Shown one piece after another: positions 1 to 60,368 of a stretch of DNA of 60,368 nt. Numbering within the stretch: position 1 is the stretch's first letter; every line of letters begins with the position of its first letter. The notes beneath the pieces were generated by a model. The model was not told where the DNA came from and made no database searches. It worked only from the letters and a program-made list of their open reading frames with translations. Source of the stretch: a virus; the IMG/VR virus record IMGVR_UViG_3300028840_001367, positions 1 to 60,368 of that record; one strand, given 5' to 3'. Made by a program: the position numbers and the translations under genes.

Positions 1-95
1 CACTTTTTGCCATAGAATTGCAGCACGATCCGTCTCTTGGTCTGCCAAGCATCTGAGTCAATGTACCTCTTGTACTCTGCCTTGTCCATTCTCAC
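1..95 (-). CDS. 5' fragment of HNH endonuclease gene (cut by window edge)
   Basis: These are the first ~30 codons of the HNH gene whose complete copy lies at 60092-60319. The gene runs off the left edge because the window was opened inside it. Its start (GTG at 95, or ATG at 89) overlaps the TGA stop of the parR-like gene, so the parM-parR operon continues into the HNH gene across the circle junction. Confidence 0.9.
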   Translation of the reverse strand, partial: MRMDKAEYKRYIDSDAWQTKRRIVLQFYGKK

Positions 96-144
96 CCCAA
101 CACATCGAGTGCTCTCTGAGCTTTTCTCACAAGCTCTTGGTCTG
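1..144. repeat. Left copy of 144-bp terminal direct repeat
   Basis: The bases are identical to 60225-60368, read base by base. The repeat contains the start of the HNH gene and the 3' end of the parR-like gene. It may be assembly overlap of a circular molecule or true terminal redundancy; sequence alone cannot decide. The unique genome length is 60,224 bp. Confidence 0.97.
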
Positions 145-436
145 CTGGCTCACCAATCTGAGTGTCAAAGGTTGAAAGCTCAGCAGCTTTGGTCTTGAGC
201 CTTGACAGTGCTCTCTCAATCTCAGCTTGACCGTCAAGCAGTAAGTCAAGACGCTCATTGAGACGCTCAACGTCAACGCTCTCACCATTGCCAGAGACAG
301 TGCCACCAGTCTTGAGCCAGTGCCTCAAGGCAAGCCTAAAAAGCTCTGACTTGTTGGCAGCACTCTCAAAGGCAGCAATAATGTCAGCGTCTTTGTCAGG
401 GTTGAGACTAAAAGGTCCAAGCACTACACGTGACAA
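92..436 (-). CDS. ParR-like ribbon-helix-helix DNA-binding protein
   Basis: Protein of 114 residues. Residues ~3-10 (VVLGPFSL) form a beta strand, followed by two helices (DADIIAAFESAA; KSELFRLALRHWL), the ribbon-helix-helix fold of ParR adaptors. The rest is a helical, charged region (~48-114) that could dimerise or contact the filament. The start is a TTG at 436 preceded by GAGGTGACCC, which also contains the stop of the upstream gene. It lies in the same minus-strand operon as the actin-like ATPase at 1299-2303. By analogy with type II partition, ParR binds a centromere and links DNA to ParM filaments. The three genes between parM and parR are unusual. It could instead be an operon autorepressor. 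Confidence 0.6.
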   Translation of the reverse strand: MSRVVLGPFSLNPDKDADIIAAFESAANKSELFRLALRHWLKTGGTVSGNGESVDVERLNERLDLLLDGQAEIERALSRLKTKAAELSTFDTQIGEPADQELVRKAQRALDVLG

Positions 437-439
437 GGG

Positions 440-769
440 TCACCTCACCAGATTGTATGCAGTGCCAGCAAGCTGAGGTATTGCATGAGGCATTGCAAAG
501 ATTGCAAGGCTGTTGGGTATGTCAAGGTGCACAAGGATATACCCACCACCAAGAGGCTCATTGCACTTGGCAATCAATGACTCTGCACTATGACCACGCA
601 CAAGCACAAAAGTTGGTGGTGGGTCTGCTTGCTGCTGGTCAACAAAAGACCAAGTGATCTTGTCACCATTCTCAAGAGCCTCATACAATAGCTCTGTGAC
701 CATTGGCACCCTCACTGACTCACCAAAGGGCACCTCAAGCTCAATGCAAGCAACTATCTTATTACCCAA
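440..769 (-). CDS. Hypothetical protein, paralogue of the upstream gene
   Basis: Protein of 109 residues from a TTG start at 769 with GAGAGGTGACCC as ribosome site. No family is recognised. It aligns by eye with the product of 773-1138: both have an early V-(T/K)-(E/D)-L helix, a central W-x-FVD motif followed by a Pro-rich turn, then GY-(I/K)-(L/I)V and a hydrophobic strand. The two neighbouring genes look like a tandem duplication. The junction GAGGTGACCCTTG (stop, ribosome site and TTG start overlapping) is repeated at 436. It may be an accessory factor of the segregation module. Confidence 0.7.
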   Translation of the reverse strand: MGNKIVACIELEVPFGESVRVPMVTELLYEALENGDKITWSFVDQQQADPPPTFVLVRGHSAESLIAKCNEPLGGGYILVHLDIPNSLAIFAMPHAIPQLAGTAYNLVR

Positions 770-772
770 GGG

Positions 773-1138
773 TCACCTCTCAACGCTCAATTGTATCTCA
801 TGCTTGGCAGCACTCAGAGCCAGCACCTCTGGCTTTGCCATGACTGCCAAGTACACGGTCAACTCATACTGCTCTGACCAGACACATGACATGGTGACAA
901 TCTTGTACCCTTGAGCCACCAGAGCACCAACCTTGGCCTTGTACTTGTCCTCATTGTTCTCATCCACAACCATGACAGCGTCTTTGGCAAGGTCTGCTGG
1001 TACCTCTGGCTCTGGATCGACAAAGCACCAGTCAAAGTTGACACCACAAGTCAAAAAAGCGTCTTGTATAAGGTCTTTGACATACTCTGCTCTGCCTTGG
1101 ACGTTGTCAAGTTCAATGATCACTTGTGCCTTGCTCAC
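773..1138 (-). CDS. Hypothetical protein, paralogue of the downstream gene
   Basis: Protein of about 121 residues. I prefer the GTG at 1138 (VSKAQVII), which has GTGAGG upstream; a GTG at 1150 is also open. Pattern: a beta-rich N terminus (QVIIELDN), a helix, WCFVDPEPEVP, an acidic loop (VVDENNEDKY), then GYKIVTMS and a hydrophobic strand. The W-x-FVD and GY-x-(I/L)V motifs are shared with the neighbour at 440-769. The function is unknown. It is translationally coupled to its neighbours in the parM-parR operon. Confidence 0.7.
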   Translation of the reverse strand: MSKAQVIIELDNVQGRAEYVKDLIQDAFLTCGVNFDWCFVDPEPEVPADLAKDAVMVVDENNEDKYKAKVGALVAQGYKIVTMSCVWSEQYELTVYLAVMAKPEVLALSAAKHEIQLSVER

Positions 1139-1146
1139 CTTGCACC

Positions 1147-1302
1147 TCACTCTCTGTTCTGCTTTCTGTCACACCTCAACCGTATACACCAACGCTCATA
1201 ATAAGGACGACATGAGCCACTATTGAGACTCTCAAGCCTTTGGTGCCAGTGAGACCATTTGTGCAAGCCAAGTCTACAAAGCCAGTGCTTTGCCTTGCTC
1301 AC
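1147..1302 (-). CDS. Small Cys/Trp-rich protein (51 aa)
   Basis: A short open frame from a GTG at 1302 that overlaps the parM stop (GTGA), ending with TGA at 1147-1149. The product carries KHWLCRLGLHKWSHW near its start and CxxxxYxxW and RC later. The C-x-x-G-x-HKW pattern recalls small prophage proteins of the DUF1660 type, but this is only a resemblance. Its start context (GCAAGGTGAGCAAGGCA) is almost identical to that of the next gene at 1138, supporting real translation and local duplication. Confidence 0.5.
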   Translation of the reverse strand: MSKAKHWLCRLGLHKWSHWHQRLESLNSGSCRPYYERWCIRLRCDRKQNRE

Positions 1303-2303
1303 CTTGCACCTCTCTCTGTTTTGTACTGAGTGTACTTGTAATACCCAAGAGCGTTGACGTATTCTGGCAGAGGCAGCACCTCAGCATGAGGTATGGCACT
1401 GGTCAAGTACTGCTCAAAGAGGTATGCACCACCACCAATGACAAAGACCCTGTCAAAGAGCCTTGCAGCAACACCCCAACGTTGAGCAGCAGTGTCAATG
1501 ATCTCCTCTGCAATGCTCTGCACAATAGGCTCAACAACTAGCTCAAGGTTGACAGATTGACCACCGTACATGATACGTCCAAGCGTGACTGCTTGCATGA
1601 TTCTATGGTCACTGTGTCTGTTAAGGTCAGGCAGATTGCTGGCAAAGTACTCTCTGACTGCTCTCATGACTTGCCAAGCACCACGCTCTGTGCTATAGCA
1701 CTCTGTGTCAACATTGGTCAAACCGTCAATGCTCAGCAAGTTGACATTGTGACCACCAACGTCAATCACTGCACACTTGCTGTCAACAAGGCTTGGGTCA
1801 ACCACGTTGCCAGACTTGTCAAGCAGACTGGTCAGAACAGCACCCCATGCTTGTGGCACAACATAGCATGTGTCAATGGTCAAGGTCTGCTGCCTGTGAC
1901 CGTCTCTCTTGAAAGTGTGCTCACCAGACAGCGTCTCATGCACAATCTCACGCTGCCTCTCAAAGTCCAACAGAGGCAAGCCAGTTGTGACACTCACGCT
2001 GGCATGACTTGCCTTGGTCAACTGACTCAGTGTGGCATAGAACAGAGAGCACCAGACTGGTGAGCCAATCCAGTCACTTGACTCTTTGCGCACTGTCTCA
2101 GCACCACGCTTGACAGCACCAGAGCCAACCAAGTGGTTGTGCTCACCATGCTCAATGACAATGTTATCCTCACCATTGAGCGTGAAACTTGAGCCAACGC
2201 GAGTGCTGACAAGAGACGGAAAAGTTACCCTCAACTCTCTGCCTTTGGCACTGGTGCCAATTGCCTTGACAGCGTAAAAGCCACAATCAAAACCCAATTG
2301 CAT
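1299..2303 (-). CDS. parM: ParM/StbA-like actin-fold ATPase
   Basis: Protein of 334 residues starting at MQLGFDCGF (2303). This ATG has AGAGGAGAG seven bases upstream; an upstream frame to 2363 lacks such a site. Actin-superfamily motifs are in order: phosphate 1, GFDCGFYAVKAIG (residues 4-16); phosphate 2, AVIDVGGHNVNLLSIDG (middle); adenosine motif, VFVIGGGAYLF (near the C terminus). Length matches plasmid ParM and the archaeal-type 'actin-like N-terminal' family. ParM polymerises with ATP and pushes plasmid copies apart when bound by ParR. A promoter lies at 2424-2453 and the repeat-rich 2304-2520 region just upstream could be the centromere. Another actin-like filament role, such as phage DNA positioning, is possible. 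Confidence 0.85.
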   Translation of the reverse strand: MQLGFDCGFYAVKAIGTSAKGRELRVTFPSLVSTRVGSSFTLNGEDNIVIEHGEHNHLVGSGAVKRGAETVRKESSDWIGSPVWCSLFYATLSQLTKASHASVSVTTGLPLLDFERQREIVHETLSGEHTFKRDGHRQQTLTIDTCYVVPQAWGAVLTSLLDKSGNVVDPSLVDSKCAVIDVGGHNVNLLSIDGLTNVDTECYSTERGAWQVMRAVREYFASNLPDLNRHSDHRIMQAVTLGRIMYGGQSVNLELVVEPIVQSIAEEIIDTAAQRWGVAARLFDRVFVIGGGAYLFEQYLTSAIPHAEVLPLPEYVNALGYYKYTQYKTERGAR

Positions 2304-2423
2304 GACACTCTCCTCTGCTGCTCTTGGCAGTCTGCTGACTGACTGGTTGACCAGTACTGTCAAGCTCTGACAAGTCTCTCTGTCAACCCTTGACTGCCAG
2401 TCAGTCAGTCAAGTTATACTCAG

Positions 2424-2453
2424 ATTATACCATCACCAACATGTTGGCGTCAA
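2424..2453 (-). promoter_or_regulatory. parM operon promoter with embedded palindrome
   Basis: Minus strand: -35 TTGACG (2453-2448), 18-bp spacer, -10 TATAAT (2429-2424). The spacer contains the perfect palindrome CCAACATGTTGG (2436-2447), placed so that a bound protein would block polymerase. It is a good operator candidate for autoregulation by the ParR-like protein. Confidence 0.7.
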
Positions 2454-2458
2454 TAGCT

Positions 2459-2483
2459 CAACCTTAACCATTGCAACACTTGT
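2459..2483 (-). repeat. Bipartite motif copy R1
   Basis: Minus-strand reading: AAGTGTTGCA, three bases, GTTAAGGTT. A 25-bp stretch is identical to 12741-12765, and related copies lie at 7631-7653 and 49981-50003. It ends six bases before the -35 of the parM promoter. Confidence 0.8.
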
Positions 2484-2573
2484 CAACCAATCTCAACCAA
2501 TCTCACCAGTCACAATCTGCCAGATGCTATGTATCATACTGTACCATTGGCTCACAATCCTATTGTGCCAGAC

Positions 2574-2602
2574 TTGACAGCACTTGACTCTTGCGTTATA
2601 AT
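2574..2602 (+). promoter_or_regulatory. Early promoter P1
   Basis: TTGACA (2574-2579), 17-bp spacer, TATAAT (2597-2602). The spacer carries ACTTGACTCTTG, the pattern shared by the early promoters. It drives the frame at 2659 and the Toprim gene at 3008. Confidence 0.8.
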
Positions 2603-2658
2603 GTTGATGCAACACCAAACGAGAGCACCGCACAGAGTCAGCACCAGGGAGTCAAGCA

Positions 2659-2972
2659 ATGATTGTCACAAAGCCAGACGGTACCAAAGTCAAGCAAGTC
2701 ACTTGGCAAAATGGTCTCACCAAGGGTACAAGTGCCACATGTACCAGAGCAGCAACCAATGGCTCAACTGGCGTTGTCTCAAGATTGTCAGACCAGATGG
2801 CTCTGTTGTACCAGAGGCTCAAGTGTCGTATGGTTACAAGAGCAACATATCACCCTCACGGTCAGAGGCTCAAGAGTATCTCAAGCAGCAGATTGCTTGG
2901 GACTTGACGCCAGAGGCAGAGAGACAAGCTCATCTTGAGTCAGTCAGGCAGCAAGAGCAGTACCTTTTTTAG
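2659..2972 (+). CDS. Small protein split over two frames (frameshift)
   Basis: An ATG at 2659 with AGGGAG upstream opens a frame beginning MIVTKPDGTKVKQVTWQNG. From about 2720-2790 the plausible protein continues in the -1 frame: LKIVRPDGSVVPEAQVSYGYKS and an acidic, Gln-rich helix ending EQYLF at 2972. Each frame alone gives a poor half: the ATG frame degrades after ~30 residues, and the second frame has no start with a ribosome site. A single-base change or -1 slippage near CACCAAGGG would give one ~104-residue protein. The site is not a classic slippery heptamer, so an assembly error or genuine mutation is as likely as programmed shifting. Function unknown. Confidence 0.5.
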
Positions 2973-3007
2973 TCAATCGAGTCAGCACCACCACAGGGAG
3001 AAAAACA

Positions 3008-4552
3008 ATGTACTCAGTCACTTGGCAGCACCACTTGGACAGTTTTGCAAAAGCCTTGCTCAATGAGCTTGGCGTTGACCCTCAGTACTTGCCCACAGAC
3101 CACAACCCCATAACAGACGCACTGCTTGACCCCAACTTTGTTGAGACATACCAGCACCTCAAAGGCTTTTCAAGAGCAGCAATGAGCAGAGTTGCCACAA
3201 TCTGCCAGATGGCTGTTTTTGACGCTCAGAATGGTCCAGAGGGTGACGGTCAACCAAAAGCACTCAGACGACACTGGTACGCTTGGTACAAGGGCACCTT
3301 TGCTCAGAGGATTGCACCACAGCTTGGTGACGTGACACCCAATGACTCTGGTATGCCAGAGATGGATGATCGCATCTGGTCACAGCGTCTCTCAATCACA
3401 TACGGTGCCTTGGTTGACACTGGCACCGTCACATACCAAGACTTGTGGGTCTCAGATGCCTCACGTATGATTGAGGAGTATTATCGTTCTCTTTTCTCTG
3501 GTTGCAATGTGATTGTCTGTGTTGAAAAAGACAGCCTCTTTGCAGACTTCACTGGTGCTGCCAAGCGTCTTGGTGCACGTGCAGTGTACTCTGGCAAGGG
3601 CAAGAGCAGCAAAGCAGCAATTGAAAAGCTGCTCAGAGAGGTGTTTTACTGGTCAGACTCTCACGATCCATTCTCATATCACAACCCTCTGATTGTGCTG
3701 CACGTGAGTGACCATGACTTTGACGGTCACAAGGTCATTGGGCCAACCTTTGGTGAGCAGTGCAGACGGTACACCTCACACGTGGTTGAGGCACGCATTG
3801 GTGTTAAGCCTCAGCAAGTGCGTGAGCTTGCTGGTTGGGGTGACCATAGCTGGTACAAGATCAAACTCAACAACGCAGGGTACAAGACATGGGCCAATGA
3901 GCACGCTTTGTTTCTGGCAGAGTGCTCTGACTGTGGGCACCAGTACCCGGTACTCTCAGCAGACCGTCACCACTTTGACAACCTTTGTCCAGAGTGCTTT
4001 GCCAAAATGAACACCATTGAACTTGGCAAAGACACTGCCTTTGGCTTTGAAGTTGAGGCACTCAAGACACACCAGTACTCAGCAATGTTTGTTGACGCTC
4101 TGCTTGAGTGCATACCCTTTGACACCATTGTGTCAAACTTGAGGCAAGAGGTACAAGCACATGCACCAACAGCAATCTCACCCATTGCCAATGAGGTGCT
4201 CAGCAACAATGAGTCATACCAAGAGTTGCTGGCAGAGCTTGCCAAGTTTGACAAGCTGGTTGCAATGCGTGAGCGTTTTGAGCAGCGAGTTGAGCAAGCC
4301 TTGACCAAAGTTGCCACACCTCACCAGCTTGACTGGCAAGACAAAGAGCCAGACCCAACAGTGCAGCAATTCAGAGACCATGTTGCCAACCCACATGCAT
4401 ACAACCCTTGGCAACCATTCTCTGAGACTTGGCAGACTCAGCAGTTGACTGGTTGGGTGCGCGAGAACAAAGGCAACGTTGTTGAGGCACTTGAGAGAGT
4501 CACGGTCACCAAGCTCACTGGCTTGAGCGTTGAGGATGACTCTGAGGAGTAA
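3008..4552 (+). CDS. TopoVI-A/Spo11-like Toprim protein with zinc finger
   Basis: Protein of 514 residues, start after CAGGGAGAAAAACA. Residues ~87-150 resemble the catalytic winged-helix of topoisomerase VI subunit A/Spo11: RRHWYAWYK (candidate catalytic Tyr91 or Tyr94), then RLSITYGALVDTGTVTYQDL. Residues ~167-245 match a Toprim domain: VIVCVEKDSLF (Glu173), VYSGKGKSSKAAIEKLLRE, and VSDHDFDG (Asp235, Asp237, Asp239). FEVEAL (~347-352) resembles the later FE/VEL-x-AL motif of the family. Inserted Cys306/309 and Cys327/330 form a likely zinc ribbon. Family members cleave or remodel double-stranded DNA; Wadjet JetD nucleases share the fold. No TopoVI-B (GHKL) partner is visible. As the first large early gene it may act in replication, recombination or host DNA attack. 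The fold call is moderately secure; the activity is inferred. Confidence 0.65.
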   Translation: MYSVTWQHHLDSFAKALLNELGVDPQYLPTDHNPITDALLDPNFVETYQHLKGFSRAAMSRVATICQMAVFDAQNGPEGDGQPKALRRHWYAWYKGTFAQRIAPQLGDVTPNDSGMPEMDDRIWSQRLSITYGALVDTGTVTYQDLWVSDASRMIEEYYRSLFSGCNVIVCVEKDSLFADFTGAAKRLGARAVYSGKGKSSKAAIEKLLREVFYWSDSHDPFSYHNPLIVLHVSDHDFDGHKVIGPTFGEQCRRYTSHVVEARIGVKPQQVRELAGWGDHSWYKIKLNNAGYKTWANEHALFLAECSDCGHQYPVLSADRHHFDNLCPECFAKMNTIELGKDTAFGFEVEALKTHQYSAMFVDALLECIPFDTIVSNLRQEVQAHAPTAISPIANEVLSNNESYQELLAELAKFDKLVAMRERFEQRVEQALTKVATPHQLDWQDKEPDPTVQQFRDHVANPHAYNPWQPFSETWQTQQLTGWVRENKGNVVEALERVTVTKLTGLSVEDDSEE

Positions 4553-4560
4553 AACAGCAA

Positions 4561-4593
4561 CCAGGGTGACTGGCACCAAGCTGGTCACCCTGG
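4561..4593. terminator. Hairpin, shared CCAGGGTGAC stem
   Basis: Perfect 10-bp stem CCAGGGTGAC (4561-4570)/GTCACCCTGG (4584-4593) directly after the Toprim stop codon. There is no long T-run, so it may be a partial terminator or RNA-stability element. The stem recurs at 19307 and, with one or two changes, at 14161, 24698 and 25508. Confidence 0.55.
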
Positions 4594-4619
4594 TCAACCA
4601 CACTGAGAGAGGTGATACA

Positions 4620-5003
4620 ATGGCACATGTAACCAGAACCATAATGAACAGAGCAGCAAGACTGAGGTACATTGAGCAGACGTTGAGAGCAGAGCCAGAG
4701 ACCACACCACAGCAGTTTGCCAAGGCTTGTGGCGTGAGCGTGGTGTCAATCAAGGCAGACATGGCAATACTCTTGGACGTTGCAGAGCGTAAAAGAGGTA
4801 ACTGGCTCTTGGTTGGCTTGCACCAGCCTCAAGACGGTCAGAGAGTCATGGTCTTTGATGAGATTGACCAGAGACCCACTTTTGCACGGTACCATGTTGG
4901 TGACTTGGTCAACAGCTTCACAGAGATATACACCAACAGACCAATCAAAGCACAGTACTGGCAACCAGAGCCACCAGCACCACAGGGTACACCAAAGAGG
5001 TGA
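4620..5003 (+). CDS. HTH-domain hypothetical protein
   Basis: Protein of 127 residues, ATG 4620 after GAGAGGTGATAC. Residues ~18-45 (ETTPQQFAKACGVSVVSIKADMAILL) fit a helix-turn-helix. The C-terminal half (PQDGQRVMVFDEIDQRP ... YWQPEPP) resembles small phage proteins that share a 'P-x-x-G-x-x-V-(L/M)-V-(F/W)-D ... W-x-PxP' pattern (DUF551-like). That same C-terminal pattern is found in the next gene, so the two are partly paralogous. It may be a regulator; the target is unknown. Confidence 0.75.
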   Translation: MAHVTRTIMNRAARLRYIEQTLRAEPETTPQQFAKACGVSVVSIKADMAILLDVAERKRGNWLLVGLHQPQDGQRVMVFDEIDQRPTFARYHVGDLVNSFTEIYTNRPIKAQYWQPEPPAPQGTPKR

Positions 5004-5007
5004 CACA

Positions 5008-5346
5008 ATGACCAAGACAGGCAAAGAGATTGTGATTGGCGTGGCTGGTGGCAGTGGGTACTGGCAACGCTTGTATGAGGCAGTTGACCAAGCACTTGCA
5101 GAGGCAGCAGTACCAGCAGCACCCAAGAACGTCTGTATTGAGCAACCACAGCAAGGGCAAAGGGTGCTGGTGTGGGACATACGTCACAAGTGCTGGTGCT
5201 TTGCTTACCACTACAAAGGCAACTTTGGCAGCAAGTTTTGTGCTCAAGAGCATGGCAGAGGCAGACAAGTACTGGCACTGCTCTGGTTGCCAGAGCCAGA
5301 CATGCCAGCAATCGCAAGAGAGGAGTCAGACCAATGCCAATCATGA
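5008..5346 (+). CDS. DUF551-like hypothetical protein
   Basis: Protein of 112 residues, ATG 5008 with AGAGGTGACAC upstream. Residues ~44-95 read QPQQGQRVLVWDIRHKCW ... LLWLPEPDMP, matching the C-terminal module of the preceding HTH protein and recalling DUF551. The N-terminal ~35 residues differ and lack a clear HTH. Its stop overlaps the next gene's start region, so the two are probably translated together. Function unknown. Confidence 0.75.
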   Translation: MTKTGKEIVIGVAGGSGYWQRLYEAVDQALAEAAVPAAPKNVCIEQPQQGQRVLVWDIRHKCWCFAYHYKGNFGSKFCAQEHGRGRQVLALLWLPEPDMPAIAREESDQCQS

Positions 5347-5549
5347 GTGAGGTGATATACACGTACTTGCCCAAGTGCAACCAGTGTGGTGCTCTGGCAA
5401 CCAACGTGAGTGAGGATGAGCAGCAAGCAATTGACGCTGCCAGAGCAGAGGGTTGGTCAATCCGCAAGAGAGGCAAAGGCATGCTTGGCATACCGTTTTG
5501 GTACTGCCTTTGTAAAGAGTGCACAGAGCGTGCACAGAAAGGACACTGA
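5334..5549 (+). CDS. Small CxxC zinc-binding protein
   Basis: Protein of 71 residues. ATG 5334 has AGAGAGGAG eight bases upstream; a second ATG at 5343 is less well placed. CNQCG near the N terminus and CLCKEC near the C terminus could hold one zinc ion, in the manner of small phage zinc ribbons. It overlaps the previous gene by 13 bases. Function unknown. Confidence 0.75.
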   Translation: MPIMSEVIYTYLPKCNQCGALATNVSEDEQQAIDAARAEGWSIRKRGKGMLGIPFWYCLCKECTERAQKGH

Positions 5550-5552
5550 GAC

Positions 5553-5768
5553 ATGGCAGCACAAGTTGTGATCAAGATGAGTGCAGCACACTTTGACACT
5601 TTGCGTGAGGCAGTCAAGCTGGCACAAGCCAAAGCCAAAGAGCAATGGCAATTGCTGCAAGTGACTGGTGCCAATGTCAATGGCAACACCAACCGTGACA
5701 AAGAGTACCGTGCTTGGGTTGACTGTGAGGCAGCGTACAATGATGTGCTTGAGAACGTCTTGACCTAA
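5553..5768 (+). CDS. Hypothetical protein (71 aa)
   Basis: ATG 5553 following AGAAAGGACACTGAGAC. The product is largely helical (REAVKLAQAKAKEQWQLL ... RAWVDCEAAYNDVLENVLT) with one heptad-like stretch. No family is recognised. It is the last gene of this cluster, followed by a 210-base gap containing hairpins. Confidence 0.7.
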   Translation: MAAQVVIKMSAAHFDTLREAVKLAQAKAKEQWQLLQVTGANVNGNTNRDKEYRAWVDCEAAYNDVLENVLT

Positions 5769-5780
5769 CAGCAGCAGCAG

Positions 5781-5840
5781 AGACCAGCAGCATTGCTGGC
5801 TCTGTTGAGCAAGTGACAACTGAGGCTCTGTTGCTGGTCT
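5781..5840 (+). promoter_or_regulatory. Nested hairpins (possible attenuator)
   Basis: A 9-bp stem AGACCAGCA (5781-5789)/TGCTGGTCT (5832-5840) encloses a competing short hairpin CCAGCA-GCAT-TGCTGG near 5784-5799. The two cannot form together, an attenuator-like arrangement, but no T-run follows. The remaining 5841-5978 shows no clear promoter or gene. Confidence 0.4.
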
Positions 5841-5978
5841 GACTCACCAGCACAATGACTTGACTCCTCATTGCTCCCAACAGAGTACTCAGGCAAGGCA
5901 CCGTGGTCTGACTCACCACACCCTTTGCAGTCACTTGCTCACCAGTGCCAGCAATCACACACAGAGAGGAGAGGCACC

Positions 5979-6281
5979 ATGATTGAGTATAGCACCATCG
6001 TTGCAGTGCAAGTCAAAGCAGAGCTTGCAGCAAGCAGCAGCACCAACGATCCAGCATACAAGGCAATGCACTGCCAAGACAGCGTTGAGGCTTGGCTTGC
6101 CAGCAAGAGTCAAGCTTTTCTCACTGGTGTCAGAGACGCTCAGCTTGGGTGCATTGGTACCAATGAGTCTGGTCACCTTGCATACAACCCTTACGTCACC
6201 AGCAGTCAAGACTGGTGTGAGTACAATGAGGGTGTGCACCAGCACCAAGCACGTCTTGCAAGGCTCAGAGACCGTGCTTGA
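5979..6281 (+). CDS. Hypothetical protein (100 aa)
   Basis: ATG 5979 with GAGAGGAGAGGCACC upstream, a very strong ribosome site. The product starts MIEYSTIVAVQVKAEL, is mostly helical, and has a central DAQLGCIGTNESGHLAYNPY. No family is recognised. It overlaps the following gene. Confidence 0.75.
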   Translation: MIEYSTIVAVQVKAELAASSSTNDPAYKAMHCQDSVEAWLASKSQAFLTGVRDAQLGCIGTNESGHLAYNPYVTSSQDWCEYNEGVHQHQARLARLRDRA

Positions 6282-6729
6282 GTTGCTTGAGGTGCTCAGT
6301 CTGCTCACCCTCAATGGTGCTGGCACTTGGTACAGTGAGGCAGACTGGTCTGACAATCTCATGTACTGCAATTGCAGCACTGCTCTTGGGTGCAACTTGA
6401 GGTACTCACCAAGGCTTGGTATACCTTGGGTTGCGATTGACCCAAAGTACATGAGAGAGCGTGACTGGCAGTGTGGTGACCGTCTGGTTGTGCACTTTCT
6501 TGACCACCAGTTGTCAAAAGAGGTGAGAGTACTTGACGCTGGTGACCTTGCAAGGCACTGCATTGCAGAGCTTGACTGTGCAGAGATTGTGGTTGACTTT
6601 GCAGAGCACCATTGGCCTTTGAGCACCAGCACGCTCAGTGCCAGAGTGAGAGTTGTCAACATGAGCAAAGCGTTGAGGCTCATGCACTTTGTAACAGCAG
6701 ACCCACTTATGAGAGGAGTTATACCATGA
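6226..6729 (+). CDS. Possible double-psi beta-barrel-like protein
   Basis: Open frame with ATG at 6226 (weak ribosome site) or GTG at 6274; the product is ~152-167 residues. The middle section, NCSTALGCNLRY, GDRLVVHFLD, VRVLDAGDLARH, EIVVDFAEH, recalls the RlpA-like double-psi barrel ('G-D-x-V-V-V ... V-x-D-x-G'). Cysteines lie at CNCSTALGC. This fold is an inference from pattern only. Its end overlaps the next start (ATG 6726), so the cluster is translationally coupled. Confidence 0.6.
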   Translation: MRVCTSTKHVLQGSETVLELLEVLSLLTLNGAGTWYSEADWSDNLMYCNCSTALGCNLRYSPRLGIPWVAIDPKYMRERDWQCGDRLVVHFLDHQLSKEVRVLDAGDLARHCIAELDCAEIVVDFAEHHWPLSTSTLSARVRVVNMSKALRLMHFVTADPLMRGVIP

Positions 6730-7199
6730 CCGTACAAGGCACTTTTTTACCAGCAACATTGGGTGAGAGACCAGTTGTCATACTTGGCTGGTACACTCAG
6801 ACTGAGACCGTTGACCATGGCATGACAGAGACATACCCTGTTGCCATTGTCACAGACGTTGAGACTGGTGGCATTGAGACCGTCACAACTCACAGCTTGT
6901 ACATTGAGACAAGCTGCCTGACACCAGAGCAGACTGGCATGTTGGCTCTGTTACGTCACAGGCACCCATCAATGCCAGAGTCTCTTGCTCAAGAGACTGT
7001 CAAGGTACGCTGGTACTGTGGTGCATACGTCACAGCACATGACTTTGGCACTGAGGCAAAAGAGTGTGCAACAGAGTTTGACACCACAGAGGACAAGCAA
7101 GACTGGCTTGACAAAGGTTGTGTTGCCATCTGTCCAAGCTGCCAAGCTCAGTTGTCTCAGCAGTTTGACGATCCAGCAGAGTTGGTGCAAGATGAGTGA
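6726..7199 (+). CDS. Hypothetical protein with CxxC pair
   Basis: Protein of 157 residues, ATG 6726 after GAGAGGAGTTATACC. The N-terminal half is beta-rich (VVILGWYTQTE, YPVAIVTDVETG). The C-terminal third has WYCGAYV and CPSCQ, a possible zinc site. No family is recognised. It overlaps the preceding and following genes by four and eight bases. Confidence 0.75.
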   Translation: MTVQGTFLPATLGERPVVILGWYTQTETVDHGMTETYPVAIVTDVETGGIETVTTHSLYIETSCLTPEQTGMLALLRHRHPSMPESLAQETVKVRWYCGAYVTAHDFGTEAKECATEFDTTEDKQDWLDKGCVAICPSCQAQLSQQFDDPAELVQDE

Positions 7200-7629
7200 G
7201 CAAGAGCACCTCACAGTTGTTATCACTGACATACACTACCAAGACATACCTATTGGGCCAGTCAACTGTGTGGTTGGTGGTGTGCCACACTTGGCAACCG
7301 TTGACCACGTCACAGACTTTGTCACAGAACCAATGAGGCAGTTTGTTGTGACGATCCAAGGCTTGTACAAAGACCCTGACACAGAGCTTGTCACGCCAGA
7401 CTTGTTTGCCTCAGTCACCCTGGTCTGTGATATGCGTGAGATTGTGCAAGGCACATACACCACAAAGCTCAAGTCTGGCATTGGTCAGTACTTCACTGAC
7501 CTTGCCAGAGACTTGCCAGAGAGCAAGCGTACAAAGATGCACCTCAGAGCAATGCTGGCAATCAAGTTGTCAAAGACCAGCACGCTGCTCAACATGCAAC
7601 TCAGGCAGCTTGACTTGCCAGACTGCTGA
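7192..7629 (+). CDS. Hypothetical protein (145 aa)
   Basis: ATG 7192 overlaps the previous stop. The product begins with beta-like segments (HLTVVITDIHY, VVGGVPHLATVDHV) and ends helical and basic (KRTKMHLRAMLAIKLSKTS). No known family. It is the last gene of the 5979-7629 cluster, directly followed by motif copy R3 and promoter P2. Confidence 0.75.
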   Translation: MSEQEHLTVVITDIHYQDIPIGPVNCVVGGVPHLATVDHVTDFVTEPMRQFVVTIQGLYKDPDTELVTPDLFASVTLVCDMREIVQGTYTTKLKSGIGQYFTDLARDLPESKRTKMHLRAMLAIKLSKTSTLLNMQLRQLDLPDC

Positions 7630-7630
7630 C

Positions 7631-7653
7631 AAGTGTTGCAAGCTGTTAAGGTT
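7631..7653 (+). repeat. Bipartite motif copy R3
   Basis: AAGTGTTGCA, four bases, GTTAAGGTT, in plus orientation, seven bases before the -35 of promoter P2. Same motif as at 2459, 12741 and 49981. Confidence 0.8.
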
Positions 7654-7660
7654 CATGCTC

Positions 7661-7689
7661 TTGACTCAGCACCTCTGGCATGGTACAAT
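7661..7689 (+). promoter_or_regulatory. Promoter P2
   Basis: TTGACT (7661-7666), 17-bp spacer, TACAAT (7684-7689). The spacer differs from the other early promoters. The transcript leader holds a perfect hairpin CATAT-TGCG-ATATG (7731-7744) that covers the start codon at 7742. Confidence 0.65.
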
Positions 7690-7741
7690 GAGCATGTTCT
7701 GGTACGGGGGTGCCAGTGCTCCGAGAGTGACATATTGCGAT

Positions 7742-7999
7742 ATGATTGTACCCCCAATCGTGCAAGTGTTCAACACAGACACCTCTGTACCAGAACAAAA
7801 CAACGTGACTGAGGAGTTGATTGCCACAACCCTCAGAGTACCTCACGATTATGAGACGGGTAAGAGACTGCAAAGGCTCATGCCTTTTGAGTTGCTTTGC
7901 TGCATAAGCTCTGCTTTGGTGTTCTCTTACCCACCACGGCAAAAGCAGCAGCAAGCAGCAAGCAACTCAGAGAGCATGAGCCTTGACTATTCTCACTAG
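7742..7999 (+). CDS. Small hypothetical protein, hairpin-covered start
   Basis: An 85-residue frame from ATG 7742 (MIVPPIVQVFNTDTSVP ...) to a TAG at 7997-7999. The ribosome site (GAGAGTGACATATTGCGAT) is weak and the ATG sits in the arm of a CATAT/ATATG hairpin. Codon use differs from neighbours (more TTC, GGG and AAC), which suggests recent acquisition or no coding role. If real, translation would be limited by the hairpin. The rest of 7630-8067 holds only motif R3, promoter P2 and the 16-bp direct repeats. Confidence 0.35.
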   Translation: MIVPPIVQVFNTDTSVPEQNNVTEELIATTLRVPHDYETGKRLQRLMPFELLCCISSALVFSYPPRQKQQQAASNSESMSLDYSH

Positions 8000-8003
8000 G
8001 CCA

Positions 8004-8050
8004 GACCACAACCCATAGTGTCTGGCATTCTGCTGACCACAACCCATAGT
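8004..8050. repeat. Two 16-bp direct repeats (operator-like)
   Basis: GACCACAACCCATAGT occurs at 8004-8019 and 8035-8050, 31 bp apart (about three helical turns), just before the ribosome site of the gene at 8068. The first copy is flanked by CCAGAC/GTCTGG (8001-8025). It looks like a tandem protein-binding site. Confidence 0.6.
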
Positions 8051-8067
8051 ATGTGAGAGGAGAGCAC

Positions 8068-8475
8068 ATGATAGCATATGACACCTCTGGCTCAACCAGG
8101 GACACTGGCACTGCTGACTCTGGCACCTCTGGCAGCTTGTATGACTGGTCAGAGCAAGACAGAGCAGACATTGACCAGATTGCAGAGACCTTTGGTGTTG
8201 CTGCCAGCAGAGCCTTTGACTTGTGGCAAGAGATTGCTGCTCTCTTTGGTCAAGCAGCAAGGGACTTGGCAGACATAATTGAGCAACTCAATGACAGCAT
8301 TGACTGGTGCTTGACACCAAAGGTGCAACCAGCACTGGTCATGGTTGGCAGCAAGCGAGTCAGCAAGAGACGCTTTGAGCAATCTGAGCGTCTCTTTTCG
8401 TACCCTCAACTCACGTGGTACTCTGTGACAGCACGGTTGCACCCACAGACGTTGCCAAGGATAGGACACAGATGA
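8068..8475 (+). CDS. Hypothetical protein (135 aa)
   Basis: ATG 8068 after GAGAGGAGAGCAC. A Thr/Ser/Gly-rich N terminus (~1-27) is followed by a helical stretch (DRADIDQIAETFGVAASRAF ... ARDLADIIEQLND) and a basic C-terminal region (SKRRFEQSERLF). The helix DQIAETFGVAASRAFDL could be a helix-turn-helix, but this is uncertain. It overlaps the next gene. Confidence 0.7.
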   Translation: MIAYDTSGSTRDTGTADSGTSGSLYDWSEQDRADIDQIAETFGVAASRAFDLWQEIAALFGQAARDLADIIEQLNDSIDWCLTPKVQPALVMVGSKRVSKRRFEQSERLFSYPQLTWYSVTARLHPQTLPRIGHR

Positions 8476-8690
8476 GACGACCAAAGCACAAAAGAGGAGA
8501 GCAGCAGTTGTGGTCACTGGCAGTGTCTCTTGACGTTGCCAAGCCAATCATGGCAGTTGTCAGGCAAGCTGGCTTGTGCTGCTGGTATAACAGCAATCGT
8601 CAAAGACTTGAGGGTAAAACAGAGCAATATAAGCAAGCAATGCAAGCACTTGATGCTGCTGGCATGGTTGAGAGGAGAGCACCAGTATGA
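8472..8690 (+). CDS. Small basic hypothetical protein
   Basis: Protein of 72 residues from ATG 8472, overlapping the previous stop and the next start (ATG 8687). Basic N terminus (MRRPKHKRGEQQ), then helices (SLAVSLDVAKPIMAVVRQ; QYKQAMQALDAAGMVE), compatible with a small winged or three-helix DNA-binding fold. No family assigned. Confidence 0.65.
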   Translation: MRRPKHKRGEQQLWSLAVSLDVAKPIMAVVRQAGLCCWYNSNRQRLEGKTEQYKQAMQALDAAGMVERRAPV

Positions 8691-9700
8691 CATTGATTAA
8701 AACAAAGCATGGCACAACCTTTGCCTTTTTGTCAGATGAGCAAAAGGCACGCAGAGCCAAGCTCATGCGCGATTTTATGAGAGACCATGTCAACCCTCAG
8801 TTTGTTGACCCCAACTCTGAGGTGTACAACATGCAAAGAGAAGTCAGCAAGGGTGACCCTGAGAATTATGCAGAGTTTCAGCACCAGTACAGAGTCATGC
8901 GGTGCCAGTTTCTTGCTCACACGTTCTCAGTCAAGGCTGGTGGCATGGTCATGCAACGTATGATCTGTGGTGACTGGCATGAGTGTCCAGATTGCAGAGC
9001 AGTCAGGGTTGAGACTTTCAGAGCCTTTGCAGACAATGCACATGCTGAGCTTGGCAATGACCTTGTGATTGCCATTGTCACTGAGCAGCAATGGTCAAGC
9101 CTCAGACGCAAGCTGTCAGGCAGACCCTCATACAGAAAAATGCCTCTTGAGGGTGACACCAATGCCATACTCATTGACCAGACACAGACCCATGCTGACT
9201 TGTCTGTATATGAGCAGCTTGAGTACAGTGATCTTGATTGGGACACTCTCATTGAGACGCCCAAGGGCAAGAGACCGTCTGGTGACCTTGGCAGACCGTA
9301 CAAAGAGCCAGAGGCAGATGAGCCAACCCTTGTCATTGAGCACACCCTGTCACGCTTTGACTTTTCCAAGGCAGACAAGCCAAGGTCAGTGCTTGAGGCA
9401 GAGGCAGAGGACTTTGCCATGATGGTAGCAGCACGCTCTGGTATACCAGAGTTTGACAAGGTCAAACTTGAGCAGACCGTGAGGCTCATTGAGAAACAGT
9501 ACACAGTATACTTGCTCAAGCGTGGTGTCAGACTCGATTGGCGTTACACCATCAAAAACAAAGTGTCACTTAGTGCATATACAGATGGTCTTTATAATAG
9601 ACTAATTGACAAAGCCAGAGAGGATGTTGAGCAAAATGTGCCCAACAAACTCTGGCACCAGACCCTTTTGACTGCACGTGGTGTGCCTCTGGCAGCATAA
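8687..9700 (+). CDS. Hypothetical protein with CxxC finger (possible replication factor)
   Basis: Protein of 337 residues, ATG 8687 with GAGAGGAGAGCACCAGT upstream. Residues ~94-110 (CGDWHECPDCRAVRVETFR) make a short CxxC-type finger placed as in many replication-initiator N termini. The middle is acidic and probably unstructured (TPKGKRPSGDLGRPYKEPEADEP), and the C terminus is helical (KLEQTVRLIEKQYTVYLLKRG). I cannot assign a family. With no DNA polymerase or Rep visible elsewhere, this is one of few candidates for an initiator, but that is speculation. Confidence 0.7.
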   Translation: MTLIKTKHGTTFAFLSDEQKARRAKLMRDFMRDHVNPQFVDPNSEVYNMQREVSKGDPENYAEFQHQYRVMRCQFLAHTFSVKAGGMVMQRMICGDWHECPDCRAVRVETFRAFADNAHAELGNDLVIAIVTEQQWSSLRRKLSGRPSYRKMPLEGDTNAILIDQTQTHADLSVYEQLEYSDLDWDTLIETPKGKRPSGDLGRPYKEPEADEPTLVIEHTLSRFDFSKADKPRSVLEAEAEDFAMMVAARSGIPEFDKVKLEQTVRLIEKQYTVYLLKRGVRLDWRYTIKNKVSLSAYTDGLYNRLIDKAREDVEQNVPNKLWHQTLLTARGVPLAA

Positions 9701-9703
9701 GGC

Positions 9704-9732
9704 AGAGAAAAGCACCCAATCTGGCATGGATG
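9704..9732 (+). repeat. Interspersed element, copy A
   Basis: AGAAAAGCACCCAATCTGG core in the intergenic gap after the gene ending at 9700, followed by CATGGATG. CAGA/TCTG arms flank the core. One of six copies in the genome, all intergenic. Confidence 0.85.
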
Positions 9733-9766
9733 TTTTTGACCAAGCCTCACTGCTTGTCTCACTGAC

Positions 9767-9795
9767 TTGACACAACTTGACGCTTGTGGTACAAT
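9767..9795 (+). promoter_or_regulatory. Early promoter P3
   Basis: TTGACA (9767-9772), 17-bp spacer ending ACGCTTGTGG, TACAAT (9790-9795). It belongs to the conserved-spacer family and drives 9847 onward. Confidence 0.8.
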
Positions 9796-9846
9796 GTCTG
9801 TGCACGAAAAACATTAAACAATGCAACGCAAGAGAGGAGTCAGGAC

Positions 9847-10296
9847 ATGAGCGACAAGTTGAGCAAAGAGAACGTCACAGCTTTTTTGGCAGAGCTTGCA
9901 GAGCTTTGTGACAGGCACGGTCTGACCATTGAGGGTTGTGGCTGTTGTGACTCACCATACTTGGGTGAGGTGTTGGACTTTGAGACTGTGACTCATTGTG
10001 TGACTGGCATTGGTGGCAAGCGTCTCATGTGCAGCAAGAGGCACAAGAGGTACACAGCACCCATTGCCATGCACCATGAGTACTGGTATGGTGTACGTCC
10101 AAGCGTACCCTCACACCCACACAAAGAGCCAGTCTGCTCACACACAAGCTGTGACTGGTATGACAATGGTCATGGCACTGAGCAGTGCTGCATGTGTGAC
10201 TATTTTGACACCCCACCAACTGAGGCAGCTTGCAGAGCCAAGCATGACGGTTGTCACCAGCACTGCATAAGACGCAAAGACTGCATACCATTCTGA
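9847..10296 (+). CDS. Cysteine-rich hypothetical protein
   Basis: Protein of 149 residues, ATG 9847 after GAGAGGAGTCAGGAC. It has about 16 cysteines in clusters (CGCCDSP, CSHTSCDW, CCMCDYF, CHQHCIRRKDC) and many histidines, so it probably binds two or more zinc ions. The N-terminal helix (ENVTAFLAELAELCDRHGLTIEGC) resembles a motif common to small phage proteins. No family assigned. First gene of the P3 operon with the DinG-like helicase. Confidence 0.75.
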   Translation: MSDKLSKENVTAFLAELAELCDRHGLTIEGCGCCDSPYLGEVLDFETVTHCVTGIGGKRLMCSKRHKRYTAPIAMHHEYWYGVRPSVPSHPHKEPVCSHTSCDWYDNGHGTEQCCMCDYFDTPPTEAACRAKHDGCHQHCIRRKDCIPF

Positions 10297-10309
10297 GAGG
10301 AGAGCACCC

Positions 10310-10774
10310 ATGAGTGCCAAAGAGAATGCAGACACACGTACAATCACAGATACCAGCCAGTCACTTGAGGTGAGGATTGAGTCAGCACGCTATGCAATCA
10401 AGCACCTCAAAGTTGACCATTGCCTTGTGGCATACATGATGCGCAACTGGTCAGATGAGTTGCAGAGCATTGACAGGGACATTGACACCCTGGTCTGGCA
10501 GCTTGGTGCACCCAACTCAGACGCTCATGTCAATGATGTGCTTGGGGTGCTTGAGACCATTGAGCAGCGAACCAAGGCACGCTGCAACCGTTTTGACAGC
10601 ATTGAGCTTGAGCACAACACTGACTTGAGGACATGCCATGCTTGCAAGGCACGCTTTGCCAGAACCTTTGACATGGTCATTGGTGCACCCTTTGCCCACA
10701 CCTCAAGCCTCACGCTCTGTGGGCACTGCTTGCTGGCACTTGCTGCCAAGATTGCCAGTGAGGTGCCAGAGTGA
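10310..10774 (+). CDS. Zinc-binding hypothetical protein
   Basis: Protein of 154 residues, ATG 10310 with GAGAGGAGAGCACCC upstream. Two helical segments (residues ~20-90) precede a likely zinc ribbon, CHACKARF ... CGHCLLAL (~108-142). It overlaps the helicase start by four bases (ATGA-type coupling at 10771). Function unknown; it may be a helicase partner. Confidence 0.75.
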   Translation: MSAKENADTRTITDTSQSLEVRIESARYAIKHLKVDHCLVAYMMRNWSDELQSIDRDIDTLVWQLGAPNSDAHVNDVLGVLETIEQRTKARCNRFDSIELEHNTDLRTCHACKARFARTFDMVIGAPFAHTSSLTLCGHCLLALAAKIASEVPE

Positions 10775-12471
10775 CTCAGACAAGACTTGACACCATACTG
10801 TCAAAACACAATGTCACCCCACAAGACTTTGGCTTGCCACCAGACCACACTGACTGGCGTGCTCACCAGCTTGAGACGGTCTTGCAATGGCTTGACTGGC
10901 ACAACGTTGACTCAGATACAAGGATAACAGAGGCACCAACTGGCTCTGGCAAGTCAGTGTACCCAATCTGTCAGGGTGTACTTGGACGTTCTGTCATGGT
11001 CACAGAGACCAAGAATCTGCAAGACGCATATGGCAAGCAATACGGTGCTGCTGTCTTGTATGGCAGAGGCAACTATGCTTGTGTACACCCCAAGGCAGAC
11101 AGTGACACCAAGTGTGATGAGTGCTTTTTTGCTGAGAAGGGTATGCACAAGTGCCCTTACAGTCAAGACTGTGAGTACCTCATTGCCAAGCATGTTGCCA
11201 GCACTGCCAGCACTGCTGTTGTCAATTATGCATACTGGCTCACAGCACAGAGGTACAAAGACACTGGCATTGTCAGCTTGACGCTTGATGAGGCACACTT
11301 GCTTGACAACATTGTGCTCAGTTGGTCAGGGTGCAAGGTTGACGACAAAGACAGGCAAGCATGGGACTTGCCACAATTCCCAAAGTACCCAAAGGGACTT
11401 GGCAGACCAGCAGACCTTGAGCACATTGCTGACTGGCTCAAAAGCTCTGTCAGCAAGCTCAGTGAGACTGCACCAGGGTTGCAGAGACAGGCAGAGCTTG
11501 GCAATGAGACTGCCAAAAAGCGTCTCAAGGCTTGTGAGAGTCTCAAGCGCAAGCTGGCAGCAGTACTTGAGGCAATTGAGGCAGTGCAGTCTGCTTGGTT
11601 TGTTCGTTCTGGTCCTGGTCAGTGCTGGCGCAATGGCAGACCGTTGCCCGGTATTATCATTAAACCATTGACCCCAAGGTACCATTACAAGAGGCTCTTT
11701 GTACCAAGACCAGGGTCAGAGCAGCACCATTGGCATACCTATGCCATGTCAGCAACCATTGGTGGTGTTGAGACCTTTGCCAGCAACCTTGGCATACTCA
11801 AGCCAGTGAGCACCGTGGTGCCAGACCAGTACACACCAGAGCAGAGACCAGTGAGACTGCTTGATTGCCCACCAATGAGCAATGCCTATACCAAAAAGCA
11901 CCCTCAAGCCTTTGACCAGCAAGCAGACTCAATTGCCAGAGCCATTGACTCAGTTGACTCTGGCTGGTCTGGTCTGGTGCACGTCACCAGAAAAGCTGAG
12001 GCACAACTGCTGGCAGACCGTCTTGCCAGACGTGGTCTGCAAGACCGTGTGTGGGTGCCACCACTTGTCAACAAGAGACTCAACAGAGCGTATGGCACCC
12101 AAGAGCAAGCTGCACTCTGGCAAGAGCGTCTGGCTCAAGTGCCCAACTCAATCATGGTCTGCTGGCAGTTTTGGGCTGGTTATGATGGCAGACAAGAGCG
12201 TATGGCAATCAGTGCTAAGGTACCATACCCTTTTTATGGTGATGAGTATGAGCGTGAGAGGCTCAAGGTTGACAAGGGACAGTACAACTTGAGAGCAGCA
12301 CTCAAGCTTATGCAAGGCTCTGGCAGATCAAGACGTGGTGACCCTGGTGACTATGACCAACCAGAGCTTGGTGTTGTCAATGGTTTGGTTGCTGTTGCAG
12401 ACGGCTCACTTGGTAGAATCAAGAGCTTTTTGAGCCAGAGCTTTGTTGACGCTCTTGTACCCTGGTCATGA
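10771..12471 (+). CDS. dinG: DinG/XPD-like Fe-S DNA helicase
   Basis: Protein of 566 residues. Motif Q/I: EAPTGSGKS (Walker A, ~54-62). An inserted four-cysteine cluster at ~100-132 (C-HPKADSDTK-C-DE-C ... C-PYSQD-C) fits the iron-sulfur domain of DinG/XPD/Rad3. The Walker B/DEAH motif is TLDEAHLLDN. The second RecA fold has the motif III-like MSATIGG and the motif VI-like GSGRSRRGD. Such helicases unwind DNA 5' to 3' and resolve R-loops and forks. The start overlaps the previous gene; the end overlaps the HTH gene at 12468, so the three are co-translated. Family assignment is firm; the specific role in phage replication is inferred. Confidence 0.9.
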   Translation: MTQTRLDTILSKHNVTPQDFGLPPDHTDWRAHQLETVLQWLDWHNVDSDTRITEAPTGSGKSVYPICQGVLGRSVMVTETKNLQDAYGKQYGAAVLYGRGNYACVHPKADSDTKCDECFFAEKGMHKCPYSQDCEYLIAKHVASTASTAVVNYAYWLTAQRYKDTGIVSLTLDEAHLLDNIVLSWSGCKVDDKDRQAWDLPQFPKYPKGLGRPADLEHIADWLKSSVSKLSETAPGLQRQAELGNETAKKRLKACESLKRKLAAVLEAIEAVQSAWFVRSGPGQCWRNGRPLPGIIIKPLTPRYHYKRLFVPRPGSEQHHWHTYAMSATIGGVETFASNLGILKPVSTVVPDQYTPEQRPVRLLDCPPMSNAYTKKHPQAFDQQADSIARAIDSVDSGWSGLVHVTRKAEAQLLADRLARRGLQDRVWVPPLVNKRLNRAYGTQEQAALWQERLAQVPNSIMVCWQFWAGYDGRQERMAISAKVPYPFYGDEYERERLKVDKGQYNLRAALKLMQGSGRSRRGDPGDYDQPELGVVNGLVAVADGSLGRIKSFLSQSFVDALVPWS

Positions 12472-12749
12472 GCGATGACATGCCAATAGTACTCACACCC
12501 AACCAAGCACGCATTGTGTACCAGAGGTATTGGGGTGACAAGTCATTGACCCTTGAAAAGCTGGCAACAGAGTATGGTGTTGACAAGTCAACAGTCTCAA
12601 GGGTTGTCAACAGAGAGACTTGGTCAGACGTTGCAGACACCCCACTTGTCATGGTCTCACCCACCAGTGATTGTGTCAAGTGTGTGCACCGTCACTGGTG
12701 CATTGCTGCTGGCAATATCGTTGGCAAGTGCGACAAGTACCAACCTTAA
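12468..12749 (+). CDS. HTH protein with C-terminal cysteine knot
   Basis: Protein of 93 residues starting MSDDMPIVLTPNQARIVYQRYWGDKS, then LEKLATEYGVDKSTVSRVVN, a textbook helix-turn-helix of the sigma-region-4/phage HTH kind. The C terminus has CVKCVHRHWC ... GKC, a possible zinc site. It is a candidate early transcription regulator for the repeated promoter elements. Its stop codon lies inside motif copy R2. Confidence 0.8.
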   Translation: MSDDMPIVLTPNQARIVYQRYWGDKSLTLEKLATEYGVDKSTVSRVVNRETWSDVADTPLVMVSPTSDCVKCVHRHWCIAAGNIVGKCDKYQP

Positions 12750-12765
12750 CCATTGCAACACTTGT
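12741..12765 (-). repeat. Bipartite motif copy R2
   Basis: 25 bp identical to 2459-2483 (AAGTGTTGCA, three bases, GTTAAGGTT on the minus strand). It overlaps the stop codon of the preceding HTH gene and lies 11 bases before promoter P4. Confidence 0.8.
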
Positions 12766-12775
12766 ACCAAAGGTC

Positions 12776-12804
12776 TTGACCCAACTTGGCACTTGTGGTA
12801 CAAT
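12776..12804 (+). promoter_or_regulatory. Early promoter P4
   Basis: TTGACC (12776-12781), 17-bp spacer ending GCACTTGTGG, TACAAT (12799-12804). It belongs to the conserved-spacer family. The leader to 12945 carries the palindrome at 12913. Confidence 0.75.
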
Positions 12805-12912
12805 GACTTGCAGAGAGTACACAAGCACTCACACAGAGCTTGAGAGAGGAGAGAGCAGAGCAATTGTACAGTTTGGCTCAACTGGCTGGCTGGTCAACCG
12901 TATCATTATCTT

Positions 12913-12929
12913 GTGAGCAATATGCTCAC
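12913..12929. promoter_or_regulatory. Perfect 17-bp palindrome in the leader
   Basis: GTGAGCA-ATA-TGCTCAC, 17 bases before the ATG at 12946 and just before its ribosome site (TAGGAG). It could be an RNA hairpin controlling translation or a DNA operator. Confidence 0.6.
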
Positions 12930-12945
12930 CATAGGAGAAAACAGA

Positions 12946-14139
12946 ATGTCACAAGCAAGACGTATATGGGACTTGGCAAGTTTGGGTGTAAAGGGTGACA
13001 AGGTTGCAGAGGTGCCAGTTGGTGGTGTTGACTTTGCTGCCAGCAGCTTTATTGCACCTTGGGACATCAAAGTTGTGTACACCTTTGGCACCAAAGAAAA
13101 CCCAACGCAGCACAACCAGAATGCACCAGAGGACAAGCGCATTGTCATGCCACCTTATGAGGTGCGTGAGGGTGGCATATGGTACTGGCTCACGTACAAC
13201 ACGTTGCCAGAGGCGGTTGCAGCACAAGACTTGCTTGACCCATCCGACGACAAGATCAAACCCAGTGCACAATGGCACATTGAGACCCATGCTGCTGAGG
13301 TGCTCAACAATGGTGACCTTGAGGCTCTGGCAAATGCCTTTGGCGTGGTCATGGACTTTGACGTACCAATCAAGGGTCTTGCTGGCTCTGAAAACTTTGA
13401 GGCAGTGCACCGTCATGAGTACCAGTTGCTCTCTTTGCCCTATGCAGTGCAAGCTGCTGCCTTGGCAATGGGATATATCGAAAAAGAGATCTTTCATGCT
13501 GAGGAGTTGACAGCAGAGGGTGCTGACGTTGACGGTTGGACAGAGCAGCAGTACATTGACTATGTTGGTGACCCCAAGGGCACTGACATCTGGCAGAGCA
13601 CCTTGGGTGAGCGTCGGCGTGCTCTCTGGCTTGCCTTGGGTGAGGAGAATGTCAAAGCGTACACGTGCATTGGCACAATGACCCCCAATGGCAAGAGTGA
13701 GGCAAAGACCAACACGGTCAGTGCTCAGCTTGATGAGTGCTTGCGCTTTGTGCTTGGCATTGAGCGTGAGTCACGTGTATATGGTCGTCTGCTCATGGTG
13801 CCAGACCCAAGGCCAAAGGCAACGTATGGTCCAGAGCACAAGCGTCTGAGTGTTGCCTGTCTGTCTGAGATCTTTGGGCCAGAGTTGCCAGAGGTGCGTG
13901 AGCTTGCTGCCAGCGTTGGTGCTGAGGAGATTGCTGAGCGTGGTGGCAACAAGGCAGCGTCTCACCCTCAGTTGCCTGAAAACTGGACAGGTGCCCATGA
14001 TCTGTTTGTTGCAGAGTTGCGCAAGGCTGGACGTGACAAGCCAGCACCAGTAATTGTGGCAGAGGTGTATGCTGACTCTGTTGAGTTGCTGGCAGAATGG
14101 TGGCAGTACATGGATGACAACAACTTGTGGTCTGAGTAG
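12946..14139 (+). CDS. Hypothetical protein (397 aa) in replication cluster
   Basis: ATG 12946 after ATAGGAGAAAACAG. Not recognised. The N-terminal part is beta-rich (VDFAASSFIAPWDIKVVYTFGTK; GIWYWLTYNTLPEA); the rest is acidic and helical. It directly precedes the ERCC4-type nuclease and the RecA-like ATPase. In many phages that neighbourhood holds single-strand annealing or recombination-mediator proteins, so such a role is possible, but no motif supports it. A strong terminator follows. Confidence 0.8.
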   Translation: MSQARRIWDLASLGVKGDKVAEVPVGGVDFAASSFIAPWDIKVVYTFGTKENPTQHNQNAPEDKRIVMPPYEVREGGIWYWLTYNTLPEAVAAQDLLDPSDDKIKPSAQWHIETHAAEVLNNGDLEALANAFGVVMDFDVPIKGLAGSENFEAVHRHEYQLLSLPYAVQAAALAMGYIEKEIFHAEELTAEGADVDGWTEQQYIDYVGDPKGTDIWQSTLGERRRALWLALGEENVKAYTCIGTMTPNGKSEAKTNTVSAQLDECLRFVLGIERESRVYGRLLMVPDPRPKATYGPEHKRLSVACLSEIFGPELPEVRELAASVGAEEIAERGGNKAASHPQLPENWTGAHDLFVAELRKAGRDKPAPVIVAEVYADSVELLAEWWQYMDDNNLWSE

Positions 14140-14160
14140 TTGACACCAGCAGCACTGAGA

Positions 14161-14195
14161 GAGGGTGACTGGCTCAAGCTGGTCACCCTCTTTTT
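14161..14195 (+). terminator. Intrinsic terminator
   Basis: Stem GAGGGTGAC (14161-14169)/GTCACCCTC (14182-14190), 12-base loop, then TTTTT. The same stem family as 4561, 19307, 24698 and 25508. Confidence 0.85.
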
Positions 14196-14208
14196 GAGAG
14201 GGTATACA

Positions 14209-15075
14209 ATGACCATATGTTATGACCCAACAGAGGCACGTGAGGACACAAGAGCACCTCAAGAGTTGCTGAGGTACTCACAGAGCCTTGGCAACCTTGA
14301 GAGCAACACTGGCTCTGACTTTCTGGTCACCCCACACAAGGTTGCACTTGGCACCGTCAATAACATCAGACCACACCAGTTGCAGCTTGAGCAATGGTGC
14401 AAAGACGGTGTGCTTGTACAACGCAAGTCTGGCAGAGACATGTTGCAGAGCATACCCAAGCTCAATGAGATACAAGCACGCATGAGTGTCTGGTGTGGCA
14501 ACCCAATCTTGCTGGTGACTGACTTGAGCTTTGGTGAGGGTGAGGTGTGGTGTGATGGTGAGATTGTTGACGGTTGGTCAGTTGAGAGCGTGAGAGGTGC
14601 TCTCTTGGCTTGGCAAGTTGTACGTGGTGGCTCTGTCATTCTGCTGCCTCATGACGGTCACATACTTGAGACCATGCAGCAGATTGAGCACTTGGTGTGC
14701 CAAGCCTACACAGAGCCAGTCAAGCTGGTCAACAAACACCAGCACCAGAGTCTCAACTTGGTTGACCAAAACTGGTTGACAACCAGACGTGCTTGGCCCA
14801 AAGGTATAAGCCAGACACAGTTGACCAACCTTGCCATGCACCTTGCCACCAAACTTGACACAGAGCCAAGCCTCATCAATGCCCTTGAGCTTGCCCGGTC
14901 ACCACAAGTCACAGACGTTGACGGTTGGGGTGCCAAGAGCAGAGACAAGGTCATTGATTGGGTTGGCATGGAGAGCATAAGACAGCAACTCAAGGTGAAG
15001 CTTGGCACTGTCAGCGATCCAGCAGACCTTGTCAAGTTGCAAGAGCTTGGCTTTGACATCATAGTTGACGTATAG
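14209..15075 (+). CDS. ERCC4/XPF-type nuclease
   Basis: Protein of 288 residues, ATG 14209 after GAGAGGGTATACA. Residues ~65-103 carry the ERCC4 signature: DGVLVQRKSGRDMLQSI, NEIQARMSVW and NPILLVTD, matching (V/I)-x-RK-x-x-x-D-x-x-x-SI ... Q ... P-x-LLV. The C terminus (~220-270; LTNLAMHLATKL, VTDVDGWGAKSRDKVIDWVG) looks like a helix-hairpin-helix DNA-binding unit. XPF-type enzymes cut branched or flap DNA near junctions. Paired with the downstream ATPase it probably processes replication or recombination intermediates. The strict GDxxxxERK triad is altered (VQRK in place of ERK), so catalysis should be checked. Confidence 0.7.
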   Translation: MTICYDPTEAREDTRAPQELLRYSQSLGNLESNTGSDFLVTPHKVALGTVNNIRPHQLQLEQWCKDGVLVQRKSGRDMLQSIPKLNEIQARMSVWCGNPILLVTDLSFGEGEVWCDGEIVDGWSVESVRGALLAWQVVRGGSVILLPHDGHILETMQQIEHLVCQAYTEPVKLVNKHQHQSLNLVDQNWLTTRRAWPKGISQTQLTNLAMHLATKLDTEPSLINALELARSPQVTDVDGWGAKSRDKVIDWVGMESIRQQLKVKLGTVSDPADLVKLQELGFDIIVDV

Positions 15076-15085
15076 GAGAGACGAC

Positions 15086-16450
15086 ATGACACAAGCAAGA
15101 CAGGCAACTTTTAGTATGCCATTGAGCACTGGCAAGTACCTTGACCAGACCGTGCTGTTGCAGCAGGGTGTTGTGGTGGTCACTGGTGCTCACAACACTG
15201 GCAAGACAACCTTTGCACTGACCAGTGTGCTGCCAGACGATACAGAGACAATCTACTATCATGATGCAGAAAGGTCTGGCAACAAGGCTCTGGCAGACTT
15301 TGAGGCTCAAGGTCTCAAGTTGGGTCACTATCTTGACCTTGAGGCACGCTTTTCACCAGACCCAAAAGACGGTCAGTTGTACTTGCCAAAGACAGAGGAC
15401 TTGATTGCAAGGCTTGACAGCAATGACTTGCCATGGGCCAACTCAACAGAGCAGACTGCCTTGCAGCAGTACTGGCAGACCGTCAAGCACGACATTGCAG
15501 AGCACATGACCCCAGGCAAGTACAAGGTGTATATCCATGACACCATTGTCACGCTTGAGGCTGGCATGGCAGCTTGGGTGACTGACAACAAAGGCATTGG
15601 TACTGGCAAGGCTGGTTGGACAACATACGGGTATGGTAAGATGTGGACAGAGGGTGTATACCCGTTGTACAGAGGCTTTCTGCAAGGGATCTTTGACCGT
15701 GGTGTTGAGCTTATTGTGCTCATTGCACACCTCAAGTCACCCTGGTTTGGTCAAGGTGACAATGCCAAGCGCATCCCTGGTAAGGTTGAGCCTCAAGGCA
15801 AGCCAGTGCTCAAGCTTATCTCAAGCCTCATGCTCTGGCTTGAGCAGTCAAGCAATCCAGACGGTGCACCCTCTGGCGTGGTGCTCAAAGAGCGTCTTGG
15901 CTCACTGACAGCAGCACCAGCAGTTGAGGGTGCCAAAAGACGCTGGTCACCAAGACGCAAGCTGCCAAGACGTATACCACATTGCGTGTGGTGGCAAGAT
16001 GGTGACCCCAGTATAGCACCTCTTGGCTCAATTGAGCAGTACCTTGAGCACGGTTGTGACCTTGCCAACCCAAGACCGGGTGAGACGCTCTCTCAGCAGA
16101 CAAAAGAGATGATCGGTCACTCTCTGTCAGACGCTCAGTTGAGGTACATGGTTGCAGAGGCAGAGGCAACCAGAGCAGTTGAGCAGCAAAAGCTGGTACG
16201 CTCTGGTGCTGCTGTTCCAACCGTCAATGGTGCTCAAGCTCTTGCCAATGGCTCTGGTGACTTGACGGTGCCACGCAAGACAATTGACGACATCAAAGAG
16301 CGTATTGAGCAAGCTGGTGGTGCACCAATGGGTGTTGACGCTTTGCGTGAGCAGATTGTTGGCACTGCACCAGCACCAGTGCAAGCCAAGATTGCCAGTG
16401 CCTTTGACATTGCAATTGGTGAGCTTGGGTATGAGGATGGTGAGTCATGA
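15086..16450 (+). CDS. RecA-fold ATPase, Sak4-like (AAA_24)
   Basis: Protein of 454 residues, ATG 15086 after TAGGAGAGACGAC. Walker A is GAHNTGKTTFA (~32-42); the Asp-containing segment YYHDAERSGNKAL follows the first strands, and VELIVLIAHLKSPW is the likely sensor strand. This order fits phage 'nucleotide-binding protein' ATPases (Sak4), which act as single-strand annealing or RecA-like recombinases. The long C-terminal part (~300-454) is charged and helical. It follows the ERCC4-type nuclease with the stop and start 11 bases apart. Confidence 0.75.
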   Translation: MTQARQATFSMPLSTGKYLDQTVLLQQGVVVVTGAHNTGKTTFALTSVLPDDTETIYYHDAERSGNKALADFEAQGLKLGHYLDLEARFSPDPKDGQLYLPKTEDLIARLDSNDLPWANSTEQTALQQYWQTVKHDIAEHMTPGKYKVYIHDTIVTLEAGMAAWVTDNKGIGTGKAGWTTYGYGKMWTEGVYPLYRGFLQGIFDRGVELIVLIAHLKSPWFGQGDNAKRIPGKVEPQGKPVLKLISSLMLWLEQSSNPDGAPSGVVLKERLGSLTAAPAVEGAKRRWSPRRKLPRRIPHCVWWQDGDPSIAPLGSIEQYLEHGCDLANPRPGETLSQQTKEMIGHSLSDAQLRYMVAEAEATRAVEQQKLVRSGAAVPTVNGAQALANGSGDLTVPRKTIDDIKERIEQAGGAPMGVDALREQIVGTAPAPVQAKIASAFDIAIGELGYEDGES

Positions 16451-16848
16451 GCACAACTGAGTCTCAGGATTGGTTGACCACAGCACAGCTTGCTGAGCAT
16501 GGCATAAAGGCAAGCAAGGCAAAGCACTATGCCAGAGCACTTGAGCAGCAAGGTCTTGCACGCAAAGTTGGCAGTGACAGACGTGGTCAATGGCTCTTTG
16601 CACCAGAGACCATTGAGTACCTCAAGCAAGACCAGAGAGGCAACCAAGGGTACAAGGCAATGACCACAGAGCAGTCTGAGCTTGTCAGGCAGTACTGGTC
16701 AGAGCACCCCACAGTCAGACATGTTGCCAAGTCTCTCAAGATTGGCTGGTACACAGCAGCACGCTGGCTTGCCTTTCTTGAGTTGAGACCGTTGACAGAC
16801 GGTACCATGACCAACTATGCCAGCAGAGGCAAGGGCAATGACCAGTGA
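16447..16848 (+). CDS. Double HTH-like DNA-binding protein
   Basis: Protein of 133 residues whose ATG overlaps the ATPase stop. Residues ~9-45 (DWLTTAQLAEHGIKASKAKHYARALEQQGLARKVGSDRRGQW) resemble a winged helix with a wing. Residues ~80-112 (YWSEHPTVRHVAKSLKIGWYTAARWLAFLEL) look like a second helix-turn-helix. It may be a regulator or a recombination accessory factor. Confidence 0.75.
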   Translation: MSTTESQDWLTTAQLAEHGIKASKAKHYARALEQQGLARKVGSDRRGQWLFAPETIEYLKQDQRGNQGYKAMTTEQSELVRQYWSEHPTVRHVAKSLKIGWYTAARWLAFLELRPLTDGTMTNYASRGKGNDQ

Positions 16849-17044
16849 GTGTGTCAAGCTCATGGTGGCTGTTGTGACTGGTCATGTCTCTGGTCTGTGT
16901 GTGGGTGCTGTGCTCACCCTGATTATTAGCGTCATGGTCTCTGCAAGTCTGTCTGCCAGACGTGAGGGTGCCATGCTCAGAGCACTGAGGCTTGCTGCCA
17001 AGCAAGAGCGTGAGGCACGGTCAAAGGAAAAGCAAGACAAGTGA
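16838..17044 (+). CDS. Small single-pass membrane protein
   Basis: Protein of 68 residues from ATG 16838, overlapping the previous gene by 11 bases. One long hydrophobic segment (VAVVTGHVSGLCVGAVLTLIISVMVSAS, ~9-36) is followed by a strongly basic helix (RALRLAAKQEREARSKEKQDK). It is probably an inner-membrane peptide with a cytosolic C terminus. Function unknown. Confidence 0.65.
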   Translation: MTSECVKLMVAVVTGHVSGLCVGAVLTLIISVMVSASLSARREGAMLRALRLAAKQEREARSKEKQDK

Positions 17045-17078
17045 CCCTGGTGCTATGCGTGAAAGTTGCGTGAAAGTT

Positions 17079-17121
17079 GCCAGCAGTTTTGACACTCAGT
17101 TGTCAAGATTGCTGGCTTTTT
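17079..17121 (+). terminator. Intrinsic terminator with double stem
   Basis: Outer stem GCCAGCA (17079-17085)/TGCTGGC (17110-17116), inner TTGACA/TGTCAA stem, then TTTTT. Two GCGTGAAAGTT repeats precede it at about 17057-17078. Confidence 0.85.
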
Positions 17122-17124
17122 GAC

Positions 17125-17153
17125 TTGACATCACTTGTCACTTGTGGTATAAT
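17125..17153 (+). promoter_or_regulatory. Early promoter P5
   Basis: TTGACA (17125-17130), 17-bp spacer TCACTTGTCACTTGTGG, TATAAT (17148-17153): near-consensus, with a TG one base before the -10. Best example of the conserved-spacer family, with the direct repeat CACTTGT. Confidence 0.85.
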
Positions 17154-17201
17154 TCTTGCAAGTCAGCACACAAACGAGTCACCACACAGAGGAGTCAGAC
17201 A

Positions 17202-19292
17202 ATGAGTCAGCAAGGTATTGAGCAATTCTCAGTTGAGCAGTTTGAGGCAGCGTTGACAGCAATGAGCACCAAAGGCAAGGTCTGGCAAGGGCCAGAGATT
17301 GTCAAGGGTGAGCTTGTGTACTTTGTACCAGTACTCAAGACCCCAATGAGGCTGGTCATACGCTCAAGCATTGACCCCAAGACCCAAGTTGCCAAGCCAG
17401 TTGGTGCTGACAGCCTCAAAGTCAGGGTACAGTACCAGAGCAATGGCAGTTGGCGTGAGTTTGGCAAGGTTCGCAAGCAGCACGTCACACGCCAGACTGG
17501 TTGGCAAGAGCGTCTCAAGACCCTGCTCAGAGAGACATACAAGCTGGCAGCAGCAAAGCACAATGAGCGTCTGACAGCCACACGCAACTTGGTTGCAGCA
17601 GCAGCACCAGCCACCACCAGCACACCAGCAGTTGAGGTGCCAGAGTGCCCCAAGTGTGGTGCCAAAATGGTGCTCAGAACAGCCAAGCGTGGCAAAAACG
17701 CTGGCAACAAGTTTTGGGGTTGCAGCAAGTACTTTGCCACCAAGTGCAATGGCTCACGCCAGTACCAACCAGAGTCAGAGACGCCAGCAGTGCCCACCAC
17801 CACCACGGTCAAGACTTTCAAGCCAACACCTCAGCAAGAGGCAATCTTTGACTTTATAGTCAATGGCACTGGCAATGCAGTCATTGAGGCTGTTGCTGGT
17901 GCTGGCAAGACCACCACGATTGTGCAAGCACTCAAGCTGCTGAGCAATGAGCTTGAGATTGCCTTTGTTTGTTTCAACGTCAAAATCAGAAAAGAGCTTG
18001 CCAGACGTGCACCAGCATACGTCTTTGTCTCAACTCTCAACAGCCTTGGCAATGGCAACGTCAAAGACGTTCTCAAGGGTGCAAGGTTCAACCAGTACAA
18101 GTTGCTTGACATCGTTGACGGTATTGCAGATGAGCAAGAGTCTGGTGAGGATTATGACCTTGTCAAGACGCTCAAGACTGCTGTGGTCAGACTGGTCAAC
18201 TTGGTCAAGGCCAATATGCTTGACGGTGTCTCACGCAACATGGTTGACCAGCTTGCTGACAAGTATGGGATCAACATTGAGGATGAGCACAAGCAAGCAG
18301 TCACCAGCCTCACTCAGCAAGTGCTGGCAGCGTCAATTGCAGACTCAAGCACCTATGACTACAGTGACCAGATATACTGGTCTGCAATGGGTACACACGG
18401 TGTGACGTGCAAGCAGTTTGACGTGGTCTTTGTGGATGAGGCACAAGACTTGAACAAAGCACAGATTGCAATGCTGCTCAAGACAGTCAAGAGCACTGGC
18501 AGAGTGATTGCTGTGGGTGACCGTTACCAGTCAATTTATGGTTTTAGAGGTGCAGACATTATGGCAATTCCCAACTTGATTGCTGCACTCAATGCCACAA
18601 CACTGCCTCTGAGCTTGACCTTTAGGTGCCCAAAGAGCCACGTGAGACTGGCACAAGAGTTGGTACCTCACATTGAGGCTCTGCCAACAGCACCAGAGGG
18701 TGTGCTTGAGTATGTCTCTGGTCACCAAGCACTGAGCATGTACAAGCCAGCAGACTTGGTGCTTTGTCGTTGCAATGCACCTTTGGTTGAGCCAGCTTTT
18801 GCACTCATACGACAAGGGATCAAGGCCATAATCCTTGGCAGAGACATTGGTCAGGGTCTCATTGCTCTGGTTGAAAAAGTCCAACGCAAGACTGGTGAGA
18901 AAAACTTTGACAAGCTGCTTGATGAGCTTGACGACTATGCCAGACAGCAGATTGCAAGGCTCAACCGACGCAAAAAGGCCAACCAAGCTCAAGTGCTTGA
19001 GGACAAGGTTGAGACCATCATGGCACTGGCAGAGGATTGCTTTGGCACCGTTGAGCTTTTTGCCAAGATTGAGGCAGTCTTTTCAGATGAGCAGCAAGGT
19101 GTTGTCTTTTCCAGTGTGCACAAGGCCAAAGGCTCTGAGGCAGAGAGAGTCTTTGTGCTCAAGCCAAACTTGCTGCCACACCCCAAGGCAACAAGTGATT
19201 GGCAGCTTGAGCAAGAGCGCAATGTCAAGTATGTTGCACTCACACGCTCAAAAGCTGAGTTATACATAGTCAATGACCCCAAGGCAGCATAG
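17202..19292 (+). CDS. UvrD/Rep-family SF1 helicase with topoisomerase zinc finger
   Basis: Protein of 696 residues, ATG 17202 after GAGGAGTCAGACA. Residues ~1-125 are of unknown fold. Residues ~148-185 form a topoisomerase-type zinc finger (CPKCGAKMVLR ... FWGCSKYFATKCNG). From ~205 comes a superfamily 1A helicase: Walker A VAGAGKTTTIV, Walker B VVFVDEAQDLN, motif III GDRYQSIYGFRGAD, motif V SSVHKAKGSEA, motif VI YVALTRSKAELYI. These enzymes translocate 3' to 5' on single strands. The N-terminal zinc finger fusion is seen in some phage and bacterial UvrD-like helicases and may guide it to single-stranded DNA. It is alone behind promoter P5. Confidence 0.92.
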   Translation: MSQQGIEQFSVEQFEAALTAMSTKGKVWQGPEIVKGELVYFVPVLKTPMRLVIRSSIDPKTQVAKPVGADSLKVRVQYQSNGSWREFGKVRKQHVTRQTGWQERLKTLLRETYKLAAAKHNERLTATRNLVAAAAPATTSTPAVEVPECPKCGAKMVLRTAKRGKNAGNKFWGCSKYFATKCNGSRQYQPESETPAVPTTTTVKTFKPTPQQEAIFDFIVNGTGNAVIEAVAGAGKTTTIVQALKLLSNELEIAFVCFNVKIRKELARRAPAYVFVSTLNSLGNGNVKDVLKGARFNQYKLLDIVDGIADEQESGEDYDLVKTLKTAVVRLVNLVKANMLDGVSRNMVDQLADKYGINIEDEHKQAVTSLTQQVLAASIADSSTYDYSDQIYWSAMGTHGVTCKQFDVVFVDEAQDLNKAQIAMLLKTVKSTGRVIAVGDRYQSIYGFRGADIMAIPNLIAALNATTLPLSLTFRCPKSHVRLAQELVPHIEALPTAPEGVLEYVSGHQALSMYKPADLVLCRCNAPLVEPAFALIRQGIKAIILGRDIGQGLIALVEKVQRKTGEKNFDKLLDELDDYARQQIARLNRRKKANQAQVLEDKVETIMALAEDCFGTVELFAKIEAVFSDEQQGVVFSSVHKAKGSEAERVFVLKPNLLPHPKATSDWQLEQERNVKYVALTRSKAELYIVNDPKAA

Positions 19293-19306
19293 ACTGCCAA
19301 AGCCAA

Positions 19307-19335
19307 CCAGGGTGAGCACACAAGACTCACCCTGG
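19307..19335. terminator. Hairpin, shared CCAGGGTGAG stem
   Basis: Perfect 10-bp stem CCAGGGTGAG (19307-19316)/CTCACCCTGG (19326-19335) between the helicase and the next gene, without a T-run. Confidence 0.55.
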
Positions 19336-19358
19336 TCACACCCAAGAGAGGTGACAGA

Positions 19359-20015
19359 ATGGACACAGCAACAAGGGAATTGCTCAACACGATGGTGAGA
19401 GACCAAGCACTTGCATACACTGACTCTGGCATGAGCACTGAGCTTGCCAAGCTGCAAGCACTGCAAGACACTGCTGAGTTGCTTGGCAGACCAGCACTGG
19501 CACTGGCAAGAGAGTTGGCAGCAGCACCCACACTCACAGAGTTGTACCAAGACTTTGTGCAAGGTTTGCCAACTTGTGGTGGTGCAACAATCAATACCTC
19601 ACACCTCAAAGCCAGTGAGCCACCAGTACTGGTCAAGGTCACAGCAGAGTCACAACGCTTTGCAGACTTGATTGGTGTTGAGAAAGGTGCTGTCATTGGC
19701 ATGGCACATGAGTTGCCACCAGAGAGCACTGGCAAAGCACCCAAGTCAGGCACGGTCTCACGCTTGGTGTACAACTGGCTCAAGCTCTTGCCCAAAGGCC
19801 AAAGCACAAGCAAGACTTTTACCACAGAGGATGCCATGCGCAAGGTGCAACGCTCTGTCTCTGGCGTGGTGAGGCACAACCTTGATTGGGGATATACTGA
19901 CCGTGAGCACCCTGTGTACTTTACAGAGGCAAAGACACTACTGACACCAGTGCTTGGCAAGGATGGCATAGCAGACCAGCCAACTGGATACAAGCTCACG
20001 GTCAAGAGGCTCTGA
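19359..20015 (+). CDS. Hypothetical protein (218 aa)
   Basis: ATG 19359 after AAGAGAGGTGACAGA. A helical N terminus (ELLNTMVRDQALAY ... LAKLQALQDTAELL), a Thr/Gly-rich middle, and a basic C terminus (TTEDAMRKVQRSVSGVVRHNL; YKLTVKRL). The segment TTEDAMRKVQRSV may be a DNA-binding helix. No family recognised. Confidence 0.75.
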   Translation: MDTATRELLNTMVRDQALAYTDSGMSTELAKLQALQDTAELLGRPALALARELAAAPTLTELYQDFVQGLPTCGGATINTSHLKASEPPVLVKVTAESQRFADLIGVEKGAVIGMAHELPPESTGKAPKSGTVSRLVYNWLKLLPKGQSTSKTFTTEDAMRKVQRSVSGVVRHNLDWGYTDREHPVYFTEAKTLLTPVLGKDGIADQPTGYKLTVKRL

Positions 20016-20024
20016 GAAAAGGTT

Positions 20025-20064
20025 GAGACCAGCCACGCTTGCCCAGAGCGTATTGGCTGGTCTC
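20025..20064. terminator. 11-bp hairpin, probable terminator
   Basis: GAGACCAGCCA (20025-20035)/TGGCTGGTCTC (20054-20064), weakly T-rich after. Two GTATACC repeats follow (about 20077-20100), the only candidate promoter or operator material before the gene at 20123. Confidence 0.6.
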
Positions 20065-20122
20065 ATTGGGGAGAGTATACCGTACACAGACAGTATACCA
20101 CAACAAGAAAGGACACACAACC

Positions 20123-20788
20123 ATGACAGATATATACAGTACTGGTCACCTCACACAAAGCCACGCACTTGACATGCTGAGAGGTATGCTCAAGTTGCTG
20201 CTCAAGGCACGCTCAAGCATGAGAGAGGGTGCCATTGACCCCAACGTGCTTGAGGACTTGTACCCTTGGCTCTTTGGTGACAAGTGCGTGCTGCCAGCAC
20301 TCTCTGGTGTCATTGACAGAGCAGAGCAGTCAGGCACCCTGTCACCAATGGACTTTTTCAACCAGATGACAGTGCTATACCGTTTTATGCCAACCTTGGT
20401 GGCGGTTGCGCCAATCACCCTTGGCTCAAAGCTGCTGCCAGCAGAGCCACCAGACCACATGGTGTACTTGCGTGGTTGGGCACCAGAGCCTCTTGCTGCT
20501 GGTATGCAAGTGATCTATGTGCCCAACCATGCCAATGGTAGCACTTGGCACATTGACTGTGAGCGTGGCTTTGTCACCAGTCTCAACCAGGATGGTGCCC
20601 ATGCCTTTGTACGGTACTGGTCCAAGAGCAACCCTGGTACCTTGCGCACCAGAGCCAACAGTGAGTGCACACCCATTGCCAACTTGGTCATAAAGGACAC
20701 AGTTGACCAAGCTCTGGTTGACCAGTGCCTTGCCAACATTGACCAGGGACTTGACCCACACCACACAGAGGAGAGCAATCATGACTGA
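20123..20788 (+). CDS. Hypothetical protein (221 aa)
   Basis: ATG 20123 after AAGAAAGGACACACAACC. A helical N terminus (TQSHALDMLRGMLKLLLKARSSM) and a beta-rich C-terminal half (VIYVPNHANGSTWHIDCERGFVTSL ... AFVRYW), which reads like a small SH3-like domain of the type 'V-x-V-P ... E-x-G-F-V-T-S'. That pattern occurs in many small phage proteins. It overlaps the coiled-coil gene start. Confidence 0.75.
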   Translation: MTDIYSTGHLTQSHALDMLRGMLKLLLKARSSMREGAIDPNVLEDLYPWLFGDKCVLPALSGVIDRAEQSGTLSPMDFFNQMTVLYRFMPTLVAVAPITLGSKLLPAEPPDHMVYLRGWAPEPLAAGMQVIYVPNHANGSTWHIDCERGFVTSLNQDGAHAFVRYWSKSNPGTLRTRANSECTPIANLVIKDTVDQALVDQCLANIDQGLDPHHTEESNHD

Positions 20789-23543
20789 GCAAGACAGACT
20801 CAATGACTTTGTGACCCATTTTGAGAGCGTGCTTGAGTGTCCACACTGCCATGACCGTGGTACCAAGCTGCCAGTGAGTGAGACTTTTGAGGATAACACC
20901 AAAGAGACTGTCTTACAGTGCCAGAGGTGCAACTTTTGTGGCATTGAGAGTCAGTACAAAACCAGACTCAAGATCACTTGCCCAAGCTGTGAGGCAACTG
21001 TGCTTGACTATCTGGCAGACCGTCACCAGCAACCATTGCTGGCAACAGCACTTGAGGGTGCACTTGAGACCCTCTCTGCAATCCATGAGATTCTTGAGCC
21101 TTTTGACGGTCACAACTATGGTGACAACTTGGTTGACAGGGTCAGAGCAGTTGTCTCTTGCCTTGACAGAGCCAAGACCACCATGCAAAAGACCCATGCT
21201 GCCTTTTCTGGCACTGTTGACCCAACCTTGAGCTTGCCTGACAAAGCTGCCAAGACCAAGAGCATACTTGACGGTCTGGCAGCAACTCTGCAAGCAGTCA
21301 ACAATGGGTACCTCAACCGTGGTGAGCGTCTCAGCACCATCATGCGATTGCTCAATGAGCAGACTGGCATACCTATGCAAGCAACAGAGCCAGACAGGGT
21401 GCAACTCTTGATTGACCAGTACAGACGCACTGAGACAGACTATTGCACTGCCATGGACACAATTGACCAGATTGCAGACAGTCTGCCAGCTTGGGACACT
21501 GCCAAGCCTCAGACCGTGCAAAAGTTGGTGGCAGAGCTTGTGGCAGAGCAAGAGAGACTGCAAGCAACGGTCAATGTTAGGACAGACCAAGTCAGCAACC
21601 AAGCAACAGCAGTCAGAGAGTACAGAGACGCTCTTGAGTCAGCAAGCACTGCACTGGCAGACTGTGACATATACCCTGACACCATTGCTGCTGGCATATA
21701 CATGCTCAAGGCAGAGCGTGAGGCAGCAAGGCAACTTGTACACAAGCACCAGTCTGGCTCTGACACACAGTTGCTCAGAGACTCACTTGAGGCAACAGAG
21801 TCAGAGGTGTCAGACCTTGAGCAGAGGCTTGACGTGTTGGCTCACATGCTCAGAGACGCTGGCACCATGACTGATTGCCTTGACATGACTGGTGCACTGC
21901 AAGCACTGGTCAATGAGAGAGACGCTCTGAGGCAGCAGCTTGAGCAGACCAAGGCAGACTTGAGCGTCAAAGAGTACCTCAAGCCACACCATGAGGTGCT
22001 TGACCGAGTTGCACCAGCACCAAAAGGCAAAGGCTTGCTTGACCGTCTGGTTGACCTTGAGGGTGCTTGGCTTGCCATACAACGTGAGATTGACACACTC
22101 AAGGCAGAGCGTGACTGTGCAAAGGATGACAGACAGCGTCTCAATGAGCAACTCAGAGCAGTGCACGGTGCTGTCAACATTGCTGGCATTGGTGCTGGTC
22201 TGTGGTCTGCTGAGAGACGTGTTGAGTTGCTCAGTCAGCAGCACAAGAGCCTCAAAGACACTCTTGCTGCTGAGCGTGCTGAGATACAAGAGGCACACCA
22301 AGTGCTTGAGCACTATGCTGGCATTGAGGGTACTGGCACACTGGCAACCAAGATCACAGCTTTTGCAGACACGCCAGTCTTGCACAAGCTCAGAGAGACA
22401 GAGCAGCAGCTTGCTGAGTACAGAGGCTTGCTTGATGAGTGCCACCAGATCATTGACCCTCACGTGACTGAGACTGGCAGCAGCTTGCCAGCAAAGATCA
22501 CTCAAGTGTGTGGTGGTCTCACAACCCTTGAGAGAGCAGTTGCCAGAGCCAAAGAGGTACTCACTGAGGCAGACACAACTGGTGATATATCCCTTGTTGG
22601 TCTGGCAATAGGTGCTGCCAATGAGATTGGGAGTTTGCGCAACACCTCAGACATTGCTTGCACTTTCATGCATGACTGTCACACTCTGCTTGACGGTGCA
22701 CTTGGCAAGCAAGCACAAGGTGTGCCTCAACTCAACATCACAGAGAGAGTCAAGATTGTGTGTGAGTGCTTGCAGACTGAGCAAGAGCAGCTTGCAAGAG
22801 TGAGCAAGGCCATTGGTCACAAGCAAGGTGTGCCACTACTCATGGCAGTCAGAGGCTTGGTTGACCAGTACCATTATCTGACTGAGAGTGTTGAGCGTGC
22901 ACACAAGCTGCTCAACACTGCTGGCATTGCTGGCTCTGACCAGTCAGACATTACCCTTGACCATCGTGTTGAGTTGCTTGTCAACTCAAGAGACCAGCAG
23001 CGTGAGTACTGGCAGCGTGAGTCAGCAAGGGTCAAAGAGTTGCTCAATGAGCAGACTGACTTGCAGCGTGAGGTACTCAACCTTGCTGAGCGTATAGACT
23101 GCCAAGGTGAGACCATCTTGAGGCTTGAGGCAATCCAGAGCTTGGTGAGCATGTACGGTGCTGCTGTGGTTGCTGGCAATGACACTGGCAGATTGCTCAA
23201 TGACATACTGACCATGATCTTTGCCCACCACCAGCACTTGAGCACAACTGGTCAGATCACAAGCTATTGCAGCAAGGTGCTGGCAGAGTACCGTGAGGCT
23301 CACGGTCTGACCAAGATTGACGCTCTGCTTGGCAATGAGCCTCTTGTGAGAGACAGAGACGGTCAACCCTGGTGTGGTCAACTGGCAGACAAGTGCAGAG
23401 GGTGCAACCCACCAGAGGTGCCAATCTGTGTGCACTGTCCAGAGCCAGAGCCAGAGAGGTGCACCAAGATCTGTGACCCTGGTGAGGGTATGCACTGCAA
23501 CCCACCAGCAGACGATCCAGAGCCAGACCAGCAGAGAGAGTGA
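20781..23543 (+). CDS. Very long coiled-coil protein with terminal zinc motifs
   Basis: Protein of 920 residues, ATG 20781 after GAGGAGAGCAATC. The N terminus has CPHCHDRG, CQRCNFCG and CPSCEA (~16-78), probably zinc ribbons. Residues ~85-880 are an almost continuous series of acidic heptad-like helices (ELVAEQERLQATVNVRTD; SDLEQRLDVLAHMLRDAG; LNEQTDLQREVLNLAERI). The tail has CRGCNPPEVPICVHCPEPEPERC and more Cys/Pro. No ATPase motif is present, so it is not an SMC protein, although the shape is similar. It is expressed with early genes, so it is unlikely to be a tail fibre. A scaffold organising replication factors or the nucleoid is possible. Confidence 0.85.
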   Translation: MTEQDRLNDFVTHFESVLECPHCHDRGTKLPVSETFEDNTKETVLQCQRCNFCGIESQYKTRLKITCPSCEATVLDYLADRHQQPLLATALEGALETLSAIHEILEPFDGHNYGDNLVDRVRAVVSCLDRAKTTMQKTHAAFSGTVDPTLSLPDKAAKTKSILDGLAATLQAVNNGYLNRGERLSTIMRLLNEQTGIPMQATEPDRVQLLIDQYRRTETDYCTAMDTIDQIADSLPAWDTAKPQTVQKLVAELVAEQERLQATVNVRTDQVSNQATAVREYRDALESASTALADCDIYPDTIAAGIYMLKAEREAARQLVHKHQSGSDTQLLRDSLEATESEVSDLEQRLDVLAHMLRDAGTMTDCLDMTGALQALVNERDALRQQLEQTKADLSVKEYLKPHHEVLDRVAPAPKGKGLLDRLVDLEGAWLAIQREIDTLKAERDCAKDDRQRLNEQLRAVHGAVNIAGIGAGLWSAERRVELLSQQHKSLKDTLAAERAEIQEAHQVLEHYAGIEGTGTLATKITAFADTPVLHKLRETEQQLAEYRGLLDECHQIIDPHVTETGSSLPAKITQVCGGLTTLERAVARAKEVLTEADTTGDISLVGLAIGAANEIGSLRNTSDIACTFMHDCHTLLDGALGKQAQGVPQLNITERVKIVCECLQTEQEQLARVSKAIGHKQGVPLLMAVRGLVDQYHYLTESVERAHKLLNTAGIAGSDQSDITLDHRVELLVNSRDQQREYWQRESARVKELLNEQTDLQREVLNLAERIDCQGETILRLEAIQSLVSMYGAAVVAGNDTGRLLNDILTMIFAHHQHLSTTGQITSYCSKVLAEYREAHGLTKIDALLGNEPLVRDRDGQPWCGQLADKCRGCNPPEVPICVHCPEPEPERCTKICDPGEGMHCNPPADDPEPDQQRE

Positions 23544-23546
23544 CCC

Positions 23547-23819
23547 ATGCTGAGCAGACTTGGTACCCTCAGAGGCTCAACGCGCTTTGAGTCTGCTGAC
23601 TGGTCTGGTGGCAACGTTCGCAACCCTAACACGTGCAGAGTGCACGGTTGTGACAACGTGCTGCACGATCCAAGAGCACAATGCTGCAATGAGCACAAGT
23701 ACCTCTGGCGTGCAGTGCAATACAAGGTCAAAAAGTTGCTCAAGCACAAGCGCAAGAGGCACACAGAGGTACTGGTTGCACTGGTGGTGGTCACCTTGAC
23801 ACAGCAGAGTGAGCTATGA
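23547..23819 (+). CDS. Small basic Cys/His protein
   Basis: Protein of 90 residues, ATG 23547 after GAGAGAGTGACCC. Residues ~29-50 (CRVHGCDNVLHDPRAQCCNEH) give a C-x4-C-x11-CC-x2-H zinc motif, followed by a basic helix (YKVKKLLKHKRKRH). Small recombination-type HNH or zinc-finger proteins look similar, but the HNH residues are incomplete. Last gene before the non-coding region 23820-24257. Confidence 0.65.
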   Translation: MLSRLGTLRGSTRFESADWSGGNVRNPNTCRVHGCDNVLHDPRAQCCNEHKYLWRAVQYKVKKLLKHKRKRHTEVLVALVVVTLTQQSEL

Positions 23820-23910
23820 TATACTGTTGGTGACCAGCCAAGCCATTGTTGCACCCCTAGAGGCAGCACCCTCACACCCCCACAACGTGAGGGTGCTTGC
23901 TTTTGTGGTC

Positions 23911-23990
23911 AAGGGTATGGTATACTGGTGGCATAATTCAGTGTGCAAGAGACAAGGCAGCAAGTCACCTATGGGTGCCGGGGTGCCTTG
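23911..23990 (+). ncRNA. Candidate structured RNA, copy 1
   Basis: A block CATAATTCAG ... CAAGAGACAAG (23930-23954) closely matches 50033-50056. It is followed by a nested hairpin: outer stem ACAAGGCA (23950-23957)/TGCCTTGT (23982-23989) and inner CACC/GGTG. A weak TATACT lies upstream at about 23921. No open frame explains the conservation. The rest of 23820-24257 holds interspersed element B, promoter P6 and no gene I can support. Confidence 0.35.
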
Positions 23991-24035
23991 TTTCACGTCT
24001 GGCAGCTTGAGCACACCACGCTGGTTGCTCTTGGC

Positions 24036-24065
24036 AGAGAAAAGCACCCAATCTGGCATGATGCC
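24036..24065 (+). repeat. Interspersed element, copy B
   Basis: CAGAGAAAAGCACCCAATCT core followed by GGCATGATGCC. Same orientation as local transcription. Intergenic, 46 bases after the candidate RNA at 23911-23990. Confidence 0.85.
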
Positions 24066-24165
24066 TCACAGAGTCAACCCAACTCAACACCTCTCAAGCC
24101 TCTCACGGTCACCCTCTGCAATGTTAAAATTTACGCCTACAGTTTGACAATCTGCTGTCAAATGC

Positions 24166-24194
24166 TTGACACAAGTTGGCTCTTGCGCTATAAT
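24166..24194 (+). promoter_or_regulatory. Early promoter P6
   Basis: TTGACA (24166-24171), 17-bp spacer with GTTGGCTCTTGCGC, TATAAT (24189-24194). It drives the SWIM protein at 24258. Confidence 0.8.
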
Positions 24195-24257
24195 GGACTT
24201 GCAAGTGAGTTGAGCCACCAACCCAAGAGTCAGCAAGACCACAGAGGAGTCAGACAA

Positions 24258-24689
24258 ATGCACGACATTGAGACAGTACAGCAGCTTATGCAGAGGCACC
24301 CTGACAAGCTCATTGCCAAGGCCAAGCAGTGTGACGTATATGTCACCACACACTTTGGCGTCTTTGAGGTTGTCTCACCCACCATTGACCGTGACACTGG
24401 TGAGCGTACCAAGTACTATGTGAGGCAGTACACCACAGGCAGTGAGAAAGTCTCACACTGGCGGTGTGGGTGCAAGTGGTGCTCATATCATCCCACCAAG
24501 ACCTGTGCACACAAGCTGGCAGTGCAACTCTGGCTTGCTGAGGCTGGCAACCAGTACATGTCTGCTTGGGCTGGCAAAGAGGATGCCAAGAGGCAGCACA
24601 GACGCACAGTCAGGTCAGATGATGTATACCTGACCTATCGCAACAGACCAGAGCCAGCACCAGTCAGCAACCCAATTGCAGCAGACTGA
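24258..24689 (+). CDS. SWIM zinc-finger protein
   Basis: Protein of 143 residues, ATG 24258 after GAGGAGTCAGACAA. Residues ~76-100 (HWRCGCKWCSYHPTKTCAHKLAVQLW) match the SWIM pattern C-x-C ... C-x-H. The preceding beta-rich part (YVTTHFGVFEVVSPTID) and the zinc knuckle together resemble SWIM-domain partners of recombination proteins and transposases. It stands alone between its own promoter and a terminator. A DNA- or protein-binding role is inferred. Confidence 0.75.
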   Translation: MHDIETVQQLMQRHPDKLIAKAKQCDVYVTTHFGVFEVVSPTIDRDTGERTKYYVRQYTTGSEKVSHWRCGCKWCSYHPTKTCAHKLAVQLWLAEAGNQYMSAWAGKEDAKRQHRRTVRSDDVYLTYRNRPEPAPVSNPIAAD

Positions 24690-24697
24690 GAGGCTCA

Positions 24698-24736
24698 AGG
24701 GTGACCTTGGCTCAAGGGTCAGGGTCACCCTCTTTT
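24698..24736 (+). terminator. Intrinsic terminator
   Basis: AGGGTGACC (24698-24706)/GGTCACCCT (24723-24731) followed by CTTTT. Shared stem family. Confidence 0.8.
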
Positions 24737-24773
24737 GGGTCTCAGGGTGTTGACAATTGGTTGTCAAAAAGGC

Positions 24774-24802
24774 TTGACAGCAGTTGTCACTTGTGCTATA
24801 AT
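24774..24802 (+). promoter_or_regulatory. Early promoter P7
   Basis: TTGACA (24774-24779), 17-bp spacer with GTTGTCACTTGTGC, TATAAT (24797-24802). A second TTGACAATTGGTTGTCAA palindrome (24750-24767) sits just upstream, an operator candidate. Confidence 0.8.
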
Positions 24803-24860
24803 ACTTGTGCAGCACCCAAACGAGTCAAGCGCAAAAGCGCAATCAGAGAGGAGTCATACA

Positions 24861-25499
24861 ATGACCAGCAACCAGCAGACAGCACAACTCAGTGAGATTA
24901 TTGAGGCACTTGAGCGTGCTTGGCAGACCATCCAGTATGTGCACCCTGACACCAGAGACGCTGTCTTGTGTGTGTACCAGCACCACAAAGGTGACAGACG
25001 TGGTCACTATGCCAGCAACTCTTGGACAGAGAGACGTGAGGGTGACCAAGAGGCAAGGCTTGATGAGGTATACATTAGCTCACACATCTTGGCAGAGGGT
25101 GCACGGTCAGTGCTTGAGACGCTCTTGCATGAGGCAGTGCACAGCATTGCAGACACCAAGCAGATCAAAGACACCTCAAGGCAAGGACGCTGGCACAACA
25201 AACGCTTTGAGGCTCTTGCCAAGACAGTTGGTCTGACAGTTGTGTCTGACAAGTCCATTGGGTGCCGTACACCAGACATCACCAGTGAGACTGCTGAGGA
25301 GTATGCAGACTTGCTGGCAGACCTTGAGCCAGTGCTGAGACTGTACCAGCCAGTTGCCAGCAGGGTGAGCAAGCCAAGAGCCAAGCCAGTCAAGCTGGTG
25401 TGCTCTGGTTGTGGTGCCAAGCTCAGTGTGAGCCAAAAAGTGTATGAGGCAGCAAGCCTTGTGTGCAATGAGTGCTCAGAGCCTTTTGAGGCAATCTGA
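24861..25499 (+). CDS. SprT-like zinc metalloprotease
   Basis: Protein of 212 residues, ATG 24861 after GAGAGGAGTCATACA. The active-site helix is LLHEAVHSIA (HExxH; ~96-101), followed by GRWHNKRFEALAKTVGL with a possible third zinc ligand, and a C-terminal zinc ribbon (CSGCGAKL ... CNECSEPF, ~180-205). This order (HExxH then zinc ribbon) is the SprT/Spartan layout. Eukaryotic Spartan removes DNA-protein crosslinks; phage SprT-like proteins are common but poorly studied. Function here is inferred. Confidence 0.8.
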   Translation: MTSNQQTAQLSEIIEALERAWQTIQYVHPDTRDAVLCVYQHHKGDRRGHYASNSWTERREGDQEARLDEVYISSHILAEGARSVLETLLHEAVHSIADTKQIKDTSRQGRWHNKRFEALAKTVGLTVVSDKSIGCRTPDITSETAEEYADLLADLEPVLRLYQPVASRVSKPRAKPVKLVCSGCGAKLSVSQKVYEAASLVCNECSEPFEAI

Positions 25500-25507
25500 G
25501 TGAGCCA

Positions 25508-25538
25508 AGAGGGTGACTCTCAACCAGGGTCACCCTCT
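25508..25538. terminator. Hairpin, AGAGGGTGAC stem
   Basis: 10-bp stem AGAGGGTGAC (25508-25517)/GTCACCCTCT (25529-25538), followed by CAACTTTT. Shared stem family. Confidence 0.7.
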
Positions 25539-25544
25539 CAACTT

Positions 25545-25562
25545 TTGACAGTGAGGTGTCAA
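25545..25562 (+). promoter_or_regulatory. TTGACA-GTGAGG-TGTCAA ribosome-site hairpin
   Basis: A 6-bp stem TTGACA/TGTCAA with the ribosome site GTGAGG as its loop, three bases before ATG 25565. The same structure precedes genes on the other strand at 31009, 41330 and 51600. Confidence 0.65.
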
Positions 25563-25564
25563 TT

Positions 25565-26089
25565 ATGAGAGAGCAGAGGTGTACTGGTCATTGGGTTGAG
25601 ACCAGTGCTGGCAGAGAGTTTGACTGTGACATGGATGATGGCAGAGTGTGTGAGGTGTGTGAGTTTGGCCCTTTTGCCAAGCTCAACAGTGACCAACTCA
25701 AGGTGTCAGCTTTTCGGGACATGGTCAAGGCTTTGTGGCGTCATGTTGGCGTGGTTGACTGTGTCCGTTTTGTGGGTCAAGAGCTTTTTGAGCTTGACAG
25801 TCTGCTCATGAGGCTTGGGTACCAGGGTGACCAGTACTCACGCAACAGCCAAGACCCTGGTGACCTTGAGGCAGCAATGAGGCTTGAGCTTGGACAGTTG
25901 TACATGATGGTGCTCAGCTTGGGCACTGTGCTTGAGTGCAACTTGAGTGACTGTCTGGCAGAGGCTCTTGAGCACCAAGAGAGCAAGTGCCTTGACAAGC
26001 TCATTGAGGCAGTACACCAGGGTGAGACACTCAGCAGTGAGCAGATTGAGTTGCTTGAGGTGCTGAGGCAGAGGCTCTTGCAGCGTTAG
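25565..26089 (+). CDS. Hypothetical protein (174 aa), last early gene
   Basis: ATG 25565; ribosome site inside the hairpin at 25545-25562. The N terminus has a cysteine pattern (CTGHW ... FDCDMDDGRVCEVC, ~6-36) that may bind zinc. The rest is helical and acidic (ELFELDSLLMRLG; SSEQIELLEVLRQRLLQR). No family recognised. It is the final plus-strand gene before the convergent terminator. Confidence 0.75.
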   Translation: MREQRCTGHWVETSAGREFDCDMDDGRVCEVCEFGPFAKLNSDQLKVSAFRDMVKALWRHVGVVDCVRFVGQELFELDSLLMRLGYQGDQYSRNSQDPGDLEAAMRLELGQLYMMVLSLGTVLECNLSDCLAEALEHQESKCLDKLIEAVHQGETLSSEQIELLEVLRQRLLQR

Positions 26090-26118
26090 TGTACTAGCGT
26101 CTCACTGAGAGACACAGA

Positions 26119-26160
26119 GAGCACCAGCAGAGTTGAGATTGCTGGTGCTCTTGATGTTTT
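26119..26160. terminator. Convergent terminator between early and late arms
   Basis: GAGCACCAGC (26119-26128)/GCTGGTGCTC (26141-26150), then TTGATGTTTT on the plus strand. It separates the plus-strand early genes from the minus-strand late genes that end at 26175. Confidence 0.8.
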
Positions 26161-26174
26161 CTGCACTGTGGTGC

Positions 26175-26411
26175 TCAGAGAGGCACTGAGTCACCCTTTG
26201 TTGAGTCAAGCAGCACGGTGCTTTTAATGAACGTCATGACCCACTTGAGAGGCACACCATTCTCACCAGTCTCACTCACATACGTGCCTCTGTGCTGGTA
26301 CCCATGCTGCTGGTATGCCACAATGTGAGTTGTTTGCTCCTCAATCGTGGTGATTGTGACATGTCTGGTGGTCACCTCAAGCTTGTATGCTCTCTCAAGA
26401 GACGCACTCAT
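26175..26411 (-). CDS. Hypothetical protein (78 aa), end of late operon
   Basis: ATG 26411 overlaps the stop of the preceding exported protein (ATGA). Beta-rich small protein (YKLEVTTRHVTITTIEEQTTHIVAYQQHG; KWVMTFIKSTVLLDS). No motif for lysis or binding recognised. It is the last late gene. Confidence 0.65.
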   Translation of the reverse strand: MSASLERAYKLEVTTRHVTITTIEEQTTHIVAYQQHGYQHRGTYVSETGENGVPLKWVMTFIKSTVLLDSTKGDSVPL

Positions 26412-27286
26412 GGTGCTGCCTCAAGCAACAGAAACTCACCAGCCAGTATGAGTGCCTCACCAAGACTCTTGACAATGCGCTTGTGAGTCTCAGTTGCAAT
26501 CTGGTCAACCAAGTCTGGTGGCAGAGGTGTCACGGTTGGCACTGGTGTTGGTGTGGTTGGGTCTGGTGTTGGTGTGACGGTTGGTGTGCTGGTTGGGTTT
26601 GGTGTGGGTGTTGGCTCTGGCTCACCCTCTTGCACCAAGGATAGATCGTCAACATATGCGTTGTTGTGTTTCATGGGCCATTCTGCTTGACCCCACACAA
26701 AGACGGTTGCACGGTCAGAGCGTGCAATTGTGCTCACTGTAAGCTCAAAGTACTGGTCATAGGGTTGCACCGTCTCAGACCAGACAATGTCAAGGCTTTC
26801 AGGGTCAGTACCACCATAGGGGTCAATGCCAACCCTCAGACGGTACTTGCCATCACTGACCCTTGGGTTGTCGTGACTGGCAGACCACGCTTGCACCCAA
26901 CCATTGAGCGTGAGTTGTCTGCCAACAGAGAGACCGTCAACCCTCTGCCAGATACCAGCAGTGTGTGTTGCATAGTTGTTGAACCATTGATGAGCCTTGG
27001 TGCCTGAGTGTATACGGTGCCTGTCAATAGCATACTCTGCAATCTTGTACTCTGGTCTGGTGTCAGTCTCATGCCACCAAGCACGCCAGTACTTTGCCAC
27101 AAAGAGTTGTGGCACACCGTCTTGGTAGTACCCACCAAGCTCAGCACCACCGTTGACCAGCAAGTTGTTGGTTGGCAGTGCCTCTGCTGTGTGCATGTTG
27201 TTGCTGAGGGTGACAGAGCCAGCAACAATGGCAGCAATGCACCCCACTATGATCAAGGTGAGTGTGAGTTGTGCTCTCTTGCTCAT
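26408..27286 (-). CDS. Exported jelly-roll (CBM-like) protein with PT linker
   Basis: Protein of 292 residues, start 27286. N-terminal signal anchor (LTLTLIIVGCIAAIVAGSVTL, ~7-27). Residues ~40-225 read as a beta-sandwich carbohydrate-binding-type domain: NLLVNGGAELGGYYQDG, HQWFNNYATHTAGIWQRVDGL, LTLNGWVQAWS and NAYVDDLSLV. A Pro/Thr linker follows (TPTPNPTSTPTVTPTPDPT, ~232-262), then a C-terminal amphipathic helix (DLVDQIATETHKRIVKSLGEALIL). The PT linker and this domain style are frequent in Chloroflexota secreted proteins. It could be a cell-surface binding or lysis-related protein; no catalytic domain is seen. Adjacent to the holin-like gene. Confidence 0.75.
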   Translation of the reverse strand: MSKRAQLTLTLIIVGCIAAIVAGSVTLSNNMHTAEALPTNNLLVNGGAELGGYYQDGVPQLFVAKYWRAWWHETDTRPEYKIAEYAIDRHRIHSGTKAHQWFNNYATHTAGIWQRVDGLSVGRQLTLNGWVQAWSASHDNPRVSDGKYRLRVGIDPYGGTDPESLDIVWSETVQPYDQYFELTVSTIARSDRATVFVWGQAEWPMKHNNAYVDDLSLVQEGEPEPTPTPNPTSTPTVTPTPDPTTPTPVPTVTPLPPDLVDQIATETHKRIVKSLGEALILAGEFLLLEAAP

Positions 27287-27630
27287 TGTGGCACCTCTTT
27301 TGGCTTGCTGAGTGCAAGGTGCCCATGAAACTGCTGGCTTGACAGGTACGTGGTTGCAATGACAGCAAAGAGCGTGGTGAGCCAGTCTTGTGGCGTGGCT
27401 GGTACTTTTTCAAGTCCAAGCCAGAGCAGCAGAAAGTATGCACCAATGGACAAGACAGAGGCAATTGCCAGCACAAGCCAACGCTTTGCCCATGCAACCA
27501 ACTCTTTGGCTTTGGGCCAAAGCATCTCAACCCAATGCTCCCATACCCAAAAGGCCAAAAAGCCAGCACCACCAAGGGTGACAATCCACACCAGAAAGCG
27601 TGGCAGCAATCCAAGATCAAGGTCAAGCAT
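27283..27630 (-). CDS. Holin-like membrane protein
   Basis: Protein of 115 residues, ATG 27630 after GAGAGGAGAGTATC. Three likely membrane segments: ~10-30 (FLVWIVTLGGAGFLAFWVWEHW), ~52-72 (WLVLAIASVLSIGAYFLLLWLG) and ~82-100 (LTTLFAVIATTYLSS), with a charged C terminus (LSKPKEVPQ). Size, topology and position at the end of the late operon suggest a holin, but no recognisable endolysin lies beside it, so this is moderate confidence. Confidence 0.6.
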   Translation of the reverse strand: MLDLDLGLLPRFLVWIVTLGGAGFLAFWVWEHWVEMLWPKAKELVAWAKRWLVLAIASVLSIGAYFLLLWLGLEKVPATPQDWLTTLFAVIATTYLSSQQFHGHLALSKPKEVPQ

Positions 27631-27642
27631 GATACTCTCCTC

Positions 27643-28290
27643 TCATTGTATGAGTGTGACAAACTTTGCAAACAAGTCAGCAAGTTGCTGAGCGTCTGCA
27701 CCAAGTACAACCAAAAACAACACAACTGAGGCAACACCAGTCACCTTGAGCCAGTTGTGATACGCTTTCATTTTAGCACTGTATTCTGTGAGCTTGGCAC
27801 TGTACTCTGTCATTTTAGTGCTGCACTCTGCCATGACCGTCTGCACGTGCTCAAGCTCAGTCTTGACTTTTGCAAGCTCTGCCTTGAGACTCTCAATGAG
27901 ACGGTCTTTGAGTATCTGTCTGCCATAACGGTTGAGGATTGCTTGCACTGCTGCTGCTGGCACTGGCTTTGGCACAACGTTGTCTGCACCTCTGACCAGC
28001 ATGGCAATCTCAATCTCTCTGGTGACGTACCCTGAGATTATGCAGCAAGGTCCATGTCTCTGGTTGAGCCAACTGTCAAGCACAATGCTGCCAGCATCCT
28101 CTTGAGCACCAAAGTGCAAGTCAAGCAAGAGTATGTCTGGTTGGTCAGACTCAATGGCTTTGATTGCAGCACTCACGCTTGAGGCAGTGTCAGTGTCAAA
28201 GCCAAGACTGGTGGCAATTCTGGCAAGCAGCGTGGCAATGATTGGCTCATCGTCTGCAATAAGTACTTTGATCTGTTGGGATTGAAACAA
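27643..28290 (-). CDS. Membrane-anchored CheY-like receiver protein
   Basis: Protein of 215 residues from a TTG at 28290 (GTGAGGTGTTCTC upstream). Residues 7-125 are a complete response-regulator receiver domain: acidic pair Asp13-Asp14 (LIADDEP), phospho-acceptor Asp57 (ILLLDLHF), Ser86 (CIISGY) and Lys108 (VVPKPV). All key residues are present. There is no DNA-binding output. Instead a coiled coil follows (~125-178; LKAELAKVKTELEHVQ and three TEYSAK(L/M)-type repeats), then a transmembrane helix (~182-198; VTGVASVVLFLVVLGA) and a short tail. A membrane-tethered receiver in a phage late operon, beside a holin-like gene, is unusual. It might sense host phosphorylation to time lysis, or be a conversion protein. 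Confidence 0.85.
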   Translation of the reverse strand: MFQSQQIKVLIADDEPIIATLLARIATSLGFDTDTASSVSAAIKAIESDQPDILLLDLHFGAQEDAGSIVLDSWLNQRHGPCCIISGYVTREIEIAMLVRGADNVVPKPVPAAAVQAILNRYGRQILKDRLIESLKAELAKVKTELEHVQTVMAECSTKMTEYSAKLTEYSAKMKAYHNWLKVTGVASVVLFLVVLGADAQQLADLFAKFVTLIQ

Positions 28291-28299
28291 GAGAACACC

Positions 28300-28584
28300 T
28301 CACAGACTGATAATGAGCCTCAGACGGTCAAGTGTCTCACGTCTGCCAGCAGCGTCAAGCCAAGTGTGCATGTCGTCAAATATGGTCACAAAGGTCTGCA
28401 CATCCTCAATGGTTGCCTCAATGCCAGCAGCGTCAAGGTCTGCTTGTGTTAGCTCATCAGAGCCACCAGACTCATACCCTCTTGACTCAAAGACCCTTGC
28501 CAACTCCTCACACATCCTCTCAAAGTTGGCAAAGTCTGTTGTGCCTTGCCTGACCCTGCTTGCAAAGTCTGCTTTATTTGACAT
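28300..28584 (-). CDS. Small acidic helical protein
   Basis: Protein of 94 residues starting MSNKADFASRVRQG (RBS GAAAGAGGCAGAC). Helical throughout (FERMCEELARVFESRGYES; ADLDAAGIEATIEDVQTFVTIFDDMHTWLDA). It sits between the tail fibre and the receiver protein. Possibly a tail accessory or lysis regulator; no family assigned. Confidence 0.65.
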   Translation of the reverse strand: MSNKADFASRVRQGTTDFANFERMCEELARVFESRGYESGGSDELTQADLDAAGIEATIEDVQTFVTIFDDMHTWLDAAGRRETLDRLRLIISL

Positions 28585-28596
28585 GTCTGCCTCTTT

Positions 28597-29853
28597 CTAA
28601 TTGACCTTTGTGATTGTAAGCTGTGATCGATAGGTACCACCATACAAGTACAAGCTGGCACTGCTCTCTGATTGGTATGTCAATTGTACATAATCGGCAG
28701 CAGACAAGGTCTTAACACATGACCCTGACATACGCCTCTCATCTTGACTTGCAAGCTCTTGGATCAAAGTACCACCAACATAAAGGTAAATTGTACAAAC
28801 AGCACCAGAGACATAGTTGATCCAAAGTGACACCTCAACTCTATATGTACCATCCTCTGGCACATGGCATCTCGTGTTGCTGGTTGAAAGGTAAAAACCA
28901 CCCTCTTGCCAACGAATAGAAAAAGGTACATTAGTACCAGCAATACCAGTTGTTGTCATAGAGCATTGGCAGTGCTTTGCCTTGCTGCTCTGAAAGTACC
29001 CGGCTGTTGTCTCAACATCACCACTTGCACGAATCTCACCAGTCACAGGATCACCAGAGACATTGACGTGCAAGCCACCGTCAAGTGTCACGTCATCTGT
29101 GTATGGTGTGCCAGCAGTGTTGCCAACGTGCAGACCCTCACCAATAGCAAGGTCATTGCCAAAGTAAGAGGTGCCACCATGAGCCACAAAGAGACGTACA
29201 CCACCACCACTTGATCGCACCTCAAAAATAGACTCACCACTTGCGGGGTTAACGCCAGTGCGTGCAATGAGACCCTGTGAGCCAGCACCACCACCACCAC
29301 CACGCTCAAGGAAAAAGTATGATGAGCCATCATATGACTCTATAACACCACGTGCAACAGTGCCAGCGTCAATGCCAACAATCAGACCGTCTGACATTGA
29401 CACCTCATTGGTAAAATGTTGACGTTGACTTGAGGCACCAGTGCGTGCACCAGAGGCAAGCAAGTACTGTGCATGGTCATCGTCACCAAGACCAGACAGG
29501 GTGCCATGATCATAGTCTGTCAGAGCGTCAACAGAGAGTTGCCCACCACCAGCATTATCCTCATGATCGTGCACCAGTGAGCCACCACCAGCAGAGAGGC
29601 TTGCCCATGTAACTTGTGTCCAAGCTGGCAGTGTGCCACCAGGGTTGACAAAGAGCACATAATTGGCATTGCCAATTGGCAGCAATGACCAGTCTGGCGT
29701 GCTGTCAGCAGTGACCATGTCACCCTCTGCTGTGGGTGAGGGTGTCACGCCAGATGTGTCATTCTGCTCAATCCTCTCAAGCTCAGCAACTCGCTGCTCA
29801 AGATTCTTGATGTGTGAGAGCAAGCTTTCAAGCTCTGCTTGGGTGACTGTCAC
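28597..29853 (-). CDS. Tail fibre protein with C1q-like C terminus
   Basis: Protein of 418 residues. The N terminus is a coiled coil (AELESLLSHIKNLEQRVAELERIE, ~5-28) suited to trimerisation. The middle is Gly-rich with short repeats and a DHGTLSGLGDDDHAQYLL motif, a well-known phage fibre/collar signature. The last ~130 residues (FSIRWQEGGFYLSTSNTRCHVPEDGTYRVEVSLWI ...) match the C1q/TNF-like jelly roll seen at fibre tips. It probably mediates host binding. Confidence 0.85.
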   Translation of the reverse strand: MTVTQAELESLLSHIKNLEQRVAELERIEQNDTSGVTPSPTAEGDMVTADSTPDWSLLPIGNANYVLFVNPGGTLPAWTQVTWASLSAGGGSLVHDHEDNAGGGQLSVDALTDYDHGTLSGLGDDDHAQYLLASGARTGASSQRQHFTNEVSMSDGLIVGIDAGTVARGVIESYDGSSYFFLERGGGGGAGSQGLIARTGVNPASGESIFEVRSSGGGVRLFVAHGGTSYFGNDLAIGEGLHVGNTAGTPYTDDVTLDGGLHVNVSGDPVTGEIRASGDVETTAGYFQSSKAKHCQCSMTTTGIAGTNVPFSIRWQEGGFYLSTSNTRCHVPEDGTYRVEVSLWINYVSGAVCTIYLYVGGTLIQELASQDERRMSGSCVKTLSAADYVQLTYQSESSASLYLYGGTYRSQLTITKVN

Positions 29854-29855
29854 TG

Positions 29856-31007
29856 CTATTGCTCCTCAATTATGAGCTTGATTGACTCAATGGGACTTGA
29901 GCCACGGTTGTCAATGGCAACGTCAACACCAGTGATCTTGAAAGTACCCTCAATGGTGCCGTAAGCTGGTGAGTCATAGCGTGCATACACAAGGTCACCA
30001 ATGTCACCACCAACGCAATAGTCATCACCATACGCACTGCCAGCAGTCTGCACTGGTACAAAGTCAAAACGGTCTCTGGCTTGCAAGTCATCAAGCTTGC
30101 GGTCACCAGCAGCGTTGAGTGCTGTGGTGTTGCCTTTCTCAATGCCAGAGGCATTGACATACACCTCAATGTCATTGGCAGCAGCATAGTTGGTGCCAGT
30201 GCGTACAACATAGTCTCTGTCAGACTCCTCACCCTTGCCACCAACAATGGCAACTGTCCTCTCTCTCATACGGTCAAGGGTGTACGTTGGGTTGAGCATG
30301 TTGCCAAAGTTGAGCATAAAGCGTACAGAGTCAGACCTATCTGTACCTCTCTGACCCTCATACCATCTGAACTCCCATGAGGGTGACCCTGGTGACCCTG
30401 TGTAGATCAAGTCAATGTCACCACCACCTTTGGTGCCAGTGCACTTGCTCAGAGCGTCAAGCAATGGTTTGTTGGTCACCCCAAGACTTGATATTGTGTC
30501 ACCACCACCAGAGCCAGCCTCAATGGTGATTGTAAAGTTGGTGATTGCGCCAGCACGGTGCCTACCATTGCCAGTTGTGGCATTGGCTGTTGCGTTATAG
30601 TTAACAATATCCTTGGCAATATCCTCAGCTTGGTCACCAGTAAAGCTGCTCTTGCCATCCTCACCAGCAGGGTATGCCACAATGCGCCAGTTGAGCACCC
30701 CAAGCTGTGAGTGACCACCAGCCTTGAAAAAGTCAATGTCATTGGCATTATACACTTGTGGTGCACGGTACACACCATAAAAGTCAGTGTACCAGTCAAT
30801 CCCCCAATCAATGACTCTCCTCCTCACCTCAACCAAGTCTTTGTCAGAGATTGTGCCAGCAAGGTCATGGTCACCACCAAGCAGCACAGACCAGACAGAG
30901 TCAGCGTTGACCCTCTTTGAGTATGTCAGGGTCAAAAAGTCTGTGACAAGGGCAATTCTGTACCCATCACTGTCTCTCACAATGAGTTGGTGTTGCGTCT
31001 GAGGCAT
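29856..31007 (-). CDS. Tail hub-type protein (ReqiPepy6 Gp37-like)
   Basis: Protein of 383 residues starting MPQTQHQLIVRDSDGYRIALVTDFLTLTYSKRVN. This opening (strand, D-x-x-G-x-R, then W-x-V-x-L-x-G at ~36-48) and the later YTLDRMRERTVAIVGGKGEESDRDYVVRTG are typical of siphovirus baseplate-hub/minor tail proteins annotated as Gp37-like. It sits between Dit/fibre genes and the distal fibre, as expected for a tail-associated protein. The ribosome site lies inside the hairpin at 31009-31026. Confidence 0.7.
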   Translation of the reverse strand: MPQTQHQLIVRDSDGYRIALVTDFLTLTYSKRVNADSVWSVLLGGDHDLAGTISDKDLVEVRRRVIDWGIDWYTDFYGVYRAPQVYNANDIDFFKAGGHSQLGVLNWRIVAYPAGEDGKSSFTGDQAEDIAKDIVNYNATANATTGNGRHRAGAITNFTITIEAGSGGGDTISSLGVTNKPLLDALSKCTGTKGGGDIDLIYTGSPGSPSWEFRWYEGQRGTDRSDSVRFMLNFGNMLNPTYTLDRMRERTVAIVGGKGEESDRDYVVRTGTNYAAANDIEVYVNASGIEKGNTTALNAAGDRKLDDLQARDRFDFVPVQTAGSAYGDDYCVGGDIGDLVYARYDSPAYGTIEGTFKITGVDVAIDNRGSSPIESIKLIIEEQ

Positions 31008-31008
31008 T

Positions 31009-31026
31009 TTGACACCTTGCTGTCAA
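31009..31026 (-). promoter_or_regulatory. TTGACA-GCAAGG-TGTCAA ribosome-site hairpin
   Basis: Minus strand, directly before ATG 31007. The ribosome site AAGG lies in the loop and right arm. One of four such structures. Confidence 0.6.
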
Positions 31027-31575
31027 CTATTGCTGACTTGGACACACCAGTCTGGTCACCCTGGTACCGTCTGTGTACTGGTCACAAGGTGTGGTCTCAT
31101 TGAGCCAGTATACCTCACCCTCAATGAGCCAGTCAAGTTGGTCAGACTGCACTGGTTGAGGTGTACTGGTTGGCAGAGGTGTTGGCTCTGGTGTGACCAG
31201 AGACGGTTGCTCAGAGTCAAACCACTTATGCACCAGCCATTGAGCACCACCAGTAAAAAAGAGGTGTATGGTTGTCCAAGTCTCATGGTACATTGGCACA
31301 CTTGGGTCTGGCAGCGTCTCAGCACAGACAGGCAAGCCACGCTGCTCTGGTGCAACATAGTACTTGACCATGTTGTACCCGTTTTGGTGGTGCTCAGCAG
31401 CAATCTTGCTGACACAGCCAATTGGCAATGGTGTTGGCTCTGGTGTTGGCTCTGGTCTCACTGGTGACACTGGTGAGACTTGAGCCAGCGTCTCTGGCTG
31501 GTACGCACTGAGCAGTGCTGCTGCAATGACCAGTGTTGCTGCTGCAATCTTGAGCAAGTCAGATGCTTTTGGCAT
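31027..31575 (-). CDS. Exported protein with Pro-rich linkers
   Basis: Protein of 182 residues, ATG 31575 after GGGAGAGTACACA. The N terminus is a signal peptide or anchor (LLKIAAATLVIAAALLSAYQPETLAQ, ~7-31) with a plausible cleavage site after ALA/LAQ. A PEPTPEPTPLPIG linker and a second TPEPTPLPTSTPQP linker flank a compact domain with cysteines (GCVSKIAA; PVCAETL). The domain is not recognised. An exported protein within the tail-gene cluster suggests a host surface or conversion function rather than a virion part. Confidence 0.7.
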   Translation of the reverse strand: MPKASDLLKIAAATLVIAAALLSAYQPETLAQVSPVSPVRPEPTPEPTPLPIGCVSKIAAEHHQNGYNMVKYYVAPEQRGLPVCAETLPDPSVPMYHETWTTIHLFFTGGAQWLVHKWFDSEQPSLVTPEPTPLPTSTPQPVQSDQLDWLIEGEVYWLNETTPCDQYTDGTRVTRLVCPSQQ

Positions 31576-31590
31576 TGTGTACTCTCCCTT

Positions 31591-33189
31591 TTAGGTTGGC
31601 AGTCTCTTTGTCATTCTGTAAATCAAGCACTGAAAATATATGTCAGCGTTGTATGTGTCACTGGCATGTGTGGCGTCTCTCTCCCAAGTGATCATGAGGT
31701 ATGTGCCATTGCCCGGATTGGGGCCAGTGCGACCAGCCACAACAATCATGTCAGTTGTGCTCAAGGTGTTGACATCTTGTGCCCATGACCCTGTGTACCT
31801 TGTCTGGTCATAAAGGGTACCACCACCACCTTGTGTCCATTGCCAGCGTTGGTATATCTTTGAGCTTGAGATACCAGTGCCAATGCAGTACACTGCATAC
31901 ACGTACCCATCATAACTTGACCAAGCATGGTCTGGCATATAGATTGAGCCAATGACCTTGCTGTGCTTGCCATTGGGCAAGATCAAGCCACGCTCATTGT
32001 TGACCCAAGATATGACTGTGCTGTCTGTGACGTTGTAGGCACCAAGCAATTGGCACTGTCTGTACTCATTGCAAGAGTTTATTCTGAGACCACTTGAGCC
32101 AAGCAGCAACCCACTGGTGTATGAGGCATCATCAAGGTCAATTCTGAGATTGCCTGCTAGATCGTCCTCAAGACCCCAACCGTCAATGTCTGATGGGTCA
32201 ACGCTCAGAGCACTGCCAGCACCACCGTCAAGACCATTGCCAGCAATGGCAGCAGCAATCTGGTCAACACCAATACCAGCGTCTTTGACTTGCAAGATGT
32301 CTGTTGCAATCTCAAGAGTTGTGTTGTCAGGGTTGACAGCCAGTGCAGCACCACCACCACCAGTCAGACCGTCACCAGCAACACTGGTGGCAATCTTGGT
32401 CTCATCGACAGCAGCAGTGCCAAGCTTAGCAGTTGTAATACCAAGGTCTTTGACTCTGAGAGTGTCTGTGTCAATCTCAATGGTTGAGCCATCCACGTTG
32501 ACGCTCAGAGCACTGCCAGCACCACCAGACAAACCGTCACCAGCCACGCTTGCTGCCAGAGCGTCTGAGTCAATGCCAGCGTCTTTGACTCTCAGGGTGT
32601 CAGCATTGGTCTCAATGGTTGCGTCATCCACGTTGACAGAGAGCACAGAGCCATCACCACCAGCCAGACCGTCACCAGCAACAGCAGCGTCAAGCATGTT
32701 CTCGTCAACTGCTATGTTGGGGTGCACATACTCTCTGGTGTCTGTGACCGTGATGACACCACCAGTTGTGACTTGCAGCGTGGCAAGCGAGATCTCCCAA
32801 GTGACACCGTCTGATTGTGTCACTGCTGGTGGTGTGCCAAGACCCTCAGTGCCAGTGAGCACTGCAATTCTCACGGTCTGTGCAGCCCAACCAGCTTGCA
32901 GCACAACACGGTCATACCTTGTGGCAGCAGAGGGTGTTGCAATGGTCTTGTTGACTGCTGAGGTGTTCCAGTATGGTATGCCATACACAGAGGCAGCACC
33001 AGTGTCAATCTGTATTGGCGTGCTGGTGCCAGTTACCTCAAGCTCATTTTGGTATGTCTTGTGCACACCCTCTGTGGTGTTGTCACCAAGCAACCATTGC
33101 CTCAACCATCTGAATACCTCTGCTTGAGTGTATGGTGTGGCACCGTCACCAGTGCTGCCAGTTGTCCACATCAATGACTTTTCTGCCAT
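31591..33189 (-). CDS. Tail fibre/baseplate protein with internal repeats
   Basis: Protein of 532 residues. Residues ~1-165 form a conserved siphovirus fibre N terminus (PYTQAEVFRWLRQWLLGD; YDRVVLQAGWAAQTVRIAVLTG; ITVTDTREYVHPN). Then come about four repeats of ~45 residues, each with VAGDGL(S/A/T)GG-x-GSALSVN, TIE(I/T)-x-(T/A)DTLRVKD and GI. The C-terminal ~170 residues are a beta-rich tip (QCQLLGAYNVTDSTVISW ... YLMITWERDATH). The repeat number probably varies between relatives. Host-binding role inferred from architecture. Confidence 0.85.
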   Translation of the reverse strand: MAEKSLMWTTGSTGDGATPYTQAEVFRWLRQWLLGDNTTEGVHKTYQNELEVTGTSTPIQIDTGAASVYGIPYWNTSAVNKTIATPSAATRYDRVVLQAGWAAQTVRIAVLTGTEGLGTPPAVTQSDGVTWEISLATLQVTTGGVITVTDTREYVHPNIAVDENMLDAAVAGDGLAGGDGSVLSVNVDDATIETNADTLRVKDAGIDSDALAASVAGDGLSGGAGSALSVNVDGSTIEIDTDTLRVKDLGITTAKLGTAAVDETKIATSVAGDGLTGGGGAALAVNPDNTTLEIATDILQVKDAGIGVDQIAAAIAGNGLDGGAGSALSVDPSDIDGWGLEDDLAGNLRIDLDDASYTSGLLLGSSGLRINSCNEYRQCQLLGAYNVTDSTVISWVNNERGLILPNGKHSKVIGSIYMPDHAWSSYDGYVYAVYCIGTGISSSKIYQRWQWTQGGGGTLYDQTRYTGSWAQDVNTLSTTDMIVVAGRTGPNPGNGTYLMITWERDATHASDTYNADIYFQCLIYRMTKRLPT

Positions 33190-33205
33190 GTCTCACCTCT
33201 CTGGC

Positions 33206-34099
33206 TTATATGCCAAGGTACCTTGTCTTGTACCTCAAAAAGATCTCAGTTGCCTCAGTCACACCAGAGCCAGTCACTTGTATATCATTGTCTTTGCTGG
33301 CATTGTTAAGCACTGGTGGCTCAAGGTGAAAAGTACCAAGGTCTGAGTCATCCGTAAGGTCTGCAATCTGGCTCACACCACTTGAGTCTGTGACTGTCTT
33401 GTATCCGTACCTTGTGTCAATCTCATAATAGTCACCAGCACCAATGGTTGTGCCAGTAAAGTCTAGTACTTCATCTGTGGTCAAGTTGGTTATGACACAG
33501 TCAGTGATTGGGCCAACAATCTTGATTATAGGGTTGGTCTGCCATGAGCCAGCATAGGCAATTGACTTTGTGATGTCAATGGTACTGGCACCAATCTGCC
33601 AAGGGATCTCAAGTGGTATGTCAAAAGCGTCTGACCCACCACCAATGCCATATGTCTCACTCTGCTCATTAGGGTCATACCAAGTTGGGTCTGGTGCCCT
33701 AAACTCAACACTTGCTCTGTCAGCAAAAGCTGAGCGTCTGTTGCTTGGGTACGTCAAGCCACCAACAGCATTGCAGTCAATTGAGCGTACATCCCCATTT
33801 TGGAACGTGAAGCGCAACTCAAAGAGAGACTCTGTTGACTTGAACACTCTGACAAGCTCATCTCTCTTGTCCCAATACCCTCTGAAAGTTTGACCGTCAA
33901 CCTTGAATTGCAGCACAAAGTTGCGTGGTCTCAGGGTGCGACCACGGTCAGTTGCACCGTGCTGTTGGGCACCTCTGGTCTCATGACGCTGCAAGGGTGA
34001 GAGACCAAGGCCAGTGTCACCAACCACGTTGTAACCGTTGTCTTGCAGCACAAAGCTGTCAGCGTCAATGTGTACGCTCAAGTTATACCCACCACTCAT
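33206..34099 (-). CDS. Distal tail (Dit-like) protein
   Basis: Protein of 297 residues immediately after the tape measure. Motifs of Dit/phage tail protein: LRPRNFVLQFKVDG, YWDKRDELVRVFKS, LELRF-type strand, and RASVEFRAPDPTWYDP (~125-140), then a C-terminal galectin-like beta domain (NPIIKIVGPITDCVITNLTT). Dit forms a hexamer joining the tail tube to the baseplate. Confidence 0.85.
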   Translation of the reverse strand: MSGGYNLSVHIDADSFVLQDNGYNVVGDTGLGLSPLQRHETRGAQQHGATDRGRTLRPRNFVLQFKVDGQTFRGYWDKRDELVRVFKSTESLFELRFTFQNGDVRSIDCNAVGGLTYPSNRRSAFADRASVEFRAPDPTWYDPNEQSETYGIGGGSDAFDIPLEIPWQIGASTIDITKSIAYAGSWQTNPIIKIVGPITDCVITNLTTDEVLDFTGTTIGAGDYYEIDTRYGYKTVTDSSGVSQIADLTDDSDLGTFHLEPPVLNNASKDNDIQVTGSGVTEATEIFLRYKTRYLGI

Positions 34100-34108
34100 T
34101 GACTCACC

Positions 34109-36880
34109 TCACGTTGTGGCAACACTCTGCTCAAGCTGCAAAAAGCGCACTTGGTCAATCAAGGTACGCTCATCTTGGTGAGCATAGTTTGCCTCAAGGT
34201 TGTATGTGTCACCCTCTTTGATCTGTGTCACTGCCTCTTGGTTGACCCTTGGCACCACTTCTGCAAAGAGATTGTCAATGCTCTGCATGACGCTGTCTGC
34301 ACTCTGCTCAATGCCAACACCAACACCCTCACCAAAAGGCTCACCAATCTCTTTTGCTGCCAGCTTGCTTGGTGACTCAATGCCAAGAAACTCTTTGGCA
34401 GCTTTGAGTGCTGCTGCTGCTGCCTCTGCTGCTTTCTTTGCCAGATTGCCAGCAGCGTCAACAATACCTTTGCCAATACCGTCAACAATGTCTGTACCAA
34501 GCTGCAACCAGTCAGCATCTTTGAACCAAGAGATTATGTCTTTGATCATCTTGACAACTTGACTGTCCTCACCACCAACAAGGTCAGTGTATAGCTCAAC
34601 GAAAAAGCCAACAATGCCAGTGATGAGACCAGCAACAGCCTCAAGCACACCAACGCTCATGCCAACAAAAAAGTCAATGACCGTCTGTATAAAGCTGGAA
34701 ACAGCAAGCTCAATACCCTCAATCATGCCATCCATGCCAGCTTTCATCTGCTCTTGGTTGCCAGTAAAGAGACCTTGCAGCAATTCCCAAAAGCCAGTGA
34801 GAAACATGACAATACCAGCAAAGACTTGCATGACGTTCTCTGCAAGGTTGAAAAACACCTCAATGAGATTGCCAATTAGAATGGTCACACCGTTGACCAG
34901 ACCCACCACCACAGAGATTATAAAGAGGATGATTGCACCAATGGCAGCAGCAACAATGCCAATAGCTTGCTTGATTGCTTGCCACACGTCTTGCCAATCA
35001 TACCCAAGGTCATTGAGGGTACCAGTGAGCAACTCAAAGATCTCTTTGAGATTGGGCCAAACTTGGTCAACAATGACTGCTGTGACTGCTGTCACAATGC
35101 TCTGTATAACTGTCCAAGCTGTCAGAGCAACTGCTTGGATTGTGGGCCAATACTCAAGCCAAGTTGCATACAACTCACCAAGTACCTCAAGTGCCTCTGG
35201 TACCGTCTCTCTGAAAAACTGAGCAATGGTCTCGATCCATGGCATGTCCATGTCCTCAGCAAGCGTGCTGAAAAAGTCAGCAGTGCTGCCAAAGTCAAGC
35301 TCAGCAATGTCTGCAAAGATCTCTGCAAAGTCTGTCTCTGTGAGGATTGCAAAGAGAGCACTTGCTTTCTCACCAACCGTGGTGAAAAACTCAACCACTG
35401 GTGGGCCATATGTCTCTGCCATACCTTGTGCCCACAAAGCCAAGTCTTGCAGCACTGGCAACAGACCCTCACCAATGCCAATCAAGAGCGTCTCTTTGAC
35501 ACCGTCAAGACCCTCAAGGGCACCAGCCAGAGTGTCTGCCTTGATTGCAGCTTGCTCTTGAGTACCCATGGCATCCTCAGTTGCCTCTGCCATGTCATCC
35601 CAACCCTCAACACCCTCAGACAGCAAGGTCTGCATTGCTTTCATGCCAAAGGTACCAGCAAGGGTCTGGATTGCTTGGTTGCGTTGCTCCTCAGTGAGAG
35701 TCTGCATTGTGGTCACAGCAGTACCCTGGATTGACTCAAGGTCTGCAATGGCAGTGCCAGCGTTGGCAAGCTGCTCTTGCAAGTTTGCCAGCTTTTCTGC
35801 TCTGGCATCCTCAGTGAGATTGACACCCTTTATACCCATCTCATAATCACTGATTGTCTGAGCAGTGCTGTTGTATATCTTTTGCAATCTCTCAAGCTGA
35901 GCTTGCTGCTCTTGAGTGCGACCACCAACCATTGTGGTCACCTCATTGGCACCCATCATTGCTTGCTCAAAGCTGCCAATGATCTGTGGCAGACTCCTCA
36001 AGGTACCGTCTGTGTTGTACAAGTCAACGTTGAGAGCAGCAAGTGAGTCTTTGACTTGGTCTGTTGGTCTCATGATGTTGGTGAGCATTGACTTGAGTGC
36101 AGTACCAGCCTCAGCACCCTTGATCCCTCTGGTTGAGAGAATTGCCAAAGCGTTGTTTGTGTCCTCAAGAGTGAAACCAAAAGACGCTGCTGTTGGTCCC
36201 ACAGCACCCAAGGCAGCAGTCAAGTCACTCACGTCTGCAACACTGGCGTCTGCACTCTTGACAAAGTTGTCCAGAGCACCAACGATCCATTGGTCAACCG
36301 TCTGACCAGTTGCCTCTGCTTGCCCACCAAAAGTTGCAATGGTTGTGGCAGCAAGCTCTGAGGCTTGCACCATGTCAAGCTCACTGGCAGCAGCAAGATC
36401 AATGCTGGCTCTGAGTGCACCAGCCAAGTCAGCAGTGCCACCAAGGTACCCTTGCACGTCACCAAAGATTTGTGTTGTGTCCAGACCAGCCTTGTACAGA
36501 TTGACCATTGACTCAGCAGCACCAGAGGCAGACACACCAAGCAAGCTGGTATCACCACCAACAGTCATGGCAGCAGCATGCAAGTCTTGCATGGACAAGT
36601 CAGCATTGCCAGCAGCAATCTGCAAGTCTGCCATGCTTGACTGAAAGTCTGAGGCAATGCCAACAGACTCATCAAGCACATCCATGACCTCACTCATGGC
36701 ACCCTTGGCAATGTCCACAGCACCTTGCACAAGTGCCATGAAACCTTGGGCAATAATGTTACCCATTGCAACAGCCCAAGAGTCAGCTTGCTTCTGAGTG
36801 TCTGCAAAGGTTGCCTTGACCCCACTATCGTCACCATCAATGGGTATGACAAGCCTCTGTATTACAATCTCGTCAGCCAC
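34109..36880 (-). CDS. Tail tape measure protein
   Basis: Protein of 923 residues, the longest late gene. The N-terminal part has the TP901/PhageMin_Tail pattern (FQSSMADLQIAAGNADLSMQ, TVGGDTSLLGVSASGAAES, AGLDTTQIFGDVQGYLGG, AASELDMVQASELAATT). A coiled-coil section lies at ~330-400 (RTQEQQAQLERLQKIYN). Several hydrophobic helices lie at ~650-770 (IGIVAAAIGAIILFIISVVVG; VFAGIVMFLTGF), usual for genome-injection segments. It sets tail length; at about 0.15 nm per residue the tail would be near 140 nm (estimate). Confidence 0.95.
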   Translation of the reverse strand: MADEIVIQRLVIPIDGDDSGVKATFADTQKQADSWAVAMGNIIAQGFMALVQGAVDIAKGAMSEVMDVLDESVGIASDFQSSMADLQIAAGNADLSMQDLHAAAMTVGGDTSLLGVSASGAAESMVNLYKAGLDTTQIFGDVQGYLGGTADLAGALRASIDLAAASELDMVQASELAATTIATFGGQAEATGQTVDQWIVGALDNFVKSADASVADVSDLTAALGAVGPTAASFGFTLEDTNNALAILSTRGIKGAEAGTALKSMLTNIMRPTDQVKDSLAALNVDLYNTDGTLRSLPQIIGSFEQAMMGANEVTTMVGGRTQEQQAQLERLQKIYNSTAQTISDYEMGIKGVNLTEDARAEKLANLQEQLANAGTAIADLESIQGTAVTTMQTLTEEQRNQAIQTLAGTFGMKAMQTLLSEGVEGWDDMAEATEDAMGTQEQAAIKADTLAGALEGLDGVKETLLIGIGEGLLPVLQDLALWAQGMAETYGPPVVEFFTTVGEKASALFAILTETDFAEIFADIAELDFGSTADFFSTLAEDMDMPWIETIAQFFRETVPEALEVLGELYATWLEYWPTIQAVALTAWTVIQSIVTAVTAVIVDQVWPNLKEIFELLTGTLNDLGYDWQDVWQAIKQAIGIVAAAIGAIILFIISVVVGLVNGVTILIGNLIEVFFNLAENVMQVFAGIVMFLTGFWELLQGLFTGNQEQMKAGMDGMIEGIELAVSSFIQTVIDFFVGMSVGVLEAVAGLITGIVGFFVELYTDLVGGEDSQVVKMIKDIISWFKDADWLQLGTDIVDGIGKGIVDAAGNLAKKAAEAAAAALKAAKEFLGIESPSKLAAKEIGEPFGEGVGVGIEQSADSVMQSIDNLFAEVVPRVNQEAVTQIKEGDTYNLEANYAHQDERTLIDQVRFLQLEQSVATT

Positions 36881-37702
36881 GGTCTTTGCCTCTCAAGTCC
36901 TCACCACCAAAGGCAGCATTGAGTGCCTCAGCAATTGCAATCTGCTCTTGTGCGGTTTGGATCTTGCCAATGCCAAGCTGTCTGAGCAGTCTTTTGGCAC
37001 CAGCCAGAAAGTCTGGCACAAGCTCACTTGGTGATATTGGCCTTGTGCCTTTCTTACGGTTGGTGTTGAGCACAGCAGCAGCAGTGATTGCATTGGCAAG
37101 GTATACTGCTTGTGTCCCAATTGGCTCAATCTGGTCATAAGCACGCCACTCATCAAACTGCTGTGCAGACATGTTTGACAACATTGTGTCAACGTTGGAT
37201 TGACCCAAAGCCAGAGCCAGCTTGAGTGCAAAGCGTCTGCTTGGGTCTTGGGTCAGTTTCCCAGTGCCTCTGCTGCTGGCGTTGGCTCACCCTCATCCCT
37301 AATCATGCCAGAGAGACGCTGCACAGCTTGCGCAATCCGGTTGACAGCAGCACCAGACTTGGCAGCAAGCCAGTCAGCGTCTCTCTCTGCAAACATGGGT
37401 GACCCATCCTCATTGATTGCGCCAAAGACAGCAATCAGTGCTTGCAGCTTTGGAAACTCTGCAAAGGTCACATGAGCGTCTGTTGAGCCTCTGACAGTCA
37501 CCAGCAGCTTTTGCACTTTTGCACGCTCTGCTGCTGTCATCTCACGTATGCACACCACAGCAACAGCCTCAGCATTGCCAGACTGTTGCTGTGCTTGCGC
37601 ATCCCACTCAGGCACCCTCACACGGTCTGTTGCCAGCGTGGTCTGCTCAATCAAGTCCTTTGTGAGCACAAAAGAGTATGTCTGCTCTTGTTTCTTGGTC
37701 AT
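36873..37702 (-). CDS. Tail assembly chaperone, long form (-1 frameshift product)
   Basis: Predicted fusion of the short chaperone (37253-37702) with the downstream frame ending at 36873 (about 276 residues). At the end of the first frame, CTG GGA AAC TGA contains the classic slippery heptamer GGGAAAC (37262-37256) in the correct phase. A -1 slip continues as LTQDPSRRFALKLALALGQSNVDTM and then the 36873-37208 frame (EWRAYDQIEPIG ... QTAQEQIAIAEALNAAFG). Gene order tail tube, chaperone, tape measure is the same as lambda G/GT. The end overlaps the tape measure start by eight bases. Confidence 0.9.
37253..37702 (-). CDS. Tail assembly chaperone, short form
   Basis: Protein of 149 residues, ATG 37702 after GAGGAGAGTCAACC. 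It starts KKQEQTYSFVLTKDLIEQTTL and is helical and acidic, as in lambda gpG analogues (MTAAERAKVQKLLVTVRG; FPKLQALIAVFGAINEDG). It binds the tape measure during tail assembly. Its stop lies directly after the slippery GGGAAAC. Confidence 0.88.
   Translation of the reverse strand: MTKKQEQTYSFVLTKDLIEQTTLATDRVRVPEWDAQAQQQSGNAEAVAVVCIREMTAAERAKVQKLLVTVRGSTDAHVTFAEFPKLQALIAVFGAINEDGSPMFAERDADWLAAKSGAAVNRIAQAVQRLSGMIRDEGEPTPAAEALGN
37256..37262 (-). promoter_or_regulatory. Programmed -1 ribosomal slippery site GGGAAAC
   Basis: X XXY YYZ heptamer in zero-frame phase G-GGA-AAC, followed at once by the TGA stop of the short form. The -1 frame stays open to 36873. A strong downstream pseudoknot was not established. 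Confidence 0.9.
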
Positions 37703-37762
37703 GGTTGACTCTCCTCTATTCTGATATTGTCAGTGCGTGCTTGGCTCTGCTCTGAGGCAGTG

Positions 37763-38197
37763 TTATGCCAGACTCACGCTGTCACTAATGCGCAAGGTGA
37801 TTGCAGCAGTCAGCTTGCCAACTGCTGGTGCTGCTGGTGTGATGGTCTTGACGTATGCTGAAAAGGTCCAAGTGGTACCACCAGCGTCGGGCCAGACAAG
37901 CTGCCAGTTGCGCAAGGTGCCATCATCCCAGTCTTTGAGCATACCAGAGGTATACCCATGCGTGGTCTCTGTGGGCACCCAGTCAACGTCAAGCGTGACT
38001 TGCCCACCACGCTTGACCCCAACGATCCACTCATCCCAACCAGACCCGTCATGGTGCGTGGTCTCATACTCCTCACGGTCAAGTGGTGGTGGGTTGAGAT
38101 TGGTGACGTTGGCAACAGCAGTGAAACTCTCTGGTGTGCCACCATCCCCAATCTTGAGCAAGGTACCATATGCGTCAATAGCTGTGCTCTGTGTCAT
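37763..38197 (-). CDS. Major tail (tube) protein
   Basis: Protein of 144 residues, ATG 38197 after GAGAGGAGAGCACGAC. Tail-tube pattern: YGTLLKIGDGGTPESFTAVANVTNLNPPPLDREEYETTHHD, GWDEWIVGVKRGGQVTLDVDW and TWTFSAYVKTITPAAPAVG, with the gp5/lambda gpV-like 'E-x-T-x-H' and 'F-x-G-x-V' features. It lies just before the chaperone genes, as usual. Confidence 0.9.
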   Translation of the reverse strand: MTQSTAIDAYGTLLKIGDGGTPESFTAVANVTNLNPPPLDREEYETTHHDGSGWDEWIVGVKRGGQVTLDVDWVPTETTHGYTSGMLKDWDDGTLRNWQLVWPDAGGTTWTFSAYVKTITPAAPAVGKLTAAITLRISDSVSLA

Positions 38198-38248
38198 TGT
38201 CGTGCTCTCCTCTCAAAAAGTTGTCTGCTCTCAAGCTGCTGGCAGTGC

Positions 38249-38584
38249 CTATGGGATCTTGAGCACTGCAATCTTGACGTTGGCGTCTGCACAAGTGATC
38301 TGGATTGTACCACCAGACCCTTTCCAACCCACAGTTGGAAACATTTGTGTCACTGCATATGCGTCTGGTGCAAGAGCAACCGTTGAGTCACCCTGTCTGC
38401 CATGTGGACAGTCAACAGACTCAATGGTGACGGTTGGGGTGCCAGCACCATCATTGCGCAACATGACAATCTCTTTGCCAGTGCTGGCAAAGGTGTCATT
38501 GGTCCCGCTGGCAGTGTTCCATGTGGGTGTGCTTGGTGTGGTGCCATACGCTGCTGGTAAGGTTGTAACTGTCAATGCTGCCAT
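38249..38584 (-). CDS. Small structural protein (Ig-like/beta fold)
   Basis: Protein of 111 residues, ATG 38584 after GAGAGGAGAACGTTGAC. All-beta appearance (KEIVMLRNDGAGTPTVTIESV; QIDTITCADAN-type strands), like small virion-associated decoration proteins with the pattern 'N-D-T-F-x-x-T-G-x-E-I-V-x-x-R-N-x-G'. It lies between the tail terminator and the tube gene, so a tail or head-tail accessory is most likely. Confidence 0.7.
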   Translation of the reverse strand: MAALTVTTLPAAYGTTPSTPTWNTASGTNDTFASTGKEIVMLRNDGAGTPTVTIESVDCPHGRQGDSTVALAPDAYAVTQMFPTVGWKGSGGTIQITCADANVKIAVLKIP

Positions 38585-38601
38585 GTCAACGTTCTCCTCT
38601 C

Positions 38602-39024
38602 TCAGTCTGTGAGGTACTCATACATGAACTCGTATTCTGCTATCATACGCCACTTGTCAACACCAGTCTCTCTGACTGGTCTGCCTGACAACCGTCTGCA
38701 ACTGGTGATTATAGTATCACTCACAGGATGCCTCTTGAGAGGTGTAAACAATCTGTCAAGCTCTTTTGCAAGCTGCTCACACTCAGAGTATGAGTCAGCA
38801 TAAGAGTCTATCTGCCAGCGTGAGGTGTACAGACCATTGCCACCACGGTTGTCACTCTCACCAGGGTGCACACGGTCTTGGTTGTCTGAGACACCAACAT
38901 GCACCGTGCATGGGTACCCTGGTGTCTCTGGCAACTCAGCAAGGTATGCTCTGTCATCAATGAGAGCAGAGACGCCATTGCTTTGCTCAGTCTGCAAAGT
39001 CTTGATTGCTGTTGCAATGCTCAC
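38602..39024 (-). CDS. Tail terminator-like protein (DUF3168)
   Basis: Protein of 140 residues. Pattern of lambda gpU/DUF3168 proteins: N-terminal helix (AIKTLQTEQSNGVSALIDDRAYLAELPETPGYPCTVHVGVS), RWQIDSYADSYSECEQLAKELDRLF (~68-92) and a final strand pair. It caps the finished tail. It overlaps the upstream gene by four bases. Confidence 0.8.
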   Translation of the reverse strand: MSIATAIKTLQTEQSNGVSALIDDRAYLAELPETPGYPCTVHVGVSDNQDRVHPGESDNRGGNGLYTSRWQIDSYADSYSECEQLAKELDRLFTPLKRHPVSDTIITSCRRLSGRPVRETGVDKWRMIAEYEFMYEYLTD

Positions 39025-39500
39025 CTTGCTGCTCTCCTCACATATGGTCTCAGAGCCTTGGCAACAAACTTGGGCACCTCATCCTTGGTGCTCTCAACTG
39101 CTGGTCTGAGGTATGGTCTGGCTGGTATCTTGATCTCATCACTCAGAGCCAGAGCAAGCCAAAGGTCATTGCCAGTGCGTCTGTGCATGTACCAAAAGTA
39201 AGCTCTTGCCTTGTCTGTCACTGGTATGGTGCCACCAAACTCATGGATGGCAGCATACACAACAGAAAACTCAACGTCAACTCTGTACTGGTTGATCTTG
39301 TTGACCTTGCCAGAGTCATACAAGTCACCAGACAAAAAAAGCTGCTGGTCAAGCAAGTTTTGGCGTGCCTCCTCAAGCACAACGTCTGCACCCTCTGTCA
39401 GAGCCTCTGCCAAGTGCCCTTGGGGTGATACTGACATTGCAACAGCCTTGAGCTTTTGATTGAGTTGCTTGACGCCAACTGGTTGAGTTGCCTTGACCAT
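39021..39500 (-). CDS. HK97 gp10-like tail completion protein
   Basis: Protein of 159 residues. Characteristic gp10-family features: LTEGADVVLEEARQNLLDQQLFLSGDLYDS, VDVEFSVVYAAIHEFGGTIP and IPARPYLRPAVESTKDEV. These proteins complete the head-tail interface. Start ATG 39500. Confidence 0.88.
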   Translation of the reverse strand: MVKATQPVGVKQLNQKLKAVAMSVSPQGHLAEALTEGADVVLEEARQNLLDQQLFLSGDLYDSGKVNKINQYRVDVEFSVVYAAIHEFGGTIPVTDKARAYFWYMHRRTGNDLWLALALSDEIKIPARPYLRPAVESTKDEVPKFVAKALRPYVRRAAR

Positions 39501-39506
39501 GCATCC

Positions 39507-40286
39507 TCATTTTACGGGCCAACCGCTTGACCTGTCCAACTCATACCATTGTGCAGTAAAAGTTGCTACAATGTCATCTGCTTGAGCCTTGATAAAACCA
39601 CAGTACAAGGTATCATATGTTAGCTCAAACTCCTCAAGGTCAGTTGCCTGAGTTGGAATTGTAAATCTGTTTGTGGTTGACCCACCAAGAAAACGTTGCA
39701 GCAGAGTTGCATTGGTGGTTGTGATTGCAGCACCAATGGTGACTCTGTTTGCATTGCCAGCAACAGATCTCAAGGTTGACGTTACAGGATCGATCCTGTA
39801 TCTGTTGACTGGTGTTATCTCTGTACCACCAGTGATCTCTGGGTTCTCCCAGTACTCAAAAAGTGCTTGACCCGTTGCAGCACCAATGCCAACAATATGG
39901 ATCTCTGCTGTGCTTGTAACTGGTGTTCTAAAACAGATTGACAGCAACTCATCAGTGTCAAGGTCTGGGTCAGTTGTGTCAACCCTAAAAGTGTTTGCCT
40001 CATGTACTTGGTAGTGCTCCCAAGATATGTTGACAAGAGCACCAGCATGGTGGTCTGCTAAAAGTGGTATAGGTGTTGGCGTGGCACCAAGGATTGACCA
40101 AGGCAGACCATACACTAGTTGCTCACCACCACCCCAGTTGGCAATAGGTGTACCACCAACAGATTGAGCCTCAATCTGCACTGGCTCTGCCTCTTGAGCA
40201 GTACCTTGCCAAGCCAGCAGACCAAGCAAGGCCAATGCTGCAATGACCAAGGCAACCATGACTGACTTGTATACTTTGTCTCTCAT
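39507..40286 (-). CDS. Signal-anchored decoration-like protein
   Basis: Protein of 259 residues. An N-terminal membrane anchor (SVMVALVIAALALLGLLAW, ~8-26) and a linker sharing VQIEAQS ... GGGEQLVYG with the neighbour at 40300 precede a TPTPIPLLADHHAG boundary. Residues ~75-255 resemble a widespread phage beta protein: FRVDTTDPDLDTDELLSICFRTP, ALFEYWENPEITGGTEIT, NRYRIDPVTSTL, LQRFLGGSTTN and VATFTAQWYELDRS. Usually this protein is not membrane-anchored, so the fusion to a signal anchor is odd. It may sit on the host surface or cap the virion. Start ATG 40286. Confidence 0.75.
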   Translation of the reverse strand: MRDKVYKSVMVALVIAALALLGLLAWQGTAQEAEPVQIEAQSVGGTPIANWGGGEQLVYGLPWSILGATPTPIPLLADHHAGALVNISWEHYQVHEANTFRVDTTDPDLDTDELLSICFRTPVTSTAEIHIVGIGAATGQALFEYWENPEITGGTEITPVNRYRIDPVTSTLRSVAGNANRVTIGAAITTTNATLLQRFLGGSTTNRFTIPTQATDLEEFELTYDTLYCGFIKAQADDIVATFTAQWYELDRSSGWPVK

Positions 40287-40299
40287 TGCTCACCCTCTC

Positions 40300-41328
40300 T
40301 CAGTCTGCAACAATGTGCCCAATAGCAGTGACCTTGAAACTGTCAACACTGGTCAAGTCATCTTGTATAATGAATTGCAACTCATCTCTGCCATTGTCAG
40401 TGCCAGTACCAGCAGTTGACCCCCTGAGACGAATTGTGACACCATAATTGCCAACCAAGTCTGCAACACCTCTCACACCATACGCACCACCACCAGACTT
40501 GTCATGATACGTCACAGTGCCAATGAGCAAGGCAAGGTCACCATTGGTCTTAATGTTGCCAAGGTTGCCAAGGTACCCGGTCAGACCGTCTTGCTTGCGC
40601 ATATACACACCACGTGACAAGGCAGCTTGGTCACAAAACTTGCTATCGTCTGGCTCTGTCCCACAGATCATTGAGATATTAAAACCAGTCACGTCAAAGT
40701 CTGACCCTGGTGGTGGGTGAGTGATGAGCACTTGCCTTGTGCCAGAGCCATCAATAGCAAGCTCTGTGCTTATCACCTCAACTGTGGTGCCAATAGGCCA
40801 AGGCAGCCTGACAGCACGGTCAAGGCTCAAAATACCGTCTGCAACAGTGACAACGTGAGCAACTGACCAAGTTGTTGAGAACGTATCATAATTACTTATG
40901 TATACAGTGTCACTGGCAACTATGCCATGTGTGGCAGTTGGCTCAACAGATACAGTGTACTCACCAACAATGCCAATCTCAGCAAGGGTTGCAGTGACGC
41001 CAGTATGAGCATGAAAGGGGATAGCAAAGGCAGAGCTTGTCTGGTCTTGGATATACACGTCAAGTGCACCATATGCACCACCAGCTTGAGCAGACAGCTT
41101 GAAAGGCACTGGCGTGAGGCTGGTGTCAACCACACCCCACACAAGCTGGTTGCCACCACCAGACCATGCTGACTGTGCACTGACTTGCATGGGAGTTGGG
41201 GTCACCAGCACAGTGCTGGCAATGTTGAGAGCATAGCTTGATCCAATCAAGAGCAGCACAACTGCCAGCATGATGACAATTGCCAGCAGCAGTCTGCTTT
41301 GCTTGCTTTGCTCAGTCTTTTGAGTCAT
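40300..41328 (-). CDS. Signal-anchored hypothetical virion/surface protein
   Basis: Protein of 342 residues, ATG 41328; ribosome site in the hairpin at 41330-41347. Membrane anchor at ~13-35 (LLLAIVIMLAVVLLLIGSSYAL), then VTPTPMQVSAQSAWSGGGNQLVWGV, sharing AQS ... GGG-x-QLV-x-G with its neighbour. The rest (~70-342) is beta-rich (YTVSVEPTATHGIVASDTVYISN ... DELQFIIQDDLTSVDSFKV). No family recognised. The shared N-terminal module shows the two genes derive in part from a common ancestor. Confidence 0.75.
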   Translation of the reverse strand: MTQKTEQSKQSRLLLAIVIMLAVVLLLIGSSYALNIASTVLVTPTPMQVSAQSAWSGGGNQLVWGVVDTSLTPVPFKLSAQAGGAYGALDVYIQDQTSSAFAIPFHAHTGVTATLAEIGIVGEYTVSVEPTATHGIVASDTVYISNYDTFSTTWSVAHVVTVADGILSLDRAVRLPWPIGTTVEVISTELAIDGSGTRQVLITHPPPGSDFDVTGFNISMICGTEPDDSKFCDQAALSRGVYMRKQDGLTGYLGNLGNIKTNGDLALLIGTVTYHDKSGGGAYGVRGVADLVGNYGVTIRLRGSTAGTGTDNGRDELQFIIQDDLTSVDSFKVTAIGHIVAD

Positions 41329-41329
41329 C

Positions 41330-41347
41330 TTGACACCTCACTGTCAA
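41330..41347 (-). promoter_or_regulatory. TTGACA-GTGAGG-TGTCAA ribosome-site hairpin
   Basis: Minus strand, ending one base before ATG 41328. It is identical in 18 bases to 25545-25562 and to the site at 51600-51617, and overlaps the last codons of the gene at 41344. Confidence 0.65.
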
Positions 41348-41727
41348 TCTGTGCTCTCAGACACTCGCTCAAGTCCGGCTATGACAAGCTCTGCTCTTTT
41401 GCGTCTGGACGTGGTAAGCTCTGCAATCCTAAAAGGGCCATCAAGTACGTGGTCTGTCTCAAGTGTAACATACTTGACACGGTCTGTCAATACAATCTCA
41501 GTGCCAGACCCCAAGTCACCAACGTCCTTTGGGTCAAGGGCAAGCAGATAGTCATACTCAACTGGTCTGCCAAGGGCACTGTCTGCTGCTGTCTGTCCAG
41601 CCTCAATCAGACGACAACGAAAGCTTGACCAGTCAGACCATGTCTCAACGTCCTCACCAGCCTCACCACGCTCAATGGTGACCCTCTGTACAAGGCAACT
41701 GTGTATGAGCCATCTGTGCAGTCTCAT
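41344..41727 (-). CDS. Head-tail closure/adaptor protein
   Basis: Protein of 127 residues. ATG 41727 has AGAGGAGCAAGCC upstream; longer frames upstream are non-coding and cross element C. Pattern of head-closure proteins: VQRVTIERGEAGEDVETWSDWSSFRCRLIEAGQ, EYDYLLALDPKDVGDLGSGTEIVL, YVTLETDHVLDGPFRIAEL. It connects portal and tail and belongs to the connector set split by the glycosyltransferase block. Confidence 0.8.
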   Translation of the reverse strand: MRLHRWLIHSCLVQRVTIERGEAGEDVETWSDWSSFRCRLIEAGQTAADSALGRPVEYDYLLALDPKDVGDLGSGTEIVLTDRVKYVTLETDHVLDGPFRIAELTTSRRKRAELVIAGLERVSESTD

Positions 41728-41758
41728 TGGCTTGCTCCTCTTGTCTCTGTGAAAACAA

Positions 41759-41785
41759 CCATGCCAGATTGGGTGCTTTTCTGGC
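41759..41785 (-). repeat. Interspersed element, copy C
   Basis: CCATGCCAGATTGGGTGCTT and on to TTCTGGC in the gap between the closure protein and the first glycosyltransferase. GCCAGA/TCTGGC arms form a 6-bp stem. Oriented opposite to copy D. Confidence 0.88.
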
Positions 41786-41791
41786 TGGTGC

Positions 41792-42673
41792 TCAACTCGC
41801 TTGGCTTGTCTGGTATGTGTCCCAAAGGTGCTGCCAGAAAGTGTCTGGTGCCTCTGCCAGAGCGTCTTGCCAATCCTCAAGTGTCTGCCAACCATAGGAC
41901 AGTGAGCCAACGTTGTCATTGTAGACTGGCGTGCACCCTGACAAGATACCCTCTGCTGACACTCTGCCAAAAGGCTCAAGGTCTGCTGGCATAAACACCA
42001 GAGCACCAGCTTGACGTGACAAGAAAGCTGGCACCGTCTCTGGCTTGAGGGTACCCATGTCTCTGAGGTACAAGTACTCACTCAAGTCACCCCAACCATA
42101 ACAGTCAATCTTGACGCTGTGCTCTTTTGCCCAAGCATCCATGTCTGCCAGACCCTTGTGAGCACCAAACTCACCCAAGTACACAAAGACATCATCTGGT
42201 GAGCACTCTTTGTCAAAATGCTCAAGGCAACTGTACTTGTCAAGGTCAAAGGCTGGTGGGCACACCAGAGCCTCTGGCAGCGTGGTCTGCCAAGCTGACT
42301 CAAAGCCAGTCTTGTGCAGAGGTGACAAAAAGACGTGACTGGCAGCCTGCTCAATGAGCCTCTTGTACACCCTGGTCTGCCAACGCTCAGTGTGCTGCCA
42401 AAAGTCATGAGCGTATATGACAAAGGGTACGTCTGTGAGCTTGCCAAGTTGGGGTGCACTGAATTGCCTGACATTGTTGAGCACCACAAGCACTTGCTCT
42501 GGTATGATCTTGACGTGGTCAAGGTTGTCAGGGTACACCTCAAGCACGTTGCACCAATCTGGTGCTCTCTCAATCATGAGGGTGTTTGTCATCTGTGCAC
42601 CACCAAGACGGTCACTCAATCTGTGGTCATGTGCCCAAACAACTGTGATCTTGTCACTGCCTGTCTCAAGCAT
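41792..42673 (-). CDS. Glycosyltransferase, GT4-like
   Basis: Protein of 293 residues. The N-terminal half is Rossmann-like (VVWAHDHRLSDRLGGAQMTN; VPFVIYAHDFWQHT; HVFLSPLHKTGFES). The second domain has VFVYLGEFGAHKGLADMD (~165-183) and ALVFMPADLEPFGRVSAEGILSGCTPVYN (~232-260), the E-x7-E-like donor-binding region of GT4/GT-B enzymes (EPFGRVSAE). It probably transfers a sugar to cell-surface glycans or a virion protein. Last of four transferase genes. Confidence 0.85.
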   Translation of the reverse strand: MLETGSDKITVVWAHDHRLSDRLGGAQMTNTLMIERAPDWCNVLEVYPDNLDHVKIIPEQVLVVLNNVRQFSAPQLGKLTDVPFVIYAHDFWQHTERWQTRVYKRLIEQAASHVFLSPLHKTGFESAWQTTLPEALVCPPAFDLDKYSCLEHFDKECSPDDVFVYLGEFGAHKGLADMDAWAKEHSVKIDCYGWGDLSEYLYLRDMGTLKPETVPAFLSRQAGALVFMPADLEPFGRVSAEGILSGCTPVYNDNVGSLSYGWQTLEDWQDALAEAPDTFWQHLWDTYQTSQAS

Positions 42674-43616
42674 TGGTATGCTCTCCTCTCAAAAGCTCAA
42701 AGGCTCTGCCAATCACTGCAATGTGTGTATACTGCTCAAGTGCTAGATTGTGACCACGTCTGGCAACAGTCTCTCTCAACTCATTGTTGACAAGCCAAAA
42801 GCGCACTTGCTCAACCAAGTGTGCAAAGTCAAGCCAAGCAACTGCTGTACCTTGTGGCATAAGGTCATAAAAGCCAGCAAAGTACTCTGCCAGATAGAAT
42901 GCACCACACCCAAGAGCGTACACCATACGGTCTGAGCTATAGTGTGCAACTTGGTTGGTTGCACACATGCCAATCACAATCTTGCACTGTGAGTAAAACT
43001 CAGCAAGGTCTGACCCATAACAGCCAGACTGCACAATCTGCATTGTGCTGCCAAGATAGTCTTGCAGTCTCAAGAGCACCTCAGTGCGTCTCTTGTGCAA
43101 AGGATGGCTCATGCCACCAACAAAGCCAACGTCAACGGTCTTGGGTATGTCCAGAGGGTGCAACACGTCTGGCACATAGAATTGAGGCAGAAAGTATGCA
43201 GAGGGTATCTGGTATGCAAGCTGGTACTCACTGAGTTGTGCAGTGTTGACCAAAAAGAGCACGTCAATCAGACCGTGCACGCTCTCAGGGTTGATCACTG
43301 GTCTCTTGATGGGCCAATCAGAGTCAACACCCTCTGGTGCTCTCAAGTCAACAAAGTGGTACACCACGGTCTCTGGCTTGGGGTGACGTTGACAGTACCA
43401 TGTCAAAAACACAAGACCCTCTTTGGCTCTGACCCACCACAGAGAGGCACCAAAGTCTGCAAGCTCTGCCTCTGTCTGCTCAAAAGACCAGTCTGCTGCT
43501 CTCACGTCGATTGGCAGACAAGGGTGCCCAAAGTGCTCAAAGGCTCTCAGCAGACCATCATACTCTCTGCCAGCAGTCACAGTGCCAAGGTCACCAAAGA
43601 GTGCAATCCTGGTCAT
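42666..43616 (-). CDS. CgeB-like glycosyltransferase
   Basis: Protein of 316 residues. Start MTRIALFGDLGTVTAGREYDGLL; a GT-B architecture with VDVGFVGGMSHPLHKRRTEVLLRLQ (~160-185), KIVIGMCATNQVAHYSSDRMVYALGCGAFYLAEYFAGF and the C-terminal VNNELRETVARRGHNLALEQYTH. The last part is the signature of spore-maturation CgeB/'glycosyltransferase family 1 (GT1_2)' proteins. It overlaps both neighbours by four to eight bases, so the block is a tight operon. Confidence 0.85.
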   Translation of the reverse strand: MTRIALFGDLGTVTAGREYDGLLRAFEHFGHPCLPIDVRAADWSFEQTEAELADFGASLWWVRAKEGLVFLTWYCQRHPKPETVVYHFVDLRAPEGVDSDWPIKRPVINPESVHGLIDVLFLVNTAQLSEYQLAYQIPSAYFLPQFYVPDVLHPLDIPKTVDVGFVGGMSHPLHKRRTEVLLRLQDYLGSTMQIVQSGCYGSDLAEFYSQCKIVIGMCATNQVAHYSSDRMVYALGCGAFYLAEYFAGFYDLMPQGTAVAWLDFAHLVEQVRFWLVNNELRETVARRGHNLALEQYTHIAVIGRAFELLRGEHTNA

Positions 43617-44344
43617 AGCAGTGTCTCAGAGTGCAACCAAGCAGTGCCATACTTGTCAGTGAGCAACTCTCTGGCTTTGGCCTTGTACCTCTCAAGGTCA
43701 ATCTTGAGCAGCTTGGTGGTCTGCTTGTGCAAGTGCCTGACAAGTACACCAGTGTGCACTGCCAGCTTGAGACCGTGCTGCCTGAGTCTCATGCAATAGT
43801 CATCATCTTCACCATAGACAAAAAAGTCCTCACAGAGATTGCCAACCACGTCAACCACGTCTGCTGGCAACAGCACACAAGTCATTGGCACCATTGGCAG
43901 ACCGTGCAAGGCAACGTCAATCACCTCAAGCTGGCGGTATTGGTCCCAACGCTGCCAGTACACAGACTGGTCTGGTGCTGTGGTCAGAGCAGAGACAATG
44001 CCAACTTGATCGTCTGCCTCAAGAGCGTCAACCAGCATGGTGAGCCAGTCAGGGTGAGTGATCTGGCAGTCATTGTTGAGCAGCAAGATATACTCACCCT
44101 CACAGAGCGTGAGAGCGTGGTTGACTGCCTTGGCAAAACCTTGGTTATACTCATGTAGTACCAATTTGACTGTTGCAGTGCTGGCGTCAAGCCTCTCAAG
44201 GTACTGCACTGCCAGACGGTCACTTGAGCCATTGTCAACAATGACCAACTCATATGGTGCCTCAGTGTACTTGGCAATGCTGTCAACCAAGTCTCTGGTC
44301 AACTGCCAAGTCTCATGTTGTAGGATGACAATACTTGTCAGCAT
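43613..44344 (-). CDS. Glycosyltransferase family 2
   Basis: Protein of 243 residues. Classical GT-A motifs: TSIVILQHETWQLTRDLVDSI, YELVIVDNGSSD (~33-44), NQGFAKAVNHAL, EYILLLNNDCQI (DxD-equivalent NND at ~92-95) and DFFVYGEDDDYCMRLRQHG (the ED-D motif, ~175-190). It adds sugars from nucleotide donors. Rhamnosyltransferase-like order. Confidence 0.92.
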   Translation of the reverse strand: MLTSIVILQHETWQLTRDLVDSIAKYTEAPYELVIVDNGSSDRLAVQYLERLDASTATVKLVLHEYNQGFAKAVNHALTLCEGEYILLLNNDCQITHPDWLTMLVDALEADDQVGIVSALTTAPDQSVYWQRWDQYRQLEVIDVALHGLPMVPMTCVLLPADVVDVVGNLCEDFFVYGEDDDYCMRLRQHGLKLAVHTGVLVRHLHKQTTKLLKIDLERYKAKARELLTDKYGTAWLHSETLL

Positions 44345-45510
44345 AGCTCTGCCTCAATCTTTGTGAGTAGTGGCAACCAATCACGCTGCCAGATGACAGA
44401 CCAGTCAAAGTGATTGCGTATAATGTTGGTGGCAGTTTGTGCCAAGCACTCTGCTGTCTCACTGTGTCTGGCATCATACTCTTGCTCAATGGCAGCAACA
44501 AAGCCAGAGACGCTTGGCACTGCATACCAGCCCATGAGCTTGCCCCACACCATCTGGTCATAGGGCACACACTGACCATTGTACACAAGCTCTGGCATAC
44601 TTGAGACCCTGGTTGCCAGTACTGGCAGACCACACGCTTGAGCCTCAGTGACTGGCACACCAAAACCCTCACCACGTGTTGGCATGAGCAGCAAGTCACT
44701 GGCAGAGTATATCTTTGCCATGTGCTCAGCACTGTACCCTTGCTCATGCTGTGCACGGTCTGCCAGTATCACCCTTGACTCAATGCCAAGGGTCTTGGCA
44801 ATGGTGCTCAAGCTCACTCCTCTGGTAAATTCATGGTCACAGTGACAGTACAAGTACAAGTCTGGTATATTGTCTCTGTGCAGCAGAGTGTTGAGTATCT
44901 GCATTGCCTCTGGGTACCCTTTTCTGCTGGGCCAAGAGACGTTGCTTGAGACCATCGTCATGACAAAAGCGTCTTGCTGCCAACCAAGCTGAGCACGTGA
45001 CTCTTGCTTGCCTTGTGGCACAAAGACGCTTGTGTCAACACCAATGGGTATGTGTCTGGCTTGCAGACCCTCAGCAACCAACTGCTGCTGACCCCATCTT
45101 GAGTATGAGACCAGTATGTCAGTCTGCTTTGCCATGCGTATCACACGGTCACTTGGTGGTGTGTGGTCAATTGGCAACCAGTTGAGCCAAGGCATTGCCA
45201 GTGCCTCTGCATAGTCGTCTGGCACATGCCAGTTGTCGTGCATACCCAAGACAAGGTGAGCACCAAAGTCTTGTGCATACGCTCTGACCGTCTCACCACG
45301 CCAACGCAAGGTGTCATCATGGGGTGTTGGGTACCACGTCACACCACCAACATTGAGCTTTGCACCCTCAAGGCCAAAGTTGGCATAACCAGCAACAGCA
45401 AAACCAGACTCTTGCAGCAACTCGCTCAAGTGCTTTGCCATGATGCCATACCCACTATTGCACCATGCCATGTTGCTGACAAGCAGTACTCTCAACTCTC
45501 TCTCAGGCAT
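44338..45510 (-). CDS. Glycosyltransferase family 4 (GT-B)
   Basis: Protein of 390 residues, ATG 45510 after GAGAGGAGAGCATACC. Domains: acceptor half LLVSNMAWCNSGYGIMAKHLSELL and GMHDNWHVPDD; donor half IPIGVDTSVFVPQGK, VSSNVSWPSRKGYPEAMQIL, DLLLMPTRGEGFGVPVTEAQACGLPVLATRVSSMPEL (~270-310), where RGEGFGVPVTEA is the E-x7-E motif. First gene of the transferase block after element D. Confidence 0.93.
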   Translation of the reverse strand: MPERELRVLLVSNMAWCNSGYGIMAKHLSELLQESGFAVAGYANFGLEGAKLNVGGVTWYPTPHDDTLRWRGETVRAYAQDFGAHLVLGMHDNWHVPDDYAEALAMPWLNWLPIDHTPPSDRVIRMAKQTDILVSYSRWGQQQLVAEGLQARHIPIGVDTSVFVPQGKQESRAQLGWQQDAFVMTMVSSNVSWPSRKGYPEAMQILNTLLHRDNIPDLYLYCHCDHEFTRGVSLSTIAKTLGIESRVILADRAQHEQGYSAEHMAKIYSASDLLLMPTRGEGFGVPVTEAQACGLPVLATRVSSMPELVYNGQCVPYDQMVWGKLMGWYAVPSVSGFVAAIEQEYDARHSETAECLAQTATNIIRNHFDWSVIWQRDWLPLLTKIEAELC

Positions 45511-45569
45511 TGGTATGCTCTCCTCTCACGCTGTTCTGACAGCTTGGATTGTCAACAGATTGGCAGCAA

Positions 45570-45600
45570 GCCAGAAAAGCACCCAATCTGGTTTGGATGC
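45570..45600 (+). repeat. Interspersed element, copy D
   Basis: GCCAGAAAAGCACCCAATCT then GGTTTGGATGC, in the gap upstream of the glycosyltransferase block. It is the only copy oriented against local transcription and forms an inverted pair with copy C, 3.8 kb away. Confidence 0.88.
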
Positions 45601-45623
45601 CTCACAGGGTTGCTCTGTACACC

Positions 45624-46046
45624 TCAACCAGTGCTTGTGCCAATCTCATCATATGCACTGAAAACTGTACGGAATTGTGCACGCTTTCTACCCTTGGCAA
45701 AGTCTGCCAAGATACCACTTGAGTCAAGCACAATGGCTTGCTGTCCGTAAAAGGTTGCCTCAAGTCCCATGTCAGTCTTGCCTTGGTACTTGATCTGAAA
45801 GTCTCTGGCAACACGCTCCTCAGAGGCTCTTGGGTCTTTGAGTGAGCAATAGTGAGCAGACAGCAAAAGCTCAATGTACTCAAGCGTTGCCTCTGGCAAG
45901 CCACCAGTACCAGCAAGGTCAAGCTGCACAATGAGTTGGTGTGCCAAGTTTATGCAGACATTGATCTCTGAGTCACTCAAGTCAGTCTCAAAGATCTCTC
46001 TCACCTCATCTGCTGTGACTCTGGCACCAGCAACCAAGTCTGCCAT
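45624..46046 (-). CDS. Head-tail connector (adaptor) protein
   Basis: Protein of 140 residues, start ATG 46046. Connector pattern with helices (RVTADEVREIFETDLSDSEINVCINLAHQLI; LEYIELLLSAHYCSLKDPRASEERVARDFQIKYQG) and a C-terminal LDSSGILADF strand, matching phage 'gp6/DUF4054-type' connectors. It follows the capsid genes as usual. Confidence 0.8.
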   Translation of the reverse strand: MADLVAGARVTADEVREIFETDLSDSEINVCINLAHQLIVQLDLAGTGGLPEATLEYIELLLSAHYCSLKDPRASEERVARDFQIKYQGKTDMGLEATFYGQQAIVLDSSGILADFAKGRKRAQFRTVFSAYDEIGTSTG

Positions 46047-46450
46047 TATTCTGCCTCAGTGCTCTCTGCCTTTGGCTCTGCCTTTGGCTCTGCCTTTGGC
46101 TCTGCCTTTGGCTCTGCCTTTGGCTTGGTTGAGCGTGAGCGTGAGCGTGGCTTTGGCTTTGGCTTTGGCTCTGGTATGCCAAGTGCCTCACGACACACAG
46201 AGAGCACCTCAGCACGCTCTTTTGTGGCTTGCTCAAGCGTCATGACTGCTTTGGCGTCAAGTGCACCCTCACCAACCCAAGCTGCCAGTCTTGCACCGTC
46301 TTGGCTCATGACAAAGTCTGCTGTGATTGGGACAGGGTCAAACTTGTCACCAAAAGCGTCAACTTCAGCTTGGTTGGCAACATAGTACTCACCACCAACC
46401 AGCTTGCCAGACATGTGCCTGAGACCCTCTTTGATCTGTACTAGTGGCAT
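46046..46450 (-). CDS. Hypothetical protein with KAEP repeats
   Basis: Protein of 134 residues, ATG 46450 after GAGAGGAGCATTATA. The N-terminal ~95 residues contain GGEYYVANQAEVDAFGDKFD and helices. The C terminus is low complexity: alternating KP, then RSRSRS, then about five KAEP tetrapeptides. The DNA shows a 12-bp tandem repeat. It probably belongs to the head or connector region; the tail may be a flexible charged linker. Confidence 0.75.
   Translation of the reverse strand: MPLVQIKEGLRHMSGKLVGGEYYVANQAEVDAFGDKFDPVPITADFVMSQDGARLAAWVGEGALDAKAVMTLEQATKERAEVLSVCREALGIPEPKPKPKPRSRSRSTKPKAEPKAEPKAEPKAEPKAESTEAE
46064..46124. repeat. 12-bp tandem repeat (KAEP codons)
   Basis: About five copies of TCTGCCTTTGGC in register with codons, preceded in the gene by GCTTTG repeats. 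Copy number is likely to vary by slippage. Confidence 0.9.
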
Positions 46451-46537
46451 TATAATGCTCCTCTCTCAGTCAGTTGTACTGCTGCAAAGGTCTGGTCTGG
46501 TCAGAGCCAGACCCTTGCTTACAGTCTACGCTGTGTG

Positions 46538-47521
46538 TTAGATGCTGGTGGCGTGAGCAATGCCAATGTTGCCAGCATAGTCAACCTTGAGCCTTGGTGC
46601 CATGGCATGGTACACCTTGAAAAAGAGACCCATACCGTCTGGCGTCTCCCATTCGACGTTGCGCAAGCTCTCAGCAACCACCATGTCAACCACGTTGCTG
46701 GTCAACTGCACAAGCACTGCCTCTGTGGTCAGAAAGTCCGAAGGCTTGACAAACTCAACCTTGGGGTGTGCCTCCATGCGCATGATGTCCGTATCACCAG
46801 AGCCGTCTGTATAGTACTGGTTCAACTCCTCATACTCAGAGGCAGAGACGTACATGCCAAAGTTGCCATGGTACCTCTTGGCAGAAAGGGCACTGATCAT
46901 GCCAAGCAGGGTCTTGTACCCGTTGCCAACCGTGCTGAAAGCACCACCACCGTATGCAGCAGCAGTGCCAGTGTCTCTCTGAGGCTGGTTGGTGTACCCA
47001 TAGATCGTTGAGCCACCAACGACAATGCCAGACGATCCGTCAAACAAGATTCGCTCTGACTCCTCAGCAACACTGAAAGCTGCCTCACTTGCCTCAAGGG
47101 TGTCAATGTCAGCACCCAAGTTGCGAGACGCCAGCAACTCACGTCTGCCAAGCTCATACCCGGCATGGATGATGGGCACTGGCACCTCATAGGTCTTTTT
47201 GTCAACACGGTCCATGACCGTATTGGTACGACCGTCAAGGGTGACTGCTGGTCTCACACGCTCAGAGGCAACACGCCAACGCACAGTGATTGCTGCCAGC
47301 GTGGTGTTGTAGGTCAGACCACGTGACAAAAGGTCTGCCACACCGTTGAGGCGCAACTTGACCATCTCTGTCACAACACGGTCAATCTCAGACCACTCCT
47401 CTTTGAGCAAAAAGCTGTTGACAGCCAAGTTGCTGTTTGGTTGAAAAACTGGACGCTTGCAGTTGAGCACAAAGTTGCCAAACTGTGCCACATCTGTCAG
47501 CATCTCTGCATTGATCGTCAT
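46538..47521 (-). CDS. Major capsid protein (HK97/encapsulin-like fold)
   Basis: Protein of 327 residues, ATG 47521 after GAGAGGAGAAACAAAG. Motifs of the encapsulin-like capsid family: VPVPIIHAGYELGRRELLASRNLGADIDTLEASEAAFSVAEESERILFDGS (~120-170), TPT-type E-loop upstream, and the C-terminal strand VDMVVAESLRNVEWETPDGMGLFFKVYHAMAPRLK. It lies after the decoration-like and protease/scaffold genes, as expected for siphovirus heads. Confidence 0.88.
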   Translation of the reverse strand: MTINAEMLTDVAQFGNFVLNCKRPVFQPNSNLAVNSFLLKEEWSEIDRVVTEMVKLRLNGVADLLSRGLTYNTTLAAITVRWRVASERVRPAVTLDGRTNTVMDRVDKKTYEVPVPIIHAGYELGRRELLASRNLGADIDTLEASEAAFSVAEESERILFDGSSGIVVGGSTIYGYTNQPQRDTGTAAAYGGGAFSTVGNGYKTLLGMISALSAKRYHGNFGMYVSASEYEELNQYYTDGSGDTDIMRMEAHPKVEFVKPSDFLTTEAVLVQLTSNVVDMVVAESLRNVEWETPDGMGLFFKVYHAMAPRLKVDYAGNIGIAHATSI

Positions 47522-47590
47522 CTTTGTTTCTCCTCTCTCAAGTCTTGAGTGTTTTGACCCTGGTTGAGCCAGAGCCTCAGTCAGCTTGGT

Positions 47591-48058
47591 TTAGCTGCCA
47601 ATACGTACCAAGCAACGCTTTGCAGCAGCACCACCAGTGACGGTCTGCCACGCCACGCCAACGATACTCATGGCAATGGTGGTGGCGTCTGGCGTGCCGA
47701 GTGCAGTCAACTGACCAGCACCGTCTGACCTAAGCCACGTTTCACCCTTGGTGGTGCTCTCACCAGCCTTGAGCCACATGTTAAGCACGTTGCCTTGCTC
47801 TGCTTGCACATAGTACACAGTGTCACCACTTGCGTACTCAATGTCAATGTGAGCAGTGCTGCTGGCGTCTGGCGTCTGTGTCTCAACAGCAACCAGCTTG
47901 GTGGGCAATGCACCATTGGCGGTTGCGTGCTTGATGAGTGTACCAGAGCTTACCTCAAGCAAGTGACCCGGCTTGACTGCCTCACCTGACACCATCTCAA
48001 GTCTGTTGAGAGGCTCTGTGTACTCAACAGCAATGGTGTTGTATACCGTGTTTGCCAT
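47591..48058 (-). CDS. Capsid decoration-like protein
   Basis: Protein of 155 residues with the same leader as the capsid gene (GAGAGGAGAAACAAAGATG), which suggests equally high translation. All-beta pattern: TIAVEYTEPLNRLEMVSGEAVKPGHLLEVSSG, VAVETQTPDASSTAHIDIEYASGDTVYYVQ, then IVGVAWQTVTGGAA. This resembles head decoration/stabilisation proteins encoded between scaffold and capsid. Confidence 0.8.
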   Translation of the reverse strand: MANTVYNTIAVEYTEPLNRLEMVSGEAVKPGHLLEVSSGTLIKHATANGALPTKLVAVETQTPDASSTAHIDIEYASGDTVYYVQAEQGNVLNMWLKAGESTTKGETWLRSDGAGQLTALGTPDATTIAMSIVGVAWQTVTGGAAAKRCLVRIGS

Positions 48059-48128
48059 CTTTGTTTCTCCTCTCTCAAAGAGTCTGTCTGATATTCTGTC
48101 CTATGTTGCCAAGCCAGTTACCTTGGTA

Positions 48129-48686
48129 CTATGACCAAGCCATTGTTGGCATAGGCAACTCCTCTGCCTGTCCGTTGTCCCTGTTGGCGTTTGGCAGTGC
48201 TCTGCCAGAAAAGTCACCACCAGTCACGCTCTCTGCCAGCTTGCGCAAGGTCTCAACGCTCATTGCCTCAAGCTCTGCCTTGTCAAAGCCAGCATTGGCA
48301 TTGAGCACCGTGCTCACCAGGGTGTCACGCTCTGCATTGGCATTGGTCTTGACGGTCTGCAAAGCCTCAGCAAAAGCCTTGACGCTGCCAAACTCGTTGA
48401 CGATCTCACGCAGTGCTTGAGCCTCAACCGTTGCCTCTGGCTCTGGCTCTGGCTCAACGTCCTCTGCCTCTGGCTCAACGTCCTCTGCCTCACCCTCTGG
48501 TGCCTCATCCTCTGGCTCTGGCTCACCCTCTGCTGGCTCTGAGTTGGCAGCAAGCACTGCCTGAAAGTTGGCAGTCATGGTGCTCATGGCAGCAAGCGTG
48601 CTGTCATCTAGCTCAGCAAGCTGTTCTGCACTCAACTCACAGCACTGGCAAGCAACCAAAGCGTCAATCATTGCTTGACGATCCAT
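48129..48686 (-). CDS. Nested scaffold protein (internal start)
   Basis: In-frame ATG at 48686 (MDRQAMIDALVACQ), preceded by AAGAGAGGAGAACACAGAC, one of the best ribosome sites in the genome; in the protease frame the same bases encode HTREENTD. It gives a 185-residue acidic coiled-coil protein, the right size for a scaffold. No stop separates it from the protease, so both forms can be made. Confidence 0.85.
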   Translation of the reverse strand: MDRQAMIDALVACQCCELSAEQLAELDDSTLAAMSTMTANFQAVLAANSEPAEGEPEPEDEAPEGEAEDVEPEAEDVEPEPEPEATVEAQALREIVNEFGSVKAFAEALQTVKTNANAERDTLVSTVLNANAGFDKAELEAMSVETLRKLAESVTGGDFSGRALPNANRDNGQAEELPMPTMAWS

Positions 48687-49388
48687 GTCTGTGTTCTCCT
48701 CTCTTGTGTGGGTCTCAATGTTGCTGTCAGGCAAGCTGTCTGCCTGCTGATCACTCTCTTGCTCATTGGCTCTTGGGCACCCACAACCGTCTTGCCAGTT
48801 GCAAGCACCCTCTTGGTCAAGCAGCACTGCCAGATGGTCTGGCACAATGTTACGAAAAATACCAAAGTACTCAACACCGTTGTATGACCCTGTGATTGGT
48901 TCAATGTCAGCGTAAAAGGCAGTGCTCACCTCTGCTGAGTGACCATTGCGCAACTGAGACACTGCACGCTCTGCATTGCCACCAAGCTCATACGCTTTTG
49001 CCATGTCAAGCCAGATGTCACCAACCAGCCTGGCTCTGTCACCAACACTGTGCACGTCAAAGAACCAACCAGCACACAGAGGCAACTGGTCTCTTGTACG
49101 TGCACTCACATACCAACCGTCAACTTGGGGGTGCCCAATTGGTACTGGCATCCCTTCCCAAGCCTCTGGCAGTCTGGCAATTTCTTCTGCTGGCAGCAGC
49201 ATACCGTTGAGCACAGTTTCAAGCACTGCAATCACAGGCAGCACAAGCCAGTCACGGTCATTGACCGTCTCAACTCTGGCTTGTGCACCATCCTCATTGG
49301 TCTGCAATGGCAGCAGCTTGGTTGAAAAGTGGTACAACTTGGTCAAGCCTTTGTCATTGCTTTGTGACATGAGTTGACGCTTGGTCAT
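48129..49388 (-). CDS. Prohead protease fused to scaffold
   Basis: Protein of ~419 residues; I prefer the ATG at 49388 (GGAGAGTCAATC upstream) over 49403 and 49370. Residues ~15-205 match DUF2213-type prohead proteases (MPVPIGHPQ; SAEVSTAFYADIEP; NGVEYFGIFRNIVPDHLAVLLDQEG, with conserved His and Ser). A short linker then joins a helical, very acidic scaffold region (EPEAEDVEPEAEDVEPEPEPE). A strong internal start at 48686 (see next entry) makes this a nested two-product gene, as in lambda C/Nu3. Confidence 0.88.
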   Translation of the reverse strand: MTKRQLMSQSNDKGLTKLYHFSTKLLPLQTNEDGAQARVETVNDRDWLVLPVIAVLETVLNGMLLPAEEIARLPEAWEGMPVPIGHPQVDGWYVSARTRDQLPLCAGWFFDVHSVGDRARLVGDIWLDMAKAYELGGNAERAVSQLRNGHSAEVSTAFYADIEPITGSYNGVEYFGIFRNIVPDHLAVLLDQEGACNWQDGCGCPRANEQESDQQADSLPDSNIETHTREENTDMDRQAMIDALVACQCCELSAEQLAELDDSTLAAMSTMTANFQAVLAANSEPAEGEPEPEDEAPEGEAEDVEPEAEDVEPEPEPEATVEAQALREIVNEFGSVKAFAEALQTVKTNANAERDTLVSTVLNANAGFDKAELEAMSVETLRKLAESVTGGDFSGRALPNANRDNGQAEELPMPTMAWS

Positions 49389-49981
49389 TGATTGACTCTC
49401 CATTGCCTCAGAGCAAAGTGCTCTCTCTGGTGGTCTGGCACAAAAAGTGGGTGACCACGTAAGGTGTCAAAGTGTACCTCAAGCCAGTGCTTGCAAGCTG
49501 GTCTCTGCACTTGCTGCCAATACTCATATGTGAGGTGTACAAGATTGCCTCTGGTAACGTTGAGCATGGGTGCCCTTGCACCGTTGAGCACAATGTCTTT
49601 GTACTTGGCAAGCTCTGGCTCATAATTCCAACCAACACGCTCTGCACTGGCATTGATCTGGTCAATGTCTCTGAGCATGAACACAATGCAGCGTTGCTCT
49701 GTTGAATAGTGGTGCACCCATCGTGACATTGCTGGGCAATGTATCACCACACCCTTTGATCTGACTGTGCTGCCAGCAAGCAGAGCCTCAAAGCGTCTGC
49801 AATCATGTACACCAAAGTGCTCCTCATCGACATACTCAAGACCAGTCAACTCTGCCAGCACTCTTGCACCAAGTGTTGTGCCAGACCGTTGTGGGCCAGT
49901 CACAAGCACTGCCTCAAAGTGTGCAAGTGACTTGTATGCTCTCAGCACCTCTGCATTGATGGTGCACTGCTGCTCAGTCAA
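49385..49981 (-). CDS. Sulfotransferase-like P-loop protein
   Basis: Protein of 198 residues. VLVTGPQRSGTTLGARVLAELTG (~26-45) is the 5'-PSB loop of sulfotransferases, and CIVFMLRDIDQINASAERVGW (~92-112) contains the conserved R-D-P/x region with Ser (3'-PB site). These enzymes move sulfate from PAPS to hydroxyl groups, often on glycans, so it could modify the host envelope or virion together with the glycosyltransferases. It uses a TTG start (49981), and no ATG with a ribosome site exists. The start overlaps motif copy R4. It stands between head genes, an accessory (moron) position. Confidence 0.8.
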   Translation of the reverse strand: MTEQQCTINAEVLRAYKSLAHFEAVLVTGPQRSGTTLGARVLAELTGLEYVDEEHFGVHDCRRFEALLAGSTVRSKGVVIHCPAMSRWVHHYSTEQRCIVFMLRDIDQINASAERVGWNYEPELAKYKDIVLNGARAPMLNVTRGNLVHLTYEYWQQVQRPACKHWLEVHFDTLRGHPLFVPDHQREHFALRQWRVNQ

Positions 49982-50003
49982 AGTGTTGCATTCCGTTAAG
50001 GTT
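49981..50003 (+). repeat. Bipartite motif copy R4
   Basis: AAGTGTTGCA, four bases, GTTAAGGTT in plus orientation, overlapping the TTG start of the sulfotransferase gene on the other strand. An extended -10 (TGGTATAAT) lies at about 50020-50028, whose -35 zone overlaps the motif, so this promoter may depend on an activator at R4. Confidence 0.8.
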
Positions 50004-50029
50004 CATTTTGGCAAAAGTGTGGTATAATG

Positions 50030-50103
50030 GGTACATAATTCAGGGTACAAGAGACAAGCACTCTGTGAAGGCATCCATGCCAGATTGGGTGCTTTTCTCT
50101 TTG
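50030..50103 (+). ncRNA. Candidate structured RNA, copy 2
   Basis: Same 5' block as 23930-23954 (CATAATTCAG ... CAAGAGACAAG). A near-perfect long stem follows: CAAGAGACAAGCAC (50048-50061) with GTGCTTTTCTCTTTG (50089-50103), one mismatch and one bulge, enclosing GGCAT-CC-ATGCC. The right arm is element E. An extended -10 box lies just upstream at ~50020-50028. It is antisense to the surrounding late transcription. Confidence 0.4.
50070..50100 (-). repeat. Interspersed element, copy E
   Basis: GCATCCATGCCAGATTGGGT then GCTTTTCTCT in the gap beside the sulfotransferase gene. It forms part of the hairpin at 50048-50103. Confidence 0.88.
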
Positions 50104-50355
50104 TCAGCTTTCTGCCTCACTTGCGTCTTGGGGATATGTCAGTACTTGCGCTTTTCTGGCTCTGACAACCCTCTCAAGCACCTCAATGTCAAGAAAGTCC
50201 AACAAGTCAACAATGGTGCGTTGTTTGCGTCTCACAAACTCAAGCAGCAGTCTCTTGCCATCAATTCTGCACAGCAAGTTTCTGTTGACCTTGGGTTGAC
50301 CCGGCTGGTGTACTGGTTGCCAGTTGCCTTGTGAGGCTGGCTGGTCTGTGGTCAT
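50104..50355 (-). CDS. Small basic hypothetical protein
   Basis: Protein of 83 residues, ATG 50355 after AGAGGTGACCACACT; a longer frame to 50406 covers the promoter and is unlikely. An N-terminal Gln/Pro-rich segment is followed by KVNRNLLCRIDGKRLLLEFVRRKQRTIVDLLDFL, a basic helix pair that may bind nucleic acid. It is the first gene after promoter 50377-50406. Function unknown. Confidence 0.6.
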   Translation of the reverse strand: MTTDQPASQGNWQPVHQPGQPKVNRNLLCRIDGKRLLLEFVRRKQRTIVDLLDFLDIEVLERVVRARKAQVLTYPQDASEAES

Positions 50356-50376
50356 AGTGTGGTCACCTCTGTTGTC

Positions 50377-50406
50377 ATTATAGCACTGTTGACAAGTTGT
50401 TGTCAA
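50377..50406 (-). promoter_or_regulatory. Late promoter PL2
   Basis: Minus strand: TTGACA (50406-50401), 18-bp spacer, TATAAT (50382-50377). The -35 starts a palindrome TTGACAACAACTTGTCAA, an operator candidate. It would drive 50355 and downstream capsid genes. Confidence 0.75.
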
Positions 50407-50423
50407 GGGGTGTCATAAATCTG

Positions 50424-50723
50424 TCAACGTGAGTCTCTCTCAAGCAGTGCTTGCCTCAAGTACATGACAAGGTCAAGTGCCTCTTGGTACGCATCCATGA
50501 GAGCGTCTCTGCCATTGTGGGTCTTGAGCTTGGTACCATACTTTGCCTCACCAGCAGCAACCCTTGCTTGTATGTCTGCAAGCACAAAGTATGCCACCAC
50601 TTGTGACTGGTCACACTCTGCTGGCTCTGGCTCATGCTCAGCAGCAGGGTTGTCAAAGTGCTCACAGTACACACACCTCAAAGGGTCTTGGTTGTCACAC
50701 CTTGCACACTCTTGGCTTGTCAT
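50424..50723 (-). CDS. MazG-like/NTP-PPase-type small protein
   Basis: Protein of 99 residues, ATG 50723 after GGGGGAGTAAGC. An N-terminal zinc pair (CARCD ... CVYCEHF) is followed by a helical domain LADIQARVAAGEAKYGTKLKTHNGRDALMDAYQEALDLVMYLRQALLERD. 'NGRDAL-x-DAYQEALDL' is a common sequence in phage MazG/dUTPase-like all-alpha NTP pyrophosphatase relatives. Catalytic acidic residues are partly visible (E, D in EALD). Substrate unknown. Confidence 0.6.
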   Translation of the reverse strand: MTSQECARCDNQDPLRCVYCEHFDNPAAEHEPEPAECDQSQVVAYFVLADIQARVAAGEAKYGTKLKTHNGRDALMDAYQEALDLVMYLRQALLERDSR

Positions 50724-50725
50724 GC

Positions 50726-51598
50726 TTACTCCCCCATCCAAAGGGTACCACAGTCAATTGCCTTGTCAGGGTACATGTCCCATAGGTGTGGGCAGTTTGG
50801 GTGATACGGAGGAGGATTGTTGATCGCAACCCTTATGGGTACCTTGCCTCTGTCAATCCAGCCTTGGCAGATTGGGCACACTGCTGTGCGTGGTATGAGG
50901 ATTGCATACCCAAGTTGACCATTGTGCTGGTAAAAGTGCCTTTGAGCCAGAGCACGTGCCTCACCAGACTGGTGCTCATTGATCTGTGGGTTTTTCCATT
51001 CTGAGCGTGCTTGGTCCCAAGCGTCAAGCTCTCTGGCATAGTAGTGTCTATTGGCTCTTGGGTTTTTGTCAGCAACAGCTTGTATGGCAATGCTCAAGTC
51101 ATAGTTGTACGTGTTGGCAATCTGACCAGCACGCTCCTCTGCAAGAGCATTGATCTCTGACAAGATTGGGCCATTGCTCAACTGACCACGCTTGTGCTCA
51201 CACCCAACTCTTGAGGCTTGTATGGTCAACTCATCTTGGTACGCAAGCCTCATGTCTCTGAGCAACTCAGATCTGAGACGCTCAGTCTCATCAAGGGCAA
51301 AACGCTTGGCAAGGTGCACCAGCTTTTGCACCCTGGTCATACCGTCAACAAGTGGTTGCCATTCTCTCTGGTTGAGGCTCAAGTACCAGGGTGCCTCAAT
51401 CTCACCCTCTGCTGCCTCTGCCTCAGCTTGGTCTTGCTCTCTGGCAGCTTGCCAATCCTCATCTGGTATGGCTCTGAGTGCAGCAGTACCCTCACCAGTC
51501 AACTCTGACCACGTTGACTGCAAGTGCCTCAGCAACTCATTGTTGACCCTTGCACGCTGCCTCTGGTCTCTCTCACGTCTGGTCAGTTTCTTTGGCAC
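50726..51598 (-). CDS. Mu F/SPP1 gp7-like head morphogenesis protein
   Basis: Protein of 290 residues from a GTG at 51598; the ribosome site lies in the hairpin 51600-51617. The N terminus is a charged helix (KLTRRERDQRQRARVNNELLRHL). The C terminus has the family's metal-binding signature CPICQGWIDRG ... YHPNCPHLW. It lies immediately after the portal. These minor head proteins enter the prohead with the portal and may be ejected with DNA. Confidence 0.88.
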   Translation of the reverse strand: MPKKLTRRERDQRQRARVNNELLRHLQSTWSELTGEGTAALRAIPDEDWQAAREQDQAEAEAAEGEIEAPWYLSLNQREWQPLVDGMTRVQKLVHLAKRFALDETERLRSELLRDMRLAYQDELTIQASRVGCEHKRGQLSNGPILSEINALAEERAGQIANTYNYDLSIAIQAVADKNPRANRHYYARELDAWDQARSEWKNPQINEHQSGEARALAQRHFYQHNGQLGYAILIPRTAVCPICQGWIDRGKVPIRVAINNPPPYHPNCPHLWDMYPDKAIDCGTLWMGE

Positions 51599-51599
51599 A

Positions 51600-51617
51600 T
51601 TGACACCTCACTGTCAA
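51600..51617 (-). promoter_or_regulatory. TTGACA-GTGAGG-TGTCAA ribosome-site hairpin
   Basis: Minus strand, directly before GTG 51598 and overlapping the end of the portal gene. Identical to 25545-25562 and 41330-41347. Confidence 0.65.
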
Positions 51618-53224
51618 ATTGCGTGCTCAATCTCACTGTCAAAAGTCTGCAAGCATCGGTCACAGAGCCTCAGAGCACCGTGCTCCTCACCATACTTGCG
51701 AACCTTGCCATGACCACACAAAGGACAAGTCATGCTCTCAATGGTGTACTCATGGTTGTGCTTGTGCAGCAGTTGGTGCCTCTCCTCTGCCTCAAGCTCT
51801 TGGTCAGGGTTGTCCTCATCTGGTGTCTCAAGGTCGTCCATGTCCTCACCAGTCTCACCAGAGGTGTCTGACAAGTCTTGGTCTGGCGTGGTCTCTGGCT
51901 CATCCTCTGTCTCAGGCAAGTCACCCTCAACCCAAGGGATCTGTGTTCTCACCTCATCTGCTGTGACCACAGCACCAACCGTGCTGCCAACGCTCTGCAC
52001 TGCTGCAAGCTGGTCTCTGAGGATTGCTGCCTTGTCTTGGTCACTTGGGTCATAGATACTAGGCCAGTCAACATAATACTCACCAGAGTTTGGTGCTGCA
52101 ATCACACTGTGGGCAATGCACCAGTCAACAAAAGGTCTGAGTATCACTGGCTCTGCATACTGCTCTTGACGTGCACGTATGGTACCAGCCCAATTGACTT
52201 GGTCTTGACTTGAGGCAAGCTCACCACGCTCAGAGCCAACCAAGATGCGCAAAGGGATCTCCTTGGTGCCAGCAATGAGCATGAGGATAATGCGCACAAT
52301 ACCACTTGGGTCAATGGTTGACCCACCAAGCTCATTGATGTCAATGCCAGCAGTCTGCAACACACGTCTTATACCGTGTATATACTCCTCAACTTGGTTC
52401 TCAAGCTCTGTCTCTTGGTCAGAGTCAAGACCATAACCGTCTCTCAAGTCAAGCTGCATACCACGGTTGGCAAGCAACCAGACTGCCTCACTTGAGCCAC
52501 CAACAGTCTTTTGCAAGTCAAAGAGACGGTTGAGCACTGCTTGCAAGCGTGGCTCACCATATACGCTGTTTTCATCCAGACTCTCAGCAACGTGTATGAT
52601 CCTTGTCCAATGTACATCTTTGCTGCCAATGCTCATTGAGGCAGTGTCTTGTGCACTGGTGCCAAAGTCAATTGAGTATGTCTCTGGCAACCCAAAGCGT
52701 GGTGACTTGGTATTCTCATCAAGCTTTTGCACACTCACAGAACCCTCATGAAAGGGTTGCAAGTACAAGAGCTTTTGCTTGCCTGTCGCTGGTTGCTGCA
52801 ACTCACCAGAGCCAGTGCCCAAGAGCAGCACCCCAAAACGACCAATACCAGCCAGACGGTCTGCACGGTTTAGAAAGTGCCAGACCTTAAGACGCTTGAC
52901 CAAGGCTTGCCAATCCTCAACAAACTGAGTGTTGGACTTGGCTGTTGCCTCATCTGCACCGTCTTTGACATCTGGTGGTGCTTTCCATGTCTCACTAGCA
53001 GGGTACTTGATGAGCCTTGACGCTATGTCCTCACGCTCATACATGCCAAGGTACCTGTCAAAGTCTGGTTGCTTGTCGTACCCAAGCACAGTGTACAAGT
53101 CACGGTTGCCACCAAAGGTCTTGCCAATGTTGCCAGCGTTGCCAGAGTACCCAAGCCTTGAGACCATGGCACTGGCAAGTACATTGAGCATGTCACGTCT
53201 GCTCAGAGCTTTTTGCTCACTCAT
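51614..53224 (-). CDS. Portal protein (DUF1073 type) with zinc-finger tail
   Basis: Protein of 536 residues, ATG 53224 after AAGAGGAGAGCAGAG. DUF1073/phage_portal_3 features: YLGMYEREDIASRLIKYPASETWKAPPD, LNRADRLAGIGRFGVLLLG, IIHVAESLDENSVYGEPRLQAVLNRLFDLQKTVGGSSEAVWL, and EIPLRILVGSERGELASSQDQVNWAGTI. The dodecameric portal is the DNA entry ring. Unusually, the C-terminal ~110 residues are an acidic linker (EDEPETTPDQDLSD) ending in a two-part zinc ribbon (CPLCGHGKV ... LCDRCLQTF), absent from standard portals. Confidence 0.9.
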   Translation of the reverse strand: MSEQKALSRRDMLNVLASAMVSRLGYSGNAGNIGKTFGGNRDLYTVLGYDKQPDFDRYLGMYEREDIASRLIKYPASETWKAPPDVKDGADEATAKSNTQFVEDWQALVKRLKVWHFLNRADRLAGIGRFGVLLLGTGSGELQQPATGKQKLLYLQPFHEGSVSVQKLDENTKSPRFGLPETYSIDFGTSAQDTASMSIGSKDVHWTRIIHVAESLDENSVYGEPRLQAVLNRLFDLQKTVGGSSEAVWLLANRGMQLDLRDGYGLDSDQETELENQVEEYIHGIRRVLQTAGIDINELGGSTIDPSGIVRIILMLIAGTKEIPLRILVGSERGELASSQDQVNWAGTIRARQEQYAEPVILRPFVDWCIAHSVIAAPNSGEYYVDWPSIYDPSDQDKAAILRDQLAAVQSVGSTVGAVVTADEVRTQIPWVEGDLPETEDEPETTPDQDLSDTSGETGEDMDDLETPDEDNPDQELEAEERHQLLHKHNHEYTIESMTCPLCGHGKVRKYGEEHGALRLCDRCLQTFDSEIEHAI

Positions 53225-53241
53225 CTCTGCTCTCCTCTTTT

Positions 53242-54969
53242 CTAGCCAATCGGTCTGCCAGACCCCCAAGTGCCACGCTTGCCACCAGTCTGCCAGACAT
53301 CTGCTATCTGTGAGTATGTGTCAATCTCATCATTGTCACCAGTTGGAAAACTGGCAAAACGCTCAATCCAAGACCACACCCAAGGTGCATTGTGAGGGTG
53401 TGGCAAGTATACGTTGCCTGACTCAACACGTGGTGAGGCAGCTTGAGCACGTGCCTCTTTTGAGCCTTGTGGGGTGTACATGATGATACCAGGGATCTTT
53501 GAGTGCAGCACGCTCATGACTGCTGGTCCGTTGGCCTTGTCCTCAATGTATATGGCTGTTGCCTCAGACCAACGTGCTGACACTTGCTGCACTTGTCGTA
53601 TGGTCTCAACCAAGTCCCAACGACCACGCACTTGGTCAAGCAAGTACATGTCTGCTTTGACTTTGCCCCACACTTGACCACAGACAAAGCTGCCAGACGT
53701 GGTCTCTTTAAAAGTCATGTCCCAAGACTCAGCAACCTTGTCAAAGTTGTGCTCAAGAGTTATAAGGTCAAGCGTCTCAAGGTCACCAGTCTCACCATAC
53801 ACTTGCACTGCTGGCAAGTGTTGACCAGGGTACTGCCAAAAGCACCACCAGTACTTTTTGAATATGCCACCAGTGCTTGGTGCTGGTGTCTGCTGCAACT
53901 GACCAGAGGCAGTGTATGTGCCCATGCTCACCTTGAGAGCGTCAACGTATTCTTTGTCAAAGCGCAAAGGCCAGATGAGTTGACCGTGCTCTTGCCTTGG
54001 GTCAGGGTACCTCTTGTTTGGTTCAAGGTCTGACAAGTCAATGCTCTCAAAGTACCTTGTCATGTCCTCATACTCAGCAGGCAGACAGAGCACCTCATAC
54101 TGTGGGCCATCTTGTGCCATTCTCTCAAGGATGTGACCAGTCAAGTCACGCTGGTGCAATCGCTGCATGATTATGACTCTGACCGTCTCACCGGGGGTGT
54201 TGTCTCTGGTGCTCATGGTGTCATCCCACCAATGGTGCACCGTGTTGAGTGCAGTATCAGAGTTGGTCTCTTTGGCCTTGTGTGGGTCGTCAACAATGAT
54301 GATGTCACCACCCTCACCAGTTGCCATGCCACCAACACCAGAGGCAAGACGAAAGCCCTTGTGGTCATTCTCATAATAGCTTTTTAGGTTCTGGTCACCA
54401 GAGAACGACCAAACGTGTGACCAACGCTGCTGGTACCAGCTTGACTGCATGAGTGCTCTGCTCTTGACAGAGTCTCTGATTGCCAGTTGCTCAGCATAGC
54501 TCATGCACATGAGCCTTGTTTCTGGTGCAAAGGTCCAGACCCAACAAGGCCAACAGACTGACACCAAGAGGCTTTTCATGTGCCTTGGTGGTATATTGAT
54601 TATGAGTCTGGTCAACTCAAGCTTGGTGGCAGCAGTGAGGTACTCTGAGATTGCGTCAATGTGCCAGTTGTGCAAGTATGCTCTGCTTGGCTCAAGCAAC
54701 TCAAAGGATTGCCTTGCAAAGTCCCTGAGAGGCAGAAACTCACCAGACAAGTCAGCGTCAAGCATGGCAAGCTCTCTCTTGTTGAGCATTGACAAGGCAG
54801 CGTCAATGGTTGACTCATCAAGGTCAAGAGCAAGGTCAGTGTCATACCCTGGTACACCAGACTGCTCACCAAGGGTCAAGGTTGGGTCATAAAAGTCTAT
54901 AGGCTTGTGAGACGCTGGTACTGGCACTGCCTCACCAAGACCAAGTGTTGTCACCTTTCTTGACATCAT
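53242..54969 (-). CDS. terL: Terminase large subunit
   Basis: Protein of 575 residues, ATG 54969 overlapping the TerS stop. ATPase: variant Walker A NIPPRHMKS (~125-133), Walker B DIIIVDDPHKA (~222-232) and coupling region VIIMQRLHQRDLTGHIL. Nuclease: WDMTFKETTSGSFVCGQVWGK (first acidic strand, ~395-415) and IEDKANGPAV (~465). These are the large-terminase motor and cutter of headful or cos packaging phages. The 'PPRHMKS' loop in place of GxGKS is normal for this family. Confidence 0.96.
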   Translation of the reverse strand: MMSRKVTTLGLGEAVPVPASHKPIDFYDPTLTLGEQSGVPGYDTDLALDLDESTIDAALSMLNKRELAMLDADLSGEFLPLRDFARQSFELLEPSRAYLHNWHIDAISEYLTAATKLELTRLIINIPPRHMKSLLVSVCWPCWVWTFAPETRLMCMSYAEQLAIRDSVKSRALMQSSWYQQRWSHVWSFSGDQNLKSYYENDHKGFRLASGVGGMATGEGGDIIIVDDPHKAKETNSDTALNTVHHWWDDTMSTRDNTPGETVRVIIMQRLHQRDLTGHILERMAQDGPQYEVLCLPAEYEDMTRYFESIDLSDLEPNKRYPDPRQEHGQLIWPLRFDKEYVDALKVSMGTYTASGQLQQTPAPSTGGIFKKYWWCFWQYPGQHLPAVQVYGETGDLETLDLITLEHNFDKVAESWDMTFKETTSGSFVCGQVWGKVKADMYLLDQVRGRWDLVETIRQVQQVSARWSEATAIYIEDKANGPAVMSVLHSKIPGIIMYTPQGSKEARAQAASPRVESGNVYLPHPHNAPWVWSWIERFASFPTGDNDEIDTYSQIADVWQTGGKRGTWGSGRPIG

Positions 54970-55610
54970 GCACTCTCTGCCAGCTTGTCATGCACCACAG
55001 TTGCAGTGCTGTCAATGACTGTGTCTTTGTCTGGTGGTCTGGCTCTGGTGGCAGCAGCTTTGAGCAACTCTCTCACTCTCCTCTTGCGTGCCTCACTGTC
55101 TTGCTCTTGGCTCACGTCATCTTTGACTTGCACCAGCACGTCAATGAGCATGGCATACTGCTTTGCCAGCAACTCAAGAGCCTTGAGTGAGTCATAAAAG
55201 TCAAAGCGTACAGAGCCACCACGCAAGTTGGTGACTGACTTGACCAAAAAGCCAAGACCGTCTGCCTTGAACTTTTCAAGGTCAAAAAAGGTGTACGTTG
55301 TGCCAGTGTCAGGATCAACTTGTGCCTCTGTGTATGAGGCAATGTCAGCACCTCTGGCAATTGCTGCCAGTCTGTGCACCAACTCCTCTTTTGTCATCAA
55401 GTCAGCTTGCAGCTTGAGTCTAATGAGCTTGGCAATCTTTGGCTCACGCAGCAGCGTGCTGGCAGAGCTTGCAGCAGACTCCTCTGTGCTGTTGACATAC
55501 CCTGCTCTGATATATGCTCTGGTGGCATTGTAGTCAACAAAGTACTCACGCACAAAGGCAAGTTGCAAGTCTGTGTACACCTCATTGTCAATTCTGACTT
55601 GACCAGCCAT
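54966..55610 (-). CDS. terS: Terminase small subunit
   Basis: Protein of 214 residues. I choose ATG 55610 (MAGQVRID; GAGGGTGAGATA upstream); the frame extends to 55685 without a ribosome site. Terminase_2 pattern: QLAFVREYFVDYNATRAYIRAGYVNSTEESAASSASTLLREPKIAKLIR, the usual helix-turn-helix DNA-recognition unit, then KEELVHRLAAIARGADIASYT and a C-terminal oligomerisation helix. It binds pac/cos DNA and feeds TerL. Confidence 0.92.
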   Translation of the reverse strand: MAGQVRIDNEVYTDLQLAFVREYFVDYNATRAYIRAGYVNSTEESAASSASTLLREPKIAKLIRLKLQADLMTKEELVHRLAAIARGADIASYTEAQVDPDTGTTYTFFDLEKFKADGLGFLVKSVTNLRGGSVRFDFYDSLKALELLAKQYAMLIDVLVQVKDDVSQEQDSEARKRRVRELLKAAATRARPPDKDTVIDSTATVVHDKLAESA

Positions 55611-55620
55611 TATCTCACCC

Positions 55621-56349
55621 TCACAGCAGACCCAACTGCTCTGCCAATGCTTTTTGCTTTTGTGCTCTGGTGAGCACTGGTGCACTCACTGGCTCAAGAG
55701 CAGCAAGCTCTGGCAGCATCACGTCACACTGCTTGAGATTGTCTCTGGCAGTCTGTGCAGTGCTCTCCTCAATCTCACAAGTGACAAAGTGTCTGCCAAG
55801 CATAGTGCACGCTGCTGCCACGGTGCCAGTACCACAGAAAGGGTCAAGCACCACGTCACCAGGGTCAGTGAGCTTGGCAATGTAGTATGCAAAAAAAGCA
55901 AGGTTGTCTTGCCAAGGGTGCTGGTGCTTGGTGATTGGTCCAGCCTTGTATGCATCTGGCACCATTGAGCCAGCACGTGCTTTTGGCTTGTCAGCTTGCA
56001 CCCTTGCATACCAGAGGTATGGCTTGTACGCTTGCTGCACTCTATATTTCCAGAACGTCCTGAGACCAGTGAGAGTCTCAATCAAGACAGGGTACCTCAC
56101 AAGACCAGGGTCAGACATTGCACGCTCATGGTCAAAGAGGTACTCACTGCAACTCTGTACAATGCAATTGCCACCAACCTTGAGCACACGTCTGGCAATG
56201 TTGCCAACCCATGCATAGTCGTTGACATTCTGCCAGACAGGGTCACAGAATATCATGTCAATGCTCTGGTCTGGCACCTTGCGCCAGACAATCTCAAAAG
56301 CATTGCCCACAGTCACCACGTCAAGCAAGTGCTCTGGCACTTTGTTCAC
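55621..56349 (-). CDS. DNA methyltransferase (N6/N4 type) with DPVW motif
   Basis: Protein of about 242 residues from a GTG at 56349 (or the GTG four codons later). Motif IV-like IDMIFCDPVWQNVNDY (~30-44), then a central target-recognition part, and motif I-like DVVLDPFCGTGTVAAACTMLGRHFVTCEIEE (~175-205). The order IV before I is beta-class. The usual DPP(Y/W/F) is DPVW here, so activity is doubtful without test. It lies between the late promoter and terminase, where phages often place modification enzymes that protect packaged DNA. Confidence 0.8.
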   Translation of the reverse strand: MNKVPEHLLDVVTVGNAFEIVWRKVPDQSIDMIFCDPVWQNVNDYAWVGNIARRVLKVGGNCIVQSCSEYLFDHERAMSDPGLVRYPVLIETLTGLRTFWKYRVQQAYKPYLWYARVQADKPKARAGSMVPDAYKAGPITKHQHPWQDNLAFFAYYIAKLTDPGDVVLDPFCGTGTVAAACTMLGRHFVTCEIEESTAQTARDNLKQCDVMLPELAALEPVSAPVLTRAQKQKALAEQLGLL

Positions 56350-56436
56350 TTGTACACCTCACGCTGTTTTTGACAGTCTGTTGTCAATCTCTGACACAAC
56401 TTTGTCAACGATTGACCTTTGTGTAGTATTACACTC

Positions 56437-56466
56437 ATTATACTCTGCTTTGACACCTTGTGTCAA
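56437..56466 (-). promoter_or_regulatory. Late promoter PL1
   Basis: Minus strand: TTGACA (56466-56461), 18-bp spacer, TATAAT (56442-56437). The -35 begins TTGACACAAGGTGTCAA, a palindrome. It starts the methylase-terminase-head-tail operon, immediately after a terminator. The leader to 56350 holds further TTGACA/TGTCA repeats. Confidence 0.8.
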
Positions 56467-56475
56467 TGGCTCACC

Positions 56476-56513
56476 CCAAAAGAGAGGCACCAGCCAACCA
56501 AGCCAGTGCCTCT
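56476..56513 (-). terminator. Intrinsic terminator, minus strand
   Basis: Minus strand: AGAGGCAC (56513-56506)/GTGCCTCT (56490-56483) followed by CTTTT. It ends the 60319-56533 block before promoter PL1. Confidence 0.8.
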
Positions 56514-56532
56514 GCCTTTTGACCCTTACTTG

Positions 56533-56679
56533 TCAGTCAAGCTGTTCAGGGTCAACCACAATGAGACCAGTGAGCCTCTCAAAAGCACTCAAGAGCCAGT
56601 CACCAACCCTGGTCTCAAGCAAGAGCTTTGCCAACTTGGTCTTGCTGTGGTACTGCAACGTCATGACGTTCTCACTCAT
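56533..56679 (-). CDS. Small hypothetical protein (48 aa)
   Basis: ATG 56679 with GAGGAGTGAGTATC upstream, TGA at 56533-56535. The product starts MSENVMTLQYHSKTKLAKLLLET and ends LTGLIVVDPEQLD; one helix and one hydrophobic strand. Strong ribosome site and phage-like codon use support it. No family. Confidence 0.65.
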   Translation of the reverse strand: MSENVMTLQYHSKTKLAKLLLETRVGDWLLSAFERLTGLIVVDPEQLD

Positions 56680-56684
56680 GATAC

Positions 56685-57104
56685 TCACTCCTCAAGCATA
56701 GCAGTCTTGCTGCTTGCGCTTGGCAGACCCATTGGGCCAAACATAGTTGGGTCTGCTGGCTGTTCAACAGTCAATCTCTTGTATCTGCCATACGTCTGCA
56801 CCTTTACATCTGCCACTTTCTGAGCTATGCCAAAGATACTCTCAGCAGCAGCTTGTGCACCAGTCAGCACAAAGTCTGCTTGCTTGAGACCAAACCACAG
56901 ACCAAGTGCACCAGTTGCCAGCATACCCACAGGCAGCAGTATGCTCACCACGATTGCCCAAGTCTGCACAAAGGCTCTGCTCTGTTGTGCCAGCACCAGC
57001 CAGCACACCCACACGAAAGCAGCGAACAGAGCCACCAGCAGCACTGCAATGGTCACCATTGCAATTGCCTTGATCTTGTCAAAGGTCTTTGCACTCTCAC
57101 TCAT
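56685..57104 (-). CDS. Two-pass membrane protein
   Basis: Protein of ~139 residues, ATG 57104 after GAGAGGTACTTTG. Two strong hydrophobic segments (~13-36 AIAMVTIAVLLVALFAAFVWVCWLV; ~48-72 WAIVVSILLPVGMLATGALGLWFG), then an Ala-rich amphipathic helix and a polar tail. It may be a late membrane protein, for example superinfection exclusion or holin-like. Not assigned. Confidence 0.7.
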   Translation of the reverse strand: MSESAKTFDKIKAIAMVTIAVLLVALFAAFVWVCWLVLAQQSRAFVQTWAIVVSILLPVGMLATGALGLWFGLKQADFVLTGAQAAAESIFGIAQKVADVKVQTYGRYKRLTVEQPADPTMFGPMGLPSASSKTAMLEE

Positions 57105-57777
57105 CAAAGTACCTCTCAGTCATACGGTTGAGCAGCTTGGTTGGTGGCACAATCTTGCCATAGGGTGCAAACACCTCAGCAAAGCAACACTCACTCACGC
57201 CAGCATAGAACACGGTCACACCTTTCTTGGCAGCACCACGCTCAGCACCGTCTGGTGTGTAAAAAGCTGGTCTCTCTGTGAGGTGACAGCACCAAAGCTG
57301 CTCATACAACTCCTCATACCACTTGTACCCAAGCACTGACTTGACCACCAGTATGCCACCAGTCATGTCACCATACTCCCAAGCAGACAGAAACTTTGCA
57401 GCCCACAGATGAGGCTTGGCAGTCTTGTCAATCTCAGGGTCACCCCTTCTGTACAACTTGCTTGGTGGGTTGCAGAACACATGACCAACCCAAGGCAGAG
57501 CCAGACCATTCTGCTCTTTGGTATAGTACCTCTCTGCCTTGACAACTCGATTGGCAATCTCTGTTGAGCAAGGGTCAAGGTCAATGTACCCAAGTGCTCT
57601 GTCTGCCAGCTTGACCAACCAAGCTGGTGTGTACCAGCTATCATCCTCACACGTGAACGTTGTGACATGCACTTGCTGCTTTGTTTCTGACCTTGGGATA
57701 TACCAATCACAAGACAAGACTTGCACAACTGGTATGTCATGTGGGCAATTGGCAATGCAACTCTCACAGTCAATCAT
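57097..57777 (-). CDS. DNA adenine methyltransferase (phage Dam type)
   Basis: Protein of 226 residues. The family core is complete: DDSWYTPAWLVKLADRALGYIDLDPCSTEIANRVVKAERYYTKEQNGLALPWVGHVFCNPPSKLY (~45-110), where CNPPSKLY is the catalytic (D/N)PPY-type motif. Then GGILVVKSVLGYKWYEELYEQLWC. It matches phage N6-adenine methylases (PF05869 type). It probably protects phage DNA or blocks host enzymes. An N-terminal cysteine cluster (CESCIANCPHD) is extra. Confidence 0.88.
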   Translation of the reverse strand: MIDCESCIANCPHDIPVVQVLSCDWYIPRSETKQQVHVTTFTCEDDSWYTPAWLVKLADRALGYIDLDPCSTEIANRVVKAERYYTKEQNGLALPWVGHVFCNPPSKLYRRGDPEIDKTAKPHLWAAKFLSAWEYGDMTGGILVVKSVLGYKWYEELYEQLWCCHLTERPAFYTPDGAERGAAKKGVTVFYAGVSECCFAEVFAPYGKIVPPTKLLNRMTERYFDE

Positions 57778-57971
57778 ATGCTCACCTCACTGCTCTCTCT
57801 CACCAGTCTCAGCACCTCTCTGCCAAACTTGACCAGACGTGCACCACGTGTGCCACCAGGGACATTGCCAGCAAAGCGTGCTCTGTACTTGTCGCGACCC
57901 TCACCAGCCAGAGCAGACAGCACTGCATTGCTCACCTCTTGTGCAGTGTAAAAACGGTTGACGCTCAACAT
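57774..57971 (-). CDS. Small protein overlapping FtsK end (or its C terminus)
   Basis: A 65-residue frame starting at ATG 57971 (weak ribosome site), product MLSVNRFYTAQEVSNAVLSALAGEG then a basic part (YRARFAGNVPGGTRGARLVKFGREVLRLV). It overlaps the last 71 bases of the FtsK-like gene in another frame, a longer overlap than other junctions here. The FtsK frame over this stretch (VERQPFLHCTRGEQCSAVC) looks less natural. A frameshift near the GTTTTTA run, natural or an error, could make this the true C-terminal domain of FtsK. Confidence 0.55.
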   Translation of the reverse strand: MLSVNRFYTAQEVSNAVLSALAGEGRDKYRARFAGNVPGGTRGARLVKFGREVLRLVRESSEVSI

Positions 57972-59001
57972 ACAAGGCTTGCATGTCTGTGCCTGTCACC
58001 AGGGTGCCTTGCACCCTCTCACCTTGGCAATAGCAGTCACCAGCACCAGTGAGCTTGTCTGCTCTTGGGTGCTCTGACCCCACAACCACTTGGCTTGCAG
58101 CAAAGTCTGTCACTTGCAGAGCCAGTCTGCCTCTCAAGTTGCGCTTGGTCTGTGGGTCACCCATGACAGAGTTGACAGGGTGCTGAGTTGCCAGCACCAA
58201 GTGCACGCTTGCTGCTCTGCCAAGGCTTGCAATCTTGCGTATTGCCTCAGCAACAAACTTGTCAGAGGCAAACTCTTGGAACTCATCAAAGACCACCACC
58301 AGTCTCTTGGCAGTGCTCTCTGAGACGCTCTCTCTGCTGACAAGCTCATACCTCTCTTGCATTTTACTCAGCACATAGCTCAGAGCACCTCTGGCAGCGT
58401 CAACGTTGGTGGCACACTGACCAAGCACACAAGGCAGTGCCTCAAGCCTCTTGAGACTCTCACCCTCTTTGCCATCAATGAGTACCAAAATGCAATCGTC
58501 TGCCCTTACAAGCTGGTATATTAAATTATGCAATGCAACTGACTTGCCAGAGCCAGAGGTACCACCAACCAGCCAGTGAGGTGTTGAGTCATCGAGTGCA
58601 CCCACCACGGTTGCACCATACTCATTGAGACCCACAACCCAATGACCATTGCCCAATGGCTTTTGACACACACTTGTCAACTTGACAACCCTCTCTTGCA
58701 AGTCCAAGGGCCAACCAGCCTCAAGCCTCACATACCACTTGCTCAAGCTGACACTGAGCGTCTTGTCATCAAAGTCAAAAGGCAGCAATTGCCTCAGCAG
58801 AGCAGCATTGTCTTTGCTCAATGCCTTGAGCACCTCACCAGTCAAGCTGCCAGCACTCACCAAAGCAACTGCTGCTCTTGGGCCAGACACAACTTGCACG
58901 CTTGGCACAAAAGACTGCTTGCTCAGCAGACCCAACTTGCCAGCTTGCACAATGCGTCTGGTCAACTCACTCAGATACTTTTTCCTTGTCTCTTGGCTCA
59001 T
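57901..59001 (-). CDS. FtsK/SpoIIIE-like DNA translocase
   Basis: Protein of 366 residues, start ATG 59001. Motor domain: Walker A HWLVGGTSGSGKSVALHNLIYQL (~143-165), ILVLIDGKEGESLKRLEALP, Walker B KRLVVVFDEFQEF (~233-244), LGRAASVHLVLATQHPVNSVMGDPQTKRNLRGRLALQVTDFAASQVVVG (~260-307) and GAGDCYC. This is the FtsK/TraB-type pattern of ATPases that pump double-stranded DNA. The N-terminal ~130 residues have no membrane anchor. In a phage-plasmid it might help segregation, dimer resolution or DNA transfer. A partner recombinase (XerCD-like) is not visible. Confidence 0.85.
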   Translation of the reverse strand: MSQETRKKYLSELTRRIVQAGKLGLLSKQSFVPSVQVVSGPRAAVALVSAGSLTGEVLKALSKDNAALLRQLLPFDFDDKTLSVSLSKWYVRLEAGWPLDLQERVVKLTSVCQKPLGNGHWVVGLNEYGATVVGALDDSTPHWLVGGTSGSGKSVALHNLIYQLVRADDCILVLIDGKEGESLKRLEALPCVLGQCATNVDAARGALSYVLSKMQERYELVSRESVSESTAKRLVVVFDEFQEFASDKFVAEAIRKIASLGRAASVHLVLATQHPVNSVMGDPQTKRNLRGRLALQVTDFAASQVVVGSEHPRADKLTGAGDCYCQGERVQGTLVTGTDMQALYVERQPFLHCTRGEQCSAVCSGW

Positions 59002-59215
59002 TTTGGCACTCTCTGCTCTTGGCAGTCTGGTGCTTGCTTGCTCTCACCAATCTTGACACATCACTGTCAAGTTGTCTCTTTACTTTCCAAGTTCTATACA
59101 CCCTCTGCCACCACAAGTGCACGCTGCCAACCAAGTCAGCACCAGCCAACAGCACTGCTGCCACGCTCAGCACGACAATGAGCACCAGCAGTGCTTGCAT
59201 ACCAATCTCACTCAT
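58967..59215 (-). CDS. Small membrane protein
   Basis: Protein of 82 residues. One membrane segment (ALLVLIVVLSVAAVLLAGADLVG, ~8-30), then a basic helix (WWQRVYRTWKVKRQLDSDVSRLVRASKHQTAKSREC). It overlaps both neighbours, so it is coupled to the FtsK-like gene and could anchor it at the membrane; that is inference. Confidence 0.65.
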   Translation of the reverse strand: MSEIGMQALLVLIVVLSVAAVLLAGADLVGSVHLWWQRVYRTWKVKRQLDSDVSRLVRASKHQTAKSRECQNEPRDKEKVSE

Positions 59216-59526
59216 ATGTCACCTCTCAAGGTAAAAAGTGACTGCTCAAGTGCTCTTTGCACAGCTTTGGCAGCTTGCTCAATCTCAGCAGGGTCAACGT
59301 CACCAACCAGACTCTCTCTCACTTTGGCAACTTGCTCAAAGGTCACAGTGCAATTGGTGACGGTTGCATTGCGTTGCCAACCACACTCACGACACACATA
59401 CACAAACAAGTCACCCTCACTGTCAGCAAGCTCAACCAACTCAAGCTGCTTGCTGCCACACTCACTGCACTTGTTGTACACAATGTGACCAGTGCCAAGC
59501 TCAATTGAGTCTGAGTCACCAAGCAT
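59212..59526 (-). CDS. Zinc-ribbon hypothetical protein
   Basis: Protein of 104 residues. CSECGSKQLEL ... VCRECGWQRN (~20-50) is a clear zinc ribbon. The C-terminal half is helical and acidic (FEQVAKVRESLVGDVDPAEIEQAAKAVQRALEQS). The TFIIS/topoisomerase-like ribbon suggests nucleic-acid or protein binding. Coupled to the membrane protein downstream by overlap. Confidence 0.75.
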   Translation of the reverse strand: MLGDSDSIELGTGHIVYNKCSECGSKQLELVELADSEGDLFVYVCRECGWQRNATVTNCTVTFEQVAKVRESLVGDVDPAEIEQAAKAVQRALEQSLFTLRGDI

Positions 59527-59537
59527 ACTGTCTCACC

Positions 59538-59999
59538 TCAACCAATACCAGGGTTGGCGTCTCTTGCTGCCTCTGCCAACAACTCACCTTGGGTCTCATC
59601 CTCAGTTGCCTCTGGTGGGTTGTATACTAACTCTTGCAGAGCGTCAACCCACTCCTCAAGACTGCCAATCCTCTCAGTCAGCAACATACCACTTGAGCTT
59701 GAGTCTTGCAGAGCATATGGCATGTTGTCAAGACTCTCCTCACACTGCTCTCTCAGAGCCTCAAGCTCACCAATCAGACTCTCAAGCTCATCTGGCGTCA
59801 TCTCTGCTGGTATGCCATCCTCAATCTCATACAACTCTGCCAAGAAAGCTGACTGAGTCAACTGTGAGCGTCTTGGGTACGTCTTGCTCATCTGGCGTGC
59901 CCTATACCGAAATTTCCACCAAAAGTATGAGTCACCCTTTTCAATACCAAAAGCAGGGTATGCTTTGCGTGCTCTTGTCACTCTGTGTACTCTAGGCAC
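59538..59999 (-). CDS. Hypothetical protein (153 aa), GTG start
   Basis: I set the start at GTG 59999, with GAGAGGAGAGATCACA upstream; the frame to 60044 runs into the leader and element F. The N terminus is basic (VPRVHRVTRARKAYP) and the segment FWWKFRYRARQMSKTYPRRSQL is basic and aromatic. The rest is acidic and helical (ELESLIGELEALREQCEES). It may bind nucleic acid. No family. Confidence 0.7.
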   Translation of the reverse strand: MPRVHRVTRARKAYPAFGIEKGDSYFWWKFRYRARQMSKTYPRRSQLTQSAFLAELYEIEDGIPAEMTPDELESLIGELEALREQCEESLDNMPYALQDSSSSGMLLTERIGSLEEWVDALQELVYNPPEATEDETQGELLAEAARDANPGIG

Positions 60000-60040
60000 T
60001 GTGATCTCTCCTCTCTGTGTGCACAGTTGCACTTGTGAAA

Positions 60041-60071
60041 ACATCCAAACCAGATTGGGTGCTTTTCTGGC
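60041..60071 (-). repeat. Interspersed element, copy F
   Basis: ACATCCAAACCAGATTGGGT then GCTTTTCTGGC in the gap between the HNH gene and the gene at 59999. CCAGA/TCTGG arms conserved. Confidence 0.88.
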
Positions 60072-60091
60072 TCACATACAACCAGCGTGGC

Positions 60092-60319
60092 TCACCCTCT
60101 GTTGTGTGCTGCCTTATGGCAAGCTGGACAAAGCACCGTCAAGTCAACAATGTGCTCTCTGCCAACCCTCTCATATGACAAGTGGTGCACGTGCAGTACT
60201 TTCTTTGGCTTGCCACACTCTCTGCACTTTTTGCCATAGAATTGCAGCACGATCCGTCTCTTGGTCTGCCAAGCATCTGAGTCAATGTACCTCTTGTACT
60301 CTGCCTTGTCCATTCTCAC
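60092..60319 (-). CDS. HNH endonuclease
   Basis: Protein of 75 residues (GTG 60319, or ATG 60313 after GGGGTGAGA). CRECGKP (~32-38) and CPACHKAAH (~63-71) are the zinc cysteines; LHVHHLSYERVGREHIVDL contains the catalytic H-H and the N/D position. Small HNH proteins near terminase genes nick DNA during packaging in HK97-like phages, but this copy is over 5 kb from TerL and follows parR across the circle junction. The gene overlaps the parR-like stop. Confidence 0.9.
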   Translation of the reverse strand: MRMDKAEYKRYIDSDAWQTKRRIVLQFYGKKCRECGKPKKVLHVHHLSYERVGREHIVDLTVLCPACHKAAHNRG

Positions 60320-60368
60320 CCCAACACATCGAGTGCTCTCTGAGCTTTTCTCACAAGCTCTTGGTCTG
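60225..60368. repeat. Right copy of 144-bp terminal direct repeat
   Basis: Identical to 1-144. It contains the HNH start and the last 53 bases (60316-60368) of the parR-like gene, whose full copy is at 92-436. Confidence 0.97.

Follow-up and report, generated by a model that had tools for sequence, protein, structure and literature searches.

An actin-like ATPase gene near the left end of a siphovirus-like phage genome raises the question of whether it heads a DNA segregation cassette and, if so, whether the phage uses that cassette to inherit a circular, non-integrated prophage or to position its DNA during lytic growth. The window (the whole stretch of DNA analysed, 60,368 bases) is the IMG/VR virus record IMGVR_UViG_3300028840_001367. 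As its ends are a 144-bp direct terminal repeat (1–144 identical to 60225–60368) the unit genome comes to about 60,224 bases. A first-pass annotation had described the sequence as closing into a circle; the repeat fits a circular or circularly permuted genome, but by itself it does not indicate a plasmid. The tailed-phage genes found are siphovirus-like (terminase small and large subunits, portal, capsid, decoration protein, tail terminator, tail tube, tape measure and Dit) and include the structural and packaging functions looked for in a phage-plasmid. This is a complete tailed-phage genome, previously unsampled. Between about 2.7 and 26.1 kb the genes point rightward, everywhere else leftward, which places the divergence point at 2.3–2.7 kb, immediately upstream of the actin gene.

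ParM-like actin and the genes downstream

The product of 1299–2303(−) (334 aa, ATG start) is, as judged by sequence comparison, a member of the ParM superfamily. It matches PHROG_691 ‘partition protein’ (E = 5e-42), the Pfam families ALP_N (1.5e-18) and MreB-like_C (8.5e-17) and, among solved structures searched with phmmer, pCBH ParM (3.7e-13), another ParM structure and CorM (5.5e-8). A profile built from six sequences matches ParM structures including 3js6, Alp12 and R1 ParM, and MreB only at 6e-5. The nucleotide motifs claimed in the first-pass annotation are also present (D6-x-G8…K13, phosphate-2 IDVGGHNVN and GG at 290–291), with NVN in place of TTD in phosphate-2. A comparison with PhuZ had been suggested as a way of refuting the assignment; since PhuZ belongs to the tubulins it has no bearing on an actin, and the comparison was dropped. 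The closest identities among the relatives found are about 25%, and in a maximum-likelihood tree the protein lies deep among phage and plasmid ParMs, where its placement is poorly fixed and the nearest rows by path are phage ParMs.

Downstream of parM the leftward run continues with a 51-aa ORF rich in Cys, Trp and His (1147–1302, overlapping the parM stop, no Pfam match), orfA (773–1138, 121 aa), orfB (440–769, 109 aa), a candidate adaptor gene (92–436) and, across the circular join, an HNH endonuclease gene (60092–60313), all on the minus strand. With gaps of −4, 8, 3, 3 and 2 bases in that order, a single transcript from parM to the HNH gene is very likely. An FtsK/SpoIIIE-like ATPase gene (57901–59001(−); PF01580 7.9e-24, PHROG_1358 3.3e-42) lies further down the same run.

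The 92–436 product (114 aa, TTG start) is a credible ribbon-helix-helix (RHH) adaptor of the ParR type, a reading we accept mainly on the strength of an independent profile. For it we took the small gene immediately 3′ of parM at each of nine other loci (the Moorella, Eldridge, Bbo-125, API480, Alicyclobacillus, f2b1, Troll and AGATE phages and one Aromatoleum plasmid; the Moorella phage has one gene between parM and the adaptor-type gene) and trimmed each sequence by hand to its putative RHH part. With this profile 92–436 ranks first among 1,092 six-frame ORFs (E = 3.7e-4 for 1,095 sequences, next best 1.3) and scores above all of 5,000 shuffles, and the untrimmed first version of the profile gave the same rank at E = 0.006. 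The stretch aligned is PFSLNPDKDADIIAAFESAANKSELFRLALRHWLK. The standard Pfam RHH_1 model gave a sub-threshold match (E = 0.079). The predicted structure has an extended N-terminus and two helices followed by a long helix; the AlphaFold model (pLDDT 68) was too weak for a fold to be assigned and a structure search with this low-confidence model returned nothing. An RHH protein in the parM operon, as first proposed, is thus retained: it lies 3′ of parM on the same strand, with no gap above 8 bp and predicted co-transcription, and three genes stand between the two.

Those three small genes had been noticed at the outset and were found as described. That two of them are paralogues held up less firmly: the Smith–Waterman score of orfA against orfB is 47 against 25.9 ± 4.5 for shuffled sequences (z about 4.7, 27% identity), but the similarity is weak and BLASTP finds nothing, and on this alignment they are probably distant paralogues. 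Neither has an assigned function or a relative in any library searched, and their AlphaFold models (pLDDT 52) were too weak for fold assignment; they may be partners of the adaptor or passengers. The first-pass suggestion that the intervening genes may be new parMRC components stays conjectural, as searches brought up no homologue of them. orfB and the RHH gene have in common the start context GAGGTGACCC-TTG. Separately, through a 37-base duplication (1127–1163 and 1291–1327, 86% identical) the 51-aa ORF and orfA begin alike, both in their start context and in their first residues, VSKA.

The leader array and the dispersed palindromes

The par operon has a near-perfect sigma70 promoter (2424–2453(−), TTGACG-18-TATAAT with a TG extension), the spacer of which holds a perfect palindrome, CCAACATGTTGG (2436–2447), found once in the genome. 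Between its −10 box and the parM start lies an array of inverted repeats (2321–2420) that is a candidate parC-like centromere and operator on the basis of its repeat content and position. It contains 27 pairs of inverted 6-mers, where the genome averages 2.9 (sd 2.6), and ranks first of about 6,000 windows; none of 1,000 dinucleotide shuffles reached this count, and with the GTCA tandem collapsed the array is still in the top 0.15%. The upstream region had been called repeat-rich, which is true of its inverted repeats, the densest in the genome, but not of direct repeats, which in 2304–2702 do not exceed the genome background, so that a parC of direct iterons was rejected. The parC of R1 is of the direct-iteron type. 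In several of the relatives repeats peak within about 230 bp upstream of parM, though these are often direct. Folding of the leader RNA was unremarkable (z = −0.95) and Rfam gave no match.

A second kind of repeat is scattered over the genome. The 18-bp palindrome TTGACA-N6-TGTCAA occurs in 15 exact copies (at 4119, 10787, 17089, 24144, 24750, 25545, 31009, 37175, 41330, 43389, 50389, 51600, 56370, 58663 and 59053), where an order-4 Markov model predicts 0.07 and 40 simulations gave at most one. Some copies overlap −35 boxes, and five of the seven strongest promoters have an exact palindrome or its N5 form at their position or a short way upstream. Three copies (25545, 41330 and 51600) are identical and frame a Shine–Dalgarno-like GAGG just ahead of a start codon; overall a start codon follows closely in 6 of the 15 as against 24% of random places, which is no clear excess. 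By their sequence and placement the palindromes look like operators or stoperators of a phage-wide regulator. Six sigma70 promoters match the consensus at 12 of 12 positions, namely 17125–17153(+), 24166–24194(+), 24774–24802(+), 2574–2602(+), which is the divergent promoter of the rightward operon, 56437–56466(−) and 50377–50406(−), and these sequences suggest that the host housekeeping RNA polymerase is used. The two promoters facing each other over the par intergenic region have degenerate palindromes only, and there is no exact copy at the par promoter.

The array could instead be a site of this global regulator and not a centromere, an explanation that concerns the array only and fits either use of the filaments. 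It would account for the half-sites TTGAC/GTCAA that the array has in common with the dispersed palindrome and for 2347–2363, which is one mismatch from the N5 form, but the array word TGACTGAC is rare elsewhere (three of its nine genomic copies lie within the array) and the arms are unlike the palindrome consensus; we regard it as unlikely, at about one chance in four. It is a speculation to which we give little credence that the RHH protein, besides serving as the partition adaptor, is also the master regulator of the prophage, with the leader array and the 15 palindromes as its sites; if so, one protein would couple the silencing of lytic genes with actin-driven segregation.

Plasmid prophage or lytic growth

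The type II partition anatomy first proposed for this locus, with a ParM gene, an RHH gene and an upstream array, is supported; plasmids and certain phages move their DNA within the cell by means of such cassettes. On the reading that we favour, with a confidence only just beyond even, the siphovirus-like phage has here a DNA segregation cassette of type II (actin), used most probably for the inheritance of a circular, non-integrated prophage. The RHH protein would bind the inverted repeats at 2321–2420, load phage DNA onto the filaments that ParM is presumed to form and probably repress its own promoter; the filaments would push or pair circular phage genomes, and stable inheritance of the putative circular prophage would be the most likely outcome. 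Plasmid use of the cassette, taken alone, we put at about one half.

The first-pass annotation had seen no integrase or transposase, and sensitive six-frame profile searches agree: no tyrosine recombinase (PF00589), serine recombinase (PF00239) or rve transposase was found, while control genomes gave matches. Absence of an integrase is usual, not universal, for phage-plasmids. A Rep_3 initiator was not found in the window, hmmscan of the larger genes gave no Rep family, and neither a CI-like repressor nor an Xer-type resolvase was identified in the window; that no Rep_3 initiator, repressor or resolvase was found counts against the plasmid-prophage reading.

The nearest parallels are two Bacillus plasmid prophages with a ParM-like protein and an RHH adaptor, IEBH, a 53-kb siphovirus without recombinases, as in the window, and vB_BtS_B83 (B83), which also has a putative centromere; both are siphoviruses of about 50–60 kb (PMC8026635, PMC6669507). 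Unlike the window, B83 carries its adaptor gene next to parM and also encodes Xer recombinases and a RepA-like initiator, and the ParM described here is only about 25% identical to that of any relative found. The plasmid systems of pCBH, pSK41 and R1 ParM resemble the locus in actin family and operon logic but belong to plasmids and have ParR directly after ParM. Cluster A mycobacteriophages combine dispersed repressor sites with a partition locus in place of an integrase, an arrangement that the window may share, although their ParA is of type I, their sites are asymmetric and their repressor is known. In lysogens of the stoperator-bearing Cluster A phages, expression is confined to the repressor together with either integrase or parABS (PMC6550527). 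Were the palindrome a repressor site, par expression would continue in the prophage like that of parABS in these lysogens. The 15 operator-like palindromes and the lack of an exact copy at the par promoter are clues that favour a temperate life.

The main competitor, to which we give about a one-in-three standing, is that the same parts serve lytic growth, with filaments carrying or positioning replicating phage DNA (at the membrane or cell centre), so that the phage need not be a plasmid at all. ParM relatives occur in 48 phage records, mostly from Bacillus phages of SPO1-like and Bastille-like type, which are regarded as lytic, and in several ParM-bearing phages the next gene 3′ of parM is small and RHH-like. 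In C. glutamicum prophage CGP3 the AlpAC system transports DNA during lytic replication, being induced early and required for efficient replication (PMC4446434), and SPO1-like cassettes may act likewise. CGP3 resembles the window in having a phage actin (AlpC), a DNA-binding adaptor (AlpA) and repeats (alpS) near the operon promoter, but its adaptor gene is upstream of the actin gene, the prophage is integrated and the role is in lytic replication (PMC4446434). The cassette described here heads an early-looking leftward run with the FtsK-like ATPase and a methyltransferase, and a 4-kb stretch of Bacillus phage Troll likewise combines parM with a small RHH-like gene and a gene for an FtsK-like protein. 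The cassettes of SPO1 (gp27.9) and the Bastillevirinae also have a PHROG_691-type ParM followed directly by a small gene, RHH-like in the latter; unlike the window, these are large phages with weak or direct arrays and no intervening genes. Lytic use sits less well with the genome-wide operator-like palindromes, which suggest a repressed prophage state, and with the array itself, since SPO1 and the Moorella phage have no clear array upstream of parM. Against the plasmid-prophage reading, the adaptor of the relatives directly follows parM, whereas three genes intervene in the window; the searches also turned up no relative of this phage whose prophage state is known. The weakness of the RHH call in standard libraries and the empty structure search count against it too. 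According to PMC8026635, the presence of a partition locus ‘does not necessarily indicate’ that there is a plasmid stage. The candidate phage-plasmid of the first-pass annotation is plausible, with the par cassette and the lack of recombinases on its side, but the phage-plasmid step is unproven because such cassettes also occur in phages thought to be exclusively lytic.

It is improbable that the actin is the remnant of a partition system or serves some other purpose (cell shape, host take-over), with the RHH protein only autoregulating the operon and nothing being segregated. In favour of this, the adaptor gene is not next to parM, phosphate-2 deviates from TTD and a match is made at 5e-8 to the ParM relative CorM, which we take to have a non-plasmid role (a literature search on such a role found nothing); against it, the motifs keep their spacing, the reading frame is open and the array of repeats occupies the place of a centromere.

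The favoured reading, inheritance of a plasmid prophage, and lytic DNA positioning can now be set against each other at defined DNA sites, a question that applies to all ParM-carrying phages. With this locus, a siphovirus-like phage without a close sampled relative joins those that have an actin-type segregation cassette, and its cassette is very far from those already known.

Relatives, host and other genes

No close relative of the phage was found in phage or viral collections, in scans of viral contigs with ParM, the helicase, FtsK, the RHH gene and orfA as queries, or in a scan of viral contigs for the exact Shine–Dalgarno-framing palindrome. TerL matched 12 viral contigs, none of which has a PHROG_691 match, but most are fragments; a weak actin match on one TerL-related genome contig (L040) proved to be MreB. 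The host could not be named because the TerL relatives are spread across many phyla. At 51% GC the dinucleotide bias is strong (CpG 0.28 and TpA 0.38 of expectation, CpA/TpG 1.77), and several tetramers, among them CTTC, GCCG and CCGC, are almost missing from the window. In the rightward arm, 3008–4552(+) encodes a 514-aa protein with a DHDFDG motif and, downstream of it, a four-cysteine zinc-ribbon-like stretch, which by eye is TOPRIM/topoisomerase-like; it gave no family match. Three glycosyltransferase genes lie amid the structural genes at 42666–45510(−). Near the end of the leftward run, 27643–28290(−) encodes a protein that joins a response-regulator receiver domain to a coiled coil and ends in a hydrophobic segment. 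The product of 26408–27286(−) looks secreted and has a TPTP-rich linker; linkers in this style are common in Chloroflexota, which is a weak hint at the host.
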